The notes under the pieces: generated by a model
Told to the model about the DNA's origin: nothing
Databases searched by the model: none
The model's input: only the letters and a program-made list of their open reading frames with translations
Shown: piece after piece, positions 1 to 64,000 of the stretch
Layout of the letters: each line of letters begins with the position of its first letter
Position numbering within the stretch: position 1 is the first letter of the stretch
Assembly (NCBI GenBank): GCA_026005135.1
Contig: BPKM01000001.1
Location: forward strand, 1-64,000
Length of the DNA: 64,000 nucleotides
Source: Leptospiraceae bacterium
GTDB taxonomy: Bacteria > Spirochaetota > Leptospiria > Leptospirales > Leptonemataceae
Reading direction: 5' to 3'
Translations under genes and position numbers: made by a program

Positions 1-1
1 T

Positions 2-403
2 AGTATTCCAGAAACCATTTTTTATTTATTAAAAAAATATCTAAAATATCTTTATAAAATAAAAATAGCCCATAATAGAAAAACAATGACGGCAAAATAT
101 CAGCCAGTAACAAGAAAATATAAAAAATACTGGATAGTAATGAAGCCACCCTTATGGGGAAAGATGTATCAGTTAAGGTATTATTTGGGTTATTCTATGA
201 GTTGTATTTTAAGAATTATGTTAGATTGGGAGATGCAAAGTATAGGAAGAGACATAATACCACTTGTAGAAAAACCTGAATTATCTTTAAGGCAGCAAAG
301 AATCCAGAATCGAATTCGAAGCCTTGATAATTACATATTGATTAGTGTTGTAGATTACGAAGAGAGGAGGGTTTTTTCGAAATTTTTTGATGGATATGAT
401 TGA
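2..403 (+). CDS. DUF1564-like protein, 5' end beyond the window
   Basis: The frame is open from base 2, so the start lies outside the window; the first ATG at 86 is probably internal. The residues encoded before that ATG align with the two complete DUF1564-like proteins at 29.7 kb and 37.3 kb: a Ser followed by a Phe-x-x-Leu-x-Lys-Tyr pattern, then a shared Gly-Tyr-Ser-x-Ser-x-Ile-x-Arg segment ending in Trp-Glu. It is clearly more divergent than those two copies are from each other, and no terminal inverted repeat is visible at its 3' end. DUF1564 is a family of unknown function known mainly from Leptospira; the helical, charged central region could bind DNA, but that is inference. I do not know its function. 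Confidence 0.6.
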   Translation, partial: SIPETIFYLLKKYLKYLYKIKIAHNRKTMTAKYQPVTRKYKKYWIVMKPPLWGKMYQLRYYLGYSMSCILRIMLDWEMQSIGRDIIPLVEKPELSLRQQRIQNRIRSLDNYILISVVDYEERRVFSKFFDGYD

Positions 404-662
404 CAATTATATAAAATAATTAAATTTATTAATCAAATATTATAAAAATTTTAATAACCCCATTCTTTATCTATATAATTATGTACTTTAACAATTTTAA
501 AAACATAAAAAACTATTCTTTCAATTTCTAACTACAACTTATAATAAAAATAGGGTAGATTATTTTAAGATTTTATTATCGAAATTTATTAATAGATAAT
601 TGTATATTTTTGTAAAAAAGTAATTTTACATTTTTATATACTACATCTTTTATACAGAATAT

Positions 663-1541
663 TTAAAAAAAGAAATCTGGTTTTAATTCGTTAAAATCAT
701 GATTTTTTAAGTGTTCTTTGAGTTGATCTTGCCATTTGTTAATTTGTTTTTGTAATTTATTTATTGTTTTAGGAAATTCTTTTTCTTTATCTATATCGTG
801 TTCTTCTTTTTGTAATATTATATTGTATGAAAAAGGTATTTCAAACAAACAATTTTGATCTTCATAGATTAATTGATAAGAACCTTCTTCTAAATGCGGA
901 AAAAGTAAAAAAAATAATATTTCTTTATCTGGTTCTATGTTAAAAGAAGAAAAATTTTCAAAATAATTTTGATAGTATTCTAATTTATATTTTCTTGGTT
1001 CCATTAAAATTGGTTCAAAATAAAAATATTTTAACCAGGTAGAATTTGCTTTTAAATAATTAATGGGATTCTTAGGTATAGTATACCAGAAAATAGGAAT
1101 TTCCTTTAAATATAAAGGATAATGGCTTAATAATTCACCTATTTTATAAGAATTGATTTTTCTTTTATTTTGTTTTATATAAAATTGATTGGTATTAATT
1201 ATTATTCCTTCGTTATGATGATTTTTTATATAAATTCTAATCCATAAAAAATTATCTTCTATTAGATGGTTATTTCGATTTATTGAATTATAATAAATAT
1301 CATCACCTGTGGGCAAAAAAGGATAGGATAATGGTGAATTTAAAATTACCTCATATTGAAAACATTTGTTTTGATCTTCTATAAATAAAAAAAATCCAGA
1401 ATAATATACTTCTTTTTGTTCATTAATTTTGTATTCTCGAATTAAATATTGATAAGGTGATTGGCAGAATAAAAAAAAGAAAAAGAATAAAGGGAATTTC
1501 AATATCCCTTTATTCTTAAAGATATTTATACTTTTATGCAA
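663..1541 (-). CDS. putative lipoprotein of unknown function
   Basis: A 292-residue protein with a short basic N-terminus, a strongly hydrophobic Phe-rich stretch and a Cys at about residue 26 (LFC-Q), which fits a lipoprotein signal peptide. The remainder is rich in aromatic residues (Tyr, Phe, Trp), suggesting a beta-rich extracytoplasmic domain, and the C-terminus is charged and helical. No catalytic motif or family is recognised. Its start overlaps the end of the upstream sigma-region-4 gene by 8 bases, so the two are probably co-transcribed and translationally coupled. Downstream there is only AT-rich sequence (404-662) in which I see no gene. Confidence 0.6.
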   Translation of the reverse strand: MHKSINIFKNKGILKFPLFFFFFLFCQSPYQYLIREYKINEQKEVYYSGFFLFIEDQNKCFQYEVILNSPLSYPFLPTGDDIYYNSINRNNHLIEDNFLWIRIYIKNHHNEGIIINTNQFYIKQNKRKINSYKIGELLSHYPLYLKEIPIFWYTIPKNPINYLKANSTWLKYFYFEPILMEPRKYKLEYYQNYFENFSSFNIEPDKEILFFLLFPHLEEGSYQLIYEDQNCLFEIPFSYNIILQKEEHDIDKEKEFPKTINKLQKQINKWQDQLKEHLKNHDFNELKPDFFF

Positions 1542-2667
1542 AGTCGTATGCTGGTGCGTTCCAGACTCTTGTTCTTGTTAAATCAATAAAGATTAAATCA
1601 TCTTCTGTTCTTACATCTCTATAACCTGCTAAATAAGTGACTAAATTAACACTTTCTGGTTTACATTTTAATGTTTTACATAATTGAGATAGTTTCATTT
1701 TACCACCTGCTTCTTTTACCATTTGATAGATTTCTTCTGCATATTTTTGTATTACTGGTCCAATATAGATATTTGTTCTTATAACAGCTTTTTTCTCAAT
1801 CTGACGAATTCTTTCTCTTGTTAAATCTAATTCAGAACCTACACTTTCAAGTGTTTTCTTTTCAAGAGCGCGATTGGTTATAATATAATATTCTCTCTGT
1901 GTTAAGAATTCTTTCATTTTGGGCAAAATATCATCGAGTTTTAGATCTAAATTTCTGTTAGGGAATTTATTTAAATATTGATTTTCATATTCATCAATAT
2001 CGATACCATGTTCTTTTAGTAATTCACGTAATAGATTTTCGCTAATTTCCCCATAATTTTTAATAGCTAATCGTCCTTCTCTTCCAAGTTGTAAGAATTC
2101 TTTTAAATTAGAAACATGAGCATTTTGATATGCTTTATTTAATTTTACATCATCAGTTAATACACCCATAGAATGTTTTTCTAAATCTAATGGTTCTTTT
2201 GTCTCTTCTGGAATAATTCCAAATTTTTCTAATTTTTTTAGAAAAGATTTATAAATCGCATTTCCAGGCCAATTGATAGAACGAATTTCTTCTAAGGTTA
2301 ATGTTTTTAAATCTTTTAATTTTGTTCTACCAGTTTTATGACAGTATTCAATTAAAGCATGATAGGAACCTCGAAATACTCTTTCAATAGGTGTTTCCCA
2401 TTCAATTTCTTTTAACTGGATAGGTTCAACACGAGTTGGAATCTCTGGATTTTTAATTTTTTCTTTAATAATCAATAATTTTTTTTGTCCAATTCCTCTT
2501 ATATTTTTTAGATTATCAATATGGTCTTCTAATTCATCAACATAGATTAGACCTTTTCTATTTGCATATTCACGAAGTAATAGAAATTTTCTTTCACCAA
2601 ATACTTCGCTAATAAAATATCTTTTTTTTTCAGTTTTTTCAGTTTTTTCGTTTTTGTTTTTTCCCAT
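1534..2667 (-). CDS. sigma-70 region 4 / RNA polymerase alpha-CTD-like helix-hairpin-helix protein
   Basis: A 377-residue protein. Residues about 53-71 hold a helix-hairpin-helix (IRGIGQKK). Residues about 171-222 resemble the alpha-CTD fold, ending in an NYGEISENLL stretch comparable to the conserved G-K/Y-S-x-x-E-I/L motif. Residues about 253-297 are a clear sigma-70 region 4 helix-turn-helix (LTQRE, then TRERIRQIEKKA). No sigma region 2 or 3 is present, so it cannot act as a normal sigma factor by itself. The Lys/Glu-rich N-terminus is probably disordered. A role as a promoter-binding regulator or RNA polymerase accessory factor is inference. It is followed with an 8-base overlap by a putative lipoprotein gene. 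Confidence 0.75.
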   Translation of the reverse strand: MGKNKNEKTEKTEKKRYFISEVFGERKFLLLREYANRKGLIYVDELEDHIDNLKNIRGIGQKKLLIIKEKIKNPEIPTRVEPIQLKEIEWETPIERVFRGSYHALIEYCHKTGRTKLKDLKTLTLEEIRSINWPGNAIYKSFLKKLEKFGIIPEETKEPLDLEKHSMGVLTDDVKLNKAYQNAHVSNLKEFLQLGREGRLAIKNYGEISENLLRELLKEHGIDIDEYENQYLNKFPNRNLDLKLDDILPKMKEFLTQREYYIITNRALEKKTLESVGSELDLTRERIRQIEKKAVIRTNIYIGPVIQKYAEEIYQMVKEAGGKMKLSQLCKTLKCKPESVNLVTYLAGYRDVRTEDDLIFIDLTRTRVWNAPAYDFA

Positions 2668-2935
2668 AGCGACACCTCTTTAATTAGATATTGAAACAAA
2701 TATTTTATATACAAAAAAATTATTTATGATTCTACGTCAATAAAAAAAAACACTTAATTATTAATTTATATATATTTTTTGAATTAGACCTTTTATTTTT
2801 TATTATTTATATAGAATTTATATATATTTAGATTTTTTTTAAATTAATATTTATTGGTTAAAGTTATAAGTAAATGTATACTATTGTATTATTTTATTTT
2901 TAAATAAATTATGTGTATAAAAATATACAAATAGT

Positions 2936-4768
2936 CTATTTTTTCTGATTTTCATCTATATTAGATTTTAGTAATGCTAAAAATGCTTCTTGTGGAATTT
3001 CAACTGATCCAATCATTTTCATACGTTTTTTCCCTTCTTTTTGTTTTTCTAAGAGTTTTTTCTTTCTGGTAATATCACCACCATAGCATTTTGCTAGAAC
3101 ATTTTTTCTTAATGCAGATATATTTTCTCTTGCAATAATTTTGGAACCAATGGCAGCTTGTAAAGGAATTTGAAATTGATGTCTTGGGATTAAATGTTTT
3201 AGGCGTTCAATAATACTTTTAGCTCTCTCATAGGCTTTTGAACGGTGTGTTATCATTGCTAAGGCATCAACTGGTTCACCATTCACCATAATATCAACTT
3301 TTACAAGATCAGATTCTTTGTATCCGATAAGTTCATAATCTAAGGAAGCATATCCACGAGATATACTTTTTAAACGATCATAAAATTCAAAAATTAATTC
3401 AGATAAAGGAAGTTGATAAATAATTTGAACTTTTGATTCATCTAAATAAATCAAATTTTCCTGCATACCACGTTTTTCCTGTAATAAAGTTAATATATTT
3501 CCTATATATTCTTGGGGTGTTATAATATGAACTTTAGCATAAGGTTCTTCTTTTTTTGCGATTTTTGCTGGATCAGGCCATTCTGCTGGATTTGAAATTT
3601 CTATAATTTTTCCATCTGTTAAGGTAATTCTATATTTTACAGAAGGTGCAGTATTTATTAATTCCAATCCAAACTCTCTTTCTAGTCTTTCCTGTATAAT
3701 TTCCATATGTAGCAAACCTAAATATCCCACTCGAAAGCCATGTCCTAATGCAGTTGAATTTTCTGGTTCATATACAAGAGATGCATCATTTAATTTTAAT
3801 TTAGCAATGGCATCTTTTAAATCGTCATAGTCCTCATTGTTAATTGGGAATAATCCAGCAAATACCATAGGTTTAATTTCTTTATAACCAGGTAAGGGTT
3901 GACTTGCTGGTTTATCTGCTAAGGTTACGGTATCTCCCACTCTGGTATCTTCTACAGATTTAATACCTGCTATGATATATCCAACTTCTCCAGCCTGTAA
4001 AGATTCTTTGGGAATCATTTTAATTTGTTGTATACCAAGTTCAGTCACTGTAAAGATTTTTTGATTACTCATTAACAAGATTTTATCACCTTTTTTTACT
4101 ATACCATCAAAGATTCTTACTTTCATTACTGCACCATAATAAGAATTATAAAAGGAATCATGAATTAATGCTTTTAAGGGAGCATTGATATCTCCCTTAG
4201 GAGGTGGTATTTGTTCTCTGATTGCTTCTAAAACAAGCTCAACATTTTGTCCCGTTTTTGCAGAAATAGGAATAGCTAATTCTGGATCAAGTCCAAGAGT
4301 ATGTTCAATTTGTTCTTTACAACGTTCTATATCTGCTGCTGGTAAATCTATTTTATTGATAATTGGAATAATTGCTAAATCGTGTTCAAGTGCTAAATAA
4401 AAATTTGCTAAGGTTTGTGCTTCTATTCCTTGTGTTGCATCAATTACTAATAATACACCTTCACATGCTGCTAAGGAACGAGAAACTTCATAAGTAAAAT
4501 CCACATGTCCAGGTGTATCAATCAAATTATAAGTATATATTTTTCCATCTTTTGCAGAGTAATCAAATGTAGCAGAGTTTGATTTTATTGTAATTCCTCT
4601 TTCTCTTTCTATATCCATACTATCAAGAATCTGATCTTTTTTAGTTCTTTCATCAGTAACCTTAGCAATTTCTAATAAACGATCCGCTAAGGTTGATTTT
4701 CCATGATCTATATGGGCAATGATACTAAAATTTCGAATCAAAGATAAATCTTTCATAGTTAGAATCAT
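2936..4768 (-). CDS. lepA: elongation factor 4 (LepA), ribosomal back-translocating GTPase
   Basis: A 610-residue translational GTPase with the P-loop AHIDHGKST near residue 18, the switch-I region RERGITIK, the DTPGH motif and the NKID guanine-specificity motif. The C-terminal half contains the LepA-specific region ([19 protein letters not shown] and [18 protein letters not shown]). The length matches the family (about 600 residues), so the gene is intact. LepA remodels ribosomes stalled in elongation and is associated with the membrane and with translation initiation. The next internal Met at residue 5 (base 4756) is an equally plausible start, as neither has a strong ribosome binding site. 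The neighbouring receptor gene is divergent (80-base gap). Confidence 0.97.
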
Positions 4769-4848
4769 TTTTTTTTAAAACGATTTGTTGAAAAGTCAGA
4801 AAAATGTTTGATTCTTTACTACCTTTTTGGTAAATAACATTACTACCA

Positions 4849-5598
4849 ATGTATTTAAGAATTGTTTTTATTTTTATTGTTATATGTTTTTTTAATCAAA
4901 AGATTTTACCAGAAACAATACAGAAAGGTTTTTTAAATATAAAAAACCAATCTATGATTGATTTAAAAGGAGAATGGGAATTTTATTGGCAGAAATTTTA
5001 TACCTTACAAGAAATTCATCAAATCCAATTTAAAACATATTGTTATGTTCCACATAACTGGATACCCTGTAATCAAGAACATAGTGGGACAGGTTTTGCT
5101 ACTTATTATCTTAAAATTCAAATACCAGATCGATGGTTAAATCAAGAAATTGGTTTATATATACCAACTATTGGAACTTCTTATAAAATATACATTAATG
5201 GAGAATTAAAAGAAGAAGTTGGTAAAGTTTCTAATATAAAATCAAAACAGATACCTTTATATGGAAATCGGATAATTTTATGGAAAGCAGAAAAAACCGA
5301 GCAGGAGATATTAATTCATGTTTCTAATTTTTATCATAAATCTGGTGGATTATGGTATAATATTTCTTTTGGATTAAAAAAAGAAATTGAACATCTATTT
5401 TTTAAAAACCTATTTTTCGATTTAGCTCTCTTTGGTTCTGTTTTTATTATGGCATTATTTCATTTTGGGATATTTATTCAAAAATTTTTATTAAGAAATA
5501 CTAACCAATATAGAAGAAAATATAAATTCAGAACGAAGCATTTTATATTTTTCTATTTTTTGCTTTTTGATTTCTATAAGAATTTTATTTGTAAATAA
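4849..5598 (+). CDS. 7TMR-DISM receptor, N-terminal part (frameshifted from 5567-7366)
   Basis: Signal peptide (residues 1-20), then an extracytoplasmic jelly-roll domain typical of 7TMR-DISM sensors: LKGEWEFYW, a VPHNW motif, GTGFATYYLKI, YINGE and the SNFYHKSGGLW end. A first membrane helix follows near residue 195. The last ~25 residues are out of frame. The following frame, read from about 5505, restores the expected second helix (SILYFSIFCFLISIRIL). A one-base shift in the A-rich segment about 5495-5560 therefore separates this sensor from its 7TM and cytoplasmic half. I read the two as one gene that is disrupted or mis-assembled. Such sensors detect sugars or other small extracellular ligands, but the ligand is unknown here. 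Confidence 0.8.
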   Translation: MYLRIVFIFIVICFFNQKILPETIQKGFLNIKNQSMIDLKGEWEFYWQKFYTLQEIHQIQFKTYCYVPHNWIPCNQEHSGTGFATYYLKIQIPDRWLNQEIGLYIPTIGTSYKIYINGELKEEVGKVSNIKSKQIPLYGNRIILWKAEKTEQEILIHVSNFYHKSGGLWYNISFGLKKEIEHLFFKNLFFDLALFGSVFIMALFHFGIFIQKFLLRNTNQYRRKYKFRTKHFIFFYFLLFDFYKNFICK

Positions 5599-7366
5599 TT
5601 ATTTTATTTATCGCATTATACCTGATACATATTTAAACTGGTTTTTGTTTGTTCGAATAGAATACTGGACACATATTTTAGGTTTATTATTTGCTACTTT
5701 ATTTTTTACAACATCATATCATTATAAATTTAATATATGGATAAAATGGATTACAGTAATAGGTTGTCTTTATTTTTTCATAGAAACTATTTTAGGGGAT
5801 ACCATTTTATTTACAACTCATTTGATTTATTTTGAAGTATTATTAGTTATAACAGGTTTATATCTTACTTTTCTTGTAATACAAAATGCAATAAAGAAAG
5901 TTCCAGGATCATTAGAATCTTTAATAGGTGGTTTAATTTTATATATTACAGTAATAAATGATATACTTCATGCCAGAAGTACAATTCAAACAGCATTTCT
6001 TTCAACTTTTGGATTATTTTGTTTTATTTTATTACATTCTTTTATGATAAGTCGAATATTTGAAATCTCTTTTTTTAATATTAAAGTTTTTCTCAATCAT
6101 TTAAAGAAAGAGAATATTTTATTAAAGAAATTTTTTCCTTCGAATTTAATTAAAATTTTAGATATAGAAGAAGATATAGAACAGTTGAGTAATCAACAAT
6201 ATAAAAAAGAATTAACAATTATAAAAATATATTTTATAAAAAAATATAAAGAAAAAATTATAAATAATATTATTTTAAGCGATACAATAAAAGAAATAAT
6301 ATCTTTATCCAATCAATATAAAGGGATATTAGATAAATATGATGATGAACAATTAATTTTCTTATTTCCAGAAAATGATTTTGATTTATTATCTTTTTTA
6401 AATGATCTATCTATAAAGTTGGAAATATTAAATAAAGAAGAAATGGAATTTTATTGTATATTACATAGAAATAACGTTATTTTTGAACCGATTAGCATAA
6501 AAGAACAATATACCTTTAATATTTTAATCCCAGATAAAGATTTATTCCCAAAAATTTTACAAATAGCAAAAAGCTTGCAATTACATTATGTTGTTACAGA
6601 AACTATAATAGAAAAGTATGAATTATTAAAACATATAAAAGAAATTCGATATATTAAAAATTTATCTTATAATAATTCATTGATAACAATTTGGGAAATC
6701 TATCGATATAATTTACAAAATGATATTTATTTAAAAAATCAAACAAAAGAAAATTATATAGAAGCTATCAAAGAATTAAAACAAAAAAATTTAAAGAAAG
6801 CTTTTGATTTATTATATCGTATTTATTTAAAAAATCCATCAGATTTATTATATTTATATTATTTAAATCAATTCTTATTAGAAATTGATATTCAACATTT
6901 TTCTTCTATTTTTCGATTTCAAGTCAAAGATAATTATTTTAAATACGAAGTAGGGAATACTTTATTAGATTTTCAGCATCAATTATTGCTTAAAACAATA
7001 ATGTATTTAAATCATCTTATTACAAATTTAGAAAAAGAAGATTTAATTGATATTCAACAATTAATTGATTTTATAGAGATATATGCTAAAGTGCATTTTT
7101 TAACAGAAGAATATTTTATGCAGATAATAGATTATAAAAATAAAGAAGATCATAAGAAAGAACACGAAGCATTTTTAACAACACTGGAATATTTTAAACA
7201 ACAAATTGTGTATCAGTCTGCTGATACTATTAAACAATTAGAAAAATTATCTGATTATTTATCAAAATGGATGGTAGAACATATATCATTTTCTGATATT
7301 CAGGGATATGGACAATTTATAAACGAAGAAAATAAAAATTTATTTTCAAATTGGCTTGACAGATGA
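5567..7366 (+). CDS. 7TMR-DISM receptor C-terminal part: 7TM, degenerate cyclase domain and bacteriohemerythrin
   Basis: This part continues the sensor at 4849. Residues 1-165 carry the remaining membrane helices. Residues about 186-380 follow the layout of class III adenylate/guanylate cyclases (FFPSNLIKIL entry, then two sub-domains), but the metal-binding Asp pair expected after the first strand is missing, so the domain is probably catalytically dead. Residues 390-440 resemble the usual TPR-like tail of such cyclases. Residues about 457-585 are a hemerythrin with all seven di-iron ligands at the right spacing: H471, H510, E514, H529, H533, H572, D577. The apparent start is an in-frame TTG and not a real initiation site. 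The 3' end overlaps the next gene by 4 bases. An O2- or iron-responsive output is inferred. Confidence 0.75.
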   Translation: MISIRILFVNNYFIYRIIPDTYLNWFLFVRIEYWTHILGLLFATLFFTTSYHYKFNIWIKWITVIGCLYFFIETILGDTILFTTHLIYFEVLLVITGLYLTFLVIQNAIKKVPGSLESLIGGLILYITVINDILHARSTIQTAFLSTFGLFCFILLHSFMISRIFEISFFNIKVFLNHLKKENILLKKFFPSNLIKILDIEEDIEQLSNQQYKKELTIIKIYFIKKYKEKIINNIILSDTIKEIISLSNQYKGILDKYDDEQLIFLFPENDFDLLSFLNDLSIKLEILNKEEMEFYCILHRNNVIFEPISIKEQYTFNILIPDKDLFPKILQIAKSLQLHYVVTETIIEKYELLKHIKEIRYIKNLSYNNSLITIWEIYRYNLQNDIYLKNQTKENYIEAIKELKQKNLKKAFDLLYRIYLKNPSDLLYLYYLNQFLLEIDIQHFSSIFRFQVKDNYFKYEVGNTLLDFQHQLLLKTIMYLNHLITNLEKEDLIDIQQLIDFIEIYAKVHFLTEEYFMQIIDYKNKEDHKKEHEAFLTTLEYFKQQIVYQSADTIKQLEKLSDYLSKWMVEHISFSDIQGYGQFINEENKNLFSNWLDR

Positions 7367-8061
7367 TTGTAACATTTCGTAATAGAAGTATGAAATTATT
7401 AACAGAAGAACAAAAAGAAAGAATAAAACGTGCTGTTGAATATGCAGAAAAGAAAACTTCTGGAGAAATTGTACCTTATATCGTACAAAGTTCAGATGTT
7501 TACTTGGAAGCTTTTTTTAAAAGTGCTTTAATTTTTAATATTATTGCTTTGTTTTTGTTTTTTACTATCTATGAATTACAAAATTTAGGTTTTTTATCTC
7601 AATGGTCCAAGTGGGACAAATATTTAACATTGCCTTATGTTATAATTGTAACATTTATTTTTACTATTATTGGTTTTTTGATCTGCTATATACCACCAGT
7701 TAGAAGATTTTTTGCTGGAAAGGAATTACTTGATCAGAGAGTTCATGCAAGAGCAAAAGAAGCATTTTTGGAAAGAGAAGTTTTTTTAACGAAAAATCGA
7801 ACTGGTGTATTATTATTTATTAGTTATTTTGAACATCGTGTTGTTGTATTAGGAGATTCTGGAATCAACCAGCATGTAACCCAAAAAGATTGGGAAGAAA
7901 TTGTTCAATTAATTATTCAAGGTATTAAGAATAACGATATTGCTTCTGGAATAGAAAAAGCTATAGAGAAATGTGGAGAATTATTACAAAAATCTGGTCT
8001 TGCTATTGCTATAGATGATATAAACGAAATATCAAATGAAATTACAGAAAAAAAAGATTAA
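7363..8061 (+). CDS. TPM-domain membrane protein
   Basis: A 232-residue protein beginning with a TPM-type (DUF477) segment: LTEEQKERIKRAVEYAEKKT followed by SGEIVPYIV. Two membrane helices follow at about 52-70 and 93-112. The second half of the TPM fold comes next, including the conserved FLTKNRTGVLLFISYFEHRV and VVLGDSGIN. The split by membrane helices is common in this family. TPM proteins have been tied to photosystem II repair in plants and to phosphatase-like activity; the bacterial role is unclear. The start overlaps the receptor gene by 4 bases (ATGA), so they are co-translated. The 3' end overlaps the convergent popT gene by 4 bases. A second Met at residue 10 is an alternative start. 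Confidence 0.8.
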   Translation: MIVTFRNRSMKLLTEEQKERIKRAVEYAEKKTSGEIVPYIVQSSDVYLEAFFKSALIFNIIALFLFFTIYELQNLGFLSQWSKWDKYLTLPYVIIVTFIFTIIGFLICYIPPVRRFFAGKELLDQRVHARAKEAFLEREVFLTKNRTGVLLFISYFEHRVVVLGDSGINQHVTQKDWEEIVQLIIQGIKNNDIASGIEKAIEKCGELLQKSGLAIAIDDINEISNEITEKKD

Positions 8062-9242
8062 ATTGGTGGTTCGGGATCTCCTATTTTTTGAGACAATTTT
8101 TCTAATAAAAATAATAATATTCCTCCGACAAATGCTATAAATATTGCAATTAGAATTTCATTGGTTTCTGGTTTATGATCAATATATCTTCCAGGAAAAA
8201 TTTTATTTAAACTTCCAACAAGAAAGCCAGTAAGTGCAGCCATTGTATAAGAATGATACTTTTGTAATAAATATTTTAATAATCTTACAAAAGAAAGAAT
8301 TCCAGTCACAATCCCAAGTATAAAAACAAAAAGAATATCAATTTGTTTCTCGTATAATGCTTTTAAAATATTTTGATATTCTCCAAATAAAACAAGTATA
8401 TATGCTCCTGAAATACCTGGAAGTATCATAGCACATATAGCAATAGAGGCAACAAAAAATATCCATATATATTTACCTATTCCTTTTTCTAAAATATAAA
8501 AAAATCCTTTTTGAGATAAATTTCCTTTAACTTCTAAAAATTCCTGGTGGGATTTTGTTCTTAGAAATAAAGAAATAGAATCCTGTTCAATAGAGAAATG
8601 TTTATCTGGTTCAAAAGTAGTAATGGTTAGTAAATTTTTTTGATTTTTTTGTAAATAAATTGTTAAATTTTCTGCCTGATTGGCTGGAATAATAAATTGA
8701 AACTTTCCAGAATCATCAATTTTTATAGTTTTAATTTGATCTGAAATTTCAATTTGTATATAAAAATTTTTATAGGGATTAATACTAGTAATAAAAAAAA
8801 TTATAATAGCAAATACGATGATTAATATATATTCTATTATCCCATGTTCCATTTTTTTATAGGGAATAAAAATCGAAAATAATATTAAACCAAAAAATAA
8901 GGAATAAGTATAAAAAGGATATTCTTCCATAAAAAATGGAATGATTCTTGACATAGATAATATGCCAGTACTTATACCTGCTACTAAAGTAATAAGAAAT
9001 ACAAAAGGTATGTTGTGTTTATTCTGTGATTTACGAATTAAAGATTTTAAAAATTGTATTACCTCTTTTGCATTTATAGAAGATAAAGCAAAAATAAGAT
9101 GTTCATAAATTCCAGAGATTAAAGCAATGGTTCCACCAGATACCCCAGGAATGATATCTGCTGCTCCCATTGAGAATCCTTTAAAAAAGAGAATAAGTTT
9201 AGCTTTTATGGATTTATATTCTTTATCTATATGATTTGACAT
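8058..9242 (-). CDS. popT: PopT-type (DUF368) polyprenyl-phosphate transporter with a soluble insertion
   Basis: A 394-residue polytopic membrane protein of the DUF368 family. It has the two signature repeats PGVSGGT (residues 32-38) and PGISGAY (275-281) in an inverted-repeat transporter layout. DUF368 (PopT) members recycle undecaprenyl phosphate across the cytoplasmic membrane for cell-wall and O-antigen synthesis. Residues about 155-245 are unusual: a hydrophilic, beta-rich segment rich in Ile, Lys and Gln is inserted between the two halves, next to a membrane helix ending near residue 152, so it is likely to lie on one side of the membrane as an extra domain. The gene converges with the TPM gene (4-base overlap). 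Confidence 0.85.
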   Translation of the reverse strand: MSNHIDKEYKSIKAKLILFFKGFSMGAADIIPGVSGGTIALISGIYEHLIFALSSINAKEVIQFLKSLIRKSQNKHNIPFVFLITLVAGISTGILSMSRIIPFFMEEYPFYTYSLFFGLILFSIFIPYKKMEHGIIEYILIIVFAIIIFFITSINPYKNFYIQIEISDQIKTIKIDDSGKFQFIIPANQAENLTIYLQKNQKNLLTITTFEPDKHFSIEQDSISLFLRTKSHQEFLEVKGNLSQKGFFYILEKGIGKYIWIFFVASIAICAMILPGISGAYILVLFGEYQNILKALYEKQIDILFVFILGIVTGILSFVRLLKYLLQKYHSYTMAALTGFLVGSLNKIFPGRYIDHKPETNEILIAIFIAFVGGILLFLLEKLSQKIGDPEPPI

Positions 9243-9300
9243 ATAAAACCAAAAAATTTTTTAGTATACCAATTAAAACAAAAAAATTGTAAAATCAAAA

Positions 9301-10371
9301 ATGAAATTAAATAATAAGAAAATTTTAGTATTTATATTTATTTTAGTTTTAGGATATTGCAAAAGCGAAGATTTAAAACATATTCCAAAAAAAGAAACAA
9401 TTATTAAAGATGTATGTCCTCGTAATAATTATGAATTTTATCAAAATTTTATTTTTTATGAATATGATGTTATAAAACAAAAAGATCAGTTAAGAGTAGA
9501 GCATTATCCAACTTCTAATGAAAGAAGAATTGATCTTTTTTATCCTTATATTAAAAATAAAAAAGGTGGTTATATTGGTGTTGGCACAGATCAAAATCTA
9601 ACTTTTATTGCATGGGCAAAGTCTGATTATGCTTATTTAGTGGATTTTGATTGGGTAGCTGTATATATAAATCGCTTACATTTATTATTTATTGATAAAA
9701 GTGAAAATTTTCAGCAATTTAGAGAAAAATGGTCCTTAAAAAATAAAAAAAATACAATTCAATTTATAAAAAATTATTTCAAAGACAAAGAAGAACAAAA
9801 AAAATTTTTAAAAGCTTATTCTATTGCCTTATATCCTGTACAGGAACGATTTAGAGATTTAGAATATATGAGTAAACATTTTAAATTTTCTTCGTTTCAT
9901 AATAATCCAGAAGATTTTCAATATTTAAAAAAAATGATACAAGAAAATAAAATCTATCCTATAGTAGGAGATATCAATGGAACTATTACACTTCAAAATA
10001 TAGGAAAAGCATCAAAAAAATTATGTGTTCCAATTCATGTTATTTATCTTTCGAATGCAGAAGAATATTATCGTTATCCAGAATCATTTCGTAAAAATAT
10101 AATGAGTTTAAACATTGATAAAGATGCTATTATTATTAGAACAGTAACAACAGGTGCAAAGATATTTGGATATCCAGAGGGAGAAAAATATTTAGAAATT
10201 CCCTTTCATTATAATATTCAAAAGGTAGAAAATCTTATACAATGGTTTCAGTTAGAAAAGTTATGGATTTACCATATGTTAAAATATAGACGAGATATAG
10301 AAAAAGGTTTTTCTATTTTAGAAACAACTCCTTTAGAAGCTGGATTATTACAAACATCAATTCAGAATTAA
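9301..10371 (+). CDS. LIC_10091-like lipoprotein
   Basis: A 356-residue protein with a lipoprotein signal peptide (hydrophobic helix, then LGYC with Cys at residue 20). The mature part contains GVGTDQNLTFIAWAKSDYAYLVDFDW, VGDINGTITL and a C-terminal IIRTVTTGAKIFGYPEG region. This combination resembles the leptospiral LIC_10091 family, whose structure is known to have a Rossmann-like core but whose activity is not established. The assignment is from memory of that family and is moderate in confidence. It is followed at 10 bases by the CapA-like gene and then the phospholipase D gene, which suggests a three-gene surface or envelope operon. Confidence 0.6.
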   Translation: MKLNNKKILVFIFILVLGYCKSEDLKHIPKKETIIKDVCPRNNYEFYQNFIFYEYDVIKQKDQLRVEHYPTSNERRIDLFYPYIKNKKGGYIGVGTDQNLTFIAWAKSDYAYLVDFDWVAVYINRLHLLFIDKSENFQQFREKWSLKNKKNTIQFIKNYFKDKEEQKKFLKAYSIALYPVQERFRDLEYMSKHFKFSSFHNNPEDFQYLKKMIQENKIYPIVGDINGTITLQNIGKASKKLCVPIHVIYLSNAEEYYRYPESFRKNIMSLNIDKDAIIIRTVTTGAKIFGYPEGEKYLEIPFHYNIQKVENLIQWFQLEKLWIYHMLKYRRDIEKGFSILETTPLEAGLLQTSIQN

Positions 10372-10381
10372 ATCTAATATT

Positions 10382-11545
10382 ATGAAAACTAAAAACATAT
10401 TTATTTTTATAATGATTTTTATTTATAAAACAGTTTTATTTGCAGAATCTCAAATTCTTTCTTTTTCAGTTGTTGGAGATATTATGAATCATGATTTGCA
10501 GATACAAACAGCATATAATAAACAATGTGATTGTTGGGATTATAGATTCTCTTTTGAGAAGGTTAAACCCTATTTAGAGAAGGCTGATGTGACTATCGGC
10601 AATTTAGAAACAACCTTGCCAGGAGATAAAAATAAATTTTCTGGTTATCCAAAATTTGGAGCACCAGATGAGCTTGTAGATGCTTTAAAATGGTCTGGTT
10701 TTGATATATTAACCTTAGCAAACAATCATAGCGCAGATAAAGGATATGATGCAATTATAAGAACGCGATTAATAGTAGAAAAAAAAGGTATAATACCCCT
10801 TGGAACATTTTATAATGAAGAGCATCAACAAAAAAACTCAATTGTAATATATAATAAAAATAACTTTAAAATAGCTTTATTAAATTTTACTTATGGTACA
10901 AATGGTATACCAGTACCAAACCCAGCAAAAATTAATGAAATTGACTTGAATTTTATAAGAGATCAGATTCATAAAGCAAAAGAAAATAATCCAGATATCA
11001 TTATTGTACTTTTTCATTATGGAACAGAATATAAAACAAAACCAGATATTTATCAACAATATTTAGTTAAGATTGCTTTAAAGGAAGGTGTAGATATTGT
11101 ATTAGGTGGTCATCCACATGTTTTACAACCATTCGAATTACTTACAATAAAAGATAAATATGGAATGAAAAAGGAACGATTAATTGTATGGTCCTTAGGA
11201 AATTTTGTTTCCAATCAAAAGCGAATTAATACTACTGGTGGAATGATCTTTCAATTTCAATTAATAAAACAAAATAATCATATAAAAATTACTAATCTGG
11301 ATTATATACCTGTTTTTGTAGATTTTAATCAAAGACATTATATTTTACCAATAAATGATTATATTTATCTTTCTTTAAAAAAAGAAAAAAATAAAAAATT
11401 ATATGGTTTAGTAAATTGGAATAAAAAGAAGTATCATATATATTTTAAAAATAACGAAGTTAAAAATAAATTTAAAATGATTTCTTTTTTTAGAAATGCC
11501 ATAAAAATTTTACAAATTATGCCTCGTCAGATGGAAATAAGATAA
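10382..11545 (+). CDS. CapA-family calcineurin-like phosphoesterase
   Basis: A 387-residue secreted protein with an N-terminal signal peptide (residues about 1-21, ending FAE). It carries the CapA/PgsA motifs VVGDIMNHD, GNLETTL, LANNHSADKGYDAI, FHYGTEY and GGHPHVLQPFELL, which supply the metal-binding Asp, Asn and His residues of the metallophosphoesterase fold. CapA-type proteins are linked to poly-gamma-glutamate capsule export or attachment in bacilli. Elsewhere they are found near cell-surface polysaccharide genes, so the substrate here cannot be stated. It sits between the LIC_10091-like lipoprotein and a phospholipase D gene (gaps of 10 and 3 bases), consistent with one operon. Confidence 0.85.
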   Translation: MKTKNIFIFIMIFIYKTVLFAESQILSFSVVGDIMNHDLQIQTAYNKQCDCWDYRFSFEKVKPYLEKADVTIGNLETTLPGDKNKFSGYPKFGAPDELVDALKWSGFDILTLANNHSADKGYDAIIRTRLIVEKKGIIPLGTFYNEEHQQKNSIVIYNKNNFKIALLNFTYGTNGIPVPNPAKINEIDLNFIRDQIHKAKENNPDIIIVLFHYGTEYKTKPDIYQQYLVKIALKEGVDIVLGGHPHVLQPFELLTIKDKYGMKKERLIVWSLGNFVSNQKRINTTGGMIFQFQLIKQNNHIKITNLDYIPVFVDFNQRHYILPINDYIYLSLKKEKNKKLYGLVNWNKKKYHIYFKNNEVKNKFKMISFFRNAIKILQIMPRQMEIR

Positions 11546-11548
11546 ACT

Positions 11549-12661
11549 ATGATAAAATTGTTTTTTGAAGGGGATTTGTTTTTTGAACAATTAAAAGAAG
11601 ATATAAGAAATGCGAAAGATTATATATTTATAGAATTTTATATTTTTCAATTAGAACATATTGGTAAAGAATTACTTCAACTTTTGATAAAAAAAAATAG
11701 AAATGATAAAGTGACTGTAAAAATACTCGTAGATGGTATAGGTTCTAGAGATTATGTAGAAGATTTATTCAAATTAACAAAAGATACTTCTATAGAAGTT
11801 GGAGTATATAAACCATTTCGTTTTAAATTTTTATTTCGTTCAGGGTATCATAGAAGAAATCATCGTAAGTTAATACTTATTGATGATAGAATATTATATA
11901 CAGGTGGTATGAATATTAAAGATGTAATGTCAAAAAGAATAATGGGGGAACATAGATGGCGAGATACAATGGTTAGAATTGAAAATGGCTATCATGTAGA
12001 AATTCGAAGAATTTTTTTTCAATGTAAACTGGATTATATAGGATTATGGAGAATTACAAAAAGAGGTTTTTATTTTTTACCTAAGCTAATTCCTATTTTA
12101 AATGCATTAAAGAAAAATCAAAGATTTATAATTTTTTCTTCTCTTAATAAAAAAAGAAGACGTTTATTTAGAAAATTTTATTATGATTTTATAGATCATT
12201 CTCATAATTTTCTTTATATTGCAACACCGTATTTTGTTCCACCAATAAAATTAATTCGACTTTTAAAACAAAAGGCAGCTCAGGGGGTAGATGTACGAAT
12301 ATTAACGGCTGGGAATACAGATGTTTGGCTTGCAAGACAGGCTGGTAGAGCAGTATATTCCACATTATTAAAATCTGGTGTAAAAATATATGAATTTCAT
12401 AATAGAGTTTTTCATGCAAAACAAACAATCAATGAAAATGGATTAATAATAGGTTCATCAAATATTGATTATAGAAGTTTTTTACATAATCTCGAAATAG
12501 ATATTTATTTATCTACAGAAGAAGTATTAAAAAATATACTTTTTCAGTGGCAAAAAGATATAGAAGAAAGTGAACAAATCCATTATAAAGAATGGAAAAG
12601 AAGAGGGATATTAGAAAAAATTACAGAAAAAATAGCTTATGGTTTACGTTATTACTTATAG
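11549..12661 (+). CDS. phospholipase D / cardiolipin synthase-like protein
   Basis: A 370-residue protein with two PLD repeats. The first HKD motif is intact (HRKLILID followed by GGMN). The second reads HAKQTINE followed by GSSN, so the expected Asp of H-x-K-x4-D is replaced by Glu. Intervening WRDTMVRIEN and ATPYFVPP segments match the cardiolipin synthase layout. Unlike classical Cls, there are no N-terminal membrane helices; only a cytosolic-type start is seen. It could condense two phosphatidylglycerols to cardiolipin or act as a broad phosphatidyl transferase. It ends 35 bases before the convergent acyl-CoA dehydrogenase, with a terminator hairpin in between. Confidence 0.85.
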   Translation: MIKLFFEGDLFFEQLKEDIRNAKDYIFIEFYIFQLEHIGKELLQLLIKKNRNDKVTVKILVDGIGSRDYVEDLFKLTKDTSIEVGVYKPFRFKFLFRSGYHRRNHRKLILIDDRILYTGGMNIKDVMSKRIMGEHRWRDTMVRIENGYHVEIRRIFFQCKLDYIGLWRITKRGFYFLPKLIPILNALKKNQRFIIFSSLNKKRRRLFRKFYYDFIDHSHNFLYIATPYFVPPIKLIRLLKQKAAQGVDVRILTAGNTDVWLARQAGRAVYSTLLKSGVKIYEFHNRVFHAKQTINENGLIIGSSNIDYRSFLHNLEIDIYLSTEEVLKNILFQWQKDIEESEQIHYKEWKRRGILEKITEKIAYGLRYYL

Positions 12662-12667
12662 AATAAC

Positions 12668-12694
12668 AAGGCACAAAAAAGTGCCCTGTTTTAT
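12668..12694. terminator. bidirectional intrinsic terminator
   Basis: A GGCAC-AAAAAA-GTGCC hairpin lies between two convergent genes (phospholipase D and acyl-CoA dehydrogenase). It has T-rich sequence on the plus side and a T-rich loop and flank on the minus side, so it probably ends both transcripts. Confidence 0.7.
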
Positions 12695-12695
12695 A

Positions 12696-14345
12696 TTATG
12701 TAGCTGAACCAGTTAAAACCTGATTTAATATATCCCTTGCACAAACTCGTAATGCCATTACTTCTTCTGCACCTTCAAAAATAGAAAATACTCTTGCATC
12801 AACAAAATATCGAGATACAGGATATTCCTCTGCATATCCCATACCACCATGAATTTGCATTGCTTCTCTTGTTACCCATTCTGATAATTTTGAAGCATAA
12901 AATTTTACAAGAGTTGCTTCCATATTTCCTTTTCCTTCGTCCATCATTCGAGCTACTTCGTAAGAATATTGTCTACATGCTTGAATAATCATTGCCATTC
13001 TTGCTAGTTTCCATCTTGTTAACTGATATTCTTTAATTTCTTTTCCAAAAACTTTTCTTTCTTGAGAATATCTATTAGCTGCTTCTAAAGCTGCCTGCAT
13101 AACACCAGTAGCCCTTGCTGCTGTTTGAACTCTACCACCAGCAAAACCAGCCATCTGTAAATAAAATCCTTTTCCTCTTCCTTCTTCTCCACCTACAAGA
13201 TTTTCGTCTGGAACAAACCAATTATCAAAACTAACTTCAAAACTATGCATACCTCTATAACCAATAGTAGGAATAGCAGAGCCAGTAATAACACCTTTAA
13301 TACCATTTTCTTCTTTGGTAAACTCAAACTTATGATCTTTGGAACGTGGTTTTTCTGCTAAAAGGATTGATAATCCTTTATGTTTTAAATTTGGATCTTT
13401 TTCTGTTCTTGCTAAAACTAGTAGGGTATCAGCATAACCTGCAAAAGTACACCAGGTTTTTACTCCATTTATTACCCAACCACCATCTACTTTATCTGCT
13501 GCTACTTTCATACCAGCAACATCACTACCAAAATTGGGTTCTGTTACTGCAATTGCTACCATTTTTTCTCCAGAAGCAATTAAAGGTAACCATTTTAGTT
13601 TTTGTTCTTCTGTACCACCTTTTAATAAAGCTTTTGATAAAATTTCTGGTCTTGTAATTAAAGAACCAGCAATACCTAAACTACCTCTTGATAATTCTTC
13701 TGTAACAATCATCATACCTATATTGCCAAAAGAATCTAAATAACCACCATACTGCTCCGGAATTGATAAACCAAAGGCGCCATTTTCAATTAATACATTA
13801 AGAATTTCGTCTGGTATAAATTCATCATGACGATGTACTCTTTCTGCATGTGGATAAACTACTTCTTCAGCGATTTTTCTATACGCATCTCTTATCTCTT
13901 GATAATCATCTGTATCTAAGCTTCCATAATTACCTTTTAAAACTTCCCATGCAACAAAATCATATAAATCTTTACTTAAAAGTTCCTGAATAGCTTTATT
14001 ATTTTCAATACTAAATAATTGATTTAATTCCTCATTAGAAACTTCGTATTCATTTATTCTAGAAGAAAGTTCTGTACGAAGATGATGAAATGATTCTCCA
14101 AGAAAAATGGCAGACATTGCTTTTTCTAAATCTGATTTATTTTCAGCATAGTTTAGAAAATGATTTGCTACATATTTTTCTGCGACACAAAATGCAAGGT
14201 TATAATGTATATACTGATTTTCGTCCATTTTAGAAATGGATAATTCACCATTATTTTGAATTTTTTTTGCTAATCTTTCAATAATTTTTTGTAATTGATC
14301 TTCATAAGTTTGCTTAATTTTTTTTGCTGTTTCTATTGCTGTCAT
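12696..14345 (-). CDS. acyl-CoA dehydrogenase
   Basis: A 549-residue flavoprotein. It has the conserved acyl-CoA dehydrogenase core: MIVTEELSRGSLGIAGSL, VAIAVTEPNFGSDVAGMKV with WVINGVKTW, and the C-terminal RVQTAARATGVMQAAL and IHGGMGYAEEYPVSRYFVDARV. The catalytic region ends with FEGAEEVM. About 130-150 N-terminal residues precede the usual start of the fold, so this is a longer member than the ~380-residue short-chain type. It introduces the trans-2 double bond in beta-oxidation and passes electrons to ETF. In a leptospira-like organism, fatty acid oxidation is expected. The upstream region 14346-14746 has an inverted repeat (14408-14426) that could be an operator. Confidence 0.93.
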   Translation of the reverse strand: MTAIETAKKIKQTYEDQLQKIIERLAKKIQNNGELSISKMDENQYIHYNLAFCVAEKYVANHFLNYAENKSDLEKAMSAIFLGESFHHLRTELSSRINEYEVSNEELNQLFSIENNKAIQELLSKDLYDFVAWEVLKGNYGSLDTDDYQEIRDAYRKIAEEVVYPHAERVHRHDEFIPDEILNVLIENGAFGLSIPEQYGGYLDSFGNIGMMIVTEELSRGSLGIAGSLITRPEILSKALLKGGTEEQKLKWLPLIASGEKMVAIAVTEPNFGSDVAGMKVAADKVDGGWVINGVKTWCTFAGYADTLLVLARTEKDPNLKHKGLSILLAEKPRSKDHKFEFTKEENGIKGVITGSAIPTIGYRGMHSFEVSFDNWFVPDENLVGGEEGRGKGFYLQMAGFAGGRVQTAARATGVMQAALEAANRYSQERKVFGKEIKEYQLTRWKLARMAMIIQACRQYSYEVARMMDEGKGNMEATLVKFYASKLSEWVTREAMQIHGGMGYAEEYPVSRYFVDARVFSIFEGAEEVMALRVCARDILNQVLTGSAT

Positions 14346-14514
14346 AATGGCTTAAAATTTTCATTTGACTTCTCTTGACTACTCTTTTTTGGTTTAGTTT
14401 CCTCTATAGGAATAAATTGCATTCCTGAAATAATTTAAAATAATATACAAAAAAATATATATAATTATAATAAATAATATTTAAAACTATTTTATAATCA
14501 GTATGAAATTTTAG

Positions 14515-14542
14515 TTGACTTAAAAATAAATATTTATATAAT
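14515..14542 (+). promoter_or_regulatory. sigma-70-type promoter of the cupredoxin operon
   Basis: TTGACT (14515-14520), a 16-base spacer and TATAAT (14537-14542) form a near-consensus promoter about 205 bases upstream of the cupredoxin start. Confidence 0.6.
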
Positions 14543-14704
14543 TAGAATAGTTCTAAATATAAAAAATTCTATTTATTAAATGAAGTTTCTAAGTTATAAT
14601 ATTGGAGGTAAGATATGAAATAAAAACCAACAAAATTATATAAATTTAAGATTAAGATAAGGAAGAGCTAAATAATCATTATTGAGTTTTACAGAACAAA
14701 TATT

Positions 14705-14718
14705 GGGAGGTGGGTGGG
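14705..14718 (+). promoter_or_regulatory. G-rich tract, possible G-quadruplex, in the operon leader
   Basis: GGGAGGTGGGTGGG has four closely spaced G-runs in an otherwise very AT-rich leader and lies 28 bases before the cupredoxin start. A near copy occurs at 15607-15621 ahead of the next gene. The tract is separate from the ribosome binding site (AGGAGG at 14736-14741). Confidence 0.45.
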
Positions 14719-14746
14719 AAAAATATAACTCTATTAGGAGGTAATT

Positions 14747-15535
14747 ATGAGAAAAAAAATACTATTTTTAACAATAACATTTACATTTATTTTTACAATG
14801 ATTATGGGTTTATTTAAGATTCTGGATCATAATAAAGTAAATCACTACAATGTGGAATATGTAAAAATTTTTAAACCCCTTTTTGCCTATAAAGAAGATA
14901 CTGTTAAAAATTCTGGTAAAATAAAAGGGAAGGTTCTTTTTAAAGGAAATAAAATACCTTCAAATAAGAAAAAATTGATAACTAAGGATAAAGAGGTATG
15001 TGGTGAAGGTTATAAGATAGATGAAGTTTTTAAAATAAATTCTAAAAAAGAAATACAAAATGTAGTTTTACATTTAACGAACATTTCTAAGGGAAAAACA
15101 TTTAAGAAAGATGAAGTTATTTTAGAACAAATCAAATGTGAGTTTCAACCAAGAATAGTAGTCATTCCTGTAGGAGCTAAGCTAACAATTATTAATAAAG
15201 ATATTGTAACACATGAAGCTAATGGCATCTTCAATTACGCTACGTTATTTCAATTAGCACAGCACAAAGAAGGTATGAAGGACTCTATAGAACTGAAAGA
15301 ACCAGGTATTGTTTCTATAACTTGTAATATACATGGTTGGATGAAAGCATTTGGATATGTTGTAGATAATCCTTATTATGATATAAGTGATGAAAAGGGA
15401 AATTTTGAAATATCTGATATACCGCCAGGTACATATAAATTAAAGATTTGGCATGAAAAACTTAAATCTCAGGAGATAGATATTTCTATTAAACCAAATG
15501 AAAATAAAACTCTAATAGTTGAACTATCTGAATAA
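14747..15535 (+). CDS. membrane-anchored cupredoxin-type copper protein
   Basis: A 262-residue protein with an N-terminal membrane anchor or signal segment (residues 6-24). A cupredoxin fold carries the type-1 copper ligands H156 (THEAN), C193, H196 and M199 (C-x-x-H-x-x-M in TCNIHGWM). The C-terminal ~50 residues form a carboxypeptidase-regulatory-like (prealbumin) beta module (NFEISDIPPGTYKLKIWH). The Met start has a strong AGGAGG. It heads an operon with a di-haem peroxidase, a phosphoesterase and a cytochrome c, so it may shuttle electrons to or from the peroxidase in the periplasm. This pairing resembles methylamine-utilisation-like modules, but no methylamine dehydrogenase is present here. 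Confidence 0.75.
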   Translation: MRKKILFLTITFTFIFTMIMGLFKILDHNKVNHYNVEYVKIFKPLFAYKEDTVKNSGKIKGKVLFKGNKIPSNKKKLITKDKEVCGEGYKIDEVFKINSKKEIQNVVLHLTNISKGKTFKKDEVILEQIKCEFQPRIVVIPVGAKLTIINKDIVTHEANGIFNYATLFQLAQHKEGMKDSIELKEPGIVSITCNIHGWMKAFGYVVDNPYYDISDEKGNFEISDIPPGTYKLKIWHEKLKSQEIDISIKPNENKTLIVELSE

Positions 15536-15606
15536 AAATTAGATATATTATTTTTACTCTTACTTATAAAAAAACTATTATTATAGAACTTCGATTAACA
15601 ATAAAA

Positions 15607-15621
15607 GGAGGGTGGGTGGGG
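15607..15621 (+). promoter_or_regulatory. second G-rich tract ahead of the peroxidase gene
   Basis: GGAGGGTGGGTGGGG repeats the pattern of the tract at 14705 and lies 47 bases before the peroxidase start, followed by a separate AGGAGG ribosome binding site. It creates a spurious GTG-initiated extension at 15612 that I reject. Confidence 0.45.
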
Positions 15622-15668
15622 ATAAAGTGTTGTTGTTTTTAAACAGCATTAAATCTCAAGGAGGTAAT

Positions 15669-16754
15669 ATGAAAATAAAAACAAATATAACTGTTAAAAC
15701 TTTATTCTTATTTTTGGTAATACCCTTAATAGCAAAGGAACCAACATTGGAACCATTACCAGAAGTTAGCATACCTAAGGATAATCCACAAACAAAAGCG
15801 AAAATAGAATTGGGTAAGCTACTTTATTTCGATCCAAGATTATCGGGTGATGGATCAACTTCTTGTGCAACATGCCATGATCCGAATCAAGGATTTGCAA
15901 AGAGCACTGAAATGTCCCCTGCTTATCCAGGGAATAAGCATTTTAGACATTCTCCTACAGTATTAAATAGTGCTTATAATGATAAGTTGTTCTGGGATGG
16001 AAGAGCTAATAGTTTAGAAGAACAAGCAGAAAAACCAATTGCATCTCCTTTTGAAATGAATATGAATTATGATTTGCTAGAAGAACGATTAAAGTCTATA
16101 CCAAAATATGTAGAAATGTTTAAAAAAGCATTTCCAGGAGAGAAAGAGCCAATAACAATAAAGAATATAGCGAAAGCAATAGCAGCTTTTGAAAGAACTT
16201 TAATAACACCCAATTCACCATTTGATAGATATCTAAGGGGTGAAAAAAATGCACTTAATCCACAGCAAGTTAAAGGTTTAGAAATTTTTAAAGGTAAAGC
16301 TAATTGTATTCAGTGTCATAATGGGCCAAATCTAACAGATAATCAATTACATATAACGGGAGTTCCAAAAGCCAAAATAGAGGATGATTCACAAGTACAA
16401 GCTGTTCGTAGATTTGTTCTTAAAACAGGTGGGATAATAGATTATGAAAATTATGATAGAGATCCAGGTGCTTTTGCAAGCACAAAAGATAAAAAACAAT
16501 TAAATGCTTTTAAAACACCTAGTTTAAGAAATGTTGCTATTACACCACCTTATATGCATAATGGTGTCTTTAAAACTTTGGACGAAGTAATTGAATTTTA
16601 TAATAATGGTGGTGGGGATATTCGAAATAAAGATCCAAAGTTAAAACGATTAAATCTTACAAAAGAAGAAAAGGAAGCATTAAAAGCCTTTTTACATTCA
16701 TTAACTGGTGAAATTCCAGAAGTGGAAGAACCAGAATTACCGCAATATAAATAA
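15669..16754 (+). CDS. di-haem cytochrome c peroxidase / MauG family protein
   Basis: A 361-residue periplasmic protein with a signal peptide (residues 1-22, ...PLIAKE). It has two haem c sites, CATCH (C66-H70) and CIQCH (C213-H217), plus family motifs LFFDPRLSGDGS-type (LLYFDPRLSGDGS), FWDGRANSLEEQA, and TPSLRNVAITPPYMHNGVFKTL. The family reduces H2O2 using electrons from c-type cytochromes or cupredoxins, or oxidises protein tryptophans (MauG). The start at 15669 is chosen because an AGGAGG site lies 9 bases upstream and the signal peptide begins there. It is 134 bases downstream of the cupredoxin gene and 19 bases before the phosphoesterase gene. Confidence 0.92.
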   Translation: MKIKTNITVKTLFLFLVIPLIAKEPTLEPLPEVSIPKDNPQTKAKIELGKLLYFDPRLSGDGSTSCATCHDPNQGFAKSTEMSPAYPGNKHFRHSPTVLNSAYNDKLFWDGRANSLEEQAEKPIASPFEMNMNYDLLEERLKSIPKYVEMFKKAFPGEKEPITIKNIAKAIAAFERTLITPNSPFDRYLRGEKNALNPQQVKGLEIFKGKANCIQCHNGPNLTDNQLHITGVPKAKIEDDSQVQAVRRFVLKTGGIIDYENYDRDPGAFASTKDKKQLNAFKTPSLRNVAITPPYMHNGVFKTLDEVIEFYNNGGGDIRNKDPKLKRLNLTKEEKEALKAFLHSLTGEIPEVEEPELPQYK

Positions 16755-16773
16755 TAAAATTATGGAGGTCAAT

Positions 16774-17799
16774 ATGTTAGAAAAACGAATTTCAAGAAAA
16801 CAATTTTTAAAATTAGGAACTGCAACTGTTGCAGCTGGTGCTTTTGCTCCTTTTAGTGGCTTTGTTGATATATTGGAAGGTGCAGAAAAAAAGGTTTCTC
16901 CATTTCGATTTGTTGTTGTAGGAGATACCCATTTATATGATATTCCCAATCACAGATTTGATCTTACATTTAAAAGGGCTGTAGAAGAAATAAAAAAAAT
17001 GAAACCAAAGCCAGATTTTGTTATATTCTTAGGGGATTTAGCACAATTTGGTAAAAAAACAGAATTAGAAAAAGGTTATAAATTTTTAAAAGAAATGGGA
17101 ATAGATTATAAAATTATTCCCGGTGAACATGATTGGTATCTCGATATGGGAACAACCTGGAAGAATATGTTTGGTAATCCTTACTGGCATTTTGAACATA
17201 AAGGGGTACATTTTATAGGTATGAATTCTATATTAGTAAGAGACTATTGGACTGCAAGACAAATGTCTCCAGAGGAAAGAATGAACGCAATTGCTGAATT
17301 AGAATGTCATATTTGTGGATTATGGGGAGTAAGAGAAGAACAATTAGAATGGCTTAAAAAAGAAGTAAAAAACTTAGAACCAAATACACCTATTGTTTTA
17401 ATTACACATTCTCCTTTATGGGATTATTATCCAAGGTGGAATTTTCAAACTGAGGATGCTCCAGAAATAAGAAAAATCATGTCTAAATTCGAAAAAGTAA
17501 TTTCAATTCATGGACATGTACATCAAATCGTTTATAATGAATTTGATAATTTTGTCTCCTTAGGTAATTTGGCTACTTCTTGGCCATGGCCATATCCACC
17601 AGTAAAATTACCATATCCCGAAATTCGTATGTTTAGAGGGGATCCGGGAGATAAATTTGATGTTGTTGGATATATGAATGTTAATATTGATAAAAGTTTT
17701 CTTGGAGAATTAGTAGGAAGTAAAATTAAAGCTGTTGCAAAATATAGTGAATGGGCAACATTCTTACCAGATAAAGTAAAAAAAGGTATTGAACTATAA
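16774..17799 (+). CDS. secreted calcineurin-like metallophosphoesterase
   Basis: The start at 16774 follows a GGAGG site. The N-terminus KRISRKQFLKLG followed by a hydrophobic Ala-rich segment looks like a Tat signal with Arg-Lys in place of Arg-Arg. The mature protein has the dinuclear metal motifs GDTHLYD, FLGDLAQF, PGEHDW, LITHSPLW and IHGHVHQ. The substrate is not evident. The 342-residue protein lies in the redox operon between the di-haem peroxidase and the small cytochrome c, and tatA/tatC occur elsewhere in the window (39-40 kb). A link to periplasmic phosphate or nucleotide release is inferred, not shown. Confidence 0.85.
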   Translation: MLEKRISRKQFLKLGTATVAAGAFAPFSGFVDILEGAEKKVSPFRFVVVGDTHLYDIPNHRFDLTFKRAVEEIKKMKPKPDFVIFLGDLAQFGKKTELEKGYKFLKEMGIDYKIIPGEHDWYLDMGTTWKNMFGNPYWHFEHKGVHFIGMNSILVRDYWTARQMSPEERMNAIAELECHICGLWGVREEQLEWLKKEVKNLEPNTPIVLITHSPLWDYYPRWNFQTEDAPEIRKIMSKFEKVISIHGHVHQIVYNEFDNFVSLGNLATSWPWPYPPVKLPYPEIRMFRGDPGDKFDVVGYMNVNIDKSFLGELVGSKIKAVAKYSEWATFLPDKVKKGIEL

Positions 17800-17821
17800 A
17801 TACTTATTAAAGGAGGACACG

Positions 17822-18295
17822 ATGAAAACAAAAAAAGTATACTTATTTACATTTGGAATGCTACTTATTTTTTTAAGTAGTTTTGGAATTTGGAAAGCAT
17901 ATGTGGCAAAAGCTCCATTTACAGATAGTGATTTAAAAATGATGAATAAAGAATTAATAAAATTAGTGGAAGAAGGAGATAGATTATGGCATAGTCCAGA
18001 ATTAGGAACAAATGGTTTAACATGTGGTAATTGTCATCCAGATGCTGCAAATTCAAATGCAAATACATTTCCTAAATTTCAAACGAATATTGGAGATGTC
18101 GCAACTTTAAGAGATATGATCAATTGGTGTATACGAGTTCCTTTAGAAGGTAAAGAATTACCACATGATAGTGAAAAAATGAAAGCTTTAGAAGCTTATG
18201 CAATCTATATGTATAGAATGCAACAATTAAGACCAGGAGATAATTCAAAAGAATATCCCTCAAATCCAGTTAAATCTGGTCCTGGATATCCCTAA
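17822..18295 (+). CDS. small membrane-anchored cytochrome c
   Basis: A 157-residue protein with an N-terminal membrane anchor (residues 7-25) and a single haem c site CGNCH (C68-H72). The segment SPELGTNGLTCGNCHPDAANSNANTFP and the later DMINWCIRVPLEGKELPHDSEKMKALEAY resemble SoxX/TsdA-type cytochromes, and the Met in this stretch may be the sixth haem ligand. It is the last gene of the redox operon and is followed by a terminator. A role as electron donor to the di-haem peroxidase is likely by context. The start at 17822 has an AGGAGG site. Confidence 0.85.
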   Translation: MKTKKVYLFTFGMLLIFLSSFGIWKAYVAKAPFTDSDLKMMNKELIKLVEEGDRLWHSPELGTNGLTCGNCHPDAANSNANTFPKFQTNIGDVATLRDMINWCIRVPLEGKELPHDSEKMKALEAYAIYMYRMQQLRPGDNSKEYPSNPVKSGPGYP

Positions 18296-18304
18296 ATGTT
18301 TTCA

Positions 18305-18335
18305 AAATAAGAGGCTTTATGCCTCTTATTCTTTT
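18305..18335 (+). terminator. terminator of the redox operon
   Basis: An AATAAGAGGC-TTTAT-GCCTCTTATT hairpin followed by CTTTT lies just after the cytochrome c gene. Confidence 0.8.
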
Positions 18336-18583
18336 AGAGAAAAATTTATTATAATATCTTTCTAAAATAATTTTCCCTATAAAAATAAATAGTTATTATG
18401 TTATATACAACTATATTATTAATTTATAGAGATAGAAAGATGTATAATTTGTATTTAAATCAAAAAATTACTAAATAAATCATAAAAAATGTTTCCAAAA
18501 TTTAAAAAAACATATTATGTGCTTATGTTTTTGTTAGTTATAAAAGCAATTGACATACATTATGACTTTAAAAAATCAAATAT

Positions 18584-19861
18584 ATGAAAGTACTTCTTAT
18601 TGGTTCTGGTGGTAGAGAACATGCTCTTTATTGGAAAATTTTACAATCTCCACAATTAGAAGAAATTTATGTTTATCCTGGTAATGGAGGCATTTTAGAA
18701 GAACATCGTTTACGTAAAGAAAATTATGGTGATTTATTTCATGATAATTTTTCTGGTATAAAAAAAATTCTTAAAGAAAAAGAAATAGATTTGGTAATTG
18801 TTGGTCCAGAACAACCTTTAGTAGATGGATTAGCTGATGCAATTCAGGATTATTGCCTTGTATTTGGTCCAAATCAACAAGGGGCAAAAATTGAAGGATC
18901 AAAATCTTATGCTCGAAGTTTTATGGATCGTTTTGGAATTCCATCTGCAAAATTTCAGGTTTTTAATGATTCCAATAAAGCGATAGAATATTTAGAACAA
19001 ATACAACCACCCTATGTAATAAAAGCTGATGGTTTAGCTGCTGGGAAAGGCGTTACTGTTACAGAAAATAAAAATATAGCTATACAGAGTATAAAAGATA
19101 TTTTAGATAATAAGATATTTGGAAATTATCCTTTATTAATAGAAGAATTTTTAGAAGGTAAAGAAGCGTCTATCTTTGCTTTTTGCGATGGAGAAAAAGC
19201 AATTCCTATGCAACCAGCCAGGGATTATAAAAGAGCATATGATAATAATCAAGGACCGAATACAGGTGGAATGGGATCCGTTACACCCGTTGAATATATT
19301 AATCAAGAACTATTAGATTTTATACAGAAAGAAATATTTGATAAAACGATAGAGGGATTTAAAAAGTTAAATATTAAATATAAAGGGATCTTATATGCAG
19401 GATTAATGATTTATAATAATAAAGCAAAAGTTGTTGAATTTAATTGTCGATTTGGTGATCCAGAAATACAAGCACTATTACCTATTTTAGATGAAGATTT
19501 ACTTGATTTATGTTTTCATACAGCAAGTGGAACATTGTCTAAATATAAATCAAAATTGCAATTTAAAAATTTAACCAGTATGACGGTAGTAGTAGCAGCA
19601 GAAGGATATCCTAAATCCTATAAAAAAAATATAAATTTAACAGAATTTTTAGATAATATACCAGAAGAACTAATTGTATTTCATGCAGGCACAGAGTACG
19701 AAAAAAATACAAATCAATATTTTAGTATGGGAGGAAGAATACTTAATATTACTGCAACAGGAAAATCTATAGAAGAAGTTAGAAGTAAAATTTATAGGTT
19801 TCTCGATAACAATAAAGTGCCAGATACATTTTATAGAAAAGATATTGGAATATTATATTAA
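18584..19861 (+). CDS. purD: phosphoribosylamine--glycine ligase (GARS)
   Basis: A 425-residue ATP-grasp enzyme of purine synthesis. It makes glycinamide ribonucleotide from phosphoribosylamine, glycine and ATP. Seen motifs: MKVLLIGSGGREHALYWKI at the N-terminus, VGPEQPLVDGLAD, YVIKADGLAAGKGV, PARDYKRAYDNNQGPNTGGMGS and EFNCRFGDPEIQ. The length is normal for PurD. The start is the first ATG after an AT-rich leader with TTGACA at 18550. The 3' end overlaps the convergent methyltransferase gene by 9 bases. No other purine gene is nearby. Confidence 0.97.
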   Translation: MKVLLIGSGGREHALYWKILQSPQLEEIYVYPGNGGILEEHRLRKENYGDLFHDNFSGIKKILKEKEIDLVIVGPEQPLVDGLADAIQDYCLVFGPNQQGAKIEGSKSYARSFMDRFGIPSAKFQVFNDSNKAIEYLEQIQPPYVIKADGLAAGKGVTVTENKNIAIQSIKDILDNKIFGNYPLLIEEFLEGKEASIFAFCDGEKAIPMQPARDYKRAYDNNQGPNTGGMGSVTPVEYINQELLDFIQKEIFDKTIEGFKKLNIKYKGILYAGLMIYNNKAKVVEFNCRFGDPEIQALLPILDEDLLDLCFHTASGTLSKYKSKLQFKNLTSMTVVVAAEGYPKSYKKNINLTEFLDNIPEELIVFHAGTEYEKNTNQYFSMGGRILNITATGKSIEEVRSKIYRFLDNNKVPDTFYRKDIGILY

Positions 19862-20638
19862 TTTAATTGCTTCTATTAATAGGAATAAAGGGAATTCTTT
19901 GCGAGCTCTATTTTCTGCTTTTGCTCTTTTACCTATACTGATTTTGTTGGAACATAATTCCAATAAATTAGATACTAAGAGATTATTTTTTTTTAAGTAT
20001 TCAAAAATTTTTGATAGTGGTCGATGAAACATAATCGTATAATCTTGATCGGTTAATTTATTTTTTTCTTTGATTTTTCCGGGGTGGGTTATAATGGGAA
20101 TATCTAACTCTGACATATACATATCAATTCTTCTATATTGGTTTTTTTTGTTTTCATCAAATTCCCAATGACTTTGTCGAGGAATTCGAAAACAAGGATG
20201 TATTATAATAAAATAAAATTTTCCGTTAGGTTTTAGTAATCGATAAACTTCGTTAAATACTTTATCAATATTTTTCATATTTCCTAAGGACAATATACTT
20301 ACAATATAATCAAATTCATTAGAGTTTAGAAAAGATAAATTTTCAGCATTTCCTACATAATATTGAATATTTTTTGAGGGATATTTTCTTGCTAACTGAA
20401 TTAAATTTTTTGATAAGTCAACTCCAATAACATTTGCTCCTCTTTGACTTAAAATTCTACAAAAAAAACCCTGACCAGATCCCAGATCTAAAATTTTTTT
20501 ATTTTTTACATCACCTAATTCCTGTAATAATGTTGGAACAATAAGTTCTTTATGGTAATAGGAGCCATCTTCTCCTACAATTTTATCATACCATTTAGCC
20601 TGTTCGTCCCATGATGTATCTTTTTTAGTATTTTTCAT
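19853..20638 (-). CDS. class I SAM-dependent methyltransferase
   Basis: A 261-residue protein with the SAM-binding motif LDLGSGQGFFCRIL, the acidic strand VIGVDLSKNL, GNAENL and FDYIVSILSLGNMKNI, all in the order of class I methyltransferases. The RLLKPNGKFYFIIIHPCF motif is also present. The C-terminal part (from about residue 150) is rich in Lys and Ile and carries no recognised substrate domain. The substrate is unknown: it could be a small molecule, lipid or quinone. The upstream neighbour is the acyltransferase part of the GpsA-acyltransferase gene (14-base overlap), so both may belong to the lipid cluster. Confidence 0.8.
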   Translation of the reverse strand: MKNTKKDTSWDEQAKWYDKIVGEDGSYYHKELIVPTLLQELGDVKNKKILDLGSGQGFFCRILSQRGANVIGVDLSKNLIQLARKYPSKNIQYYVGNAENLSFLNSNEFDYIVSILSLGNMKNIDKVFNEVYRLLKPNGKFYFIIIHPCFRIPRQSHWEFDENKKNQYRRIDMYMSELDIPIITHPGKIKEKNKLTDQDYTIMFHRPLSKIFEYLKKNNLLVSNLLELCSNKISIGKRAKAENRARKEFPLFLLIEAIKLI

Positions 20639-22325
20639 ATTTTTTTATATATTCTATATCATCTTCTTTGAATTCTGGTATCATATTACCATAATATTCT
20701 AATAGAGCTGGATTTAATATATCAAAACCTGTCGAAGTTTCTTTTATGACATTTCGTTTTTTTAATAACTTTATTCCTTTTTTGTAAATTTTATTTACAT
20801 TTCTTGTTACCATTTCGCCTGGATAAATTTTTACAAATTCATTTATTTCTTTTAATAATTGTTCTTTATTATCTTTTCCTAAATGTTCATAAAGTAATTT
20901 ACAGATTACAAAATGTTCCTGTACTCTAAAATGATATTTCCATTCTTTTTGAATAATTTTGGCTATTTCTACTGTTGGTTCATCAGATTTTGCAAATTGC
21001 GAAACAAGGATAGGTTTACCAAAATCAAAATAAACCCTTCCTCTTCTATAGCCATACGTAAAAAAACTTGTATCTCTTGCTTGATTTGTAAAATATAAAT
21101 CCTCTGGAACCCATTCATGCGAGATGGTAATAGGTAAAACAGCAATTTCTTTACCTGATTCTCGAAATGCATCAATTGCCGTAGAAAGTAAGCCTGTTTT
21201 GATTTGTTGAAATTTACCATTACGACTTCTTGTTCCTTCTGGATAGGCTAATGCTGGAATACCAGATTCTAACATCATTGTCGTATATTGTGTTAATACT
21301 TCTAAATATAAAATATTGCGTGTATTTTCTCTATCGACTACATAGGCACCTAAGGATCGTAAAAAAGCTCCCCATAAGGGATTAGACATTAATACACTTG
21401 CTGCTGCAGCTCTTGGAATGGGAAAACCTTTAAAATATAAAGCATAAGCTAATTCTACTGAATCTAAATGGGAGCGATGTGTAGGAGCATAAAATACAGG
21501 ATACATTTTTATAATTTTCTTTACTTCTTCTAAATGTCCTCCCACAAAAGGACTAATTGAACCTCTCTGAAATTTACCAAAAATCAATCGAAATGGCATT
21601 ACCAGATATATGATTAATGTTCTGATGGGAGCAAGAAAATAATCAACCATATTGTCAATATAGAACTCTATAATCTTTTCTATATAATATGCTTCTTCTT
21701 CTGGTTTACAATTTTCTAATTTTTTCCATAATTTTATTTCTGTTTCGAAGTTTTTTTGATCTTTTTTTAATTTTTGTCTTCTTGCTTTTTCTATTCTTTT
21801 TTCTAAGGAAGATATAATATGAGGAGCCTGTCTTTTAATTCGATTTTGCATACCTGGAGTAATAGTGATTTTTTTTAATACTCTTTCTTTTAAGACTTTT
21901 GCTATCATTCTACCAGATGCTACTATTTCTACTTTCCCTTTTTTACGTAGTACAGGAATCTTGGAATGTTGAATTTCTTTATCAACTAATAAAGATAAAA
22001 CATCTTCAGGAGAATTTTTTCTTAAGAATATATTATATAAAAGTTTAAATAAAGGTAAATCTAAATTTTTTTCTCTTGCTATTTCTATAATAGGAGAAAT
22101 TGCAAGACCTCCTTCTGCAACGTTCTGACTGGATAATACTTCTTTTTCTATATAATAAGATGGAGTTAAAAACAATTGGATTTGATCTAATAAAGTTGGT
22201 TTATTCGCTCCTTTTAAAAGATTTTCTGTAAATTGTTTTCCATAAGTTCTATTTCTACTATAGGGGACTAAATACAGTAGCCATAAAATCCGAAAGACCA
22301 GATCGACCAAATAATATTTTTTCAC
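20625..22325 (-). CDS. C-terminal part of a GpsA-acyltransferase fusion: glycerol-3-phosphate acyltransferase
   Basis: The first ~115 residues are not acyltransferase. They match the tail of GpsA (YSRNRTYGKQ, VAEGG and IAREKNLDLPLFKLLYNI). After a linker comes an acyltransferase with HRSHLD (H283-D288), PEGTRSR (363-368) and a segment for phosphate binding, plus a membrane segment near 230-250. It therefore looks like the C-terminal half of a protein that both makes glycerol-3-phosphate and acylates it. The first residues up to about 20 are out of frame. The frame joins that of 22258-22752 if one base is removed from the G4 run at 22263-22266 on the plus strand. Confidence 0.8.
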   Translation of the reverse strand: MKKYYLVDLVFRILWLLYLVPYSRNRTYGKQFTENLLKGANKPTLLDQIQLFLTPSYYIEKEVLSSQNVAEGGLAISPIIEIAREKNLDLPLFKLLYNIFLRKNSPEDVLSLLVDKEIQHSKIPVLRKKGKVEIVASGRMIAKVLKERVLKKITITPGMQNRIKRQAPHIISSLEKRIEKARRQKLKKDQKNFETEIKLWKKLENCKPEEEAYYIEKIIEFYIDNMVDYFLAPIRTLIIYLVMPFRLIFGKFQRGSISPFVGGHLEEVKKIIKMYPVFYAPTHRSHLDSVELAYALYFKGFPIPRAAAASVLMSNPLWGAFLRSLGAYVVDRENTRNILYLEVLTQYTTMMLESGIPALAYPEGTRSRNGKFQQIKTGLLSTAIDAFRESGKEIAVLPITISHEWVPEDLYFTNQARDTSFFTYGYRRGRVYFDFGKPILVSQFAKSDEPTVEIAKIIQKEWKYHFRVQEHFVICKLLYEHLGKDNKEQLLKEINEFVKIYPGEMVTRNVNKIYKKGIKLLKKRNVIKETSTGFDILNPALLEYYGNMIPEFKEDDIEYIKKYEKY

Positions 22326-22752
22326 TTGCTCCTAATTCTTTTGCGAATGTTAGCATTTCCATAAATGCTTTAGCACTTAATTCTCCTAATATGCTACTAC
22401 CAACAGAAGGAAGAGAAGAAACCATTCCCTGTAAAATGGCAACAGGATTTTTTAAAATTCCTCCTAATTCTGCAGATAATAAATCATTATGCGAAGAGAA
22501 ATAAATATAAGGTTGATGAAATATAATTTTTAATAAATTATAAAAATCTACGGAGTTTAATGCAATATCAAATAAGATATAATTCTTGTTAATAATATCA
22601 TATAATAAAGAAGGACCTGCCATAACAGCAATGTTACCTTCAATATTATGTTTTTTTTGTAATTTCTGAACCATTTGATGAAATACATAAACACCATATT
22701 TTTTCCTATTATGGAAATTTAAAAAACCTTTTGTAATTAAAACGAAAGTCAT
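22258..22752 (-). CDS. gpsA: middle part of the GpsA-acyltransferase fusion: glycerol-3-phosphate dehydrogenase
   Basis: This fragment covers the middle of NAD(P)-dependent glycerol-3-phosphate dehydrogenase: VLITKGF, GNIAVMAGPSLLYDI (the catalytic-domain entry), ELGGILKNPVAILQGM (with the conserved Lys after GGxLKN) and FGRSGLSDFMATVFSPL. In a normal GpsA, the Arg-Asn segment that binds the phosphate follows directly after SPL, and here it is found in the other frame as YSRNRTYG. It is a frameshifted continuation of 22709-23098 and of 20625-22325, so the true gene spans about 20625-23098. Confidence 0.75.
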   Translation of the reverse strand: MTFVLITKGFLNFHNRKKYGVYVFHQMVQKLQKKHNIEGNIAVMAGPSLLYDIINKNYILFDIALNSVDFYNLLKIIFHQPYIYFSSHNDLLSAELGGILKNPVAILQGMVSSLPSVGSSILGELSAKAFMEMLTFAKELGASEKILFGRSGLSDFMATVFSPL

Positions 22753-23098
22753 ATTGATTTTCTGGATTTAAATTTTCAAATATCATTTCGACAATTTCTT
22801 CAAATTGACGAGAAGGAAGAGCAAATATAATAATAAGAGATTTATCTTTAAAAAAATCGTAACCTGTAACAAATTTTATATTTTTAGGAACGATGAATTC
22901 ATATTGATTTATTTTAATAAGTTTTTCTTTTCTCCATTTACGATACGATAAAGTATCTGGAAACCAAAGATAATATTCATTTAAATTTTTTTCAATAATT
23001 TCGCTAACAGCAAATCCCATTGGTCCCCCACCAATGATCACTACTTCTGAATTTGTTTTAACTACGGGATTCTGTACTGGATTATTTTCTATTACCAT
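22709..23098 (-). CDS. gpsA: N-terminal part of the GpsA-acyltransferase fusion: Rossmann domain
   Basis: The N-terminal nucleotide-binding domain of glycerol-3-phosphate dehydrogenase. It has VVIIGGGPMGFAVSEI (glycine-rich loop) and IIIFALPSRQFEEIVEMI, which matches the V-P-S-x-x-x-R motif before the shift. The last residues after about 113 are out of frame. The join to the next fragment falls in the overlap 22709-22752, where the correct frame begins with VLITKGF. The enzyme reduces dihydroxyacetone phosphate to glycerol-3-phosphate for phospholipid synthesis. The gene starts near a 157-base intergenic region upstream. Confidence 0.75.
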   Translation of the reverse strand: MVIENNPVQNPVVKTNSEVVIIGGGPMGFAVSEIIEKNLNEYYLWFPDTLSYRKWRKEKLIKINQYEFIVPKNIKFVTGYDFFKDKSLIIIFALPSRQFEEIVEMIFENLNPENQYDFRFNYKRFFKFP

Positions 23099-23255
23099 AA
23101 TTAAAATGAATTATGTTTTTTAAATTATGAATTGTCAAGTTAAATGTATTTATATTAATAACTTATTTTACTGAATTTCTATTTATGTTTGATAAAATTA
23201 ATTAAATATTACAATTGATTGAAATAATTTTAAATCATTTGTTATAATTCAAATA

Positions 23256-24098
23256 TTATTTTAACGAAATAGTATTAGAGTTATAAGTTTTTTTTGCAAA
23301 TGCAATTTGTTTATAAAACATTTTAATTGGATCTTTTACATATTTTTTTTGTATTGTATAACGGTGAATTATACCATTAAATTTTTTTGATAAATCTAAG
23401 GGTTTACCATCTGTTGTTAAGACAATTTTATATCCATTGTTAAATACATATTCATTTAACTCATCAGTATAATATCCCATTGGATAAGCAAATGCCCAGA
23501 TAGGATGTTTTAAATTCTTTTCCAGGATCTTTTTAGATAAAATGATTTCTTTAAAAAGTCGGTTTTGATATTCTTCATTTGTTTCGTTAATTTGTTTTTT
23601 GTAAAAAACTGAATGAGAAAAAGAATGATTTTGTATATCGAATCCTTCATTAAGAAGTCTTTTTAAATCATCCCAGGAAGTTCCCATTGTAGGTCTTGGA
23701 TTTATATCTTGAATATAAAAAAAGAAGGTAGCTGGGTAGTGAAATTCTCTTAAAATAGGAGCAAGAACTCTTACAATATTTACATAATCATCATCAATTG
23801 TTATAACCATTGTTGGTTTATTAAAAAATTTGTTCTGGATTGCATGTTCGTATAATTTTTGTAAAGAAACGATTTGTATTTTCTCCTGTTTAAGAATATT
23901 TAAATAATGACGAAATTCTTCTCTGGTGACAGAATAAGGACCTTTACCATCTATATCATGGAATAGAATTACAGGAACTAAATAATATTCGCTTTTATTT
24001 GTATCATTTTTTTTTAAATATTCACTTTTTATAAGATAAACATAAGAAAAAAAAAGGATTAGAAACATAGGAAAAGAAAAATAGATTTTAAACTTCAT
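23256..24098 (-). CDS. polysaccharide deacetylase family protein
   Basis: A 280-residue extracytoplasmic protein with an N-terminal membrane anchor or signal (FPMFLILFFSYVYLI). The NodB-fold motifs are ITIDDDY (the metal-binding Asp), NHSFSH (the His pair) and AFAYPMGYYTDELNEY. The length and layout match secreted N-acetyl deacetylases acting on peptidoglycan or surface polysaccharides. The start at 24098 is chosen because the TTG before it has no better signal. It is separated from the Pup-like operon by 167 bases of divergent regulatory sequence. Confidence 0.85.
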   Translation of the reverse strand: MKFKIYFSFPMFLILFFSYVYLIKSEYLKKNDTNKSEYYLVPVILFHDIDGKGPYSVTREEFRHYLNILKQEKIQIVSLQKLYEHAIQNKFFNKPTMVITIDDDYVNIVRVLAPILREFHYPATFFFYIQDINPRPTMGTSWDDLKRLLNEGFDIQNHSFSHSVFYKKQINETNEEYQNRLFKEIILSKKILEKNLKHPIWAFAYPMGYYTDELNEYVFNNGYKIVLTTDGKPLDLSKKFNGIIHRYTIQKKYVKDPIKMFYKQIAFAKKTYNSNTISLK

Positions 24099-24208
24099 CA
24101 ATATTATTTATCGTTTATTATTTATTATGAATCAAGTAGAATTTAATTTATATTTATATAGAGGAATATTTATTTTTTTAATCTGAATAGATTTTTTTTA
24201 ATAATTGA

Positions 24209-24237
24209 TTGACAAAATTTTAAAAATCATTTATATT
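24209..24237 (+). promoter_or_regulatory. near-consensus promoter of the Pup-like operon
   Basis: TTGACA (24209-24214), a 17-base spacer and TATATT (24232-24237) form one of the best promoters in this window. The predicted transcript begins about 20 bases before the AGGAGG site (24255-24260) and the Pup-like start codon, so the leader is short and no riboswitch fits. Strong constitutive expression is inferred. Confidence 0.75.
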
Positions 24238-24265
24238 TGTATTACCAAGGTTTTAGGAGGATATT

Positions 24266-24445
24266 ATGGAAAATTTAGCAAAAAAATATGAGGTTGAATA
24301 CAAAGTTTATCCGGTGGAACCAGTAGAAAAAGAAGAAAGAATCGAAAATAAAGTATCTGAAGTATTCGAAAATATTTATTTTGATGCAAAAAATGAAAAT
24401 GCTAAATTTTTAGAAGATACTAAAGTAGAAGCTGGAGGAGAATAG
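24266..24445 (+). CDS. Pup-like (prokaryotic ubiquitin-like) protein ending in GGE
   Basis: A 59-residue acidic, charged protein with no hydrophobic core or Cys, preceded by AGGAGG at 24255-24260. It ends in Gly-Gly-Glu, the C-terminus used by Pup. A Glu-Asn-Ala tripeptide sits 14-16 residues from the end (ENAKFLEDTKVEAGGE), at exactly the spacing of the Glu-Asn-Ala in mycobacterial Pup. The middle is Glu/Lys-rich and probably disordered. The next gene is a PafA-family ligase, the enzyme that conjugates Pup to lysines. Because the last residue is already Glu, no Dop deamidation step would be needed. The combination makes a Pup-type modifier likely; direct homology needs a profile search. Confidence 0.8.
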   Translation: MENLAKKYEVEYKVYPVEPVEKEERIENKVSEVFENIYFDAKNENAKFLEDTKVEAGGE

Positions 24446-24548
24446 AAAATAAAATTTATTATTTTCTTGATGGATTATATAATCAATTTCTATATATTAC
24501 TTGTAATAAATATGGAGAGAAATCTGGTATTTCAAATTAAAAAAATAT

Positions 24549-26405
24549 ATGGATCAAAACGAGCAAAAAGAAAAAAACTTCAAAAGATATATAGGTTTAG
24601 AAACAGAATATGCAATACGATTTTCTTCGGAACATTCTGAACGTCCAGATAATAGAATCCTGTATGATTTAATTATTAAGATTATACCTTCCTATGTTCG
24701 AATTGCAGAAGGGACATCTATTCTTAAATGGAAACAGATTTTTACAGAAAATGGGAGTGCTTTTTGTTACGAAAGCCTCCCACATCATTTAGAAAGTGGT
24801 TTATTAGAAGCTGCAACACCTGAATGTGAATCTCCATTAGAAGTATTATTATATCAAAAAGCAATCGATCGATTATTAAAAAAGTGCTTAGAAAAATTAA
24901 ATTCTCCTTATAAGAATTCTTATCCCAAATCTACAATTAGTTTGATAAAAAACTGTAAAGATGCTTTTGATAATATTTATGGAGCACAGGAAAATTATTC
25001 TGGATACATTGCTAAAGGAATTTATTTCTTTTTGTATAGAAGTTTTCTTGTATTTTATCTTCCTTTACTTGCTTTTTATATATTAGTAGTATTTTTAGTA
25101 TCGTTTTTAATATTATTTATTCAAAGTATTCTTTTAATTTTTGTATATTTTTTTTATATTATATTTATTTCTTTAAACCAAAAACAAAAAAATAAATATC
25201 AATACGAGGTCTTTGTATTTCCAGCTCATAAAACATTTTTTTATTATTTTGAAAAAATATCCGGAAATCTTTTAACATTTACAGAAATTATATTATCTTT
25301 ACCAATGATTGCACCTTATGTTATTATTTTAAAATATTTGACATTTCGAGATTATAAAAAGCATTTATTACCTTTTTTAATTACGAGAATTATTTATACA
25401 GGTAGTGGAAGCATAAATAAAGATGGAAAATATTATTTATCAGAAAAAGCGATTTTTACCAAAAGAATTGCAAGAACAACGAATTTCCCAGCAGATAGAT
25501 GTATTTATGATCCTGGAAATTTAATGAAGCTTGCTTATCTCAGTGTGCTTTCTTTTTTTAAATTGGAGTTTCATTATTTAAAACAACTTTTTAGTAAAAT
25601 ACAACGTTTTCAGATAGGAATGTCCGATTCCTGTATGTCTGAGGTTTCTGAACTATTAAAAGTTGGACCTATTTATATTTTGATGAATATGATTGATGAA
25701 GGTTTTTTGAAAAATTCTCCTAAAATATCATCGCCTATTCAAATATTAAAGTATATCAATGAATACCCAAATTACAAGAAAACAGCAATTAAAATTAAAA
25801 ATCATACAAATATAGATTTACCACAAAATGTATCTGCTATTGATATTCAGTACTGGTATTTGAATCAGGTAAAAGATTATTTAAAACAAAGAAAAGTTAT
25901 ACAGCCAGAATTTATTATGATTATTCAATTATGGGAAGATGTTTTAAATTCTCTTAAAGAAGAACCAGAGAAATTGTTTGGAAAAATTGATTGGATTACA
26001 AAGCGAATTTTGATGAATCAAGCTATTTTAAAAGAAAAAAGAATGAACTTAAATCATAATAATAATAATATATTAGATGTTGAGCAAATTAATTTAGAAG
26101 ATTATCAAAAATATTATGAATTATTAAAAATCATAGATATTAAATATCATGATATTTATGAGGGTTATTATTCTGAATTAGAAAAAGCTAATTTAACTAA
26201 ACACTTTTTTTCAGAGGAAGAAATTGAAAATGCAATTAAAAATCCACCTCAGAGTAGTTCTTTGGCAAAAATTAGAAGTACTATTATAAGAAAAATGAAT
26301 CAATCATATGATAATATAAAAATTTCCTGGAATTATGTTAGAATAGGGAATGGTGCTGTTTCTAAAATTATTGATTTAAAGGATTATAAAAAAAAGAAGA
26401 ATTGA
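24549..26405 (+). CDS. PafA-family Pup ligase-like protein with a membrane insertion
   Basis: A 618-residue protein with PafA/Dop family signatures in order: GLETE (16-20), TENGS (67-70) followed by AATPEC, KNCKDAFDNIYGAQENY (134-150), LLPFLITRIIYTGSGS, a SDSCMSEVSELLKVG segment (359-373), SAIDIQYWYLNQV, LWEDVL, KIDWITKRIL, YHDIYEG and NPPQSSSLAKIR near residue 566. These match the carboxylate-amine ligase fold that activates the Pup C-terminal Glu with ATP. Residues about 156-272 form an insertion with at least two membrane helices (about 163-186 and 187-208) and perhaps an amphipathic one (241-262). At the expected catalytic Asp (8th residue after the conserved Asn-Gly), the sequence has E75. 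Whether it is a ligase or a Dop-like hydrolase cannot be settled by eye. Confidence 0.85.
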   Translation: MDQNEQKEKNFKRYIGLETEYAIRFSSEHSERPDNRILYDLIIKIIPSYVRIAEGTSILKWKQIFTENGSAFCYESLPHHLESGLLEAATPECESPLEVLLYQKAIDRLLKKCLEKLNSPYKNSYPKSTISLIKNCKDAFDNIYGAQENYSGYIAKGIYFFLYRSFLVFYLPLLAFYILVVFLVSFLILFIQSILLIFVYFFYIIFISLNQKQKNKYQYEVFVFPAHKTFFYYFEKISGNLLTFTEIILSLPMIAPYVIILKYLTFRDYKKHLLPFLITRIIYTGSGSINKDGKYYLSEKAIFTKRIARTTNFPADRCIYDPGNLMKLAYLSVLSFFKLEFHYLKQLFSKIQRFQIGMSDSCMSEVSELLKVGPIYILMNMIDEGFLKNSPKISSPIQILKYINEYPNYKKTAIKIKNHTNIDLPQNVSAIDIQYWYLNQVKDYLKQRKVIQPEFIMIIQLWEDVLNSLKEEPEKLFGKIDWITKRILMNQAILKEKRMNLNHNNNNILDVEQINLEDYQKYYELLKIIDIKYHDIYEGYYSELEKANLTKHFFSEEEIENAIKNPPQSSSLAKIRSTIIRKMNQSYDNIKISWNYVRIGNGAVSKIIDLKDYKKKKN

Positions 26406-26437
26406 CGTCAAAGAGATTTAAATTTTTTTATAAATAT

Positions 26438-26656
26438 ATGCCGTATTATGATTTTGAATGTTTAGATTGTAAAAAAATTTCAACTGTTAAATTATCTGTA
26501 AAAGATATCGAAGAAGGAAAAAAAGTAGAATGTAAATATTGTCATTCTTATAATACGCAAAGATATTTTCAACCTATTGCAGTTAATACAAGTTCGAATA
26601 GTAAAGAGGAATTTCAAGGCTGTGGTGAACATTGTAAATGTTTTCCTAATAATTGA
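26438..26656 (+). CDS. FmdB-type zinc ribbon protein
   Basis: A 72-residue protein with the FmdB signature MPYYDFECLDCKK, a second Cys pair (CKYCH) about 20 residues on, and a Gly-Cys-Gly C-terminal tail (CGEHCKCF). The four cysteines of the two pairs should bind one zinc. FmdB-type ribbons are often regulators or partners of metabolic enzymes, and their roles are poorly known. The start at 26438 is chosen because the family begins MPxYxxxC. It lies 32 bases after the PafA-like gene and 5 bases before the IMPase gene, so it is part of the same operon; any link to pupylation is unknown. Confidence 0.8.
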   Translation: MPYYDFECLDCKKISTVKLSVKDIEEGKKVECKYCHSYNTQRYFQPIAVNTSSNSKEEFQGCGEHCKCFPNN

Positions 26657-26661
26657 TTTTT

Positions 26662-27510
26662 ATGACAAATATAGTTTTACCTTTTAATCTAAAAGAACAA
26701 ATACATCAAAGATTGGATATTTTTGAAGGTTTATTACCTGAATTAAAACGAATATTATTTGAATTATGGGAAGAAGATTTAGAGATTCAATTTAAATCTT
26801 CTGAATTAGATCTTGTTACGAAAGCAGATCATTTATCAGAACAGACTATTATTCATTTTTTGCAAAGTAGATTCCCTATGGATCATATTCTTTCAGAAGA
26901 AACAGGGAAAAAAGAACCTATTGTAAAACAAATCCCATCTATAAATTTAGAACCATCAGAATTTACCTGGTGTATTGATCCACTTGATGGAACGGTAAAT
27001 TATTCTCATCATATTCCTTTATTTTCTATTTCTGTTGGTATTTTGTATAATGAAATTCCAGTAGGAGGACTTGTATATTTACCCTATTTTAATGATATTT
27101 ATCGTGCTGTTTATAATGATGGAGCATATAAAAATCATAAACGAATCCATGTTTCCGAAACAAATGAATTAAAAAAATCTTTAATTGTTACAGGGTTTCC
27201 TTATAATCGTTTAGAAATTATAGATAGATTAACCAGCACTTTTAAAAATGTATTAGAACATTGCAGGGGAATTCGAAGAACAGGCTCTGCAGCCTTAGAT
27301 TTATGTTGGGTAGCAGAAGGAAGATTTGATGCTCATTATGAATGGAATTTGTCTCCTTGGGATACAGCAGCAGGTATTATTATTTTAAAAGAAGCTGGTG
27401 GAATTGCTGTAAACGAAAGAGGAGAAGAATATAAGCCCGGTGATTCTTTATTAATAGCCACTAATCGAAATATCCATTCCGAATTTGTAAAATTAATATT
27501 AGAAAACTAA
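26662..27510 (+). CDS. inositol monophosphatase family protein
   Basis: A 282-residue protein with the three metal-binding signatures of the inositol monophosphatase superfamily: LVTKADH, SEETG and WCIDPLDGTVNYSH, and the C-terminal WDTAAGIIILKEAGG. The RTGSAALDL segment is also family-specific. It hydrolyses phosphate from inositol-1-phosphate, sugar phosphates or 3'-phosphoadenosine-type substrates; the substrate cannot be told from the sequence. The ATG at 26662 is preferred to an in-frame TTG at 26653. It is the last gene of the Pup-like operon. Confidence 0.9.
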   Translation: MTNIVLPFNLKEQIHQRLDIFEGLLPELKRILFELWEEDLEIQFKSSELDLVTKADHLSEQTIIHFLQSRFPMDHILSEETGKKEPIVKQIPSINLEPSEFTWCIDPLDGTVNYSHHIPLFSISVGILYNEIPVGGLVYLPYFNDIYRAVYNDGAYKNHKRIHVSETNELKKSLIVTGFPYNRLEIIDRLTSTFKNVLEHCRGIRRTGSAALDLCWVAEGRFDAHYEWNLSPWDTAAGIIILKEAGGIAVNERGEEYKPGDSLLIATNRNIHSEFVKLILEN

Positions 27511-27600
27511 TTTGATTTTTTTTATATTAAATTCATCTTTAAAATTTTTATCTAAAATTATGTAATAAAGTAAAATCATTATAAGTAATAATAAATTATA

Positions 27601-27620
27601 AAAAGGAGCTATTGCTCCTT
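27601..27620 (-). terminator. terminator of the acetoacetate decarboxylase-like gene
   Basis: An AAGGAGC-tatt-GCTCCTT hairpin. On the minus strand it is followed by a T-run (plus-strand A-run at about 27597-27604), so it ends the 27619-28488 gene. Confidence 0.6.
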
Positions 27621-28488
27621 ATACATTTGCTTTTTGTTTTTTTACTTCACTTAATACTGGATTACTGAAATATTTACTTTCTAAGACAACAGTACCTTTA
27701 TTTAAGCGTGATTGCCAGTTTGTACTATACATTACAGCATATGAAGGCTGATTTTCCAGTCCTAAGATCTGAATAGTTTTTGCCATAGGATGTTCAGAGT
27801 CGATATTCGTCAACCGAAAAGATTTATTAAAAGAAAAGCGAAAATTACCAGAGACATTAATAATAGTACGTATCAACTTATTTTCTAAATAGGTATAGGT
27901 AATTAAATCAAAGGCAGGTATCGCAATAAATCCTTTTAAATTCCCTTGTAATTCAAATATAGATTTTTTTGTTTCTGGATCTTTAACAGAACCATATAAT
28001 TGAGAATTTTCCAGATCAAATTGTAAAGGAATATCTGTAACAAATTTAGGATATCCCCATATCTCTCTTCCTGCTACATTAGCTTCTTTAGTAGTTACAG
28101 GTAAGTGAGCGACATAAAAACCTATAGGTATATTTTCTGGATTGGTTTTTAATAATAATTTTAATAATTGTAAGGTAGGGGAAGAAGCATTTTTATTTTT
28201 TTCTTTAACCCCAATAGCAAGACCTACTTCATTATAAATGCCTACTGTAGTATCTTTATATTCAAATAAAGCGAGAGCGATTAAAGATTTACCATTATAA
28301 AAACGAATTGCTTCTAAATCTGTATTTTTAAGAACTTCATTTGCTTTTTCTGGCTTAACAAAGTAAAAAACTAATGTTAAATTTACATCATAATACAGTA
28401 TAGGAAGTTCTATATCTCCAATACTTGTTTTTATTTTCTCCTTAGGTACCTGAAAAAAAACGTCACTTTTGTCTTTTTTTCGAGCCAT
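27619..28488 (-). CDS. acetoacetate decarboxylase (ADC) superfamily protein
   Basis: A 289-residue protein resembling acetoacetate decarboxylase in length and order of motifs: an N-terminal LPILYYDV segment, NEVGLAIGV and VTTKEANVAGREIWGYPKF. The last is comparable to the R-E-x-x-G-x-P-K region that holds the Schiff-base lysine in true decarboxylases. Here only one Lys follows the Pro, so catalytic function is possible but not secure; many family members are of unknown activity. The start at 28488 is favoured over 28500, because a GGGGG-rich ribosome binding site lies between them. It is flanked by a terminator at 27601. Confidence 0.75.
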   Translation of the reverse strand: MARKKDKSDVFFQVPKEKIKTSIGDIELPILYYDVNLTLVFYFVKPEKANEVLKNTDLEAIRFYNGKSLIALALFEYKDTTVGIYNEVGLAIGVKEKNKNASSPTLQLLKLLLKTNPENIPIGFYVAHLPVTTKEANVAGREIWGYPKFVTDIPLQFDLENSQLYGSVKDPETKKSIFELQGNLKGFIAIPAFDLITYTYLENKLIRTIINVSGNFRFSFNKSFRLTNIDSEHPMAKTIQILGLENQPSYAVMYSTNWQSRLNKGTVVLESKYFSNPVLSEVKKQKANV

Positions 28489-28684
28489 AATAACCCCCAT
28501 ACTTAGTCTTATTATTAATAAATAATTTATCTATTTAAAGTCAAGCTTTATTAAAAATCAATTTCTATTTTTTTAGTACTAAAAATAAGAAAAATATATT
28601 AAAATATAAAATTATAAGGCATAAGAATTGACAATATCAGACTAAATTTTGATTAATAAAAAAAAGTAAATCAAGGAGTAAAAA

Positions 28685-29494
28685 ATGCAAAGAATAATTT
28701 ATATATTAATGTTGGGAAATATTATATTTTATATAAATTGTAAAGAAAGCGAAAAAGAAGTTTATGCAAAATATCCTGCTCGAGTAATACAAGTAGAAAA
28801 TCAAAATATTAAAGGAACTACTTATATAGTTCAGGCTGAAAAACTTTATCAATTAGATATAAAAGAAGAAGATAAAAAATTATTAGATGATATTAAAAAA
28901 AATCTTGGTGTAAAAAATGCTTCTGATATTATTAAAGTTAAACTTACCGATGGCACAATCGGTTTTACAAGAAAAAATGCTATTGGTGGAAAACCTTTTG
29001 TTGTAATTGCAGAAGAAATTAATGTCTATCTTAGACCTGGTGGAGATGTTTATCATAAAATTCCTATTGGTAGCTTATGTAATGAATTAGAAGAAAATAA
29101 AGAATATAATATGATTAAGATTTCCTGTTATGATGCCTTATCAGGTGGTCCTATTCAAGGGAAATGGATTTCTGGAAAATGGATAAAAAAAGAAGAAAAC
29201 ACTATTTCTTATAATAGAGAAGATATAGAAGATGTTAAGTTGATTCAAAAAGCGATTATGACGATTAAAAAAGCAAAAAATCCAGACAATAAAAATGTAA
29301 TTGAAGCTCTTGAAACTTTAAATAAAATCATAGAAAAAAATTCTTCTACTAAAAGTTATGCTGCAAAAAAATTGGAGGAAGCACACGAAATATTAGATAA
29401 AAAGATTGTAGAAGAAGAAACACAGGAAGTAGAAACACAAGAATTACCAGAAGAGCAGCCTCAAGAAGAAACACAGCCTTATAACAATCAATAA
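28685..29494 (+). CDS. lipoprotein with an SH3-like domain
   Basis: A 269-residue protein. It has a hydrophobic signal helix and a Cys at residue 20 (FYINC), fitting a lipoprotein. The central part (ITYIV..., GFTRKNAIGG, EEINVYLRPGGDVYHKIPIGSLCNELEENKEYNMIKI) resembles bacterial SH3 repeats. The C-terminal ~100 residues are Lys/Glu/Gln-rich, ending with PEEQPQEETQ repeats, and look disordered. A promoter candidate (TTGACA at 28628-28633) precedes the AAGGAG ribosome site. No enzymatic motif is seen; it may bind peptidoglycan or a host or surface target. A terminator follows. Confidence 0.65.
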   Translation: MQRIIYILMLGNIIFYINCKESEKEVYAKYPARVIQVENQNIKGTTYIVQAEKLYQLDIKEEDKKLLDDIKKNLGVKNASDIIKVKLTDGTIGFTRKNAIGGKPFVVIAEEINVYLRPGGDVYHKIPIGSLCNELEENKEYNMIKISCYDALSGGPIQGKWISGKWIKKEENTISYNREDIEDVKLIQKAIMTIKKAKNPDNKNVIEALETLNKIIEKNSSTKSYAAKKLEEAHEILDKKIVEEETQEVETQELPEEQPQEETQPYNNQ

Positions 29495-29501
29495 TCCTTA
29501 T

Positions 29502-29530
29502 AAGCCTCATTTTTGTGGCTTTTCTTTTTT
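29502..29530 (+). terminator. terminator after the SH3-like lipoprotein gene
   Basis: An AAGCC-tca/tgt-GGCTT stem (one mismatch) followed by TTTCTTTTTT. Confidence 0.7.
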
Positions 29531-29586
29531 ATTTATAAGTTTTGTAATATAAAATATCAGATATTAAAATACGTAATTTTTTTGTT

Positions 29587-30274
29587 GTAAGCGATCAAAG
29601 AACGCCGTATAATTTATAGTTTCTATAAATACTGCTTCTAAATTGTGATTTTATTATTAAAAAATATGATTTTCTTATTTTTTTTTGGTAAGATTTTTAA
29701 CAAAAAATAGACTATTATATTGATGGCTACATATACAAGAAAAAATATACAAAGTCCTAACCAAGAACTGGAAGAATCAAGCAATACGACTATTTTACAC
29801 TTTATGATTTATTTACCCTATAAAGAAGATTTGCAGGATCTAAGAAATCAGTATTCAAGCTATTCGGATATGTTTTTGTTTCTTATTTCTAAATACATTG
29901 AAAGATTAAAAAAATTAGCAAATCAAAAGAAAACCAGTAAAAAAATTTATCAGATAGTTTGTAATGATTATGAACACTATTCTATAAGAGTAAGTCAGAA
30001 TATTCATCAATTATTAAAGGATATATCAGAGATGACGGGTTATAGTGTAAGTCATATTATAAGATTACTAATAGAATGGGAATGTTATAGAAGATTTGAT
30101 GATAAGGTATCTTTATTAAGGGTTCCGTTAAGGGAAATTAGTCGTGAATTTGTAACAAGTGTTACAGAAATCAGGATAGAGCATCGATTTTACAGGGCAA
30201 GGGAACTGGTAGAAGAAGATGTTGAAATATTATGTGCTTGAAATAATTTACGAAAATATAAATTGATCGCTTAC
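29587..30274 (+). mobile_element. 688-bp transposable unit carrying a DUF1564-like gene, copy 1
   Basis: The unit begins GTAAGCGATCAA and ends TTGATCGCTTAC, a perfect 12-bp terminal inverted repeat. The bases directly outside are TTTTTGTT on both sides (29579-29586 and 30275-30282), an exact 8-bp target duplication. Its only substantial ORF is the DUF1564-like gene (29723-30241); no transposase is encoded. The second copy at 37215-37903 has a different target duplication. The unit therefore appears to have moved as a discrete non-autonomous element, presumably mobilised by a transposase elsewhere. The family is not identified. Confidence 0.85.
29723..30241 (+). CDS. DUF1564-like protein carried by a mobile element
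   Basis: A 172-residue, highly charged and helical protein. It shares the Gly-Tyr-Ser-x-Ser-x-Ile-x-Arg-Leu-x-x-x-x-Trp-Glu segment with the other two DUF1564-like genes in this window, and is nearly identical to the 37.3-kb copy up to the site where that one shifts frame. It is framed by inverted repeats and 8-bp duplications, so the gene travels with its element. DUF1564 has no known activity; a helix-turn-helix or ribbon-type DNA-binding role is guesswork. It is the intact copy. The ATG is at 29723, and the preceding in-frame TTG is a less likely start. Confidence 0.7.
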   Translation: MATYTRKNIQSPNQELEESSNTTILHFMIYLPYKEDLQDLRNQYSSYSDMFLFLISKYIERLKKLANQKKTSKKIYQIVCNDYEHYSIRVSQNIHQLLKDISEMTGYSVSHIIRLLIEWECYRRFDDKVSLLRVPLREISREFVTSVTEIRIEHRFYRARELVEEDVEILCA

Positions 30275-30362
30275 TTTTTGTTTGATTTATAATAAATATT
30301 AAGTATTGATAATTTATAATTAAGAATTGACGTCTATCCCTGCATAATATTTTTTAAAACCA

Positions 30363-31970
30363 ATGAAAATCTTTAATACATTAACGCAAAAGAAAGAAGA
30401 ATTGATTCCAAAGGATCCAGAATGTGTTAAAATTTATAATTGTGGACCTACTGTTTATAATTATAATCACATAGGAAATTTTCGCTCTTATATGTTTGTT
30501 GATATTTTAAGAAGATACTTAAAGTTTCGTGGATATAAATTAGATCATACATCTAATATTACAGATATTGATGATAAGATTATTCAAAATGCAATTAAAG
30601 AAAATAAAACAATTTATGAGTTTACAGAACCTTATGTTAAAGCTTTTTTAGAAGATTTAAAAACATTGAATATTGAGCCAGTAGAACATCGTCCTCGAGC
30701 AACTGAATATATTCCTCAGATGATAGAATTAATGAAAGAATTAGAAAAGAACGGACATATATATATAATGGATGGAAATGTATATTATAAAATTAATTCT
30801 TTTAAAGAATATGGAAAATTATCTCATATTGATAAAGCACAATTAATGGCTGGGGCTTCTCAGAGATTTGATGTAGATGAATATACAAAAGATGATATTA
30901 GAGATTTCGCTTTATGGAAAAAGCCTACATTAGAAAAAGAACCAAGATGGCAATCTCCTTATGGAGAAGGGAGACCTGGCTGGCATCTTGAATGTTCGGC
31001 AATGATTCGAGGTATATATGGAAAAGACGGAATAGATATTCATATTGGGGGTGTTGATTTAATTTTTCCCCATCATGAAAATGAAATTGCTCAAAGCGAA
31101 GGAGCATATCCAAATGATAATTTTGTTCGTTATTGGATGCATAATGAACATTTATTGGTAAATGGTAAAAAGATGTCTAAATCCTTAGGAAATTTTTATA
31201 CATTAAGGGATTTAGTAACCTTAGAAGGTGCAGAAAAATTAGTTAAAGAAAAACGAGCACCAGAATGGCTAATTGACTATGTAAAAAAAGGATATATTGC
31301 AAAAGCAATTCGTTATGTTCTTTTAGCAACTCATTATAGGCAAAAATTAAATTTTACATTTGATCAAATTGAACAAGCACATCAAAATATTGTTCGCGTA
31401 CAAAATACCATTGATAAAATTCTAAAAATATTAAAAGATGTTTTTAAAGAAGAATGGACAGAAGAAAAAATAAAAAATCTATACGAAGAGCTAAGAAAAC
31501 AAGATCCAAACCCACCAGGCAGAAAAAATGAAAATCTTGTGTCGCCAGATTCTATTGCGTATGAACCATTAAAAAATTTTATAGATGCAATGGATGATGA
31601 TTTAAATATATCTAAGGGGATTGCAAGTTTATTTGAGCTTATACATAATGTTAATCAATTATTAAATGATATTGAATTTAAAAAAATAGATCTTTATGAT
31701 GAAAAAATAAAAAAGAATTTAATTGATGCATTAATTGTTTTATATGCATTTAATACTGTTTTTGGATTATTTGAATTTAATCTTAAAACTTTCGAACAAC
31801 AGATATCTCCAGAAAAAATAGAATGGATAGAGAAAAAAATACAGGAAAGAAGCGAAGCAAGAAAAAAGAAAGATTTTAAAACTGCGGATCAGATAAGGGA
31901 AGAATTAGCAAAAGAAGGAATTATTTTAATAGATACTCCTGCTGGAACGAAATGGGAAATAAAAAAATGA
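30363..31970 (+). CDS. cysS: cysteinyl-tRNA synthetase
   Basis: A 535-residue class I tRNA synthetase. The HIGH-type motif YNCGPTVYNYNHIGN includes the zinc-binding Cys, and KKMSKSLGN is the KMSKS motif. Other signatures are DIDDKII, GRPGWHLECSAMI, DIHIGGVDLIFPHHENEIAQSE and the C-terminal RSEARKKKDFKTADQIREELAKEGI. The length is a little above the usual ~465 residues because of a longer anticodon-binding region. It charges tRNA-Cys. It is followed by an rlmB-like gene with a 4-base overlap (ATGA). Confidence 0.97.
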   Translation: MKIFNTLTQKKEELIPKDPECVKIYNCGPTVYNYNHIGNFRSYMFVDILRRYLKFRGYKLDHTSNITDIDDKIIQNAIKENKTIYEFTEPYVKAFLEDLKTLNIEPVEHRPRATEYIPQMIELMKELEKNGHIYIMDGNVYYKINSFKEYGKLSHIDKAQLMAGASQRFDVDEYTKDDIRDFALWKKPTLEKEPRWQSPYGEGRPGWHLECSAMIRGIYGKDGIDIHIGGVDLIFPHHENEIAQSEGAYPNDNFVRYWMHNEHLLVNGKKMSKSLGNFYTLRDLVTLEGAEKLVKEKRAPEWLIDYVKKGYIAKAIRYVLLATHYRQKLNFTFDQIEQAHQNIVRVQNTIDKILKILKDVFKEEWTEEKIKNLYEELRKQDPNPPGRKNENLVSPDSIAYEPLKNFIDAMDDDLNISKGIASLFELIHNVNQLLNDIEFKKIDLYDEKIKKNLIDALIVLYAFNTVFGLFEFNLKTFEQQISPEKIEWIEKKIQERSEARKKKDFKTADQIREELAKEGIILIDTPAGTKWEIKK

Positions 31971-32764
31971 AGTCAAAAACATTAATTGGTAAAAAAGCTG
32001 CTTTAGAATTTATAAAATTATATGCTAAAAATCCACAAAATTTTCAGGTTGATCAAATTCTTTTAAAAGAGGGATTTTCCAAAAAAATTATAGAAGAATT
32101 TAAAAAAATTGGTTTGGAAGATCGAATAACTCTAAAACAAAAAGTAGAACTCGAGAAACAATTTAATGGAAATCACCAGGGTATAATAATTTTATATAAA
32201 GAAAAAGAATTAAATTCTATATCCTTAAAAAATGGACTAAAAAGACCACCTAAGAATTTATCAATTAAACAGATGTTAAAACAATATCCTGGTATCTATG
32301 TTGTAACAGATCGAATTCAAGATCCCCATAATCTTGGTAGTATAATAAGAAGTGTCGAAGCATTAGGAGGAATGGCATTATTTGTTACTGGTAAAGGTGC
32401 TCGGATTAACGAAACAGTTCAAAAGGTAGCAACATCATCTTTACTTTACTTACCTGTGATTGAATTAGCAAATCCTTATACAATTTTAGAAGAAGCAAAA
32501 AAATTAGAATACTGGATTATTGCAACTACAACAAAAAAATCAGATCGTTTATTACCTTTGAATGAAATTGATAAATTGCCTCCAAATAATCAAAAGTACT
32601 TAATTTTATTAGGTTCTGAATCTGATGGATTAAAAAAAATTTTATTAGAAGAAGCACATGTATGGATTGAAATTCCCTTACTTGGACAAACAGAATCTTT
32701 AAATGTTAACCAGGCAATATCGATTATCCTTTATAAATTTATAGAATATATTTATTTTAAATAA
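31967..32764 (+). CDS. TrmH/SpoU-family rRNA 2'-O-methyltransferase (RlmB-like)
   Basis: A 265-residue SPOUT methyltransferase. The N-terminal part (LIGKKAALEFIKLYAKNP...) is the substrate-binding domain of the RlmB type. The C-terminal knot domain has RIQDPHNLGSIIRSVEALG, LGSESDGLKKILL and IPLLGQTESLNVNQAISIILYKF. These enzymes methylate the 2'-OH of a nucleotide in 23S rRNA or tRNA; the exact target is not visible. The start at 31967 gives a 4-base overlap with cysS (ATGA). This is a common pairing, because many bacteria encode a SpoU methyltransferase next to cysS. Confidence 0.9.
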   Translation: MKSKTLIGKKAALEFIKLYAKNPQNFQVDQILLKEGFSKKIIEEFKKIGLEDRITLKQKVELEKQFNGNHQGIIILYKEKELNSISLKNGLKRPPKNLSIKQMLKQYPGIYVVTDRIQDPHNLGSIIRSVEALGGMALFVTGKGARINETVQKVATSSLLYLPVIELANPYTILEEAKKLEYWIIATTTKKSDRLLPLNEIDKLPPNNQKYLILLGSESDGLKKILLEEAHVWIEIPLLGQTESLNVNQAISIILYKFIEYIYFK

Positions 32765-32768
32765 TTAC

Positions 32769-33272
32769 TTATATAAGTTTGATTAGCATCTGGTTTGTTT
32801 CTACTTTTTCTCCTTCTTTTACATATATTTTATCTATTATCGCATTTCTTGGAGAACGTATTTGATTTTCCATTTTCATAGATTCTATTATTAAAAGTAA
32901 ATCATTCTGTTTTACTTCTTCTTTATCTTTTACATAAATTTTTGTTATAGTTCCTGGTAGAGGGGCAAGTATTTCTGTTATTTCTAATTCAATTTGTGTA
33001 TTATAATTTATTTCTTCCTGAGTATTTTTTGAAAGAATAATATTTTTACCATTGATTGTAATATAAAAATAGGTATCATCTTCAGTTAAAATTGCTTTAT
33101 GAAATTGATTTTTCCATTCGAATATAATATAACCGCAACGAGAATTATTTATAGAATAAAATTTCGTTAATTTAATGATATGCTTTTCATTTCCTAAATG
33201 AATTTCATAATGTTCTGAATCGATCTTTTGAATATGTACTGGTATATGTTCTTCTTTAAAATTGATAATCAT
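32769..33272 (-). CDS. biotinyl (BCCP) domain protein of methylcrotonyl-CoA carboxylase
   Basis: A 167-residue protein. The last ~75 residues form a biotinyl domain with the ESMKMENQI signature (Met-Lys-Met, the Lys being biotinylated). The first ~90 residues are a beta-rich linker like the BT/BC-CCP linker of methylcrotonyl-CoA carboxylase alpha. The alpha subunit normally is one ~660-residue polypeptide. Here the biotin carboxylase gene ends 4 bases into this ORF (ATGA), so either the subunit is genuinely split, or a frameshift has broken one gene. It functions with 33269-34753 and 35536-37177. Confidence 0.85.
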   Translation of the reverse strand: MIINFKEEHIPVHIQKIDSEHYEIHLGNEKHIIKLTKFYSINNSRCGYIIFEWKNQFHKAILTEDDTYFYITINGKNIILSKNTQEEINYNTQIELEITEILAPLPGTITKIYVKDKEEVKQNDLLLIIESMKMENQIRSPRNAIIDKIYVKEGEKVETNQMLIKLI

Positions 33273-34753
33273 ACATTACTCCATTTTCCAATCAGTTTCC
33301 AGATATTGTTGATTTGATTTTCTTTTTTGTATAAATGCTCTTGATAATGATTTTGTTCTAAATATATTAAAGTACTGATAATTGCTTCGTTTAATAGGTT
33401 GTTATTTTCTTTATAGGGAAATTCTTTACAAAAATTAGTATTAATATGATTATTGATAAATTTATCTGATTTTAAAATTTCCATTAAATAATTAATATTT
33501 GTTTTTACACCATGAATAATATAATTTTCTAATGCATATAAGAGTTTTTTTCTTGCTTCTTCTCTCGTATGTCCCCAGCTAATGATTTTACTAATCATAG
33601 GATCAAAATGAGGTGAAATATTTTGTGGAAATTTAATTGCAGTATCAATACGAATATTGGGAATCTCTGGCTCTATATAAGTAAGAATTTTTCCTGGAGA
33701 AGGTAAAAAATGATTCTCTGGATCTTCTGCATAAATACGCAATTCTATTGCATGACCTTTTTTATAAATTTCTTTCTGAGAATATAATAATGGATTATTT
33801 AATGCAATATTTATCTGTTCTTCTACTATATCTATGTTGGTTATCATTTCTGTTACAGGATGTTCTACTTGAATTCGAGTATTCATTTCTAAGAAATAAA
33901 AATTTCTGGTTTGTTCATCAAATAAAAATTCAATTGTACCAGCATTTGTATACTGAATTTCTTTTGCAAGTTTTATGGCATAATCAAATAAAATGTTTCT
34001 TTCTTTTTCTGTTAAGGTTGGAGATGGTGCTTCTTCTATGATTTTTTGGTGTCTTCTTTGAATACTACATTCTCTTTCGAAAAGATGAATATAATTACCA
34101 AAATGATCACCTAAGATTTGAACTTCAATATGTCTTGGATTTTCTATATATTTTTCTATAAATATGGTATCATTACCAAAATAACTTTTTGCTTCTCTTT
34201 TGCTTGCAATTAATTCTTCTTTTATGTTTTGTTTATCATATAAAATTTTCATTCCTTTGCCACCACCACCAGCACTTGCTTTAATAAGAATGGGAAAATC
34301 AATGTGTTTATTTTCAATTGCATCAATCATGTCTTCAATGCTTCCAGTAATACCAGTTAGAATAGGAATTCCAGATTTTAGAGCTATTTCTTTGGATTTG
34401 ATTTTATCTCCCATTAATTTAATAATATTACTTTTAGGACCAATAAATAGAATATTTGCTTCTTCGCATTTTAAAGCAAATTCATAATTTTCTGACAAAA
34501 AACCGTAACCTGGATGTATTGCATCATAATGATATTGTTTTGCAATAGAAATAATTTTATCGATATTTAAATAAGTTTCTAAAAGATTACCATCTCCTAT
34601 ATAATAACATTCATCTAATAAAAAACGATGGTAGGAATTATCATCTTCTCGAGAATAAATACCTCCAGTTTTAAATCCCATTTTTTTTAATGTATGATGT
34701 ATCCTTATGGCAATTTCTCCACGATTAGCAATTAATACTTTATTTATCTTCAT
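33269..34753 (-). CDS. biotin carboxylase part of methylcrotonyl-CoA carboxylase alpha
   Basis: A 494-residue ATP-grasp enzyme starting MKINKVLIANRGEIAIRI. It has ASAGGGGKGMKILY (ATP-binding), FLEMNTRIQVEHPVTEMI and GHAIELRIYAEDPENHFLPSPG. It carboxylates biotin on the BCCP encoded next to it. With the beta subunit it forms 3-methylcrotonyl-CoA carboxylase of leucine breakdown. The gene ends near KWSNV with the BCCP start codon overlapping. The order of the cluster (BCCP, BC, enoyl-CoA hydratase, beta subunit, all on the minus strand) is typical of liu-type operons. It overlaps the hydratase gene by 14 bases. Confidence 0.93.
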   Translation of the reverse strand: MKINKVLIANRGEIAIRIHHTLKKMGFKTGGIYSREDDNSYHRFLLDECYYIGDGNLLETYLNIDKIISIAKQYHYDAIHPGYGFLSENYEFALKCEEANILFIGPKSNIIKLMGDKIKSKEIALKSGIPILTGITGSIEDMIDAIENKHIDFPILIKASAGGGGKGMKILYDKQNIKEELIASKREAKSYFGNDTIFIEKYIENPRHIEVQILGDHFGNYIHLFERECSIQRRHQKIIEEAPSPTLTEKERNILFDYAIKLAKEIQYTNAGTIEFLFDEQTRNFYFLEMNTRIQVEHPVTEMITNIDIVEEQINIALNNPLLYSQKEIYKKGHAIELRIYAEDPENHFLPSPGKILTYIEPEIPNIRIDTAIKFPQNISPHFDPMISKIISWGHTREEARKKLLYALENYIIHGVKTNINYLMEILKSDKFINNHINTNFCKEFPYKENNNLLNEAIISTLIYLEQNHYQEHLYKKENQINNIWKLIGKWSNV

Positions 34754-35532
34754 AATTATACCATTGGGGTTTTCTTTTTTCGAAAAAAGCGGATATTCCT
34801 TCTTGAGCTTCTTCTGTAATCCTTAATTTTGCAATGATCTCTGAAGTAATATGTTTTAAATTTTCTAAATCATATTTTAAGTTAATTTCCATTAAATGTT
34901 TGATCTCTTTTATTGCATTAGGAGAGGATTTTAATAATTGTTTTATTAGATGGTGTAAATAATTATCCATTTCCATCTTATCTAAGGATTTTGTAATTAA
35001 TCCCCATTTTTCTGCTTCCTCTGAATTAAAAATTCTCCCGGTTAAAAAGAGTTCCTTTGTTTTACTAAAACCCATTTTTCTAATTATATAGGGACTGATT
35101 ACTGCTGGAATTAAGCCAAGAAGTACTTCGCTAAAGGCAAATTTTGATTCTTTTTCGCATAAAGAAAAATCAGTACAGGCAATCAAACCAATACCGCCAC
35201 CCATAATAGAACCATGACCAATAGAAATAGTAGGTTTAGGAAATGTATAGATATTATACATTAATTCTGCTAACTGTAATGCATCATTTTTATTTTCTTC
35301 TAAGGTGTAGTGTTTCATTTTTTTCATATAGTTTAGATCTGCACCAGAACAAAAGGATTTTCCTTCTCCTCTTATAATTAGAATTTTAAAATCTTCTTTT
35401 TTAAGCTCTTCTAAAATCGTATTTAATTCCAGGATCATTTCTTCGTTTAAAGCATTATGAACATTTGGTCGATTTAAAATAATTGTAAATATCAATTTTT
35501 CTTTTTTTAAGTTGAATTGTATTATATTTCAT
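34740..35532 (-). CDS. enoyl-CoA hydratase, likely methylglutaconyl-CoA hydratase (frameshift near the start)
   Basis: About 263 residues of the crotonase superfamily, with the oxyanion-hole motifs IIRGEGKSFCSGADL and GGGIGLIACTDFSL and a PAVISPYIIRKMG segment. The first ATG in the long frame (35495) cuts off the conserved N-terminus. If one base is removed from the T7 run at 35502-35508, the frame continues upstream to an ATG at 35532. That ATG yields MKYNTIQLKKEKLIFTIILN, the expected start, 3 bases from the beta-subunit stop. Its place between the BC and beta-subunit genes supports 3-methylglutaconyl-CoA hydratase. Confidence 0.85.
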
Positions 35533-35535
35533 TTT

Positions 35536-37177
35536 TTACATCCTGAATATTCCATATTTTGGTTCTGGTATCATTTGATTTAAGGAAATTGAAATTCCTA
35601 TTGCTAATATTTTTCTTGTATCAACTGGATCGATAATACCATCGTCCCATATTCTCGAAGTAGAATAATAGGGAGAGCCTTCGTATTCATATTGTGTTAT
35701 GATTGTATTTCTTAGTTTTTCTTTTTCTTCTTCGCTAAGTGTTTGATTATTTTTTCAGTAATTGTTCTTCTTTTACCTGAATTAATACATTTGCTGCTTG
35801 TTCTCCTCCCATAACTGATATTCTTGCATTAGGCCACATAAATAGAAGTCTTGGTTGAAATGCTCTACCACACATAGCGTAATTACCTGCACCAAAGGAA
35901 CCTCCAAAAATTACTGTAAATTTAGGAATATCAATATTGGAAACAGCATGAACCATTTTTGCACCATCCTTAGCTATACCCTTATGTTCAAACTCTTTAC
36001 CTACTATAAAACCAGTAATATTTTGTAAAAATAGTATAGGAATTTTTCTTTGAGCACATAATTCAATAAAATGAGTTCCTTTTAAAGAAGTTTCAGAAAA
36101 TAAAATTCCATTATTGGCTATTATACCTATGGGGAAACCCATAATTCTTGCAAAACCACAAACAAGGGTAGGCGCATAACGTTCTTTAAATTCATGAAAT
36201 TTACTTCCATCTACTATACGTGCTATAATTTCTCTTGCATCTACAGGTTTCCGTAAATCAAGAGGTGCAATACCATATAATTCTTCAGGATCATAAGCTG
36301 GTTCTTCAATTGGGGATATTTCTAATGGAAATTTTTTTTGGCTGGGAATCGATTCAAAAATATTTCTACATATCTGGATTGCATGTTCATCATTTTCTGC
36401 TAAGTGATCTGCAACACCAGAAATTCTTGTATGAATATCTCCTCCTCCTAATTCTTCTGCAGAGACAACTTCTCCCGTAGCAGCTTTTACTAAGGGTGGA
36501 CCACCTAAGAATATCGCACCTTGATTTTTAACAATGATAGTTTCATCACTCATAGCTGGAATATAAGCACCACCAGCTGTACATAATCCCATTACTATCG
36601 AAATCTGGGGAATACCTAATTTGGACATTTGAGCTTGATTATAAAAAATTCTTCCAAAATTATCTTTATCTGGAAATACTTCAGCTTGTTTTGGTAAAAA
36701 AGCACCCCCAGAATCTACCATATATACACAGGGAAGATGATTTTCTAAGGCAATTTCCTGAGCTCTTAAATGTTTTTTTATGGTTTCTTTTATATAGGTT
36801 CCACCTTTAACGGTAGAATCATTTGCAATAATCATACATTCTTTTCCATGAATTACACCAATACCTGTTATAATACCAGCAGAAGGAAATTCATTATTAT
36901 ATTGATCCCAGCATGCTAAAGGGCTTAATTCTAAAAAAGGTGTACTTGGATCGATAAGTTTTTGGATTCTTTCTCTTGCTAAAAGTTTATTTCTTTGCTT
37001 TTGTTTTTTAACAATATCTGGATCTCTTTGTTTTATTAATTCTAATTTATTTTTTAAATCATAAATTAATTCTTTATATTTTTGATAATTTTCCTTATAT
37101 TCCAGGGAATTTGTATTAATTTTAGATTGTATTTTATACACAGATTTCTTAAATCCAAAAATTGATATTTTTGTCAA
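35536..37177 (-). CDS. carboxyltransferase (beta) subunit of methylcrotonyl-CoA carboxylase, frameshifted near its 3' end
   Basis: A carboxyltransferase with [52 protein letters not shown] and the C-terminal [19 protein letters not shown] and [18 protein letters not shown] motifs. The long frame stops at 35747 (QLLKK). The expected tail is present in another frame: [32 protein letters not shown] and KYGIFRM, ending at 35536. Removing one A from an A6 run restores a normal ~546-residue protein. The start is an in-frame TTG at 37177, which lacks a clear ribosome binding site; a GTG about 14 codons further on is possible. The DUF1564 element lies just upstream. Confidence 0.88.
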
Positions 37178-37214
37178 GAATAATTCGAATTGAAACTAAT
37201 ATGTTTAAAAATTT

Positions 37215-37903
37215 GTAAGCGATCAAAGAACGCCGTATAATTTATAGTTTCTATAAATACTGCTTCTAAATTGTGATTTTATAATTAAAAAATTTGATTT
37301 TCTTATATTTTTTTGGTAAGATTTTTAACAAAAAATAGACTATTATATTGATGGCTACATATACAAGAAAAAATATACAAAGTCCTAACGAAGAACTAGA
37401 AGAATCAAGTAATACGACTATTTTACACTTTATGATTTATTTACCCTATAAAGAAGATTTACAGGATTTAAGAAATCAGCATTCCAGTTATTCGGATATG
37501 TTTTTGTTTTTAATTTCTAAATACATTGAAAGACTAAAAAAATTAGCAAATCAAAAGAAAACCAGTAAAAAAATTTATCAGATAGTATGTAATGATTATG
37601 AACACTATTCTGTAAGAGTAAGTCAGAATATCCATCAATTATTAAAAGACATATCAGAGATGACGGGATATAGTGTAAGTCATATAATAAGGTTACTAAT
37701 AGAATGGGAATGTTATAGAAGGTTTGATGATAAGGTATCTCTATTGAGGGTTCCGCTTAAGGGAGATTGGCAGTGAATTTGTAACAACTATTACAGAAAT
37801 CAGGATAGAGCATCGATTTTACAGGGCGAGGGAGCTTGTAGAAGAAGACGTAGAAATATTATGTGCCTAAAATAATTTACGAAAATATAAATTGATTGTT
37901 TAC
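37215..37903 (+). mobile_element. 689-bp transposable unit carrying a DUF1564-like gene, copy 2
   Basis: It begins GTAAGCGATCAA and ends TTGATTGTTTAC (two changes from the perfect inverted repeat in copy 1). It is flanked on both sides by AAAAATTT (37207-37214 and 37904-37911), an exact 8-bp target duplication. It is the same length as copy 1 except for one extra base. It was inserted only about 30 bases upstream of the carboxylase beta gene, which runs the other way. The different target duplications show two independent insertion events. Confidence 0.85.
37351..37870 (+). pseudogene. DUF1564-like gene of copy 2, frameshifted
   Basis: Nearly identical to the intact copy at 29723-30241 up to the Leu-Arg-Val-Pro segment. 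One extra C after CCG (about 37758) then shifts the frame and gives a stop after about 141 residues. The remainder, read in the other frame (EFVTTITEIRIEH... to EDVEILCA), matches the end of copy 1 and reaches a TAA at 37868-37870. Most differences between the copies are silent or conservative, so the copies have recently been under selection or are of recent origin. Whether the shift is biological or a sequence error cannot be told here. Confidence 0.7.
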
Positions 37904-38119
37904 AAAAATTTTGCTATATAATAAACATCTTAAACGATGAAATTAATAAAAAATTTTAATTATATTAGTAAAATCTTTATGCATGTTTGAACTCAATTTC
38001 ATTTTTTAAATAATAAAAAATTGCTTTTATGATATTTTTAGATCAGTAATATTGAACTATTTTATAAATTAAAAAAAAAAAATTGAAAGTTATAAATATA
38101 ATTTTAATTTATATATGAA

Positions 38120-38643
38120 ATGGATATATATAATATTGTTAGAGAATTTATTCAAAATATAAGAAAGTATGGATTTAATGTTTTTATAAATTTTATTTTA
38201 TTTTGTTTAATTGCCTGGATTCCTTATTTTAATCTGATTGGTTTTATGGGGTTAATGTCATTATCTGTAAAGATTAGTAAAGGAGAATCTATAAAAAAAC
38301 AGAAATTTTTTCTAATTTTTATAGAAAAAAAAAAGAAAAAATGTGTATTCTTGTTTATTTTTAATTCAATTAGGTATTATTTTAGGTTTATTATTTTTTG
38401 TTATTCCGGGAATTTATTTATCTATTTCCTGGAGTATGGCATTATTTTTAATTATTGATAAAGACATTAATCCTGTCGATGCATTAAAATTATAAAACAG
38501 AAATTTATAATTATTTAAATAACTTAATAATATTTTATTTATTATTAATATTTTTTTTATTTGGTTGTTCCTATATAGCAACATTTCATATTATATTTTC
38601 TGGTATATTATATAAAAATTTATGTGAGTTTAAAAAAAAATAA
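38120..38643 (+). pseudogene. decayed or frameshifted small multi-spanning membrane protein
   Basis: The first frame encodes about 60 good residues with hydrophobic helices (FINFILFCLIAWIPYFNLIGFMGLMSLSVKISKGES), and is then interrupted in an A-rich run. Two further pieces in other frames continue it: QLGIILGLLFFVIPGIYLSISWSMALFLIIDKDINPVDALK, and then LNNLIIFYLLLIFFLFGCSYIATFHIIFSGILYKNL. These together resemble the predicted-membrane-protein type with the GLLFFVIPGIYL and P-x-x-AL signature. At least two indels are needed to join them, so I call it a pseudogene or a heavily mis-sequenced gene. Function unknown. Confidence 0.55.
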
Positions 38644-38718
38644 TGTAAATTAAAAATATAATTGACTAAAAAATTTTTATTTAAATACTGTTCAGTAAAA
38701 TTATTCAGGAGGATTTTT

Positions 38719-39087
38719 ATGAATCAACAACAACAAATTGAGCAATTAACAGCTATGGCAGGAATTTACTGGATTATCATGTTAATATTTATTCTTATAT
38801 TGATTGTTTCTTTATGGAAAATATTCGAAAAAACTGGAAAACCTGGTTGGGCAGCTATTATCCCTATTTATAATATTATTATTCTTTTAGAAATTATTGA
38901 TAAACCATTATGGTGGATTATATTATTTTTTATTCCATGTATAAATATAATTGCACATATTTTAGTAAGTATAGAATTAGGAAAAAAATTCGGTAAAGAT
39001 ACTTTCTGGTCTATTATCTTTTTAGTGATTTTAGGTTTTATAGGTTATCCTATGCTAGCATTTGGTGATGCTCAATATCAAAAGTAA
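38719..39087 (+). CDS. DUF5684-like membrane protein
   Basis: A 122-residue protein with four predicted membrane helices. It has the DUF5684-like signature KIFEKTGKPGWAAIIPIYNIIILLEIIDKPLWWIILFFIPCINI, followed by GKKFGKDTFWSIIFLVILGFIGYPMLAFG. The family is found next to signal-peptidase-like genes in some bacteria, but no function is established. An AGGAGG site at 38707-38712 supports the ATG at 38719; an upstream start at 38662 in the same frame lacks one. A strong terminator follows. Confidence 0.75.
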   Translation: MNQQQQIEQLTAMAGIYWIIMLIFILILIVSLWKIFEKTGKPGWAAIIPIYNIIILLEIIDKPLWWIILFFIPCINIIAHILVSIELGKKFGKDTFWSIIFLVILGFIGYPMLAFGDAQYQK

Positions 39088-39092
39088 ATCTT

Positions 39093-39118
39093 AAAAGGAC
39101 GCAAAGCGTCCCTTTTCT
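39093..39118. terminator. bidirectional terminator between the DUF5684-like gene and tatC
   Basis: AAAAGGACGC-aaa-GCGTCCCTTTT is a strong hairpin with T-runs on both strands, between two convergent genes. Confidence 0.85.
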
Positions 39119-39850
39119 TTAAGTTGCTTCGTAAATTTCGTATTCTTTTTTTCTTCTTAATTCAATTAACCAAACAATACCAACAGAAATAAAATAAAGA
39201 AGCATTAAGGGTACTGCTAAAACAATCATGCTTAAAGGATCAGGTGGTGTTATAATTGCAGAAAATAAAAATAATAATACCACTATAAATTTCCAGGCTT
39301 TTTTGTGCCATTCCATAGTAACAATTCCTAAGGAACCTAATAGTATAACAAGCAATGGGAGTTGAAAAGTAACACCTGTTCCTATTAGAATTAAAAATAA
39401 AAAGCTATAATATTTTTCTATAGTAGTTTGTGCTATTGTCTGATCTGGTAAAAAATAATTTAACATCATTTTAAGGCTTAATGGAAATAAATATATCCAC
39501 GCAAAAATTACACCGCCCCAAAATAATAAAGAAGAAATAAAAACAACAATATGACCTAAAATCGCTGCTCTTCGACTTAAAGCTGGTGTTATATAACCCC
39601 ATAAAATAGATAAGCTAATAGGCAAAGATACCAAAATTCCTAAAATAATGGAAAGTTTAAAATATACTTCTAATGGTCCATAAACAGTACCAAGAATTAG
39701 TGGTTCGGAAGTTATCTCTTTAAATGGTTGTACTAAAAATTTATGAATATTTGTGCTAAAAATTCCAATTATACTGGAAGTAATAATCCATACACCAAGA
39801 ATAGCAAATATTCTTAGTCTTAATTCTTCTAAATGATCCCCTAAGGTCAT
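39119..39850 (-). CDS. tatC: Sec-independent translocase subunit TatC
   Basis: A 243-residue, six-helix membrane protein starting MTLGDHLEELRLRI, the conserved TatC N-terminus that contacts the twin-arginine signal. It has the family's PLFEPL-like LGTVYGPLEVYFKLSI and the YSFLFLILIGTGVTFQLPLLV segment. Upstream sequence encodes a Lys-rich leader from an ATG at 40010, which becomes continuous with TatC (IEELEEIDPREKYMTLG) if one base near 39895 is removed. The protein may therefore be about 40-50 residues longer. It works with TatA to export folded proteins, and the phosphoesterase at 16774 is a plausible client. Confidence 0.95.
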   Translation of the reverse strand: MTLGDHLEELRLRIFAILGVWIITSSIIGIFSTNIHKFLVQPFKEITSEPLILGTVYGPLEVYFKLSIILGILVSLPISLSILWGYITPALSRRAAILGHIVVFISSLLFWGGVIFAWIYLFPLSLKMMLNYFLPDQTIAQTTIEKYYSFLFLILIGTGVTFQLPLLVILLGSLGIVTMEWHKKAWKFIVVLLFLFSAIITPPDPLSMIVLAVPLMLLYFISVGIVWLIELRRKKEYEIYEAT

Positions 39851-40013
39851 ATATTTTTCACGAGGATCAATTTCTTCTAATTCTTCTATAGAGCTCTGGT
39901 TCTATATTGTTATTTGCTGGGAGAATTTTTGCTGGTTTTTGAATATTTTCTATTTTTCTTTTTGGCTTACTTTTTTTAAAATTTGCTTTTTTACTTTTTT
40001 TAGAAGCCATTTA

Positions 40014-40274
40014 TTATATAGAATTTTTTCTTTTGGTAGATGATTTTTTTGCTTTTGGTTTATTATTTTTTACAACTGGTTCTTCTTCCTCTTCATAGGT
40101 CACTTGTTGAATATCGTCTGATCCACTTAAACTTTTACGAAATTCTTTTATCCCTAAACCTATATCTCTTGCTAATTGAGGAATTTTTCTTCCTCCAAAA
40201 AGCAAAAGAACGATTACTAAAATAATGATTAATTCACTGCCACCAATGCTACCGATAAATAATAAAGTTTTCAT
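40014..40274 (-). CDS. tatA: Sec-independent translocase subunit TatA/E
   Basis: An 86-residue protein with an N-terminal membrane helix (SELIIILVIVLLLFGGRKIPQLARDIG), then the amphipathic helix GLGIKEFRKSLSG. The acidic (EEEEEP) and then Lys-rich tail is unstructured. The FGGRKIPQLAR motif is diagnostic of TatA. It lies 3 bases upstream of the possible tatC leader at 40010. It forms the protein-conducting pore with TatC. No tatB is seen, which is common in systems where TatA serves both functions. Confidence 0.95.
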   Translation of the reverse strand: MKTLLFIGSIGGSELIIILVIVLLLFGGRKIPQLARDIGLGIKEFRKSLSGSDDIQQVTYEEEEEPVVKNNKPKAKKSSTKRKNSI

Positions 40275-40370
40275 AATACCAAATTATTTTATTTTTTTAG
40301 AGAATCAATAAGAAAAAAAATTGTTTTTAGAATTTTATAGATTTTAGTGATATTTATATTAAGGTATAAT

Positions 40371-41183
40371 ATGGCAGAAAAATTAACCAAACAGGAAAAA
40401 GAAGAATTTAAAGAAAAATCAGCAAAATATAAAGAAAAGATTCAGGAAATAGATAAAGAAAAAAAAATGCTTTTATCAATCATTAAAAAAAATCCAGAAA
40501 TTGCTCCCTATGCAAAGATCCGTTCTACTATTTTTAGTATTCAAAAAGCTTCTATTTGCACAGATCTGGCGATTTTGTCACAAATAATACAAAATATCAG
40601 AGGAGATAATTATCTTAATGATGCACGAAAAGAAATTTATGGAATTTTAACAGATTTTTTATCTATGTATGACATTGATTTTTATTCTTCTTTAACGGAT
40701 AATCAGGAATTTTTAGAAAAAATTTCAGAAATGAAGCCAGATCATAGATATAATTTTTTAAAAGCATTATATGAAATTACCAATCGAATTTACGAATTAG
40801 AATTACAGGGTAAATATCGTTGGTCTTTTCCGGAAATATATCAGAAATTAGCTTTAATTGTTTTTTTATTTTTAGATTTTAAATTATTAGAAAAGACAAA
40901 AAATCCAGATATGCCATATTACGATGCATTACATAAACACTTAGAATTATTAATTGAAATTTTACAAAAAGCTGCACAAGAATATCGCTCTAAGTATGAA
41001 TTAGCATCTAAGGATTTAGATACATTACAAAATTTAAAAAAAATTTTAGAACTTTTAAAAAGAATTTATAATTTTTCAGGAGATCAAAACGAAGAACAAA
41101 AAATAAGTTTTGCTCTGGAATCTACGAAAGAAAAAATAGAATCTTTATTATCAAAGGAAAAGAAGGAAGATAAAAAAAAGTAA
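40371..41183 (+). CDS. helical protein of unknown function
   Basis: A 270-residue, Lys- and Glu-rich protein that is almost entirely helical. The first 40 residues and the last 40 look like coiled coils (EEFKEKSAKYKEKIQEIDKEKKMLL and a KEKIESLLSKEKKEDKKK tail). No signal peptide, membrane helix or enzymatic motif is present, so it is probably cytosolic. The start at 40371 is favoured over an in-frame upstream start at 40347. It sits between the divergent tatA and trxA (66 bases upstream of trxA). I do not recognise the family. Confidence 0.65.
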   Translation: MAEKLTKQEKEEFKEKSAKYKEKIQEIDKEKKMLLSIIKKNPEIAPYAKIRSTIFSIQKASICTDLAILSQIIQNIRGDNYLNDARKEIYGILTDFLSMYDIDFYSSLTDNQEFLEKISEMKPDHRYNFLKALYEITNRIYELELQGKYRWSFPEIYQKLALIVFLFLDFKLLEKTKNPDMPYYDALHKHLELLIEILQKAAQEYRSKYELASKDLDTLQNLKKILELLKRIYNFSGDQNEEQKISFALESTKEKIESLLSKEKKEDKKK

Positions 41184-41249
41184 TTGCTACAATGTAATTT
41201 TATATTAAATTAGCTAAAAATAAAATAAATTATTTATAAAGAGGTCTTT

Positions 41250-41561
41250 ATGGCAGTAAAAGAAATAACAGATAATACATTTACAGATGAAACATCAACA
41301 GGTACAGTTTTGGTTGATTTCTGGGCTGAATGGTGCGGACCATGTAGAATGTTATCTCCTATTTTAGAAGAATTATCAACGGAAATACCTAATGTTCAAT
41401 TTAAAAAAATCAATGTTGATGAGAATCCTACTGTAGCTGGTTCTCTTGGAATTACCGCAATACCAACGGTAATTATTTATAAAGATGGTCATCCAGTAGA
41501 AAGAATTGTCGGGCTTCTTCCAAAAGATCAAATTAAGAAAATTATTGAAAAACATATTTAA
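41250..41561 (+). CDS. trxA: thioredoxin
   Basis: A 103-residue thioredoxin with the WCGPC active site (C29-C32), the cis-Pro segment AIPTVIIYKDG and the C-terminal KKIIEKHI helix. It reduces disulfides in the cytosol and depends on thioredoxin reductase (not in this window). A GAGG-type ribosome site precedes the start. A terminator hairpin lies directly after the stop. Confidence 0.97.
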   Translation: MAVKEITDNTFTDETSTGTVLVDFWAEWCGPCRMLSPILEELSTEIPNVQFKKINVDENPTVAGSLGITAIPTVIIYKDGHPVERIVGLLPKDQIKKIIEKHI

Positions 41562-41564
41562 TTT

Positions 41565-41594
41565 GTTCCAGCAATATGCTGGGACTTTATTTTT
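41565..41594. terminator. bidirectional terminator after trxA
   Basis: GTTCCAGC-aatat-GCTGGGAC forms a stem followed on the plus strand by TTTATTTTT. The stem lies 8 bases before the convergent His-rich lipoprotein gene. Confidence 0.75.
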
Positions 41595-41901
41595 AAAAAT
41601 CAAAAATTTTTATTTCTAACTGATGCTTATGTCCAAGAGACTCTTCTGTTTCTTTGGTTATTTTTAAACCCTGTAAAAGTTTTTCTCTATCTTCTTTTGT
41701 TATAAGAACTTTATGTCTATGATTAAGATTTTCTGTAGTATAAAAATCTTCTCTTTCATTTTTTATTTCGTCTATGGAAATGATTATATTATGATTATGA
41801 TTTAAATTGGTATCTATTAAAGTTTGAATTTGAGGTGTTTCTTTTTCAGAAGAACAAAAACACAATAATAATAAAATAATAACATTTTTATATGTATTCA
41901 T
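41593..41901 (-). CDS. small His-rich putative lipoprotein
   Basis: A 102-residue protein with a signal peptide ending in a Cys-rich stretch (LLLCFCSSEKE), which fits lipidation at C14 or C16. The mature part has three short repeats with a His-x-His pair followed by a beta-strand-like run: LNHNHNIIIS, LNHRHKVLIT and LGHKHQLEIK. The spacing is about 30-35 residues. Such His-x-His motifs could bind Cu, Ni or Zn, but no metal is proven. It is convergent with trxA and adjacent to a metallo-beta-lactamase gene. The family is unknown to me. Confidence 0.65.
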   Translation of the reverse strand: MNTYKNVIILLLLCFCSSEKETPQIQTLIDTNLNHNHNIIISIDEIKNEREDFYTTENLNHRHKVLITKEDREKLLQGLKITKETEESLGHKHQLEIKIFDF

Positions 41902-42013
41902 AATTTTAAATTTTTAAAGTACTTCAATTTAAACTTTTTTGTTTACGATAATAAAATCAACAAAAAAATATTTGATTGTGTTATTTATTAGAATTTAATG
42001 TTATGGTAGAGCT

Positions 42014-44203
42014 ATGTCAAAGTTACAAGTGATTGATTTAAACAAATTAGTAAATGAATTACCAAGAGGTGGATATTTAATTCAGACATCAGTAGGATAT
42101 ATACAAGTAGGTTCACCTCCAGAAACAATAAAAGATACAATGAGATTGCCTCATAGTACACCACAGATTTTTATTTTACCCAATCAATTATTCCATGTAG
42201 AAAAAGGAATATCTTTAGCAGAACTGGAATTTCCTATTTATTACAATCATTTCTTGCGTCAGAAAAAAACTTATATTGTATGTACGAAAGAACAAAAAGA
42301 ACAATTAACAATTGCATTAAAAGAAGCAGTATTTGGTCCAGACGAAATCAATCTCGCTTCTGAGTATATTGGAGGAGAAAAACATCCAGCATTTCCCAAT
42401 ATGAAAGCAGAAATAGATTATTTTAGAGGTAATCGCGTTCTGGAAGATCTGGTTCGTTTTGTTGTCTTCAATAAAGAAAACACTACAAAGATTAATAATG
42501 TTTATATTAAAAAATTAGAAAGTGGCCATTTTTTAATTATCGACAAAGATTGGAATAATGAAATTACTATTGATGGAGATATACATTATAATATTATTTA
42601 TGACATAGGAAAGGCACTGCCTGAACCATTTAATCCTCCTTTAATGGGGATAACCTGTCTTGGTCCCAGCCATGGTTTTGATCCAGAAGCTAATACCTCT
42701 GGATTCATTATATGGTTAAATCATCGGGGAATTATGATTGATCCCCCTGTAAATTCAACAGAGTGGTTAAGACAATCTAATGTTAATCCTAAGTTGATAG
42801 ATACCATTATTTTAACACATTGTCATGCTGATCATGATGCTGGAACATTCCAGAAAATTTTAGAGGAAGGTAAAATTACCATTTATACAACAGAAACAGT
42901 TTTAGATTCATTTATTAGAAAATATCAGGCATTAACAAAAATACCGAAAGAAGAATTATTAGATTTATTTGAATTTGTTAACGTTGTTATTGGAAAAGAA
43001 TATCAAATTCATGGTGCCTCTTTTCGTTTTAATTATGCATTGCATTCTATACCATCACTTGGATTTGGTTTTGAATTTGAAGGAAAAACCTTTTATTATT
43101 CTTCGGATCATCTTAATGCACCAGCAGAATATTATGATGAACTAAGAGAAAAAGGTATTTTAACACCAGGTAGATGTGAGGATTTAAAAAATTTTCCATG
43201 GGAAACTGATATTATTTATCATGAAGCAGGTATACCACCTTTACATACAAGAATTGAGTTTTTGAATAGCTTACCAGTAGAAATACAGAAAAAAATTATT
43301 GTTTATCATATTGCAGAAAAAGACTTTCCTAAGAATACTCATTTAACTTATGCAAAATTTGGTATTGAAAATACTGTTTTTGTTGATATAAAACCACCTA
43401 AGTACGAAGAAGTTTATAAAATATTAGATGCCTTAGCAAATGTAGATATTTTTAAAAATTTTCCTATTTCTAAAGCAAAAGAATTTATTACAATTGTTGA
43501 TAAAAAGAAATTTCCTAAGGGAGCAAAAATCATTCAAAAAAATACAATGGGAGATGAATTCTATATTATACTATCAGGTAATGTACGTGTAGAAGGAATG
43601 GAACAAGATACAATTTCTGAAGAAAATACATTAAAGAGATATGGTACTTATGAATATTTTGGAGAAGCATCTTTAATATTAGATCAACCACGTAGTGCAG
43701 ATGTTATTGCAGAAACAGAGGTAGAGGCACTTGTAATCAAAAAAGAAAAATTTTTATCTTTTATCAGAGATTCTGATTTATTTGAAAAATTTAAAAGACT
43801 GAATGAAATTCGTAAAACAGGTACATGGGATGTTTTATCAAATAGCAAAATTTTTAATTCTTTAACTTCAGCTCAGAAAACAGCATTAGAACTAATAATG
43901 GAATATCGTAAAGAAACAAAAGGAAGATATATAATAAAAAGAAAACAACCATTCAATGAAGTCTATATTATAAAAAGAGGTAAAGTAGATGTAATTGATT
44001 CTCATGATAAAGTAATTATGACTTTATCAAGTGGTGATTTTTGTGGACAGATTTTTAACTTACAAAAGAATTTGCCTTCTGACTTTGATTTTCTTGTTCA
44101 GGAAGATTCGGAACTCTATGCAATTTCAAGAGATAATATGATAAAATATTTACAGGATAATCCTGGGGTCTATATGAAGCTTTATAAAATCTTTAAGACA
44201 TAA
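42014..44203 (+). CDS. metallo-beta-lactamase domain protein with two cyclic-nucleotide-binding domains
   Basis: A 729-residue protein. Residues about 210-440 carry a metallo-beta-lactamase fold with THCHADHD (268-275) and a SSDH segment for the second metal site. The following ~290 residues contain two CRP-like cyclic-nucleotide-binding folds, the first with FPKGAKII, GEASLILDQPRSADVIAETE (phosphate-binding cassette), the second more degenerate (RYIIKRKQPFNEVYII, DFCGQIFNLQ). cAMP control of a hydrolase is inferred. An extra in-frame segment from about 44203 to 44322 (DINCFLKKEIED...) continues if one A is inserted near the end, so the protein may be longer. No signal peptide is seen. Confidence 0.85.
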   Translation: MSKLQVIDLNKLVNELPRGGYLIQTSVGYIQVGSPPETIKDTMRLPHSTPQIFILPNQLFHVEKGISLAELEFPIYYNHFLRQKKTYIVCTKEQKEQLTIALKEAVFGPDEINLASEYIGGEKHPAFPNMKAEIDYFRGNRVLEDLVRFVVFNKENTTKINNVYIKKLESGHFLIIDKDWNNEITIDGDIHYNIIYDIGKALPEPFNPPLMGITCLGPSHGFDPEANTSGFIIWLNHRGIMIDPPVNSTEWLRQSNVNPKLIDTIILTHCHADHDAGTFQKILEEGKITIYTTETVLDSFIRKYQALTKIPKEELLDLFEFVNVVIGKEYQIHGASFRFNYALHSIPSLGFGFEFEGKTFYYSSDHLNAPAEYYDELREKGILTPGRCEDLKNFPWETDIIYHEAGIPPLHTRIEFLNSLPVEIQKKIIVYHIAEKDFPKNTHLTYAKFGIENTVFVDIKPPKYEEVYKILDALANVDIFKNFPISKAKEFITIVDKKKFPKGAKIIQKNTMGDEFYIILSGNVRVEGMEQDTISEENTLKRYGTYEYFGEASLILDQPRSADVIAETEVEALVIKKEKFLSFIRDSDLFEKFKRLNEIRKTGTWDVLSNSKIFNSLTSAQKTALELIMEYRKETKGRYIIKRKQPFNEVYIIKRGKVDVIDSHDKVIMTLSSGDFCGQIFNLQKNLPSDFDFLVQEDSELYAISRDNMIKYLQDNPGVYMKLYKIFKT

Positions 44204-44310
44204 ATTGTTTCTTAAAAAAAGAGATAGAAGATCATCTATTTATATTAGAATCTAATAGAATTGATCCTTCTATCCTTAGAAAAATAGAAGAACAAAAAGA
44301 AATAATAGTT

Positions 44311-44775
44311 TTATCTATGTAAGAATTTTATATCATGTTCTTTATAATGTTCTAAATAATAATCAATAGAAAGTTTGCTACTACCATGCAACGCAAATAC
44401 AATAGATAATAATAAAACAAACAAGGCAAAATGTAAACTATCAGACATTATACCTTCTTTTAAATGTATAAAAAGAATAGCAGATAGTACGATAGGTATT
44501 TGTAATAAAGCAGTAATTTTTGTTAAAAATCCCATAGCTAAGAATAAACCACCTATAATATGAACAAAAATAATAATATGAGATAATCCTAATACAGTAT
44601 AAATTCCCATTGATAATCCTGTGGATTCTATTAACTTTGTTAGTAAATCCATATCACCAAAAAATTGAAAGCCTTTTATAATAAATACAAAACCTAAATA
44701 AATACGAATTATATCAACCAGTTCTTCTTTATGAAGGTTAATATATTCGTTGATGGATTTTCCCTGGATTTTCAT
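44311..44775 (-). CDS. DoxX family membrane protein
   Basis: A 154-residue four-helix membrane protein of the DoxX type. It has IIRIYLGFVFIIKGFQFFG, HIIGGLFLAMGFLTKITALLQIPIVLSAI and SLHFALFVLLLSIVFALHGSSKLSID. DoxX proteins are linked to thiosulfate or quinone redox metabolism and to redox homeostasis in some bacteria. A GGAGGG-type ribosome site (minus strand, about 44783-44790) precedes the start. It overlaps or lies next to the end of the metallo-beta-lactamase gene. Confidence 0.85.
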   Translation of the reverse strand: MKIQGKSINEYINLHKEELVDIIRIYLGFVFIIKGFQFFGDMDLLTKLIESTGLSMGIYTVLGLSHIIIFVHIIGGLFLAMGFLTKITALLQIPIVLSAILFIHLKEGIMSDSLHFALFVLLLSIVFALHGSSKLSIDYYLEHYKEHDIKFLHR

Positions 44776-44957
44776 AACTCCCTCCTTAAGGTTAGTCTAT
44801 TTCTATTATAGAATAAGAATAAGAAATAGTCAATAAAAAAATAGATATATTAATTATTTTTTGTTGATTAAGTACTTTGAAAAATAGGTTTAAATGATAA
44901 CACTACTATTATTTCTAATAAAGTAAATAAAATCATTGAATTTAACTTATATTTATT

Positions 44958-47027
44958 TTAAAATATTTTTTCTAAATCGAGTTGATTTATATCATTTATT
45001 GGTTTATAACAGGTAAAATTTTCGCATAGGTAAATCGAATAAGGGAAATTTTTATTTTGCATTTTATCTTTAAGCAAAAGAATGGAATTATTTTGTAATT
45101 CTGGAGTATTATAACCAATAATTGTTTCGCTACTAATAGATTTACCTATGGATTGCAATAAATCGTTCAGTAAATTTTGATTTTCTAAGGAAAGAACAAT
45201 TTGTTGATTCATAAAGTAAAATTTAAAAACAGACATTAAAAAATAAGAATAAGAAAAAGGTTGCTTGATTGTTTCTTGGAAATAGATTTCTAAAATTTTA
45301 TTTATAGTGGTTTCGCATTGTTCCATATCGATTCCGTAATAATATAAATGTACTAATAATCGAATTGTAAAAGAAAGACCAGATGGTATTACACCATCAT
45401 AAAAATCAGAAATTCGTGCAATTAATTCATTTTCATTTTCTTTTACTTCGTAAAGAATACCAGAATCATAATAATATCTTAAAATATAATTTTTAATTGT
45501 CTGTGCCCACATTAAATAGTCGATATTTCCTGTTGCTTTATATAAATCTATAAAAGCACATCCCATAGAAGCATGGTCAGTTAATGTTCCAGTATAGGGT
45601 GCTCTTTTTTTTTGATGATTACTATAACTTCTATAAAAAATACAATGTTCTGGAATTTTGTTAAAATCATTTGTCGAGGATAGATATTCCAATATGAAAT
45701 TTAATGTCTCTTTTGCCTCTTTTAAATAAATTGGATTTAATGTTATTAAGTAGGCATAAGATAAAGTAGAAATCATAAGAGCATTCCAGCTTGTTAAGAT
45801 TTTTTCATCTCGATGTGGACGTATTCGTTTATTTCTATATTCTAATAATATTTTTTTTGTTTTATTTAGCAAATTTTCATTGATTTGAACAGAATTATCA
45901 AAATCAACAAATAAAACATTTTTTCCTTCAAAATTACCAGCATCAGATAATCCAAAATATTTTATTAATAAATGAAGTTCTTCTTTTGTTAAATGATTTT
46001 CTAAATATTTTATAAATTCTTCTTTTGTCCAGGTATAAAATTTTCCTTCTTCTCCTTCACTATCTGCATCTTCTGCTGAAAAAAAACCACCTTGAGGGTT
46101 TTTCATATCTCGGAATAAATAATTTAGAACATCTATTGCAGTATTTAAGTAAAAAGGATTTTTAGTAATTTTATAGGTTTCTAAATTGATCCAGCTAAAA
46201 AGAGCATTATCATAAAGCATTTTTTCAAAATGTGGAATTAACCAGTAATGATCAGTAGAATATCGATGTATTCCTCCACCGATTTGATCATAAATACCAC
46301 CAAACCTCATTCTTTTTAATGTTAATTCAATCATTTGTAGTGCTTTGTTATTTTTTGTTTTTTTATATAATTGTAATAATAAGAATAAATTTAAAGATGG
46401 GGGGAATTTATTTTTTCCATTAATGAGATAACCACCATATTGTTTATCAAAATATTTTTCAAAATAATCAATAATAGAAATAAAATCATTATAATTGATT
46501 GAAATAGATTGTTTTTGTAAAGGTTGATTTAAATATTGTGTTATCTCTTCTGATAATTTTATTATATTATCTTTTTCTTTATTCCATAAATGTATCATTT
46601 TTAAAAGAATTTCTTTAAATGATGGTAAACCCCATTTTCTTTCTGGTGGGAAATATGTACCACCAGTGATAGGTTTTAAATCAGGTGTTAAAAATATATT
46701 TAAGGGCCATCCACCCTGCATTCCCATAAGTTGAATAGCTTTCATATAGATATGATCAACGTCAGGTAGCTCTTCTCTATCTACTTTAATGGGAACAAAG
46801 AATTCATTTAGAATATTGGCAATATCTTCCTTTTCGAAAGATTCTTTTTCCATAACATGACACCAATGACAGGTAGAATAACCAATAGATAAAAAAATCA
46901 GTTTATTTTCTCTTTTTGCTTTTTCGAATGCTTCTTTTCCCCAGGGATACCAATCAACAGGATTGTAAGCATGTTGCAATAAGTAAGGACTTGTTTCATG
47001 AATCAAACGATTAGGTTTCCTTTGCAT
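44958..47027 (-). CDS. DUF255 thioredoxin-like/glycosidase-like protein (YyaL/SPATA20 type)
   Basis: A 689-residue protein with N-terminal [26 protein letters not shown] and the thioredoxin-like site [14 protein letters not shown] (C53-H-W-C56). [59 protein letters not shown] and [19 protein letters not shown] are further family signatures, the last part being an (alpha/alpha)6 barrel. The family's cellular function is not settled, and redox or carbohydrate activity is suspected. It lies upstream of nothing obvious in the direction of transcription, and follows the zinc ribbon gene by 45 bases. Confidence 0.93.
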
Positions 47028-47072
47028 TAAATATAATAAATTATTATCTTTCTAATATTTCAATAATTTTTT

Positions 47073-47477
47073 TTATTTGTATTTTGATTCGTAACCTAAG
47101 TATCCTTCTGGATAACATTTTTTACAACCTTTTATAGAAAGTTTTTTAGGATCGTCAACAGAAGAAATAGCAACAATGGTTTGATCTGTTTTTAGATGAT
47201 TTTTACAGACTGGACATTTTCTTTTTTTAATTTCACTCTTACTGGTTAAACAAAAGGGGCATCCTTTAATAAAGGTTTTTATCTCTACTTTTGGGGTTTC
47301 TATTTGGTCTGAACGAATTCTTTCTCCTTTTTTTAATGGATGACCACATAGAGGACAATATCCTCTAATGTGATCATTTAAAATTTTATCCTTAGGATTT
47401 ATATCTATTATAAACCATAACAAAAAAGAGAATAACCCTAATAAAATTCCTAATAAAATCAGGATTTCATTGCTCAT
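47073..47477 (-). CDS. membrane-anchored zinc-ribbon protein
   Basis: A 134-residue protein with an N-terminal membrane helix (ILLGILLGLFSFLLWFII) and four Cys pairs: CPLCGHPL, CPFC, CPVC and CKKC. The last two and the first two each could make a zinc ribbon. It overlaps the P83/100-type gene by 4 bases, so the two are co-translated. No catalytic motif is present. The combination of a single helix and cytoplasmic or periplasmic ribbons suggests a scaffold or regulator; function unknown. Confidence 0.75.
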   Translation of the reverse strand: MSNEILILLGILLGLFSFLLWFIIDINPKDKILNDHIRGYCPLCGHPLKKGERIRSDQIETPKVEIKTFIKGCPFCLTSKSEIKKRKCPVCKNHLKTDQTIVAISSVDDPKKLSIKGCKKCYPEGYLGYESKYK

Positions 47478-49222
47478 TTATTCACAGTTGTTTGCTGAGG
47501 TTGAATAATTTTAATTAGCTTTAAATCTTTTCTATTATAAACTTGAATGGGAACATTTCCATCTTTTGCAGAACCTGTTAAATAGATTTTATCTTTAAAA
47601 AATGTAATTTCTGAATGTGGATGAATATTACTGGAACTTCTATCCTGTAATTCTAATTTATCATTAAATCTGGATAAATAAAATTTTCCATTTACATCTT
47701 CAATTGCATAAATTTGATTATCTTTATAAATTAAAAATGAACTAAAAATAATGGTTTCTTTAGACTTAGCTATAACCTGTAAATTTTCTGGATCTAATAA
47801 ATAAAGATGATGAGGTGTTTGATCATGAGAACTTCCTTCATAGCCTATTACAACAATTCCAACATTTTCTATTGGTAAAAATGTTCTACTACAAATATTG
47901 GTAAAGGGACCTCGAAATAAAGTATCATCTTTATTGGGATCAAGCATCCATAATTCATTATTGTAATGTCCATCAGATACATAACGAATTACTTTTAAAA
48001 ATACTATTTTTTCATTAATAACGTTATCACTTAATTCTTCTTTTTTCTCCAATTCTTTTTTTAGTTCTTCGTTTTCTTTTTTTAATGTTTCTAACTGTTC
48101 ATCAACTTTAGAAGCAGGTTGTTTTTGATCTTCTTGAGTAATTTGTTGATTTTCTTTTTTTTCTTCTTCCTGTCTAGTTGTTTGTGTTTGATTGGTTTGT
48201 GTTTCTTTCTTTTGTTCTTGTAATTCTTTTTTCTCTTCTTGAACTTGTTTTTGCTCTTGCTGAATTTCTTGTTTTTGTTGCTGAATTTCTTTTTTTTGTT
48301 CTTCTAATTGTTGAACTTTCTTTTCTTCTTCTTTTATTTGTTCTTTATTTTTTTCTGGGTCTTTTCTTAATTCCTGAAGTTTTTTATTCGTATCCTGTAA
48401 TTCTTTTTGTATGTTCTGTTCTTCTTTTTTTAATTCTTCTTGTTCTTTTTTAATTTGTTCTTCTTTTTTTGTTAATTCTTTTTCTTTTTCATCAATCTTT
48501 TTTAAATCTTCTTTTTCTCGTTCCTGATCAATTTTTTTTAGTTCTTCTTTTTTGTCATTGGGAACAGTAGTGTCTTTTTCTATGGTATCATGTAATTCTT
48601 TTCTATCTAAATCGGATTTGTCTGGTCTTACAACATTTTTTCTTAATGGAATAAGTAATTGAGTTTTTCCAGCCCAATTTCGATAAACTCTATCTATACC
48701 AGCTTTTTTTAAATCAATATGATTTAAAACATTTTTGGAATAACTTTCTTGAATATTTTTAGGGTTTAATCGTAAGTTGGCATTATAGTATACTAATAAT
48801 TCGGCTAAGGTTTGTGCTTGTTTAGGAGAATATTCAAAAGCAACTTCTAAATAACCCTGTAAGACTCTTTCAATTGCATTAATATGACCAAAGTTTGTAT
48901 TTTCTGTAAGTATAATAACATCAGCTCCATATTTTTCTATGTTAGGATCAAAATAACGTTTAGCTAAAACTTGATTTTCTTCTCCTTCATTATTTTTTAA
49001 AACTTCCTCGGCTAATTTTTTACCAGTATTAATTTCTCTTTCTCTTATAACTGGAGAAGCTCTTCGATTTGTTCTGTTTATAAATTGAACACGATTTCCT
49101 TTAATAGCCTCTTCTGCAATATCTGGTTTTTCCTGTGCAGTTATTGAATATTGAAATAAACTAAAAACAAAGGAAATACTTAGTATAATAAAATTTCTAT
49201 TAAGAATTTTTAATGTTGTCAT
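47474..49222 (-). CDS. P83/100 family protein
   Basis: A 582-residue secreted protein with a signal peptide (to about residue 29, SITAQE). The N-terminal domain (residues 30-230) and C-terminal beta-propeller-like part (about 400-580; RYVSDGHYNNELWMLDPNKDD) flank a long Glu/Lys/Gln-rich coiled coil (about 220-390) full of EKELTKKEEQIKK-type repeats. This tripartite layout and the EVAFEYSPKQAQTLAELLVYYNA region match the P83/100 family known from Borrelia and other spirochaetes, where it is a periplasmic or outer-membrane-associated antigen. Exact function is unknown. It is the first gene of a two-gene unit with the zinc-ribbon gene. Confidence 0.75.
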   Translation of the reverse strand: MTTLKILNRNFIILSISFVFSLFQYSITAQEKPDIAEEAIKGNRVQFINRTNRRASPVIREREINTGKKLAEEVLKNNEGEENQVLAKRYFDPNIEKYGADVIILTENTNFGHINAIERVLQGYLEVAFEYSPKQAQTLAELLVYYNANLRLNPKNIQESYSKNVLNHIDLKKAGIDRVYRNWAGKTQLLIPLRKNVVRPDKSDLDRKELHDTIEKDTTVPNDKKEELKKIDQEREKEDLKKIDEKEKELTKKEEQIKKEQEELKKEEQNIQKELQDTNKKLQELRKDPEKNKEQIKEEEKKVQQLEEQKKEIQQQKQEIQQEQKQVQEEKKELQEQKKETQTNQTQTTRQEEEKKENQQITQEDQKQPASKVDEQLETLKKENEELKKELEKKEELSDNVINEKIVFLKVIRYVSDGHYNNELWMLDPNKDDTLFRGPFTNICSRTFLPIENVGIVVIGYEGSSHDQTPHHLYLLDPENLQVIAKSKETIIFSSFLIYKDNQIYAIEDVNGKFYLSRFNDKLELQDRSSSNIHPHSEITFFKDKIYLTGSAKDGNVPIQVYNRKDLKLIKIIQPQQTTVNK

Positions 49223-49360
49223 AAAGGTACCCCTTATTTTTTTTACTTTATAAGTGTTTTTTTGTCAATACAAATATGGTTCTTAATAAATTATTTATCG
49301 TTATAATTTTGATATTTCCTGATATAATTTTTTTAAAATCAATTATATAAAGAGGGTTTT

Positions 49361-52300
49361 ATGTTCGAGAAGATATTTGAAAAATATTTTTATATATTGC
49401 AAAATAATTTAAAGCCTTCAATAGAATATATTTATAATCTACCTCAGAGTAGCTGGTCTTTTTTTGTAACTACTTTATTTAAAGAAGGTATTTTAAAAAA
49501 ACAATTTTTTTTATCTTTTGATTCAGATTTTATTGTAATGATTTTGCCAGACAAACAATTAGCAAAACAAATTTACGAAGAAACATTATTTTTCATTCCC
49601 GAAGATTATGTATATTTATTTTTAGAATTAGATGGTATTCCTTATGAATGGTCCCCTCATGATTTATATATTTCTGGACAGAGAATTAGAACCTTACATG
49701 CAATAAAAAATCATAAAAAAGGAATTATATTTACTACTATACAGGCAGTATTAAAAAAATTACCATCTATAGAATTATGGAAAAATAATACACTTCATTT
49801 AAAAATCAATCAACAAATTCAATTTAATGAATTATTACAGATTTTAATAGGATATGGTTATCGTTCTGTAGAAAAAGTAGAAGATATAGGTGAATTTTCT
49901 TTAAAGGGAGAAATTTTAGATATTTATCCAGTCCATTTAGATAGACCTGTTCGTATTGATTTTTTTGATATTGAAATTGAATCTATTCGAACTTTTGATC
50001 CAGAAACACAAAGAAGCTTAGATAGAATTAATGAAATAGAAATCTTACCAACAGGAGAATTAACATTAACCAAAGAACAATTTCTAAAGTTAAAAGAAAA
50101 ATTGTTAAAATTAAATGAAAGTTTGAGAAAACCAGATTGGTTATTTTTAAAAAGTTATGAGGATTATACTCTTTTAAATAATAGAGAATTGTCTGGACTT
50201 ATAGAAGTTGTTGGATTTCAATTTCCTTTAGAAACAATATGGAAATATTTTAAAAAACTACCTTTTTGTATATTTGCTTTAGAGGAACAGTTAGAAAAAC
50301 AAAAAAATAAATTATTTAAAGAATACGAAATTTTATATCAAAATTATAAAGAACAAAAAATTGCTTTACCACCAGAAGAACTTTTAGATAAAAATTTTGA
50401 TTTTGAAGAATTTCCTTTCCCTTCTATATTTGTACATTTCCTGTATGATCTGGAAAATAAAAATCCAGAATTAAAATATATTCAAAATCATTTATCTGAT
50501 ACAGAAAAGTTTAAAGGTAAAATTACAGATTTTCGAAATTATGTAAATCAATTATTAAAAAATGATTCTTTTGTTATTGTAAGCTCAGCTTATGAAGTTC
50601 AATTAGAAAGAATAGCTTCGTTTTTAAAAAATGAACAAATATCTTATAAGAAGATCGAAGAATTAAATAAAGATATATTTAATCTTCAATCTATTTATCT
50701 TGTAGAGAGTCCTTTTTCTAAGGGATTTTCTTTCCCTGAAGAAAATTTTTACTGGTTTACAGATTCAGATATTTTTGGTAAAACAATTTCGAAGAAATTC
50801 CAATATAAAGCGAAATATGTTTCTCCCTTAGAATCTTATCTTGATTTAAAAGAAGGGGATTATGTAGTACATATTAATCATGGTATTGGAAGATTTTTAC
50901 GTTTAGAAAGAATAAAAGCAGCAGGAAGAGAAAGAGATTGTTTAGTAATAGAGTATGCAGATAATGATATTTTATATGTTCCTCTTGATCAAATTTCATT
51001 AATTCAACGATATTTATCACCAGAAGAAAATCCTAAATTAGATCATCTTGGAAAAGCTTCTTTTAAAAAAGTTCGAGAAAAAGTAGAAAAAAATATAGAA
51101 GAATTTGCAAAAGAATTAATGGAATTATATGCTGCAAGGTTGGAACTAAAAGGATATGCATTCCCACCTGATAGTGAATTTCAGGAAGAATTTGAAAGAC
51201 AATTTCCTTACGAAGAAACACCTGATCAAATTAAAGCGATTGAAGATGTAAAAAGGGATATGGAATCAGAACGTCCAATGGATAGACTTATCTGTGGTGA
51301 TGTTGGTTATGGAAAAACAGAAGTAGCAATACGTGCAGTATTTAAATGTGTTATGGCTGGTAAACAAGCAGTTGTTATTTGTCCAACAACGATACTTGCA
51401 AGACAGCATTATATAAATTTTAAAGAACGATTTAAAAATTTTCCTGTAAAGGTAGAATGGATTTCTGGTTTAAGAACACAGCAAGAAATTCGAAAAATCA
51501 AACGTGATTTAAAAGAAAAGAAAATTGATGTTATTATTGGAACTCATGCATTATTAGCAAAAGATATTCAAATACCAGAATTAGGATTATTAGTTATTGA
51601 TGAAGAACAAAGATTTGGAGTTGTACATAAAGAAAAGTTAAAACAATTAAAAAAAACCGTTGATGTATTAACATTAAGTGCAACACCTATCCCCAGAACA
51701 CTTCATATGTCACTTATTGGTATTAGAGATCTTTCTATTATTAATACTCCTCCCAAAGAAAGAAAACCAGTAGAAACCTATGTATTAGAAGATAGTGATC
51801 AAACTTTAAAAGAAGCAATCCTAAAAGAATTAAAACGTGGTGGGCAGATTTTTTATTTACATAATAGAATTAAAACATTGGATATTGTTGCAGAAAGAAT
51901 TCGTAGCTTAGTTCCCGATATTCGCATAGCTATTTTACATAGTAAATTACATGATAAAGATATTGATACTATTTTAAATGATTTTATGGAACAAAAGTAT
52001 GATTTACTTCTAACAACTACAATTATTGAAAATGGTATTGATATGCCAAATGTAAATACATTAATAGTAGATGAGGCAGATAAATTTGGCTTATCTCAGT
52101 TATATCAATTAAGGGGAAGAGTAGGTAGATCATCAAGACAGGCATATGCTTATTTTTTTCATAAAGGTAAGCAGGTATTAACAGAAGAAGCCCAAAAACG
52201 ATTAAATACATTACTGGAATATCAAGAATTAGGTAGTGGTTTTAAAATTGCTATGAGAGATTTAGAAATTAGAGGAGCTGGAAATATCTTAGGAAAAGAA

Positions 52301-52942
52301 CAATCTGGAGATATAATCGAAGTTGGATATGAATTATATTTAAAACTTTTAGAAAATGCAATTAAAAAATTACGCGGAGAAAAAATTGAGCAAGAAATTC
52401 GATGTAATATTTATTTTCAATTTGATTTTTACTTATCGGAAAATTATATTAAAGATACAAGACAGAGGATAGAATTCTATAAGAAATTTGAATCAGCAAA
52501 AAGTTTAGAAGAATATGAAGATGTTTTACAAGAATTAAAAGATAGATTTGGAGAACCAGATGAACAATCCAAAATATTTATATTATTAGAAGAAATAAGA
52601 ACCTTAGGAACACAACTTGGAATAGAATCTATTTCAGAAAATAATGGTGTAATTCAAATTCAACCTTCTAAGTATTTTAAAGTACCTATTGATAAAATGA
52701 TGGAAATTATACAATCAAGAAAATCTTTTTATATTAAACCAGGTAATACAAAATATATTTTTTTAGATACTTTAAGATTAGAATATTTAAAAAAGAATCA
52801 ATTAAAATACGAAGATTTAAAAATTCCTGTTACGGAAGAAGATCTAAAAAATTTAATTTCTCATTTAAAAGAATTAGTTGATCTCGTTTCTAATAATAAA
52901 AATCAAAATAAAAAAAATCAGAAACAAAAAACTATTGCATAG
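49361..52942 (+). CDS. mfd: transcription-repair coupling factor
   Basis: An 1193-residue protein, the normal size for Mfd. It has the UvrB-homologous N-terminal domains (about 1-330, e.g. DFFDIEIESIRTFDPETQRS), a CarD-like RNA polymerase-interacting domain (GDYVVHINHGIGRFLRLERI), and the translocase: CGDVGYGKTEVAIRAVF (Walker A), LVIDEEQRFGV (DEEQ), LSATPIPRTLHMSL and the LRGRVGRSSRQAYAYFF helicase motif. The C-terminal D7 domain is also present. It removes stalled RNA polymerase from DNA and recruits UvrA for strand-specific repair. A GAGGG site precedes the ATG. Confidence 0.98.
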   Translation: MFEKIFEKYFYILQNNLKPSIEYIYNLPQSSWSFFVTTLFKEGILKKQFFLSFDSDFIVMILPDKQLAKQIYEETLFFIPEDYVYLFLELDGIPYEWSPHDLYISGQRIRTLHAIKNHKKGIIFTTIQAVLKKLPSIELWKNNTLHLKINQQIQFNELLQILIGYGYRSVEKVEDIGEFSLKGEILDIYPVHLDRPVRIDFFDIEIESIRTFDPETQRSLDRINEIEILPTGELTLTKEQFLKLKEKLLKLNESLRKPDWLFLKSYEDYTLLNNRELSGLIEVVGFQFPLETIWKYFKKLPFCIFALEEQLEKQKNKLFKEYEILYQNYKEQKIALPPEELLDKNFDFEEFPFPSIFVHFLYDLENKNPELKYIQNHLSDTEKFKGKITDFRNYVNQLLKNDSFVIVSSAYEVQLERIASFLKNEQISYKKIEELNKDIFNLQSIYLVESPFSKGFSFPEENFYWFTDSDIFGKTISKKFQYKAKYVSPLESYLDLKEGDYVVHINHGIGRFLRLERIKAAGRERDCLVIEYADNDILYVPLDQISLIQRYLSPEENPKLDHLGKASFKKVREKVEKNIEEFAKELMELYAARLELKGYAFPPDSEFQEEFERQFPYEETPDQIKAIEDVKRDMESERPMDRLICGDVGYGKTEVAIRAVFKCVMAGKQAVVICPTTILARQHYINFKERFKNFPVKVEWISGLRTQQEIRKIKRDLKEKKIDVIIGTHALLAKDIQIPELGLLVIDEEQRFGVVHKEKLKQLKKTVDVLTLSATPIPRTLHMSLIGIRDLSIINTPPKERKPVETYVLEDSDQTLKEAILKELKRGGQIFYLHNRIKTLDIVAERIRSLVPDIRIAILHSKLHDKDIDTILNDFMEQKYDLLLTTTIIENGIDMPNVNTLIVDEADKFGLSQLYQLRGRVGRSSRQAYAYFFHKGKQVLTEEAQKRLNTLLEYQELGSGFKIAMRDLEIRGAGNILGKEQSGDIIEVGYELYLKLLENAIKKLRGEKIEQEIRCNIYFQFDFYLSENYIKDTRQRIEFYKKFESAKSLEEYEDVLQELKDRFGEPDEQSKIFILLEEIRTLGTQLGIESISENNGVIQIQPSKYFKVPIDKMMEIIQSRKSFYIKPGNTKYIFLDTLRLEYLKKNQLKYEDLKIPVTEEDLKNLISHLKELVDLVSNNKNQNKKNQKQKTIA

Positions 52943-52985
52943 AAAAAAAGATAAAAAATTTTTGAATTAACAGGAGAAATATCTT

Positions 52986-53705
52986 ATGAAGAAAAAAATA
53001 TTAATTTTGTTCCTATTAATTATTTTAGTGAATGTATGTAAAGAAAAAGGTAAAGTGATAGAAACCATAGGAAAAGATAATATTACCACACAGGAATTCG
53101 AAACATATTACGAAACCTATATAGAGAAAGCATCTCGACTTGCTAATGCAGAAAAGAAAACCTTATATGAATTAATGTGTAATCCAGATAAAGTACCTCA
53201 AGATCCAGCAATACAGGAGTTAATAGCAGGTTTATATCCAGAAAATTCTTATCAGAAATTTAGAGAGATGAAAATTATAGAACAGGCAGCTATATCAGAA
53301 GGTTTTGATAAAAAGCCAGTAATAAAAAATATATTAGAACAGGTTTTATTAGAAACACTTGTAAATCTATATATGCAAGAAAAAATGCAAGAAAAAATAA
53401 AAGTATCAACAGAACAAATAGAAAAACGATGCGAAGAATTACGAAAAAAAGATAGAAGATTTAATACTATTCCCATTGATCAATGTTTAAAAATAGCAGA
53501 AGCATCTCTAAAACAAGAAATATTAAGACAGGAATATCCTAAGATTATTAACGAAATTAAAGAATCAATTCAGGTTAAAAAGAATGCACAATTTGATAAA
53601 GATAAATACTTAAAAGAAGATATTAAATTGTTTAAAGAAGCTCAAAAAATTGGTGGTTGCGAAAATCAAGAATCCTCTGATACATCAAAAGAAAATCAAA
53701 AATAA
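52986..53705 (+). CDS. putative lipoprotein related to SurA/PpiC-type chaperones
   Basis: A 239-residue protein with a lipoprotein signal (LIILVNVCKE, Cys at residue 18). The segment GKDNITTQEFETYYETYIEKAS followed by a helical region with EQAAISEGFDKKPVIKNIL resembles the N-terminal chaperone part of SurA/PrsA-type proteins; no parvulin domain follows. The rest is helical and charged, with a Cys near residue 167 and at the C-terminus. It directly follows mfd (43 bases) and ends with a strong terminator. Assistance to outer-membrane protein folding is inferred. Confidence 0.6.
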   Translation: MKKKILILFLLIILVNVCKEKGKVIETIGKDNITTQEFETYYETYIEKASRLANAEKKTLYELMCNPDKVPQDPAIQELIAGLYPENSYQKFREMKIIEQAAISEGFDKKPVIKNILEQVLLETLVNLYMQEKMQEKIKVSTEQIEKRCEELRKKDRRFNTIPIDQCLKIAEASLKQEILRQEYPKIINEIKESIQVKKNAQFDKDKYLKEDIKLFKEAQKIGGCENQESSDTSKENQK

Positions 53706-53710
53706 TAATA

Positions 53711-53737
53711 AAAGGGCTCCGAAAGGAGCTTTTTTAT
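53711..53737. terminator. terminator after the SurA-like lipoprotein gene
   Basis: GGGCTCC-gaaa-GGAGCTTTTTT forms a strong hairpin with a T-run on the plus strand, located between convergent genes. Confidence 0.85.
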
Positions 53738-54873
53738 AAATTAAGAATCGAATTATAAATTTTTTTAAATTTTTCTATAAAGTTATTAATATCCTCATTT
53801 GTTGTAAATATTCCGTAAGAAAATCGTAGTGCCTGTTGTGCTAATTGTTTATTATATCCCATTCGTAATAAATTTTGTGATGGTTGTCTTGTTCTGGATT
53901 TACAAGAACTACCTGTTGAACAAATAATACCTTCTTGATCGAGAGACATTAAAACAAAGTCTAAATCTTCTAAATCTGGAAAAATTGCATAAGTTGTATG
54001 ATAAACACGATTGGTATTTTCACCTACGATAATAGCATTACATTCTTTTTTTAAAAAAAATTCTAAATTTTGCTGAAAGTTTTTTAATTTATTATATTCT
54101 TTTTGATGTTTCATCTGCCAATCGAATGCATCTACTAAATTTTTTATTGCAATAAAATTTTCAGTGCCAGCTCTAAATTCATTTTCCTGTAATCCACCTT
54201 TAAATAGGGGTTTTACAAATTTTTTAGAAATAAAAACAGAAGAACCATAACCACCACCAATTTTATGTCCATTAATAGTACAGGCATCAAGATATTCTAA
54301 ATCAAAAATCATTTTTCCATTAATTTGAATTGTATCACTAATAAAAGGAATCTGAAGTTTTTTTGCTATTAGTCCTATCTCTTGAATTGGTTGGATTATA
54401 CCTGTTTCGTTTGATACTGCAATACAGCATATAAATGAAATTTCTTCTGGTTTTATTTGATTTTTTTCTAATATGATTTGTATATCATCTGGATTGACTT
54501 TGCCAGATGGGCTAGAAGGTAATAATAATGTTTTTATATTATAGAGTTCACATGCTCCATAAACACATTCATGTTCATAAGGAGAAACAATAGCATATGG
54601 TTTTTCTGGATTATAATAAGAATAAATCATCTGATGAACTGCTTCTGTACCTGTAGAAGTAAATATAATTTGTATATTAGATTCATAAAAATTATAATAT
54701 TGTTTTAATAGTTCTTTTAATTTTTTTCTACTATTTTCGATTAATGTAAAATTTTGCTGAGAATAATAAGATATGCCACTTGGATTAGACCAATTTTTAA
54801 AATACAATTGTAAATTTTTTTCTAAAATTTCTTTAATGGGAGGATGTGTAGAGTTATAATCTAAATAAATCAT
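53734..54873 (-). CDS. cysteine desulfurase (NifS/IscS-like)
   Basis: A 379-residue class V aminotransferase-like PLP enzyme. It has MIYLDYNSTHPP at the N-terminus, FTSTGTEAVHQMIYS, a conserved His at the start of the cofactor region, and the PLP-binding Lys in TINGHKIGGGYG (K204). The C-terminal loop STGSSCKSRT supplies the active-site Cys. It mobilises sulfur from cysteine for Fe-S clusters or thiolation. No iscU/sufE partner lies nearby. A terminator separates it from the convergent lipoprotein gene. Confidence 0.92.
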   Translation of the reverse strand: MIYLDYNSTHPPIKEILEKNLQLYFKNWSNPSGISYYSQQNFTLIENSRKKLKELLKQYYNFYESNIQIIFTSTGTEAVHQMIYSYYNPEKPYAIVSPYEHECVYGACELYNIKTLLLPSSPSGKVNPDDIQIILEKNQIKPEEISFICCIAVSNETGIIQPIQEIGLIAKKLQIPFISDTIQINGKMIFDLEYLDACTINGHKIGGGYGSSVFISKKFVKPLFKGGLQENEFRAGTENFIAIKNLVDAFDWQMKHQKEYNKLKNFQQNLEFFLKKECNAIIVGENTNRVYHTTYAIFPDLEDLDFVLMSLDQEGIICSTGSSCKSRTRQPSQNLLRMGYNKQLAQQALRFSYGIFTTNEDINNFIEKFKKIYNSILNL

Positions 54874-54915
54874 AATTACAAAAAAAGAAATAATTGGAGA
54901 GATAAAAGCAAAATA

Positions 54916-56091
54916 TTAAAAATTTTCTCGTATATATTTACATTCAGAAGTATCTAAATATTTACTTTTAAAGCAATCTGCTTCTTTATAGCGCTTTAGA
55001 GCAGTTAAAGTTTTATAAAGAATTTCGTAATAAAATGATTCCTGTAAAAAACGTTTGGGTTTTATAGAAGCAAATGATTCTAAAATTTTTAGTGAATTTT
55101 CTGGTTGATTTAACAATAAAAAGACATAGGCTGTTTCTAAATAGGCATCAATTTGAGTTTCTCTATACTCCATAGCACCTTTATATCGATCTAAAGCTAA
55201 ATATAAGTAATGTTGATTTTGGGTTTTTTGAAAAAAAATTAAATATAATCGAGCATGACTTAAAAACAAGTGATAGGTATAGGGAAAAGAAGTTGTATAT
55301 ATTAACCTGTTCCAGTAATCATTGATTTCCTGTAAATGTGTACAGAAAAATGATTTATTTTGACAATTTTCAATCAATTGAAATGGTATTGTTTTTCCTG
55401 TAAATTGAAAAATAGCAAAATGATATTTTGCGTCATCAATAAGATGATTAAGTAATTCAAGATCCCATTCTTTGGGATATGGTAAATTATTATTAATTTT
55501 TTGATTATATGTATTAAATTCGAGGTATTCTATATAATCTTTCCAGTAAATTTTTGCTTCGTCTGGAAAACATAATGCATCATAAGTTTGTTGTAAAATG
55601 TAAGGTATCAATATATTTTTATTTTCTTCTGTAATATTAGCTGGAATTTCGTAAGCATATTTTATTGCTTCTTTTAGATAAGTTAAAGCTTCTAATAAAT
55701 AAGGTTGTTTATCTTTCCAGTAAATATAGGAATTATTAAAAATATAGTTTTTATCAAAATAAAAAAAGTTATATTTTTTTAGAAAATCCCATTCATATTC
55801 TCTATCTTCCAATATATGAGTTTGAATTTGTTTGGGACATAATTTTGCCATAAGTAGTAAATCAACCTGGTTTTCTTGTAATATATTTATAGCTGGTTTA
55901 AAATAATCATTATAAGCTTTTTTAGGATTAGATTTACCTGCTTCTGGTATAGAGCTTGTTAAGTGATAAATATAAGATAAAAATTTATAGCGATTTTGAT
56001 AAATAAATGTACCACTAATTATCCAGAAAATAAGAAAAAAAAGGATATAATATTTGTATTTTAGTATTTGTTTTAAAATGATACTAAACAT
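54916..56091 (-). CDS. membrane-anchored TPR-like protein
   Basis: A 391-residue protein with a single N-terminal membrane helix (YYILFFLIFWIISGTFIYQ). The rest is helical, and several pieces fit tetratricopeptide-type pairs: LLEALTYLKEAIKYAYEIP, YLYLALDRYKGAMEYRETQIDAYLETAYVFLLLNQPENSLKILESFA and LYKTLTALKRYKEADCF. It lacks enzymatic motifs. It may be a periplasmic scaffold for a multi-protein complex. It lies 42 bases from the desulfurase gene (same strand). I do not know the family. Confidence 0.65.
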   Translation of the reverse strand: MFSIILKQILKYKYYILFFLIFWIISGTFIYQNRYKFLSYIYHLTSSIPEAGKSNPKKAYNDYFKPAINILQENQVDLLLMAKLCPKQIQTHILEDREYEWDFLKKYNFFYFDKNYIFNNSYIYWKDKQPYLLEALTYLKEAIKYAYEIPANITEENKNILIPYILQQTYDALCFPDEAKIYWKDYIEYLEFNTYNQKINNNLPYPKEWDLELLNHLIDDAKYHFAIFQFTGKTIPFQLIENCQNKSFFCTHLQEINDYWNRLIYTTSFPYTYHLFLSHARLYLIFFQKTQNQHYLYLALDRYKGAMEYRETQIDAYLETAYVFLLLNQPENSLKILESFASIKPKRFLQESFYYEILYKTLTALKRYKEADCFKSKYLDTSECKYIRENF

Positions 56092-56196
56092 AAATCAAAT
56101 AAAATATTTTATTTTTATATAGTAACGGCAATTAAATTCTTCTTACAATAATTAAAAAAAAGTGGATTCTATAATGTAAGAATAGAAAATTGTAAT

Positions 56197-56301
56197 ATGG
56201 CAAATTCAAAAACAAGAAATGTAAAAAGAAAACATCGTAAACGATTAAAAAAATTAAAAGAAAAAAGAAAATTACAAAAAATGCAGGCTAAGAAAAAATA
56301 A
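56197..56301 (+). CDS. 34-residue highly basic small protein (ribosomal bS22/AURKAIP1-COX24-like?)
   Basis: Not found by a usual length cut-off. The ATG at 56197 gives 34 residues, of which more than half are Lys or Arg: NVKRKHRKRLKKLKEKRK. The pattern resembles small ribosomal proteins of the bS22 / AURKAIP1-COX24 type, with a basic KRxHRKRLKK core. No clear ribosome binding site is seen. It lies between two unrelated genes (divergent with the TPR-like gene, 54 bases before the LolA-like gene). A short basic peptide is easily produced in AT-rich sequence, so the case rests on composition and similarity to bS22. Confidence 0.5.
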   Translation: MANSKTRNVKRKHRKRLKKLKEKRKLQKMQAKKK

Positions 56302-56355
56302 AAAATAATAGGAACATTTAAACATATAAAAAGTCTAATATAAAAAGAGGAAAAA

Positions 56356-57147
56356 ATGAATCGAATGAAGATTTATAAAAAGAGGTTTTTACCTCTTTTA
56401 TTTTTATTACTTGTTATTTCTTTATTTGCAGAAACAGAAAATCAAAAACAAGAAGAAAAACAATCAGTAGAAATTAATATAGATTCTTTTAAAAAAGAAA
56501 TTACTGAGTATTATAAACCTCCAGATTGTTTTAAATTAGTATTTAGAACAAATATTAATGTACCTGGCTATGGAGTGCAGAGTGCAGATGGTTCTGTTCG
56601 TGCAGATAATAAAAATAATAGAATTCGTATTATTTTAGTAGAAGCAAATCTTGGAATAACTTTAAGTTGGATTACAATAATCAATAATATGGCATATCTG
56701 AGTAATCCACGTCAGGAAGGTGTTATTAAATTACCCGTAGAAAAATTACAATTAGGGAGTTTAGCAAATAATAATATTCAATTACCTTTTAGTTTATTTC
56801 AGGATATTTTATTTGGTCGCTTACCAGAGGAATTAATACAATCGGAACAATGGCAATATGAAAAAAATCAATTTATTGGACAATATTTAGGGGAAGATGG
56901 TGCATTAATTATATTTTATTTTGATCCCATTGATAAAAAGCGAATACAAAAAATTGAATATAAAAAACCCATAGAAAATTATTTAGCTATAGCAAACTTC
57001 GAAGGAAAATTTTATAATACCAAATATCCAAAAGTTTTAAAAATAAAAACCTATCAAAATGCAAAGCCTTTAGAATCTATGAATATTTATTTTCACCGTT
57101 ATATCGATAATGCATGGTGTAAAAATGAATATTTTCCCATAAAATAA
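56356..57147 (+). CDS. LolA-like outer-membrane lipoprotein carrier protein
   Basis: A 263-residue protein with a signal peptide (FLPLLFLLLVISLFAE). The mature part has the fold of LolA/LolB: FRTNINVPGYGVQSADGSVRADN, IRIILVEANLGITLSWITIINNMAYLSNPRQEGVIKL and several beta-strand repeats. LolA carries lipoproteins across the periplasm from the inner to the outer membrane. The similarity is moderate and other members of the superfamily (for example DUF4292-like) are possible. Its last codons are part of the 24-bp direct repeat at 57133-57156, so the adjacent restriction island was inserted right after it. Confidence 0.65.
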   Translation: MNRMKIYKKRFLPLLFLLLVISLFAETENQKQEEKQSVEINIDSFKKEITEYYKPPDCFKLVFRTNINVPGYGVQSADGSVRADNKNNRIRIILVEANLGITLSWITIINNMAYLSNPRQEGVIKLPVEKLQLGSLANNNIQLPFSLFQDILFGRLPEELIQSEQWQYEKNQFIGQYLGEDGALIIFYFDPIDKKRIQKIEYKKPIENYLAIANFEGKFYNTKYPKVLKIKTYQNAKPLESMNIYFHRYIDNAWCKNEYFPIK

Positions 57148-57156
57148 AAAGCGGTT
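57133..57156 (+). repeat. left 24-bp direct repeat flanking the restriction-modification island
   Basis: A 24-bp sequence starting TTTCCCATAAAATAA and ending GCGGTT. The identical sequence is at 59678-59701. Here it covers the last codons of the LolA-like gene and part of its terminator. The two copies are 2.5 kb apart and enclose the restriction-modification genes and the MITE. Confidence 0.85.
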
Positions 57157-57347
57157 ATGGAATTATAGTATTTAACAAAAATGTTAGACATTATGGATAT
57201 TTAAGTTAATAAAAAAGATTTAAATGATGCTTATTTATGATTTATTGGAAAATAATAAAAAATTTTTAATCTTTATTAAAAGAAATATCGAAATAAAAAA
57301 TAAATGAAATATATTGTTTTGTAGTAAAATAGTTAAATGATAAAAAT

Positions 57348-58103
57348 ATGTATCAATTAACGAGAGAAGAACAAAGAATATTAGAAAAAATAGAAGCAAC
57401 TTATTATATGAGACCTATTTTAAATAAATTTGATAATTTGGTTAATAATAGAAAAACAAGTTGGTTGTATTCATTTAACAAGATTTATGAGATTTTAAAA
57501 GAGTCTGAAAAAGATGTCAGAAAACTTTTGAATAAAAGAAAAGAAAAAGGAGAAATAAAAGATATTAGTCAAGCATTAAAATCAATTGCAGGGAATGCCT
57601 TTTCAAATTGTTTTATATATTTGTTTTTAAAAAACAAAATTGAAGGTAATATAAAACCATATATTTATATCACATCAGAAAAATCTAAAGTCAAAGATTT
57701 TGATAAAATAGCTACAATAAATATTGGAAATGACACGCAAAAACCAGATGTTGATATTATCATCTATACTGAGAAAAAAGATAAATCTATTGATAAATGT
57801 ATTATACTATCCCTAAAAACTTCTTTAAGAGAAAGAGCTGGTCAAACATATAAATGGAAATTACTTATGGAAATTGCAACAACTGATAATCCAATAAAAA
57901 ATAAATATCATATTAAATATGATGTTTTTCAAATGCCAATTATATGTTTTGCCACGGTAAACTTTTATAATGAAATCAATAATCCACAACATAGGGGTAT
58001 GTTTAAATTTTTTGATAAAGCATTTATTGCAAAAGAAATCAAATCAGATTTTATTGCTCCACTTTCTGAGATAGTTGATTTTGTAAATGATAAACTAGGA
58101 TAA
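57348..58103 (+). CDS. type II restriction endonuclease, BsaWI-like
   Basis: A 251-residue protein. It has a PD-(D/E)xK core, KPDVDIIIY (P133-D134) and LSLKTSLRERAGQTYKWK (S155-x-K157). The Ser-Leu-Lys-Thr-Ser-x-Arg-Glu-Arg-x-Gly-Gln-Thr-x-x-Trp-Lys signature is what I associate with the BsaWI family (recognition W^CCGGW). The site specificity is a guess from similarity only. It is followed 5 bases later by a DNA methyltransferase and is part of an island inserted after the LolA-like gene. The host's low GC content would make a CCGG-containing site rare. Confidence 0.7.
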   Translation: MYQLTREEQRILEKIEATYYMRPILNKFDNLVNNRKTSWLYSFNKIYEILKESEKDVRKLLNKRKEKGEIKDISQALKSIAGNAFSNCFIYLFLKNKIEGNIKPYIYITSEKSKVKDFDKIATINIGNDTQKPDVDIIIYTEKKDKSIDKCIILSLKTSLRERAGQTYKWKLLMEIATTDNPIKNKYHIKYDVFQMPIICFATVNFYNEINNPQHRGMFKFFDKAFIAKEIKSDFIAPLSEIVDFVNDKLG

Positions 58104-58108
58104 TATTT

Positions 58109-59464
58109 ATGTTAGCAGAAAATTATAGTTTTTCAAATTCTAATTATAAGTCATTGGATTTGTTCAAATTAGTAGCAAATAATTTAAATGTATATAAAAA
58201 TGAGGATAAATTATATTTTAAACCAAAAGATGTAAAAGAATGGTTTTATGAATGGGATTTCAAAGAATATAATCCCAATATTTATTCACATGGATTTCAT
58301 CAATATCCAGCAAAATTTATACCACAATTAGCTAGAAAACTACTTAGATTATTTACCAATGAAAATAGTGTTGTTCTTGATATTTTTATGGGTTCTGGAA
58401 CAACGTTAATTGAGAGTATTCTTTTAAATAGAAAACTAGCTATAGGTATTGAATTAAATCCTTTTGCATGTTTTATGGCAAAGGTAAAAACAACTTTAAT
58501 TAATCCAGATGTTTTATTAAGACAATTTTATGTTTTAAAAACATTATTTTTTCAAAAAAAAGATTACGAAATATATACTTTTCATAATATAGAATATTGG
58601 TTTAAAGAAAAACAAATAATGGACTTATCTAAATTAAGAGAAATTATAATGAGTTTAGAAGAACATGATATTAGAGATTTCTTTTTACTTTGTATGAGTG
58701 AGGTAGTTAGAAGAGTTTCTTTAACGAATCATAATGGTTTTAAATTGCACCGCGATAAAGAAAAAATAAAAGATAGTTTTAATCCAGATGTATTTGGATA
58801 TTTTGAAAATGTTTCTATAAGAAATATAAATCTTATGAAAGACTTTTTTTATAAAGCATTAAATTCAAAAACTGAGGTAAAAATCATATTTGGAGATTCT
58901 CGTAAGAAGCAAAATATTGAAAGTAATAGTATTGACTTTATCCTTACTTCACCTCCCTATGGAGATTCGCGAACCACTGTAGCATATGGCCAATTTTCAA
59001 GACTTCCATGGCAATGGATTAAAAATGATAAAAATATTTATAAATTAGATGAAAAACTATTAGGAGGTAAAATAAAAAGTTATTTAAAATGGGAAATTTT
59101 AGAATATTCAAATACATTAAAATTACAATATAGTGAAATAAAAACTAAGGATTACAAAAGAGCTAAAGAAGTTATATCATTTTATATGGATCTATATGAA
59201 TCATTATTAAGAGCTTATGATTATTTAAAGAAAGACAAATATTTTGTTATTGTAAGTGGTAATAGAACAGTTAAAAAAGTATTTCTGAGGACAGATTTAA
59301 TCATAAGTGAGATGGCTGAAAAAATAGGATTTAAGACAGAAAAAATTTTATATAGAAATATAATAAATAAAAGAATGCCACTAAAAAATTCACCAACAAA
59401 CGTAAAAGGAGAGTTGTCAAATACTATGTTAAAAGAAAATATAATTTTTTTGCGAAAAGAGTAA
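58109..59464 (+). CDS. DNA methyltransferase of the restriction-modification pair
   Basis: A 451-residue SAM-dependent DNA methyltransferase. It has HGFHQYPAKFIPQLARKLLRLF and the SAM-binding motif VLDIFMGSGTTLIESIL (D91-T99). The catalytic motif TSPPYGDSRTT is at 280-290 (Ser-Pro-Pro-Tyr, typical of N4-cytosine or some N6-adenine methyltransferases). The YPAKFIP segment is common in this family. It protects the host from the endonuclease encoded just upstream. The stop at 59464 is followed 15 bases later by a MITE-like element. Confidence 0.9.
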   Translation: MLAENYSFSNSNYKSLDLFKLVANNLNVYKNEDKLYFKPKDVKEWFYEWDFKEYNPNIYSHGFHQYPAKFIPQLARKLLRLFTNENSVVLDIFMGSGTTLIESILLNRKLAIGIELNPFACFMAKVKTTLINPDVLLRQFYVLKTLFFQKKDYEIYTFHNIEYWFKEKQIMDLSKLREIIMSLEEHDIRDFFLLCMSEVVRRVSLTNHNGFKLHRDKEKIKDSFNPDVFGYFENVSIRNINLMKDFFYKALNSKTEVKIIFGDSRKKQNIESNSIDFILTSPPYGDSRTTVAYGQFSRLPWQWIKNDKNIYKLDEKLLGGKIKSYLKWEILEYSNTLKLQYSEIKTKDYKRAKEVISFYMDLYESLLRAYDYLKKDKYFVIVSGNRTVKKVFLRTDLIISEMAEKIGFKTEKILYRNIINKRMPLKNSPTNVKGELSNTMLKENIIFLRKE

Positions 59465-59479
59465 TCTTTTTTATTTATT

Positions 59480-59657
59480 GGTTCTGTTGCGTAAAAATTA
59501 ATTATTTGCTATTTATAAAGATATTTATCAACATTCTTAGATAATTTTTCGTAATATGAAAAAATATTGAGTTTTTAAACATATGTTAGTAATATTTGAA
59601 AAAGATTTCGTTTTTATAAAAAATTATGCTATAAAATGGGGGTTATGCAACAAAGCC
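59480..59657. mobile_element. 178-bp MITE-like element with IS-type ends
   Basis: It begins GGTTCTGTTGCGTAA and ends TTATGCAACAAAGCC, an imperfect inverted repeat of about 15 bases. The ends are of the GGnnnTGTTGC type found in IS6- and IS5-group elements. Flanks are TATTTATT and TATCTATT, a near-perfect 8-bp duplication (one mismatch). There is no coding sequence inside. It could be a deletion derivative of a larger insertion sequence and may have a role in acquiring the island. Confidence 0.6.
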
Positions 59658-59677
59658 TATCTATTGACTGCTTTTTA

Positions 59678-59701
59678 TTTCCCATAAAATAAAAAGCGGT
59701 T
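59678..59701 (+). repeat. right 24-bp direct repeat flanking the restriction-modification island
   Basis: Identical to 57133-57156. Its first 15 bases are the same as the final codons of the LolA-like gene. The remainder is the first half of the terminator at 59690-59717, so the original gene order was LolA-like gene, terminator, gltD. Confidence 0.85.
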
Positions 59702-59717
59702 CCCATAACCGCTTTTT
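59690..59717. terminator. terminator shared by the LolA-like gene (ancestral) and gltD
   Basis: AAAAAGCGGTT-cccat-AACCGCTTTTT forms a perfect hairpin with T-runs on both strands, adjacent to the end of gltD. Confidence 0.85.
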
Positions 59718-61158
59718 ATTTTTTTATACTTAATAAATATTCATCAACGACGTCTGCACATTTTCTACCTTCGGAAATTGCCCATACAATTAAAGATTGT
59801 CCTCTTCTAACATCTCCACAGGCAAAAATTCCTGGAACAGTGGTTTTAAAATGATCTCCTCCAATTCCAAAAGAAGCTTTAATATTTCCATATTCGTCGA
59901 ATTCTACACCAATTTCTTTTAATTGATCTAATATGGGAGCTTTTTTGGGACCACTAAAACCAATTGCAATAAAAACTAAATCTGCTGGAAGTTCAAATTC
60001 TGTATTTGGAATATCGATAATTTCTTTTCTGGATTTTTTTATTACTTCATTTCCATATACTGCTACTACATGTCCATTTTTACCTTTAAATCCCTTTGTC
60101 TGAGAAGCCCATCTTCTAATTACACCTTCTTCCTGAGATGTTGATGTCCTTAAAATTCGAGGATAAAAGGGCCAGGGATCACTTTCGCTTCTTGTTTGGG
60201 GAGGAACTGGATTGTAATCTAATTGAGTAACAGATTTTGCTCCTTGACGATTTGCTGTTCCAATACAATCAGAAGCTGTATCTCCACCACCTATAACAAT
60301 AACATGTTTATCTTTTGCATCAATTGGATTATCGATTTTATCCCCTGCAACCATTCTATTGGCTTGAATTAAATAATCCATTGCATAATAAATACCTTTT
60401 AAATCTGCTCCAGGAACATTTAATTTTCTTGGTTCTTCTGCTCCCATAGCAAGGATAATAGCATCAAATTCTTCTCTTAATTGTTGAATGGTTATATCAA
60501 CTCCAACATTTACATTGGTTTTAAATTTAACCCCTTCCATTTTTAATTGTTCTAAACGTCGGTCAATACGCCATTTTTCCATTTTAAAATCTGGTATTCC
60601 ATATCGTAAGAGACCACCTATACGATCTTCTCTTTCGAATACTGTTACACTATGTCCTTTTCTTGCTAATTGTTGAGCTGCTGCAAGACCTGCTGGACCA
60701 GAACCTACAACTGCTATTTTTTTCCCCGTTAGAAATTGAGGAGGTAAAGGTTCTACCCATCCTTCTTCAAATCCTCTATCAATAATGGTTCTTTCTATAT
60801 TTTTTATTGCAACTGGATTATCTATTAAACCAAGAGTACATGCATATTCACAGGGTGCAGGGCATAACATACCAGTAAATTCTGGAAAATTGTTAGTAAA
60901 ATGTAATCGATTTAATGCTTCTTTCCATAATCCATGATAAACTAAATCATTCCATTCTGGAATTAAATTATCAACAGGACAACCTGTATCTCCCTGGCAG
61001 AAAGGTATACCACAATCCATACATCTTGCACCTTGTATGCGTGCAGTGGTATCATCATAAGGGGTTTCGAATTCTTTAAAATGTTTAACCCGTTTTTCTA
61101 CTGGTTCTCTTGGTATATCTGAACGTTTATATTCTAAAAAACCTGTTATTTTACCCAT
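59716..61158 (-). CDS. gltD: glutamate synthase small subunit
   Basis: A 480-residue FAD-dependent oxidoreductase. The N-terminal Fe-S region has CMDCGIPFCQ and CPVDN and CPAPCEYACTLG. It then has the FAD motif VVGSGPAGLAAAQQLARKGHSVTVFE, the NAD(P)H motif VIGGGDTASDCIG and the C-terminal GIFACGDVRRGQSLIVWAISEGRKCA. It supplies electrons from NADPH to the large subunit for making two glutamates from glutamine and 2-oxoglutarate. It overlaps gltB by 8 bases (61151-61158), as expected for a coupled pair. Confidence 0.97.
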   Translation of the reverse strand: MGKITGFLEYKRSDIPREPVEKRVKHFKEFETPYDDTTARIQGARCMDCGIPFCQGDTGCPVDNLIPEWNDLVYHGLWKEALNRLHFTNNFPEFTGMLCPAPCEYACTLGLIDNPVAIKNIERTIIDRGFEEGWVEPLPPQFLTGKKIAVVGSGPAGLAAAQQLARKGHSVTVFEREDRIGGLLRYGIPDFKMEKWRIDRRLEQLKMEGVKFKTNVNVGVDITIQQLREEFDAIILAMGAEEPRKLNVPGADLKGIYYAMDYLIQANRMVAGDKIDNPIDAKDKHVIVIGGGDTASDCIGTANRQGAKSVTQLDYNPVPPQTRSESDPWPFYPRILRTSTSQEEGVIRRWASQTKGFKGKNGHVVAVYGNEVIKKSRKEIIDIPNTEFELPADLVFIAIGFSGPKKAPILDQLKEIGVEFDEYGNIKASFGIGGDHFKTTVPGIFACGDVRRGQSLIVWAISEGRKCADVVDEYLLSIKK

Positions 61159-64000
61159 GTAATGCCTCCTCTATTTCTTCTTGTTCATTTAGACCAGATT
61201 GATTTTCTTCTTCTAATTTTTGAAGAGCTAATTTATAATCACCTGGAATTACTTTAATAAAGTTTCGAATTTCATTTTCCCAATTATCTAAAATTTCTTT
61301 TGCTCTTTTTGAATTTGTATATTCATAATGTTTTTGAATCGTATCCTTAACAAATTGAATTTCCTTAGGATCAATTAAATCTTCTAAATCTACCATTCCA
61401 AGATTTACTCGTTTTTCGAAAATGCTTTCCGGATCCCAAACATAGGCTATACCACCGGACATTCCCGCAGCAAAGTTTCTACCAGTTTCTCCTAATACGA
61501 TTACTCTACCACCAGTCATATATTCACAACCATGATCGCCTACACCTTCTATCACAGCATAAGCACCAGAATTTCTTACAGCAAATCGCTCTCCAGCTAC
61601 TCCATTAATATACATCTCGCCAGATGTAGCTCCATAAAGGCAGGTATTACCTATAATAATATTTTTTGGTGGATCAATATCGGATTCTTCTGGTACTTGA
61701 ATAATAATTTTTCCACCACATAATCCTTTACCTACATAATCATTTGCCTGACCTTTTAAATGTAATGTCATACCTTTTGTAAGGAATGCACCGAAACTTT
61801 GTCCAGCATATCCTTTTAAATTGATTTTAATAGTATTATCGGGTAAGCCTTCATCACCATATTTTCTTGCTATTTCGCCAGATATAATGGTTCCAAATGT
61901 TCTATTTTCATTTGTTATTTCTAAATCTAATTCAATGGGTTCTTTATTTTCTATTGCAGGTTTAACTTTTTCTAATATTTTATAATCTAATTGTTTTTCG
62001 ATGCCATGATCCTGGGATTTTGTACAATATAAATCTGTACCAGGAAATGGTTTAACTTTTTTTAATATATTTCCCATATAGATTCCACGTGCTTTCCAAT
62101 GATTACGTGGTTTATTAAATTTAATTTTATGAATCTGACCTATCATTTCGTTCATTGTGCGAAAGCCTAATTTTGCCATATATTCTCGCACTTCTCTTGC
62201 AACAAAATACATATAGTTAACAAGATATTCCGGTTCACCAAAAAATTTTTTTCTTAATACTGGATTTTGTGTTGCAACCCCAACAGGACAAGTATTAAGA
62301 TGACATTTTCTCATCATTATACATCCCTGTGTTACCATTGCAGATGTTGCAAAACCAAATTCTTCTGCTCCCATTAAAGCAGCATATACTACATCTAAAC
62401 CAGTCATCATTTTTCCATCTACAGCAAGAACCACTCTATCGCGTAAACCTTGTATTAATAAGGTTTGTTGTGTTTCTGATAATCCAATTTCCCATGGGGT
62501 TCCCGCGTAGTGAATAGAAGAAATAGGGCTTGCTCCAGTTCCACCATCATGCCCAGAAATTAAAATATGATCTGCATGTGCCTTTGCAACACCAGCAGCA
62601 ACGGTACCTACACCTACGCAGGATACTAATTTAACACTAATTCTTGCATTAGGATTAATATTTTTTAAATCAAAAATTAATTGAGCTAAATCTTCAATAG
62701 AATAAATATCATGATGTGGAGGAGGAGAAATTAATGTAACACCGGGTGTTGAATGTCTTAATCGAGCGATAATTTTATCTACTTTAAAACCAGGTAATTG
62801 TCCACCTTCTCCTGGTTTTGCTCCTTGTGCAATTTTAATCTGAATATCATCTGCATTCACAAGATAATTTGATGTTACTCCAAATCTTCCAGAAGCAACC
62901 TGCTTTATAGCACTTCGCATACTATCGCCATTAGGTAATGGCTTATAACGAATAGAATCTTCTCCTCCTTCTCCTGTATTGGATTTACCTCCAATACGAT
63001 TCATTGCAATAGCAAGATTGGTATGAGTTTCCCAGGAAATGGAACCAAAACTCATTGCTCCAGTCTGAAAACGCTTCAAGATTTCTTCTTCTGGTTCAAC
63101 TTCTTCTAAGGGGATAGGATTTTCTGCAAAATCAAGTTCAAATAAACTTCTAAGTGTAATCTTATCTCTATGGCTTTCGTAAACATCATGACTGAATTCT
63201 TTATAAAGTTCATAATTGTTAGTTTGTGTAGAATGTTGTAATTTAAATATAGTCATTGGTGTCCATAGATGTGGTTCTGAATATTTCCTCCAGTAATGAA
63301 TACCACCTGGATGTAATTGTCCTGGAATTAGGTTTTTATCGAATGCTTTCTTATGTCTACGAATTACTTCTTCTTCTAACATTTCGAGACTTAAACCTTC
63401 TATATGTGTTGGTGTTCCAGTAAAATATAGATTTACTAATTCGGAATCTAAACCAACTGCTTCGTAAATTTGAGCACCACAATAACTTTGTAATGTAGAA
63501 ATACCCATTTTACTAAAAATTTTTAATAATCCTTTTTGAATGGCTTTAATGAAATTTTTTCTCGCTTCTCGATAATCTCTAATATCTCCTAATTCTCCTT
63601 CTTTTATTAAATCATATAAGGTTTCGAATGCAAGATAAGGATTAATAGCATTAGCCCCATAACCAATTAGTAAAGCAAAATGTGGTACTTCTCTTGGCTC
63701 CCCAGATTCTATAATAATACTTGTTTTTGTTCTTAAACCTGCACGAATTAAAAAATGATGAACAGCAGATGTTGCCAGTAAACTTGGAATAGGAGCCATA
63801 TTATTAGCAACACCTCTATCTGATAAAATAATTATATTGTAACCTTTTCTTACTGCTTCTGCTGCTTCGTCACAAATTTGATCTAAACGATTTCTCATTC
63901 CATGTTTTTGATCAGGATCAAAAAGAATATTAATTGTTATGGTTTTAAAATTACCTGTTCGAATATTACGTATTTTTTCTAATTCATTATTGGTTAAAAT
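61151..64000 (-). CDS. gltB: glutamate synthase large subunit, 5' end beyond the window
   Basis: The frame is open to the right edge, so this is the C-terminal 949 residues of a ~1500-residue protein; the first Met at 63898 is internal. Seen are the central region, the FMN-binding synthase domain (RFQTGAMSFGSISWETHTNLAIAMNRIGGKSNTGEGGED), the 3Fe-4S cluster Cys in CIMMRKCHLNTCPVG, and the C-terminal GXGXG beta-helix (GLCGGKIIIQVPEES, GERFAVRNSGAYAVIEGVGDHGCEYMTGG). The N-terminal amidotransferase with its catalytic Cys lies outside. Function is ammonium assimilation with gltD. Confidence 0.97.
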   Translation of the reverse strand: MLTNNELEKIRNIRTGNFKTITINILFDPDQKHGMRNRLDQICDEAAEAVRKGYNIIILSDRGVANNMAPIPSLLATSAVHHFLIRAGLRTKTSIIIESGEPREVPHFALLIGYGANAINPYLAFETLYDLIKEGELGDIRDYREARKNFIKAIQKGLLKIFSKMGISTLQSYCGAQIYEAVGLDSELVNLYFTGTPTHIEGLSLEMLEEEVIRRHKKAFDKNLIPGQLHPGGIHYWRKYSEPHLWTPMTIFKLQHSTQTNNYELYKEFSHDVYESHRDKITLRSLFELDFAENPIPLEEVEPEEEILKRFQTGAMSFGSISWETHTNLAIAMNRIGGKSNTGEGGEDSIRYKPLPNGDSMRSAIKQVASGRFGVTSNYLVNADDIQIKIAQGAKPGEGGQLPGFKVDKIIARLRHSTPGVTLISPPPHHDIYSIEDLAQLIFDLKNINPNARISVKLVSCVGVGTVAAGVAKAHADHILISGHDGGTGASPISSIHYAGTPWEIGLSETQQTLLIQGLRDRVVLAVDGKMMTGLDVVYAALMGAEEFGFATSAMVTQGCIMMRKCHLNTCPVGVATQNPVLRKKFFGEPEYLVNYMYFVAREVREYMAKLGFRTMNEMIGQIHKIKFNKPRNHWKARGIYMGNILKKVKPFPGTDLYCTKSQDHGIEKQLDYKILEKVKPAIENKEPIELDLEITNENRTFGTIISGEIARKYGDEGLPDNTIKINLKGYAGQSFGAFLTKGMTLHLKGQANDYVGKGLCGGKIIIQVPEESDIDPPKNIIIGNTCLYGATSGEMYINGVAGERFAVRNSGAYAVIEGVGDHGCEYMTGGRVIVLGETGRNFAAGMSGGIAYVWDPESIFEKRVNLGMVDLEDLIDPKEIQFVKDTIQKHYEYTNSKRAKEILDNWENEIRNFIKVIPGDYKLALQKLEEENQSGLNEQEEIEEALHG

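What the first reader, a model, noticed from the sequence alone, without database searches (positions are those of the whole stretch)
24266..26405. Pup-like modifier and PafA-type ligase in an apparent spirochaete
A 59-residue acidic protein ends in GGE, and its Glu-Asn-Ala is at the same distance from the C-terminus as in mycobacterial Pup. It is the immediate upstream neighbour of a clear PafA/Dop-family gene. Pup-proteasome systems are established in Actinobacteria and have been proposed in a few other phyla. I know of no description in spirochaetes. Being Glu-terminated, the modifier would not need Dop deamidation. No proteasome, Mpa or Dop gene lies in this window.
Basis: partly seen in the sequence, partly recalled or inferred. 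Interest (0 to 1): 0.95.

Follow-up and report, generated by a model that had tools for sequence, protein, structure and literature searches.

The report
Membrane-anchored Pup-like protein-tagging pair
This DNA, likely from a spirochaete, encodes a small protein ending in glutamate next to the genome's only relative of the enzymes that attach or remove the bacterial tag Pup; that relative is predicted to sit in the membrane, and the pair, which recurs in other bacterial phyla, likely tags proteins at the membrane without a proteasome, a kind sketched from sequence in 2008 and, as far as I found, still untested.

Summary
A 59-residue ORF ending Gly-Gly-Glu (24266-24445) precedes a PafA/Dop-family gene (24549-26405; Pfam Pup_ligase, 206 bits, cut-off 25). 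The small protein does not match Pfam Pup but belongs to a recognisable modifier family. Such a gene lies within 500 bases upstream of the enzyme in 50 of 77 loci, from Spirochaetota, Myxococcota, Acidobacteriota, Planctomycetota and others. Of the 27 without it, 11 genomes were searched whole and 7 carry it elsewhere, two of them on weak scores. None of 396 control genes has a GGE neighbour. The enzyme has a hydrophobic insert after core strand 4, predicted as two long helices, and Glu in place of the catalytic Asp of PafA and Dop, in every row that covers it. The host has one PafA/Dop homologue, HslV as its only detected proteasome-family protein, and no Mpa/ARC above cut-off. The pair extends that proteasome-free variant to spirochaetes. 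[quoted passage not shown] Conjugation, substrates and fate are untested.

The parts
24209..24237 (+). possible sigma-70-type promoter of the pair (TTGACA, 17 nt, TATATT)
   Evidence: Consensus scan, 11 of 12 positions, but such matches are as frequent in shuffles; suggestive only.
24255..24260 (+). Shine-Dalgarno AGGAGG of the small gene
   Evidence: Read in the sequence, 5 nt before the ATG.
24266..24445 (+). Pup-like modifier gene, 59 aa, ends Gly-Gly-Glu
   Evidence: ORF; best of 1149 segments to a partner profile built without same-genus loci; conserved 30-residue C-terminal pattern; only match in the genome to the family profile, which includes it; predicted helix 19-43, helix 45-51, tail.
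24549..26405 (+). PafA/Dop-family carboxylate-amine ligase, 618 aa, membrane type
24771..24773 (+). codon of Glu75, which aligns with catalytic Asp64 of PafA
   Evidence: Ungapped alignment to 4b0t_A there; Glu in 74 of the 74 rows that cover it among 78, window included, and in 88 of 88 aligned homologues.
25017..25340 (+). hydrophobic insert (residues 157-264), predicted as two long helices, directly after core strand 4
   Evidence: Hydropathy; predicted helices 157-209 and 230-264.

Best explanation
The window encodes a conserved pair, a 59-residue protein ending in Gly-Gly-Glu and the genome's only PafA/Dop-family protein, and this pair likely works as a proteasome-free, membrane-anchored form of pupylation in which the enzyme, predicted to be held in the membrane by its hydrophobic insert, would attach the small protein to lysines of membrane-proximal proteins. 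Inferred mechanism: the catalytic core lies on the cytoplasmic face, since it needs ATP and an insert inside one domain must cross the membrane an even number of times. The terminal Glu is already the substrate form, so no deamidase is needed. ATP phosphorylates its gamma-carboxylate, and an amine activated by Glu75, which stands where PafA and Dop have the catalytic Asp, attacks the acyl phosphate to form an isopeptide bond. With no 20S proteasome, Mpa/ARC or second PafA/Dop detected in the genome, the tag would act by changing the behaviour of its target or by handing it to a general protease such as FtsH, which the genome has; I favour the regulatory use. Shown by calls: the pair, its conservation, the family relationship, the motifs, the Glu substitution, the hydrophobic insert and the partners not found. 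Not shown: membrane location, ligation, the lysine target and the fate of the target.
Against: No conjugate has been seen. The catalytic Asp is replaced, so chemistry may differ. The positions that separate PafA from Dop (PMC7947786 Table 1) are mixed by my reading: Phe65, Ala89 and no full Dop-loop are PafA-like, Pro91 and Ser593 are Dop-like; that paper says that Planctomycetes homologues partly align with the Dop-loop. NCBIfam scores (156 against PafA, 117 against Dop) are far under both cut-offs, and the fold is slightly nearer Dop. The partner matches neither Pfam Pup nor a Pup model of NCBIfam. 27 of 77 loci lack the upstream gene, and in 4 of the 11 such genomes searched the partner was not found. 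Hydropathy and predicted helices are not proof of membrane insertion.
Confidence: 0.7

Rival explanations
1. The enzyme acts mainly as a hydrolase or a tag remover, or is bifunctional, rather than as a dedicated ligase.
For: Some Dop-type residues (Pro91, Ser593) and a fold slightly closer to Dop; the surroundings of the catalytic residue differ from PafA.
Against: It is the only PafA/Dop homologue found in the genome and there is one in each of 15 genomes checked, so a pure remover would have nothing to remove; the partner already ends in Glu, so deamidation is not needed; no full Dop-loop.
Confidence: 0.12
2. The enzyme attaches the small protein to an amine that is not a protein lysine, such as an aminolipid head group in the membrane, so that the modifier itself becomes membrane-bound.
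For: Enzyme predicted in the membrane, altered catalytic residue in every covered row, no dedicated degradation machinery found and no third gene at a constant place fit a target that is not a protein.
Against: The studied family members, PafA and Dop, act on lysine conjugates (and established knowledge); no sequence feature points to a lipid.
Confidence: 0.08
3. A degenerate remnant of a complete Pup-proteasome system that lost its proteasome.
For: Bacteria that keep pupylation genes without proteasome genes are known (PMC3511204, passage); those keep the proteasomal ATPase.
Against: The membrane-type enzymes are split from three canonical PafA/Dop pieces by a supported branch (99) and have their own insert, Glu and modifier family; no Mpa/ARC above cut-off; dN 0.20 against dS 1.8 between the window and L009 enzymes shows constraint.
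Confidence: 0.05
4. The small ORF is a chance ORF and the enzyme has another substrate.
For: No Pfam match; only 48% identity to the nearest relative; the small gene's dN of 0.42 against dS of 0.69 on 56 codons is weak evidence of constraint.
Against: 0 of 396 control genes against 33 of 62 ligases; same C-terminal pattern across phyla.
Confidence: 0.02

Closest known systems
Membrane-type Pup ligase with Pup in Plesiocystis and Rhodopirellula (Iyer, Burroughs and Aravind 2008, PMC2588565; parts 1 and 2 of 3 of the text read, figures and additional file not held)
   Same: Pup-like gene ending G[EQ], Pup ligase with transmembrane insert directly after core strand 4, no link to proteasome genes. 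Plesiocystis L075 is in my set.
   Different: Now in Spirochaetota and other phyla. The membrane-protein gene that they report as linked has no counterpart at a constant place here. Four transmembrane segments are reported there; the model here shows two long helices. The Asp-to-Glu exchange is not mentioned in the text that I read.
Single-copy Planctomycetes PafA/Dop homologues used as an outgroup (Hecht et al. 2020, PMC7947786; sections 5 and 6 and passages read)
   Same: One copy per genome; 29-31% identity to PafA and Dop as stated there.
   Different: A word search of its main text found no 'transmembrane', 'spiroch' or 'myxo', and no modifier partner of these homologues is named in the sections that I read.
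Pup-proteasome system of Actinobacteria (Pup, PafA, Dop, Mpa/ARC, 20S)
   Same: Fold, ATP and metal motifs, small modifier with Gly-Gly-Glu end.
   Different: No 20S, Mpa/ARC or Dop detected; Glu for catalytic Asp; hydrophobic insert; modifier outside the Pfam Pup model.
YbdK-type carboxylate-amine ligases (1r8g, 1tt4)
   Different: Far lower similarity than PafA/Dop. A small partner gene is not part of that family as I recall it; not tested here.

Membership tests
PafA/Dop (Pfam Pup_ligase PF03136) | profile score above curated cut-off | tested here: met
   206.4 bits against 25
PafA/Dop (Pfam Pup_ligase PF03136) | GhExE, [HQ]x[NH] and [QH]x4D motifs | tested here: met
   G16/E18/E20, Q147-E-N149, Q355-D360; motif definitions from PMC2588565
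PafA/Dop (Pfam Pup_ligase PF03136) | catalytic Asp (Asp64 in C. glutamicum PafA, Asp94 in Dop) | tested here: not met
   Glu75 aligned without gap to Asp64 of 4b0t_A; Glu in 74 of 74 covering rows
PafA equivalog (TIGR03686) / Dop equivalog (TIGR03688) | score above equivalog cut-off | tested here: not met
   156.3 of 551.3 and 117 of 492.3 bits
Pup (Pfam PF05639) | profile match | tested here: not met
   none in own genome; 0 of 35 partner proteins scanned
Pup (Pfam PF05639) | 50-90 residues, C-terminal G[EQ], helical core with tail (as in PMC2588565) | tested here: met
   59 aa, GGE; predicted helices 19-43 and 45-51 with tail, pTM only 0.45
Membrane-type Pup/Pup-ligase pair (Iyer et al. 2008) | transmembrane insert directly after core strand 4 of the ligase | tested here: met
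   insert follows the Q-E-N motif; hydropathy and predicted helices; membrane location itself not shown
Membrane-type Pup/Pup-ligase pair (Iyer et al. 2008) | Pup gene adjacent, no linked proteasome genes | tested here: met
   small gene 103 bases upstream; the only PF00227 gene is on another contig
Membrane-type Pup/Pup-ligase pair (Iyer et al. 2008) | linked gene for a membrane protein | tested here: not met
   no third family at a constant place across phyla among the 30 largest neighbour clusters of 78 loci; the nearest window neighbours match polysaccharide deacetylase, a zinc ribbon and inositol monophosphatase
Pup-proteasome system | 20S proteasome core subunits | tested here: not met
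   one PF00227 match in own genome, an HslV by NCBIfam (276 bits, cut-off 137); TIGR03690 over cut-off in 0 of 15 membrane-type genomes, but also in 0 of 14 controls; assembly 94% complete
Pup-proteasome system | Mpa/ARC ATPase | tested here: not met
   TIGR03689 over cut-off in 0 of 7 spirochaete genomes and in 1 of 14 controls (not named); the best own match is FtsH (857.8 bits, cut-off 600)
Pup-proteasome system | Dop deamidase/depupylase beside PafA | tested here: not met
   single PF03136 protein
Pupylation | isopeptide bond between modifier and protein lysine | not testable with these tools
   needs biochemistry or proteomics

The most novel reading that the evidence does not exclude
A widespread membrane-bound conjugation system, separate from PafA and Dop, uses a Glu catalytic base and one enzyme per genome to attach a Gly-Gly-Glu modifier at the membrane, possibly to an aminolipid rather than to protein lysines, so that bacteria would have an analogue of Atg8 lipidation instead of a degradation tag.
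Probability: 0.08. Interest if true: 0.92.

Novelty: new variant of a known kind. Interest (0 to 1): 0.62.

Why it matters
Pupylation is nearly always discussed together with the proteasome. Here a two-gene form, with no proteasome, unfoldase or deamidase detected and with the enzyme predicted in the membrane, recurs across several phyla and keeps its own active-site residue. If it works as inferred, small-protein tagging in bacteria is wider than proteasomal degradation, and it can be studied with two genes. The 2008 question of what a membrane-bound Pup ligase modifies becomes testable, with a defined partner, a defined catalytic residue and named carriers such as Plesiocystis pacifica and Rhodopirellula baltica.

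Tried and rejected
Membership of the small protein in Pfam Pup or any NCBIfam model: no match. Solved-structure search with the small protein: only weak matches, E 0.83 and above. The ENA spacing as a Pup signature: rejected, not conserved. A third conserved gene, such as the membrane protein of Iyer et al.: the 30 largest neighbour clusters (BLASTP 1e-8, proteins of 60 aa or more) hold at most 8 of 78 loci; clusters that cross phyla (an ABC-type ATPase in 6 loci, three others in 3 loci each) lie at varying distances and strands. Covariation between the residue before the catalytic Glu and the tail type (GGE or GE): 50 of 57 rows agree, but the tree gives only 2 independent pairs and no support; rejected. 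One origin or several in spirochaetes: the window's genus groups with Uabimicrobium L021 and three other spirochaetes with a myxobacterial sequence, yet supported branches do not force more than one change; left open. Literature, seen as listings of titles and abstract starts unless said: Pup-like with spirochaete (0 papers); prokaryotic ubiquitin-like protein with spirochaetes and proteasome (1 paper, of which the held 300,000 characters have no hit for the words); UBact (15 of 18 listed); Pup ligase with phylum names (10 of 2,032 listed, none holding 'Pup ligase'); pupylation with Planctomycetes (25 of 809); pupylation with PafA and Dop (25 of 165); PafA catalytic Asp (3 of 4). None listed was a description in spirochaetes or an experiment on the membrane type; the library lacks most subscription papers, and most matches were not listed or opened. 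PMC12359232 was opened for the catalytic Asp and held nothing on it. PMC8599861 was seen in passages only.

Full report

Directly after core strand 4 the enzyme has a hydrophobic insert. Hydropathy peaks lie at 158-212 and about 241-266, and the model gives helices 157-209 and 230-264. In an alignment of 77 related loci plus the window, the 75 rows that cover the region all have a hydrophobic stretch there (best 19-residue mean 1.72 to 3.44). Because the chain returns to the same catalytic domain, the insert would have to cross the membrane an even number of times; this is inference. Glu75 stands where PafA has its catalytic Asp64: the alignment to 4b0t_A is ungapped there, and chain 4bjr, which has Asn at that place, aligns in the same way. 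The role of the Asp is from a passage of PMC3511204 and its numbering from PMC7947786 Table 1. Glu is found in 74 of 74 covering rows out of 78 and in 88 of 88 homologues. The family motifs GhExE, [HQ]x[NH] and [QH]x4D are present.

The modifier. A scan of the genome collection kept 77 distinct loci. In 50 of them an ORF ending GGE (42) or GE (8) with the shared pattern lies within 500 bases upstream of the match, 45 within 60 bases; of the 27 without, three have under 150 bases upstream. In the 51 partners, window included, the last 30 residues share a pattern, counted from the end without gaps: Leu at -30, Val/Ile at -27 and -23, Asp at -20, Ala/Ser at -19, Pro at -15, Tyr at -12, Leu at -11, Glu/Asp at -9, Thr/Ser at -8, Val at -6, Pro at -5, then x-Gly-Gly-Glu, each as the commonest letters. 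The GE ending was a search criterion, so it is not a finding of that count. One search admitted Glu or Gln, and the hits with the pattern end in Glu; a profile search over the protein database with no rule on the tail gave 18 proteins at E 0.01 or better, the window's own among them, all ending GGE and none with a Pfam domain. The window's protein keeps most of the pattern, with Phe at -12 and Glu at -5. Its Glu-Asn-Ala at -16 to -14 is not a family feature. A profile built without the two same-genus loci ranks it first among 1149 window segments (E 0.0093, next 3.8), and it is the only match in its genome to the family profile, which does include it. As a control, 0 of 396 other genes in the same loci have a GGE ORF within 500 bases upstream, against 33 of 62 ligases with enough sequence. 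Pfam Pup matches none of the 35 partners scanned and nothing in the genome. AlphaFold predicts helix 19-43, helix 45-51 and a tail (pLDDT 80, pTM 0.45).

Against the reading: the loci without an upstream partner. 19 of the 27 form one Rhodopirellula-type clade of the tree. I searched 11 of the 27 genomes whole, with two positive controls that both rang. In seven a GE-ending homologue lies elsewhere: E 2.8e-11, 6.2e-5, 7.1e-5, 0.0012, 0.0041, 0.026 and 0.47; the last two are accepted because their C-termini resemble those of the others. In four none was found. So presence of the partner is common, but linkage is not universal, and absence in some genomes is not excluded.

Distribution and host. 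PF03136 occurs in 7 of 392 spirochaete genomes sampled: four of four listed of the window's genus, two more of its family (6 of 22 listed same-family genomes in all), and one of another family. The nearest relative, L009, is a record named Leptospiraceae bacterium SKW199 and shares neighbouring genes with the window. In a quick tree the membrane-type enzymes are split from three canonical PafA/Dop pieces by a supported branch (99). Spirochaete sequences fall in two places, but supported branches do not force more than one change. The outgroup pieces are incomplete and the tree has no bootstraps.

Missing partners. The genome has one PF03136 protein. Its only PF00227 protein is HslV (276 bits to the HslV model). 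Its three TIGR03689 matches lie in frames of 672, 436 and 840 aa, all below cut-off; the best is FtsH. In 15 membrane-type genomes, the window's included, each has one PF03136 protein, and none has a 20S beta subunit over cut-off. No control genome passed that cut-off either, so this rests on the low scores: five weak matches of at most 26.5 bits against 191.9. The assembly is 94% complete with 3.7% contamination, so a missing gene is not excluded.

Compared with print. Iyer, Burroughs and Aravind 2008 (parts 1 and 2 of 3 read) report Pup and Pup ligases with an insertion of four transmembrane segments after core strand 4 in Plesiocystis and Rhodopirellula, without proteasome linkage, and suggest pupylation of membrane proteins. 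Hecht et al. 2020 (sections 5 and 6) use single-copy Planctomycetes homologues as an outgroup. The window's pair is therefore a spirochaete case of a variant already sketched. What I add is its range, the modifier pattern, one copy per genome in 15 of 15, the catalytic Glu and the absence of a third gene at a constant place. I found no experiment on it in the searches listed under Tried and rejected.

Mechanism. Most likely the enzyme, at the inner face of the membrane, activates the terminal Glu of the modifier with ATP and joins it to lysines of nearby proteins. Family chemistry, motifs and the Glu-ending partner support ligation; the solo enzyme argues against a pure hydrolase; mixed PafA/Dop positions and the Asp-to-Glu exchange keep doubt. 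Whether the tag regulates, or sends targets to FtsH, or goes to a lipid, is open. Confidence in membrane-anchored tagging of proteins: 0.7.

Noticed in passing
window 20625-23098 (-): A glycerol-3-phosphate dehydrogenase is fused to an acyltransferase: one 820-aa frame in L009, but in the window three overlapping ORFs (20625-22325, 22258-22752, 22709-23098), which looks like two frame breaks.
   Followed up: partly
L108, L110, L111, L112, L113: In Rhodopirellula-type genomes the Pup-like gene sits apart from the ligase, with tails such as SNTxxDGE (four of these five loci) instead of VPxGGE.
   Followed up: partly
window 26402-26656 (+): A small zinc-ribbon-like protein gene starts just before the stop codon of the ligase gene; no cluster of it appears among the 30 largest neighbour clusters.
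   Followed up: no
L085 around 5373-5568: An ORF ending GGQ lies upstream of a distant, partly matched relative; it may be another modifier type and was not counted.
   Followed up: no
L073, ORF ending about 161 bases before the match: An upstream ORF of L073 resembles the modifier family but ends GAE; it was counted as lacking the partner.
   Followed up: no
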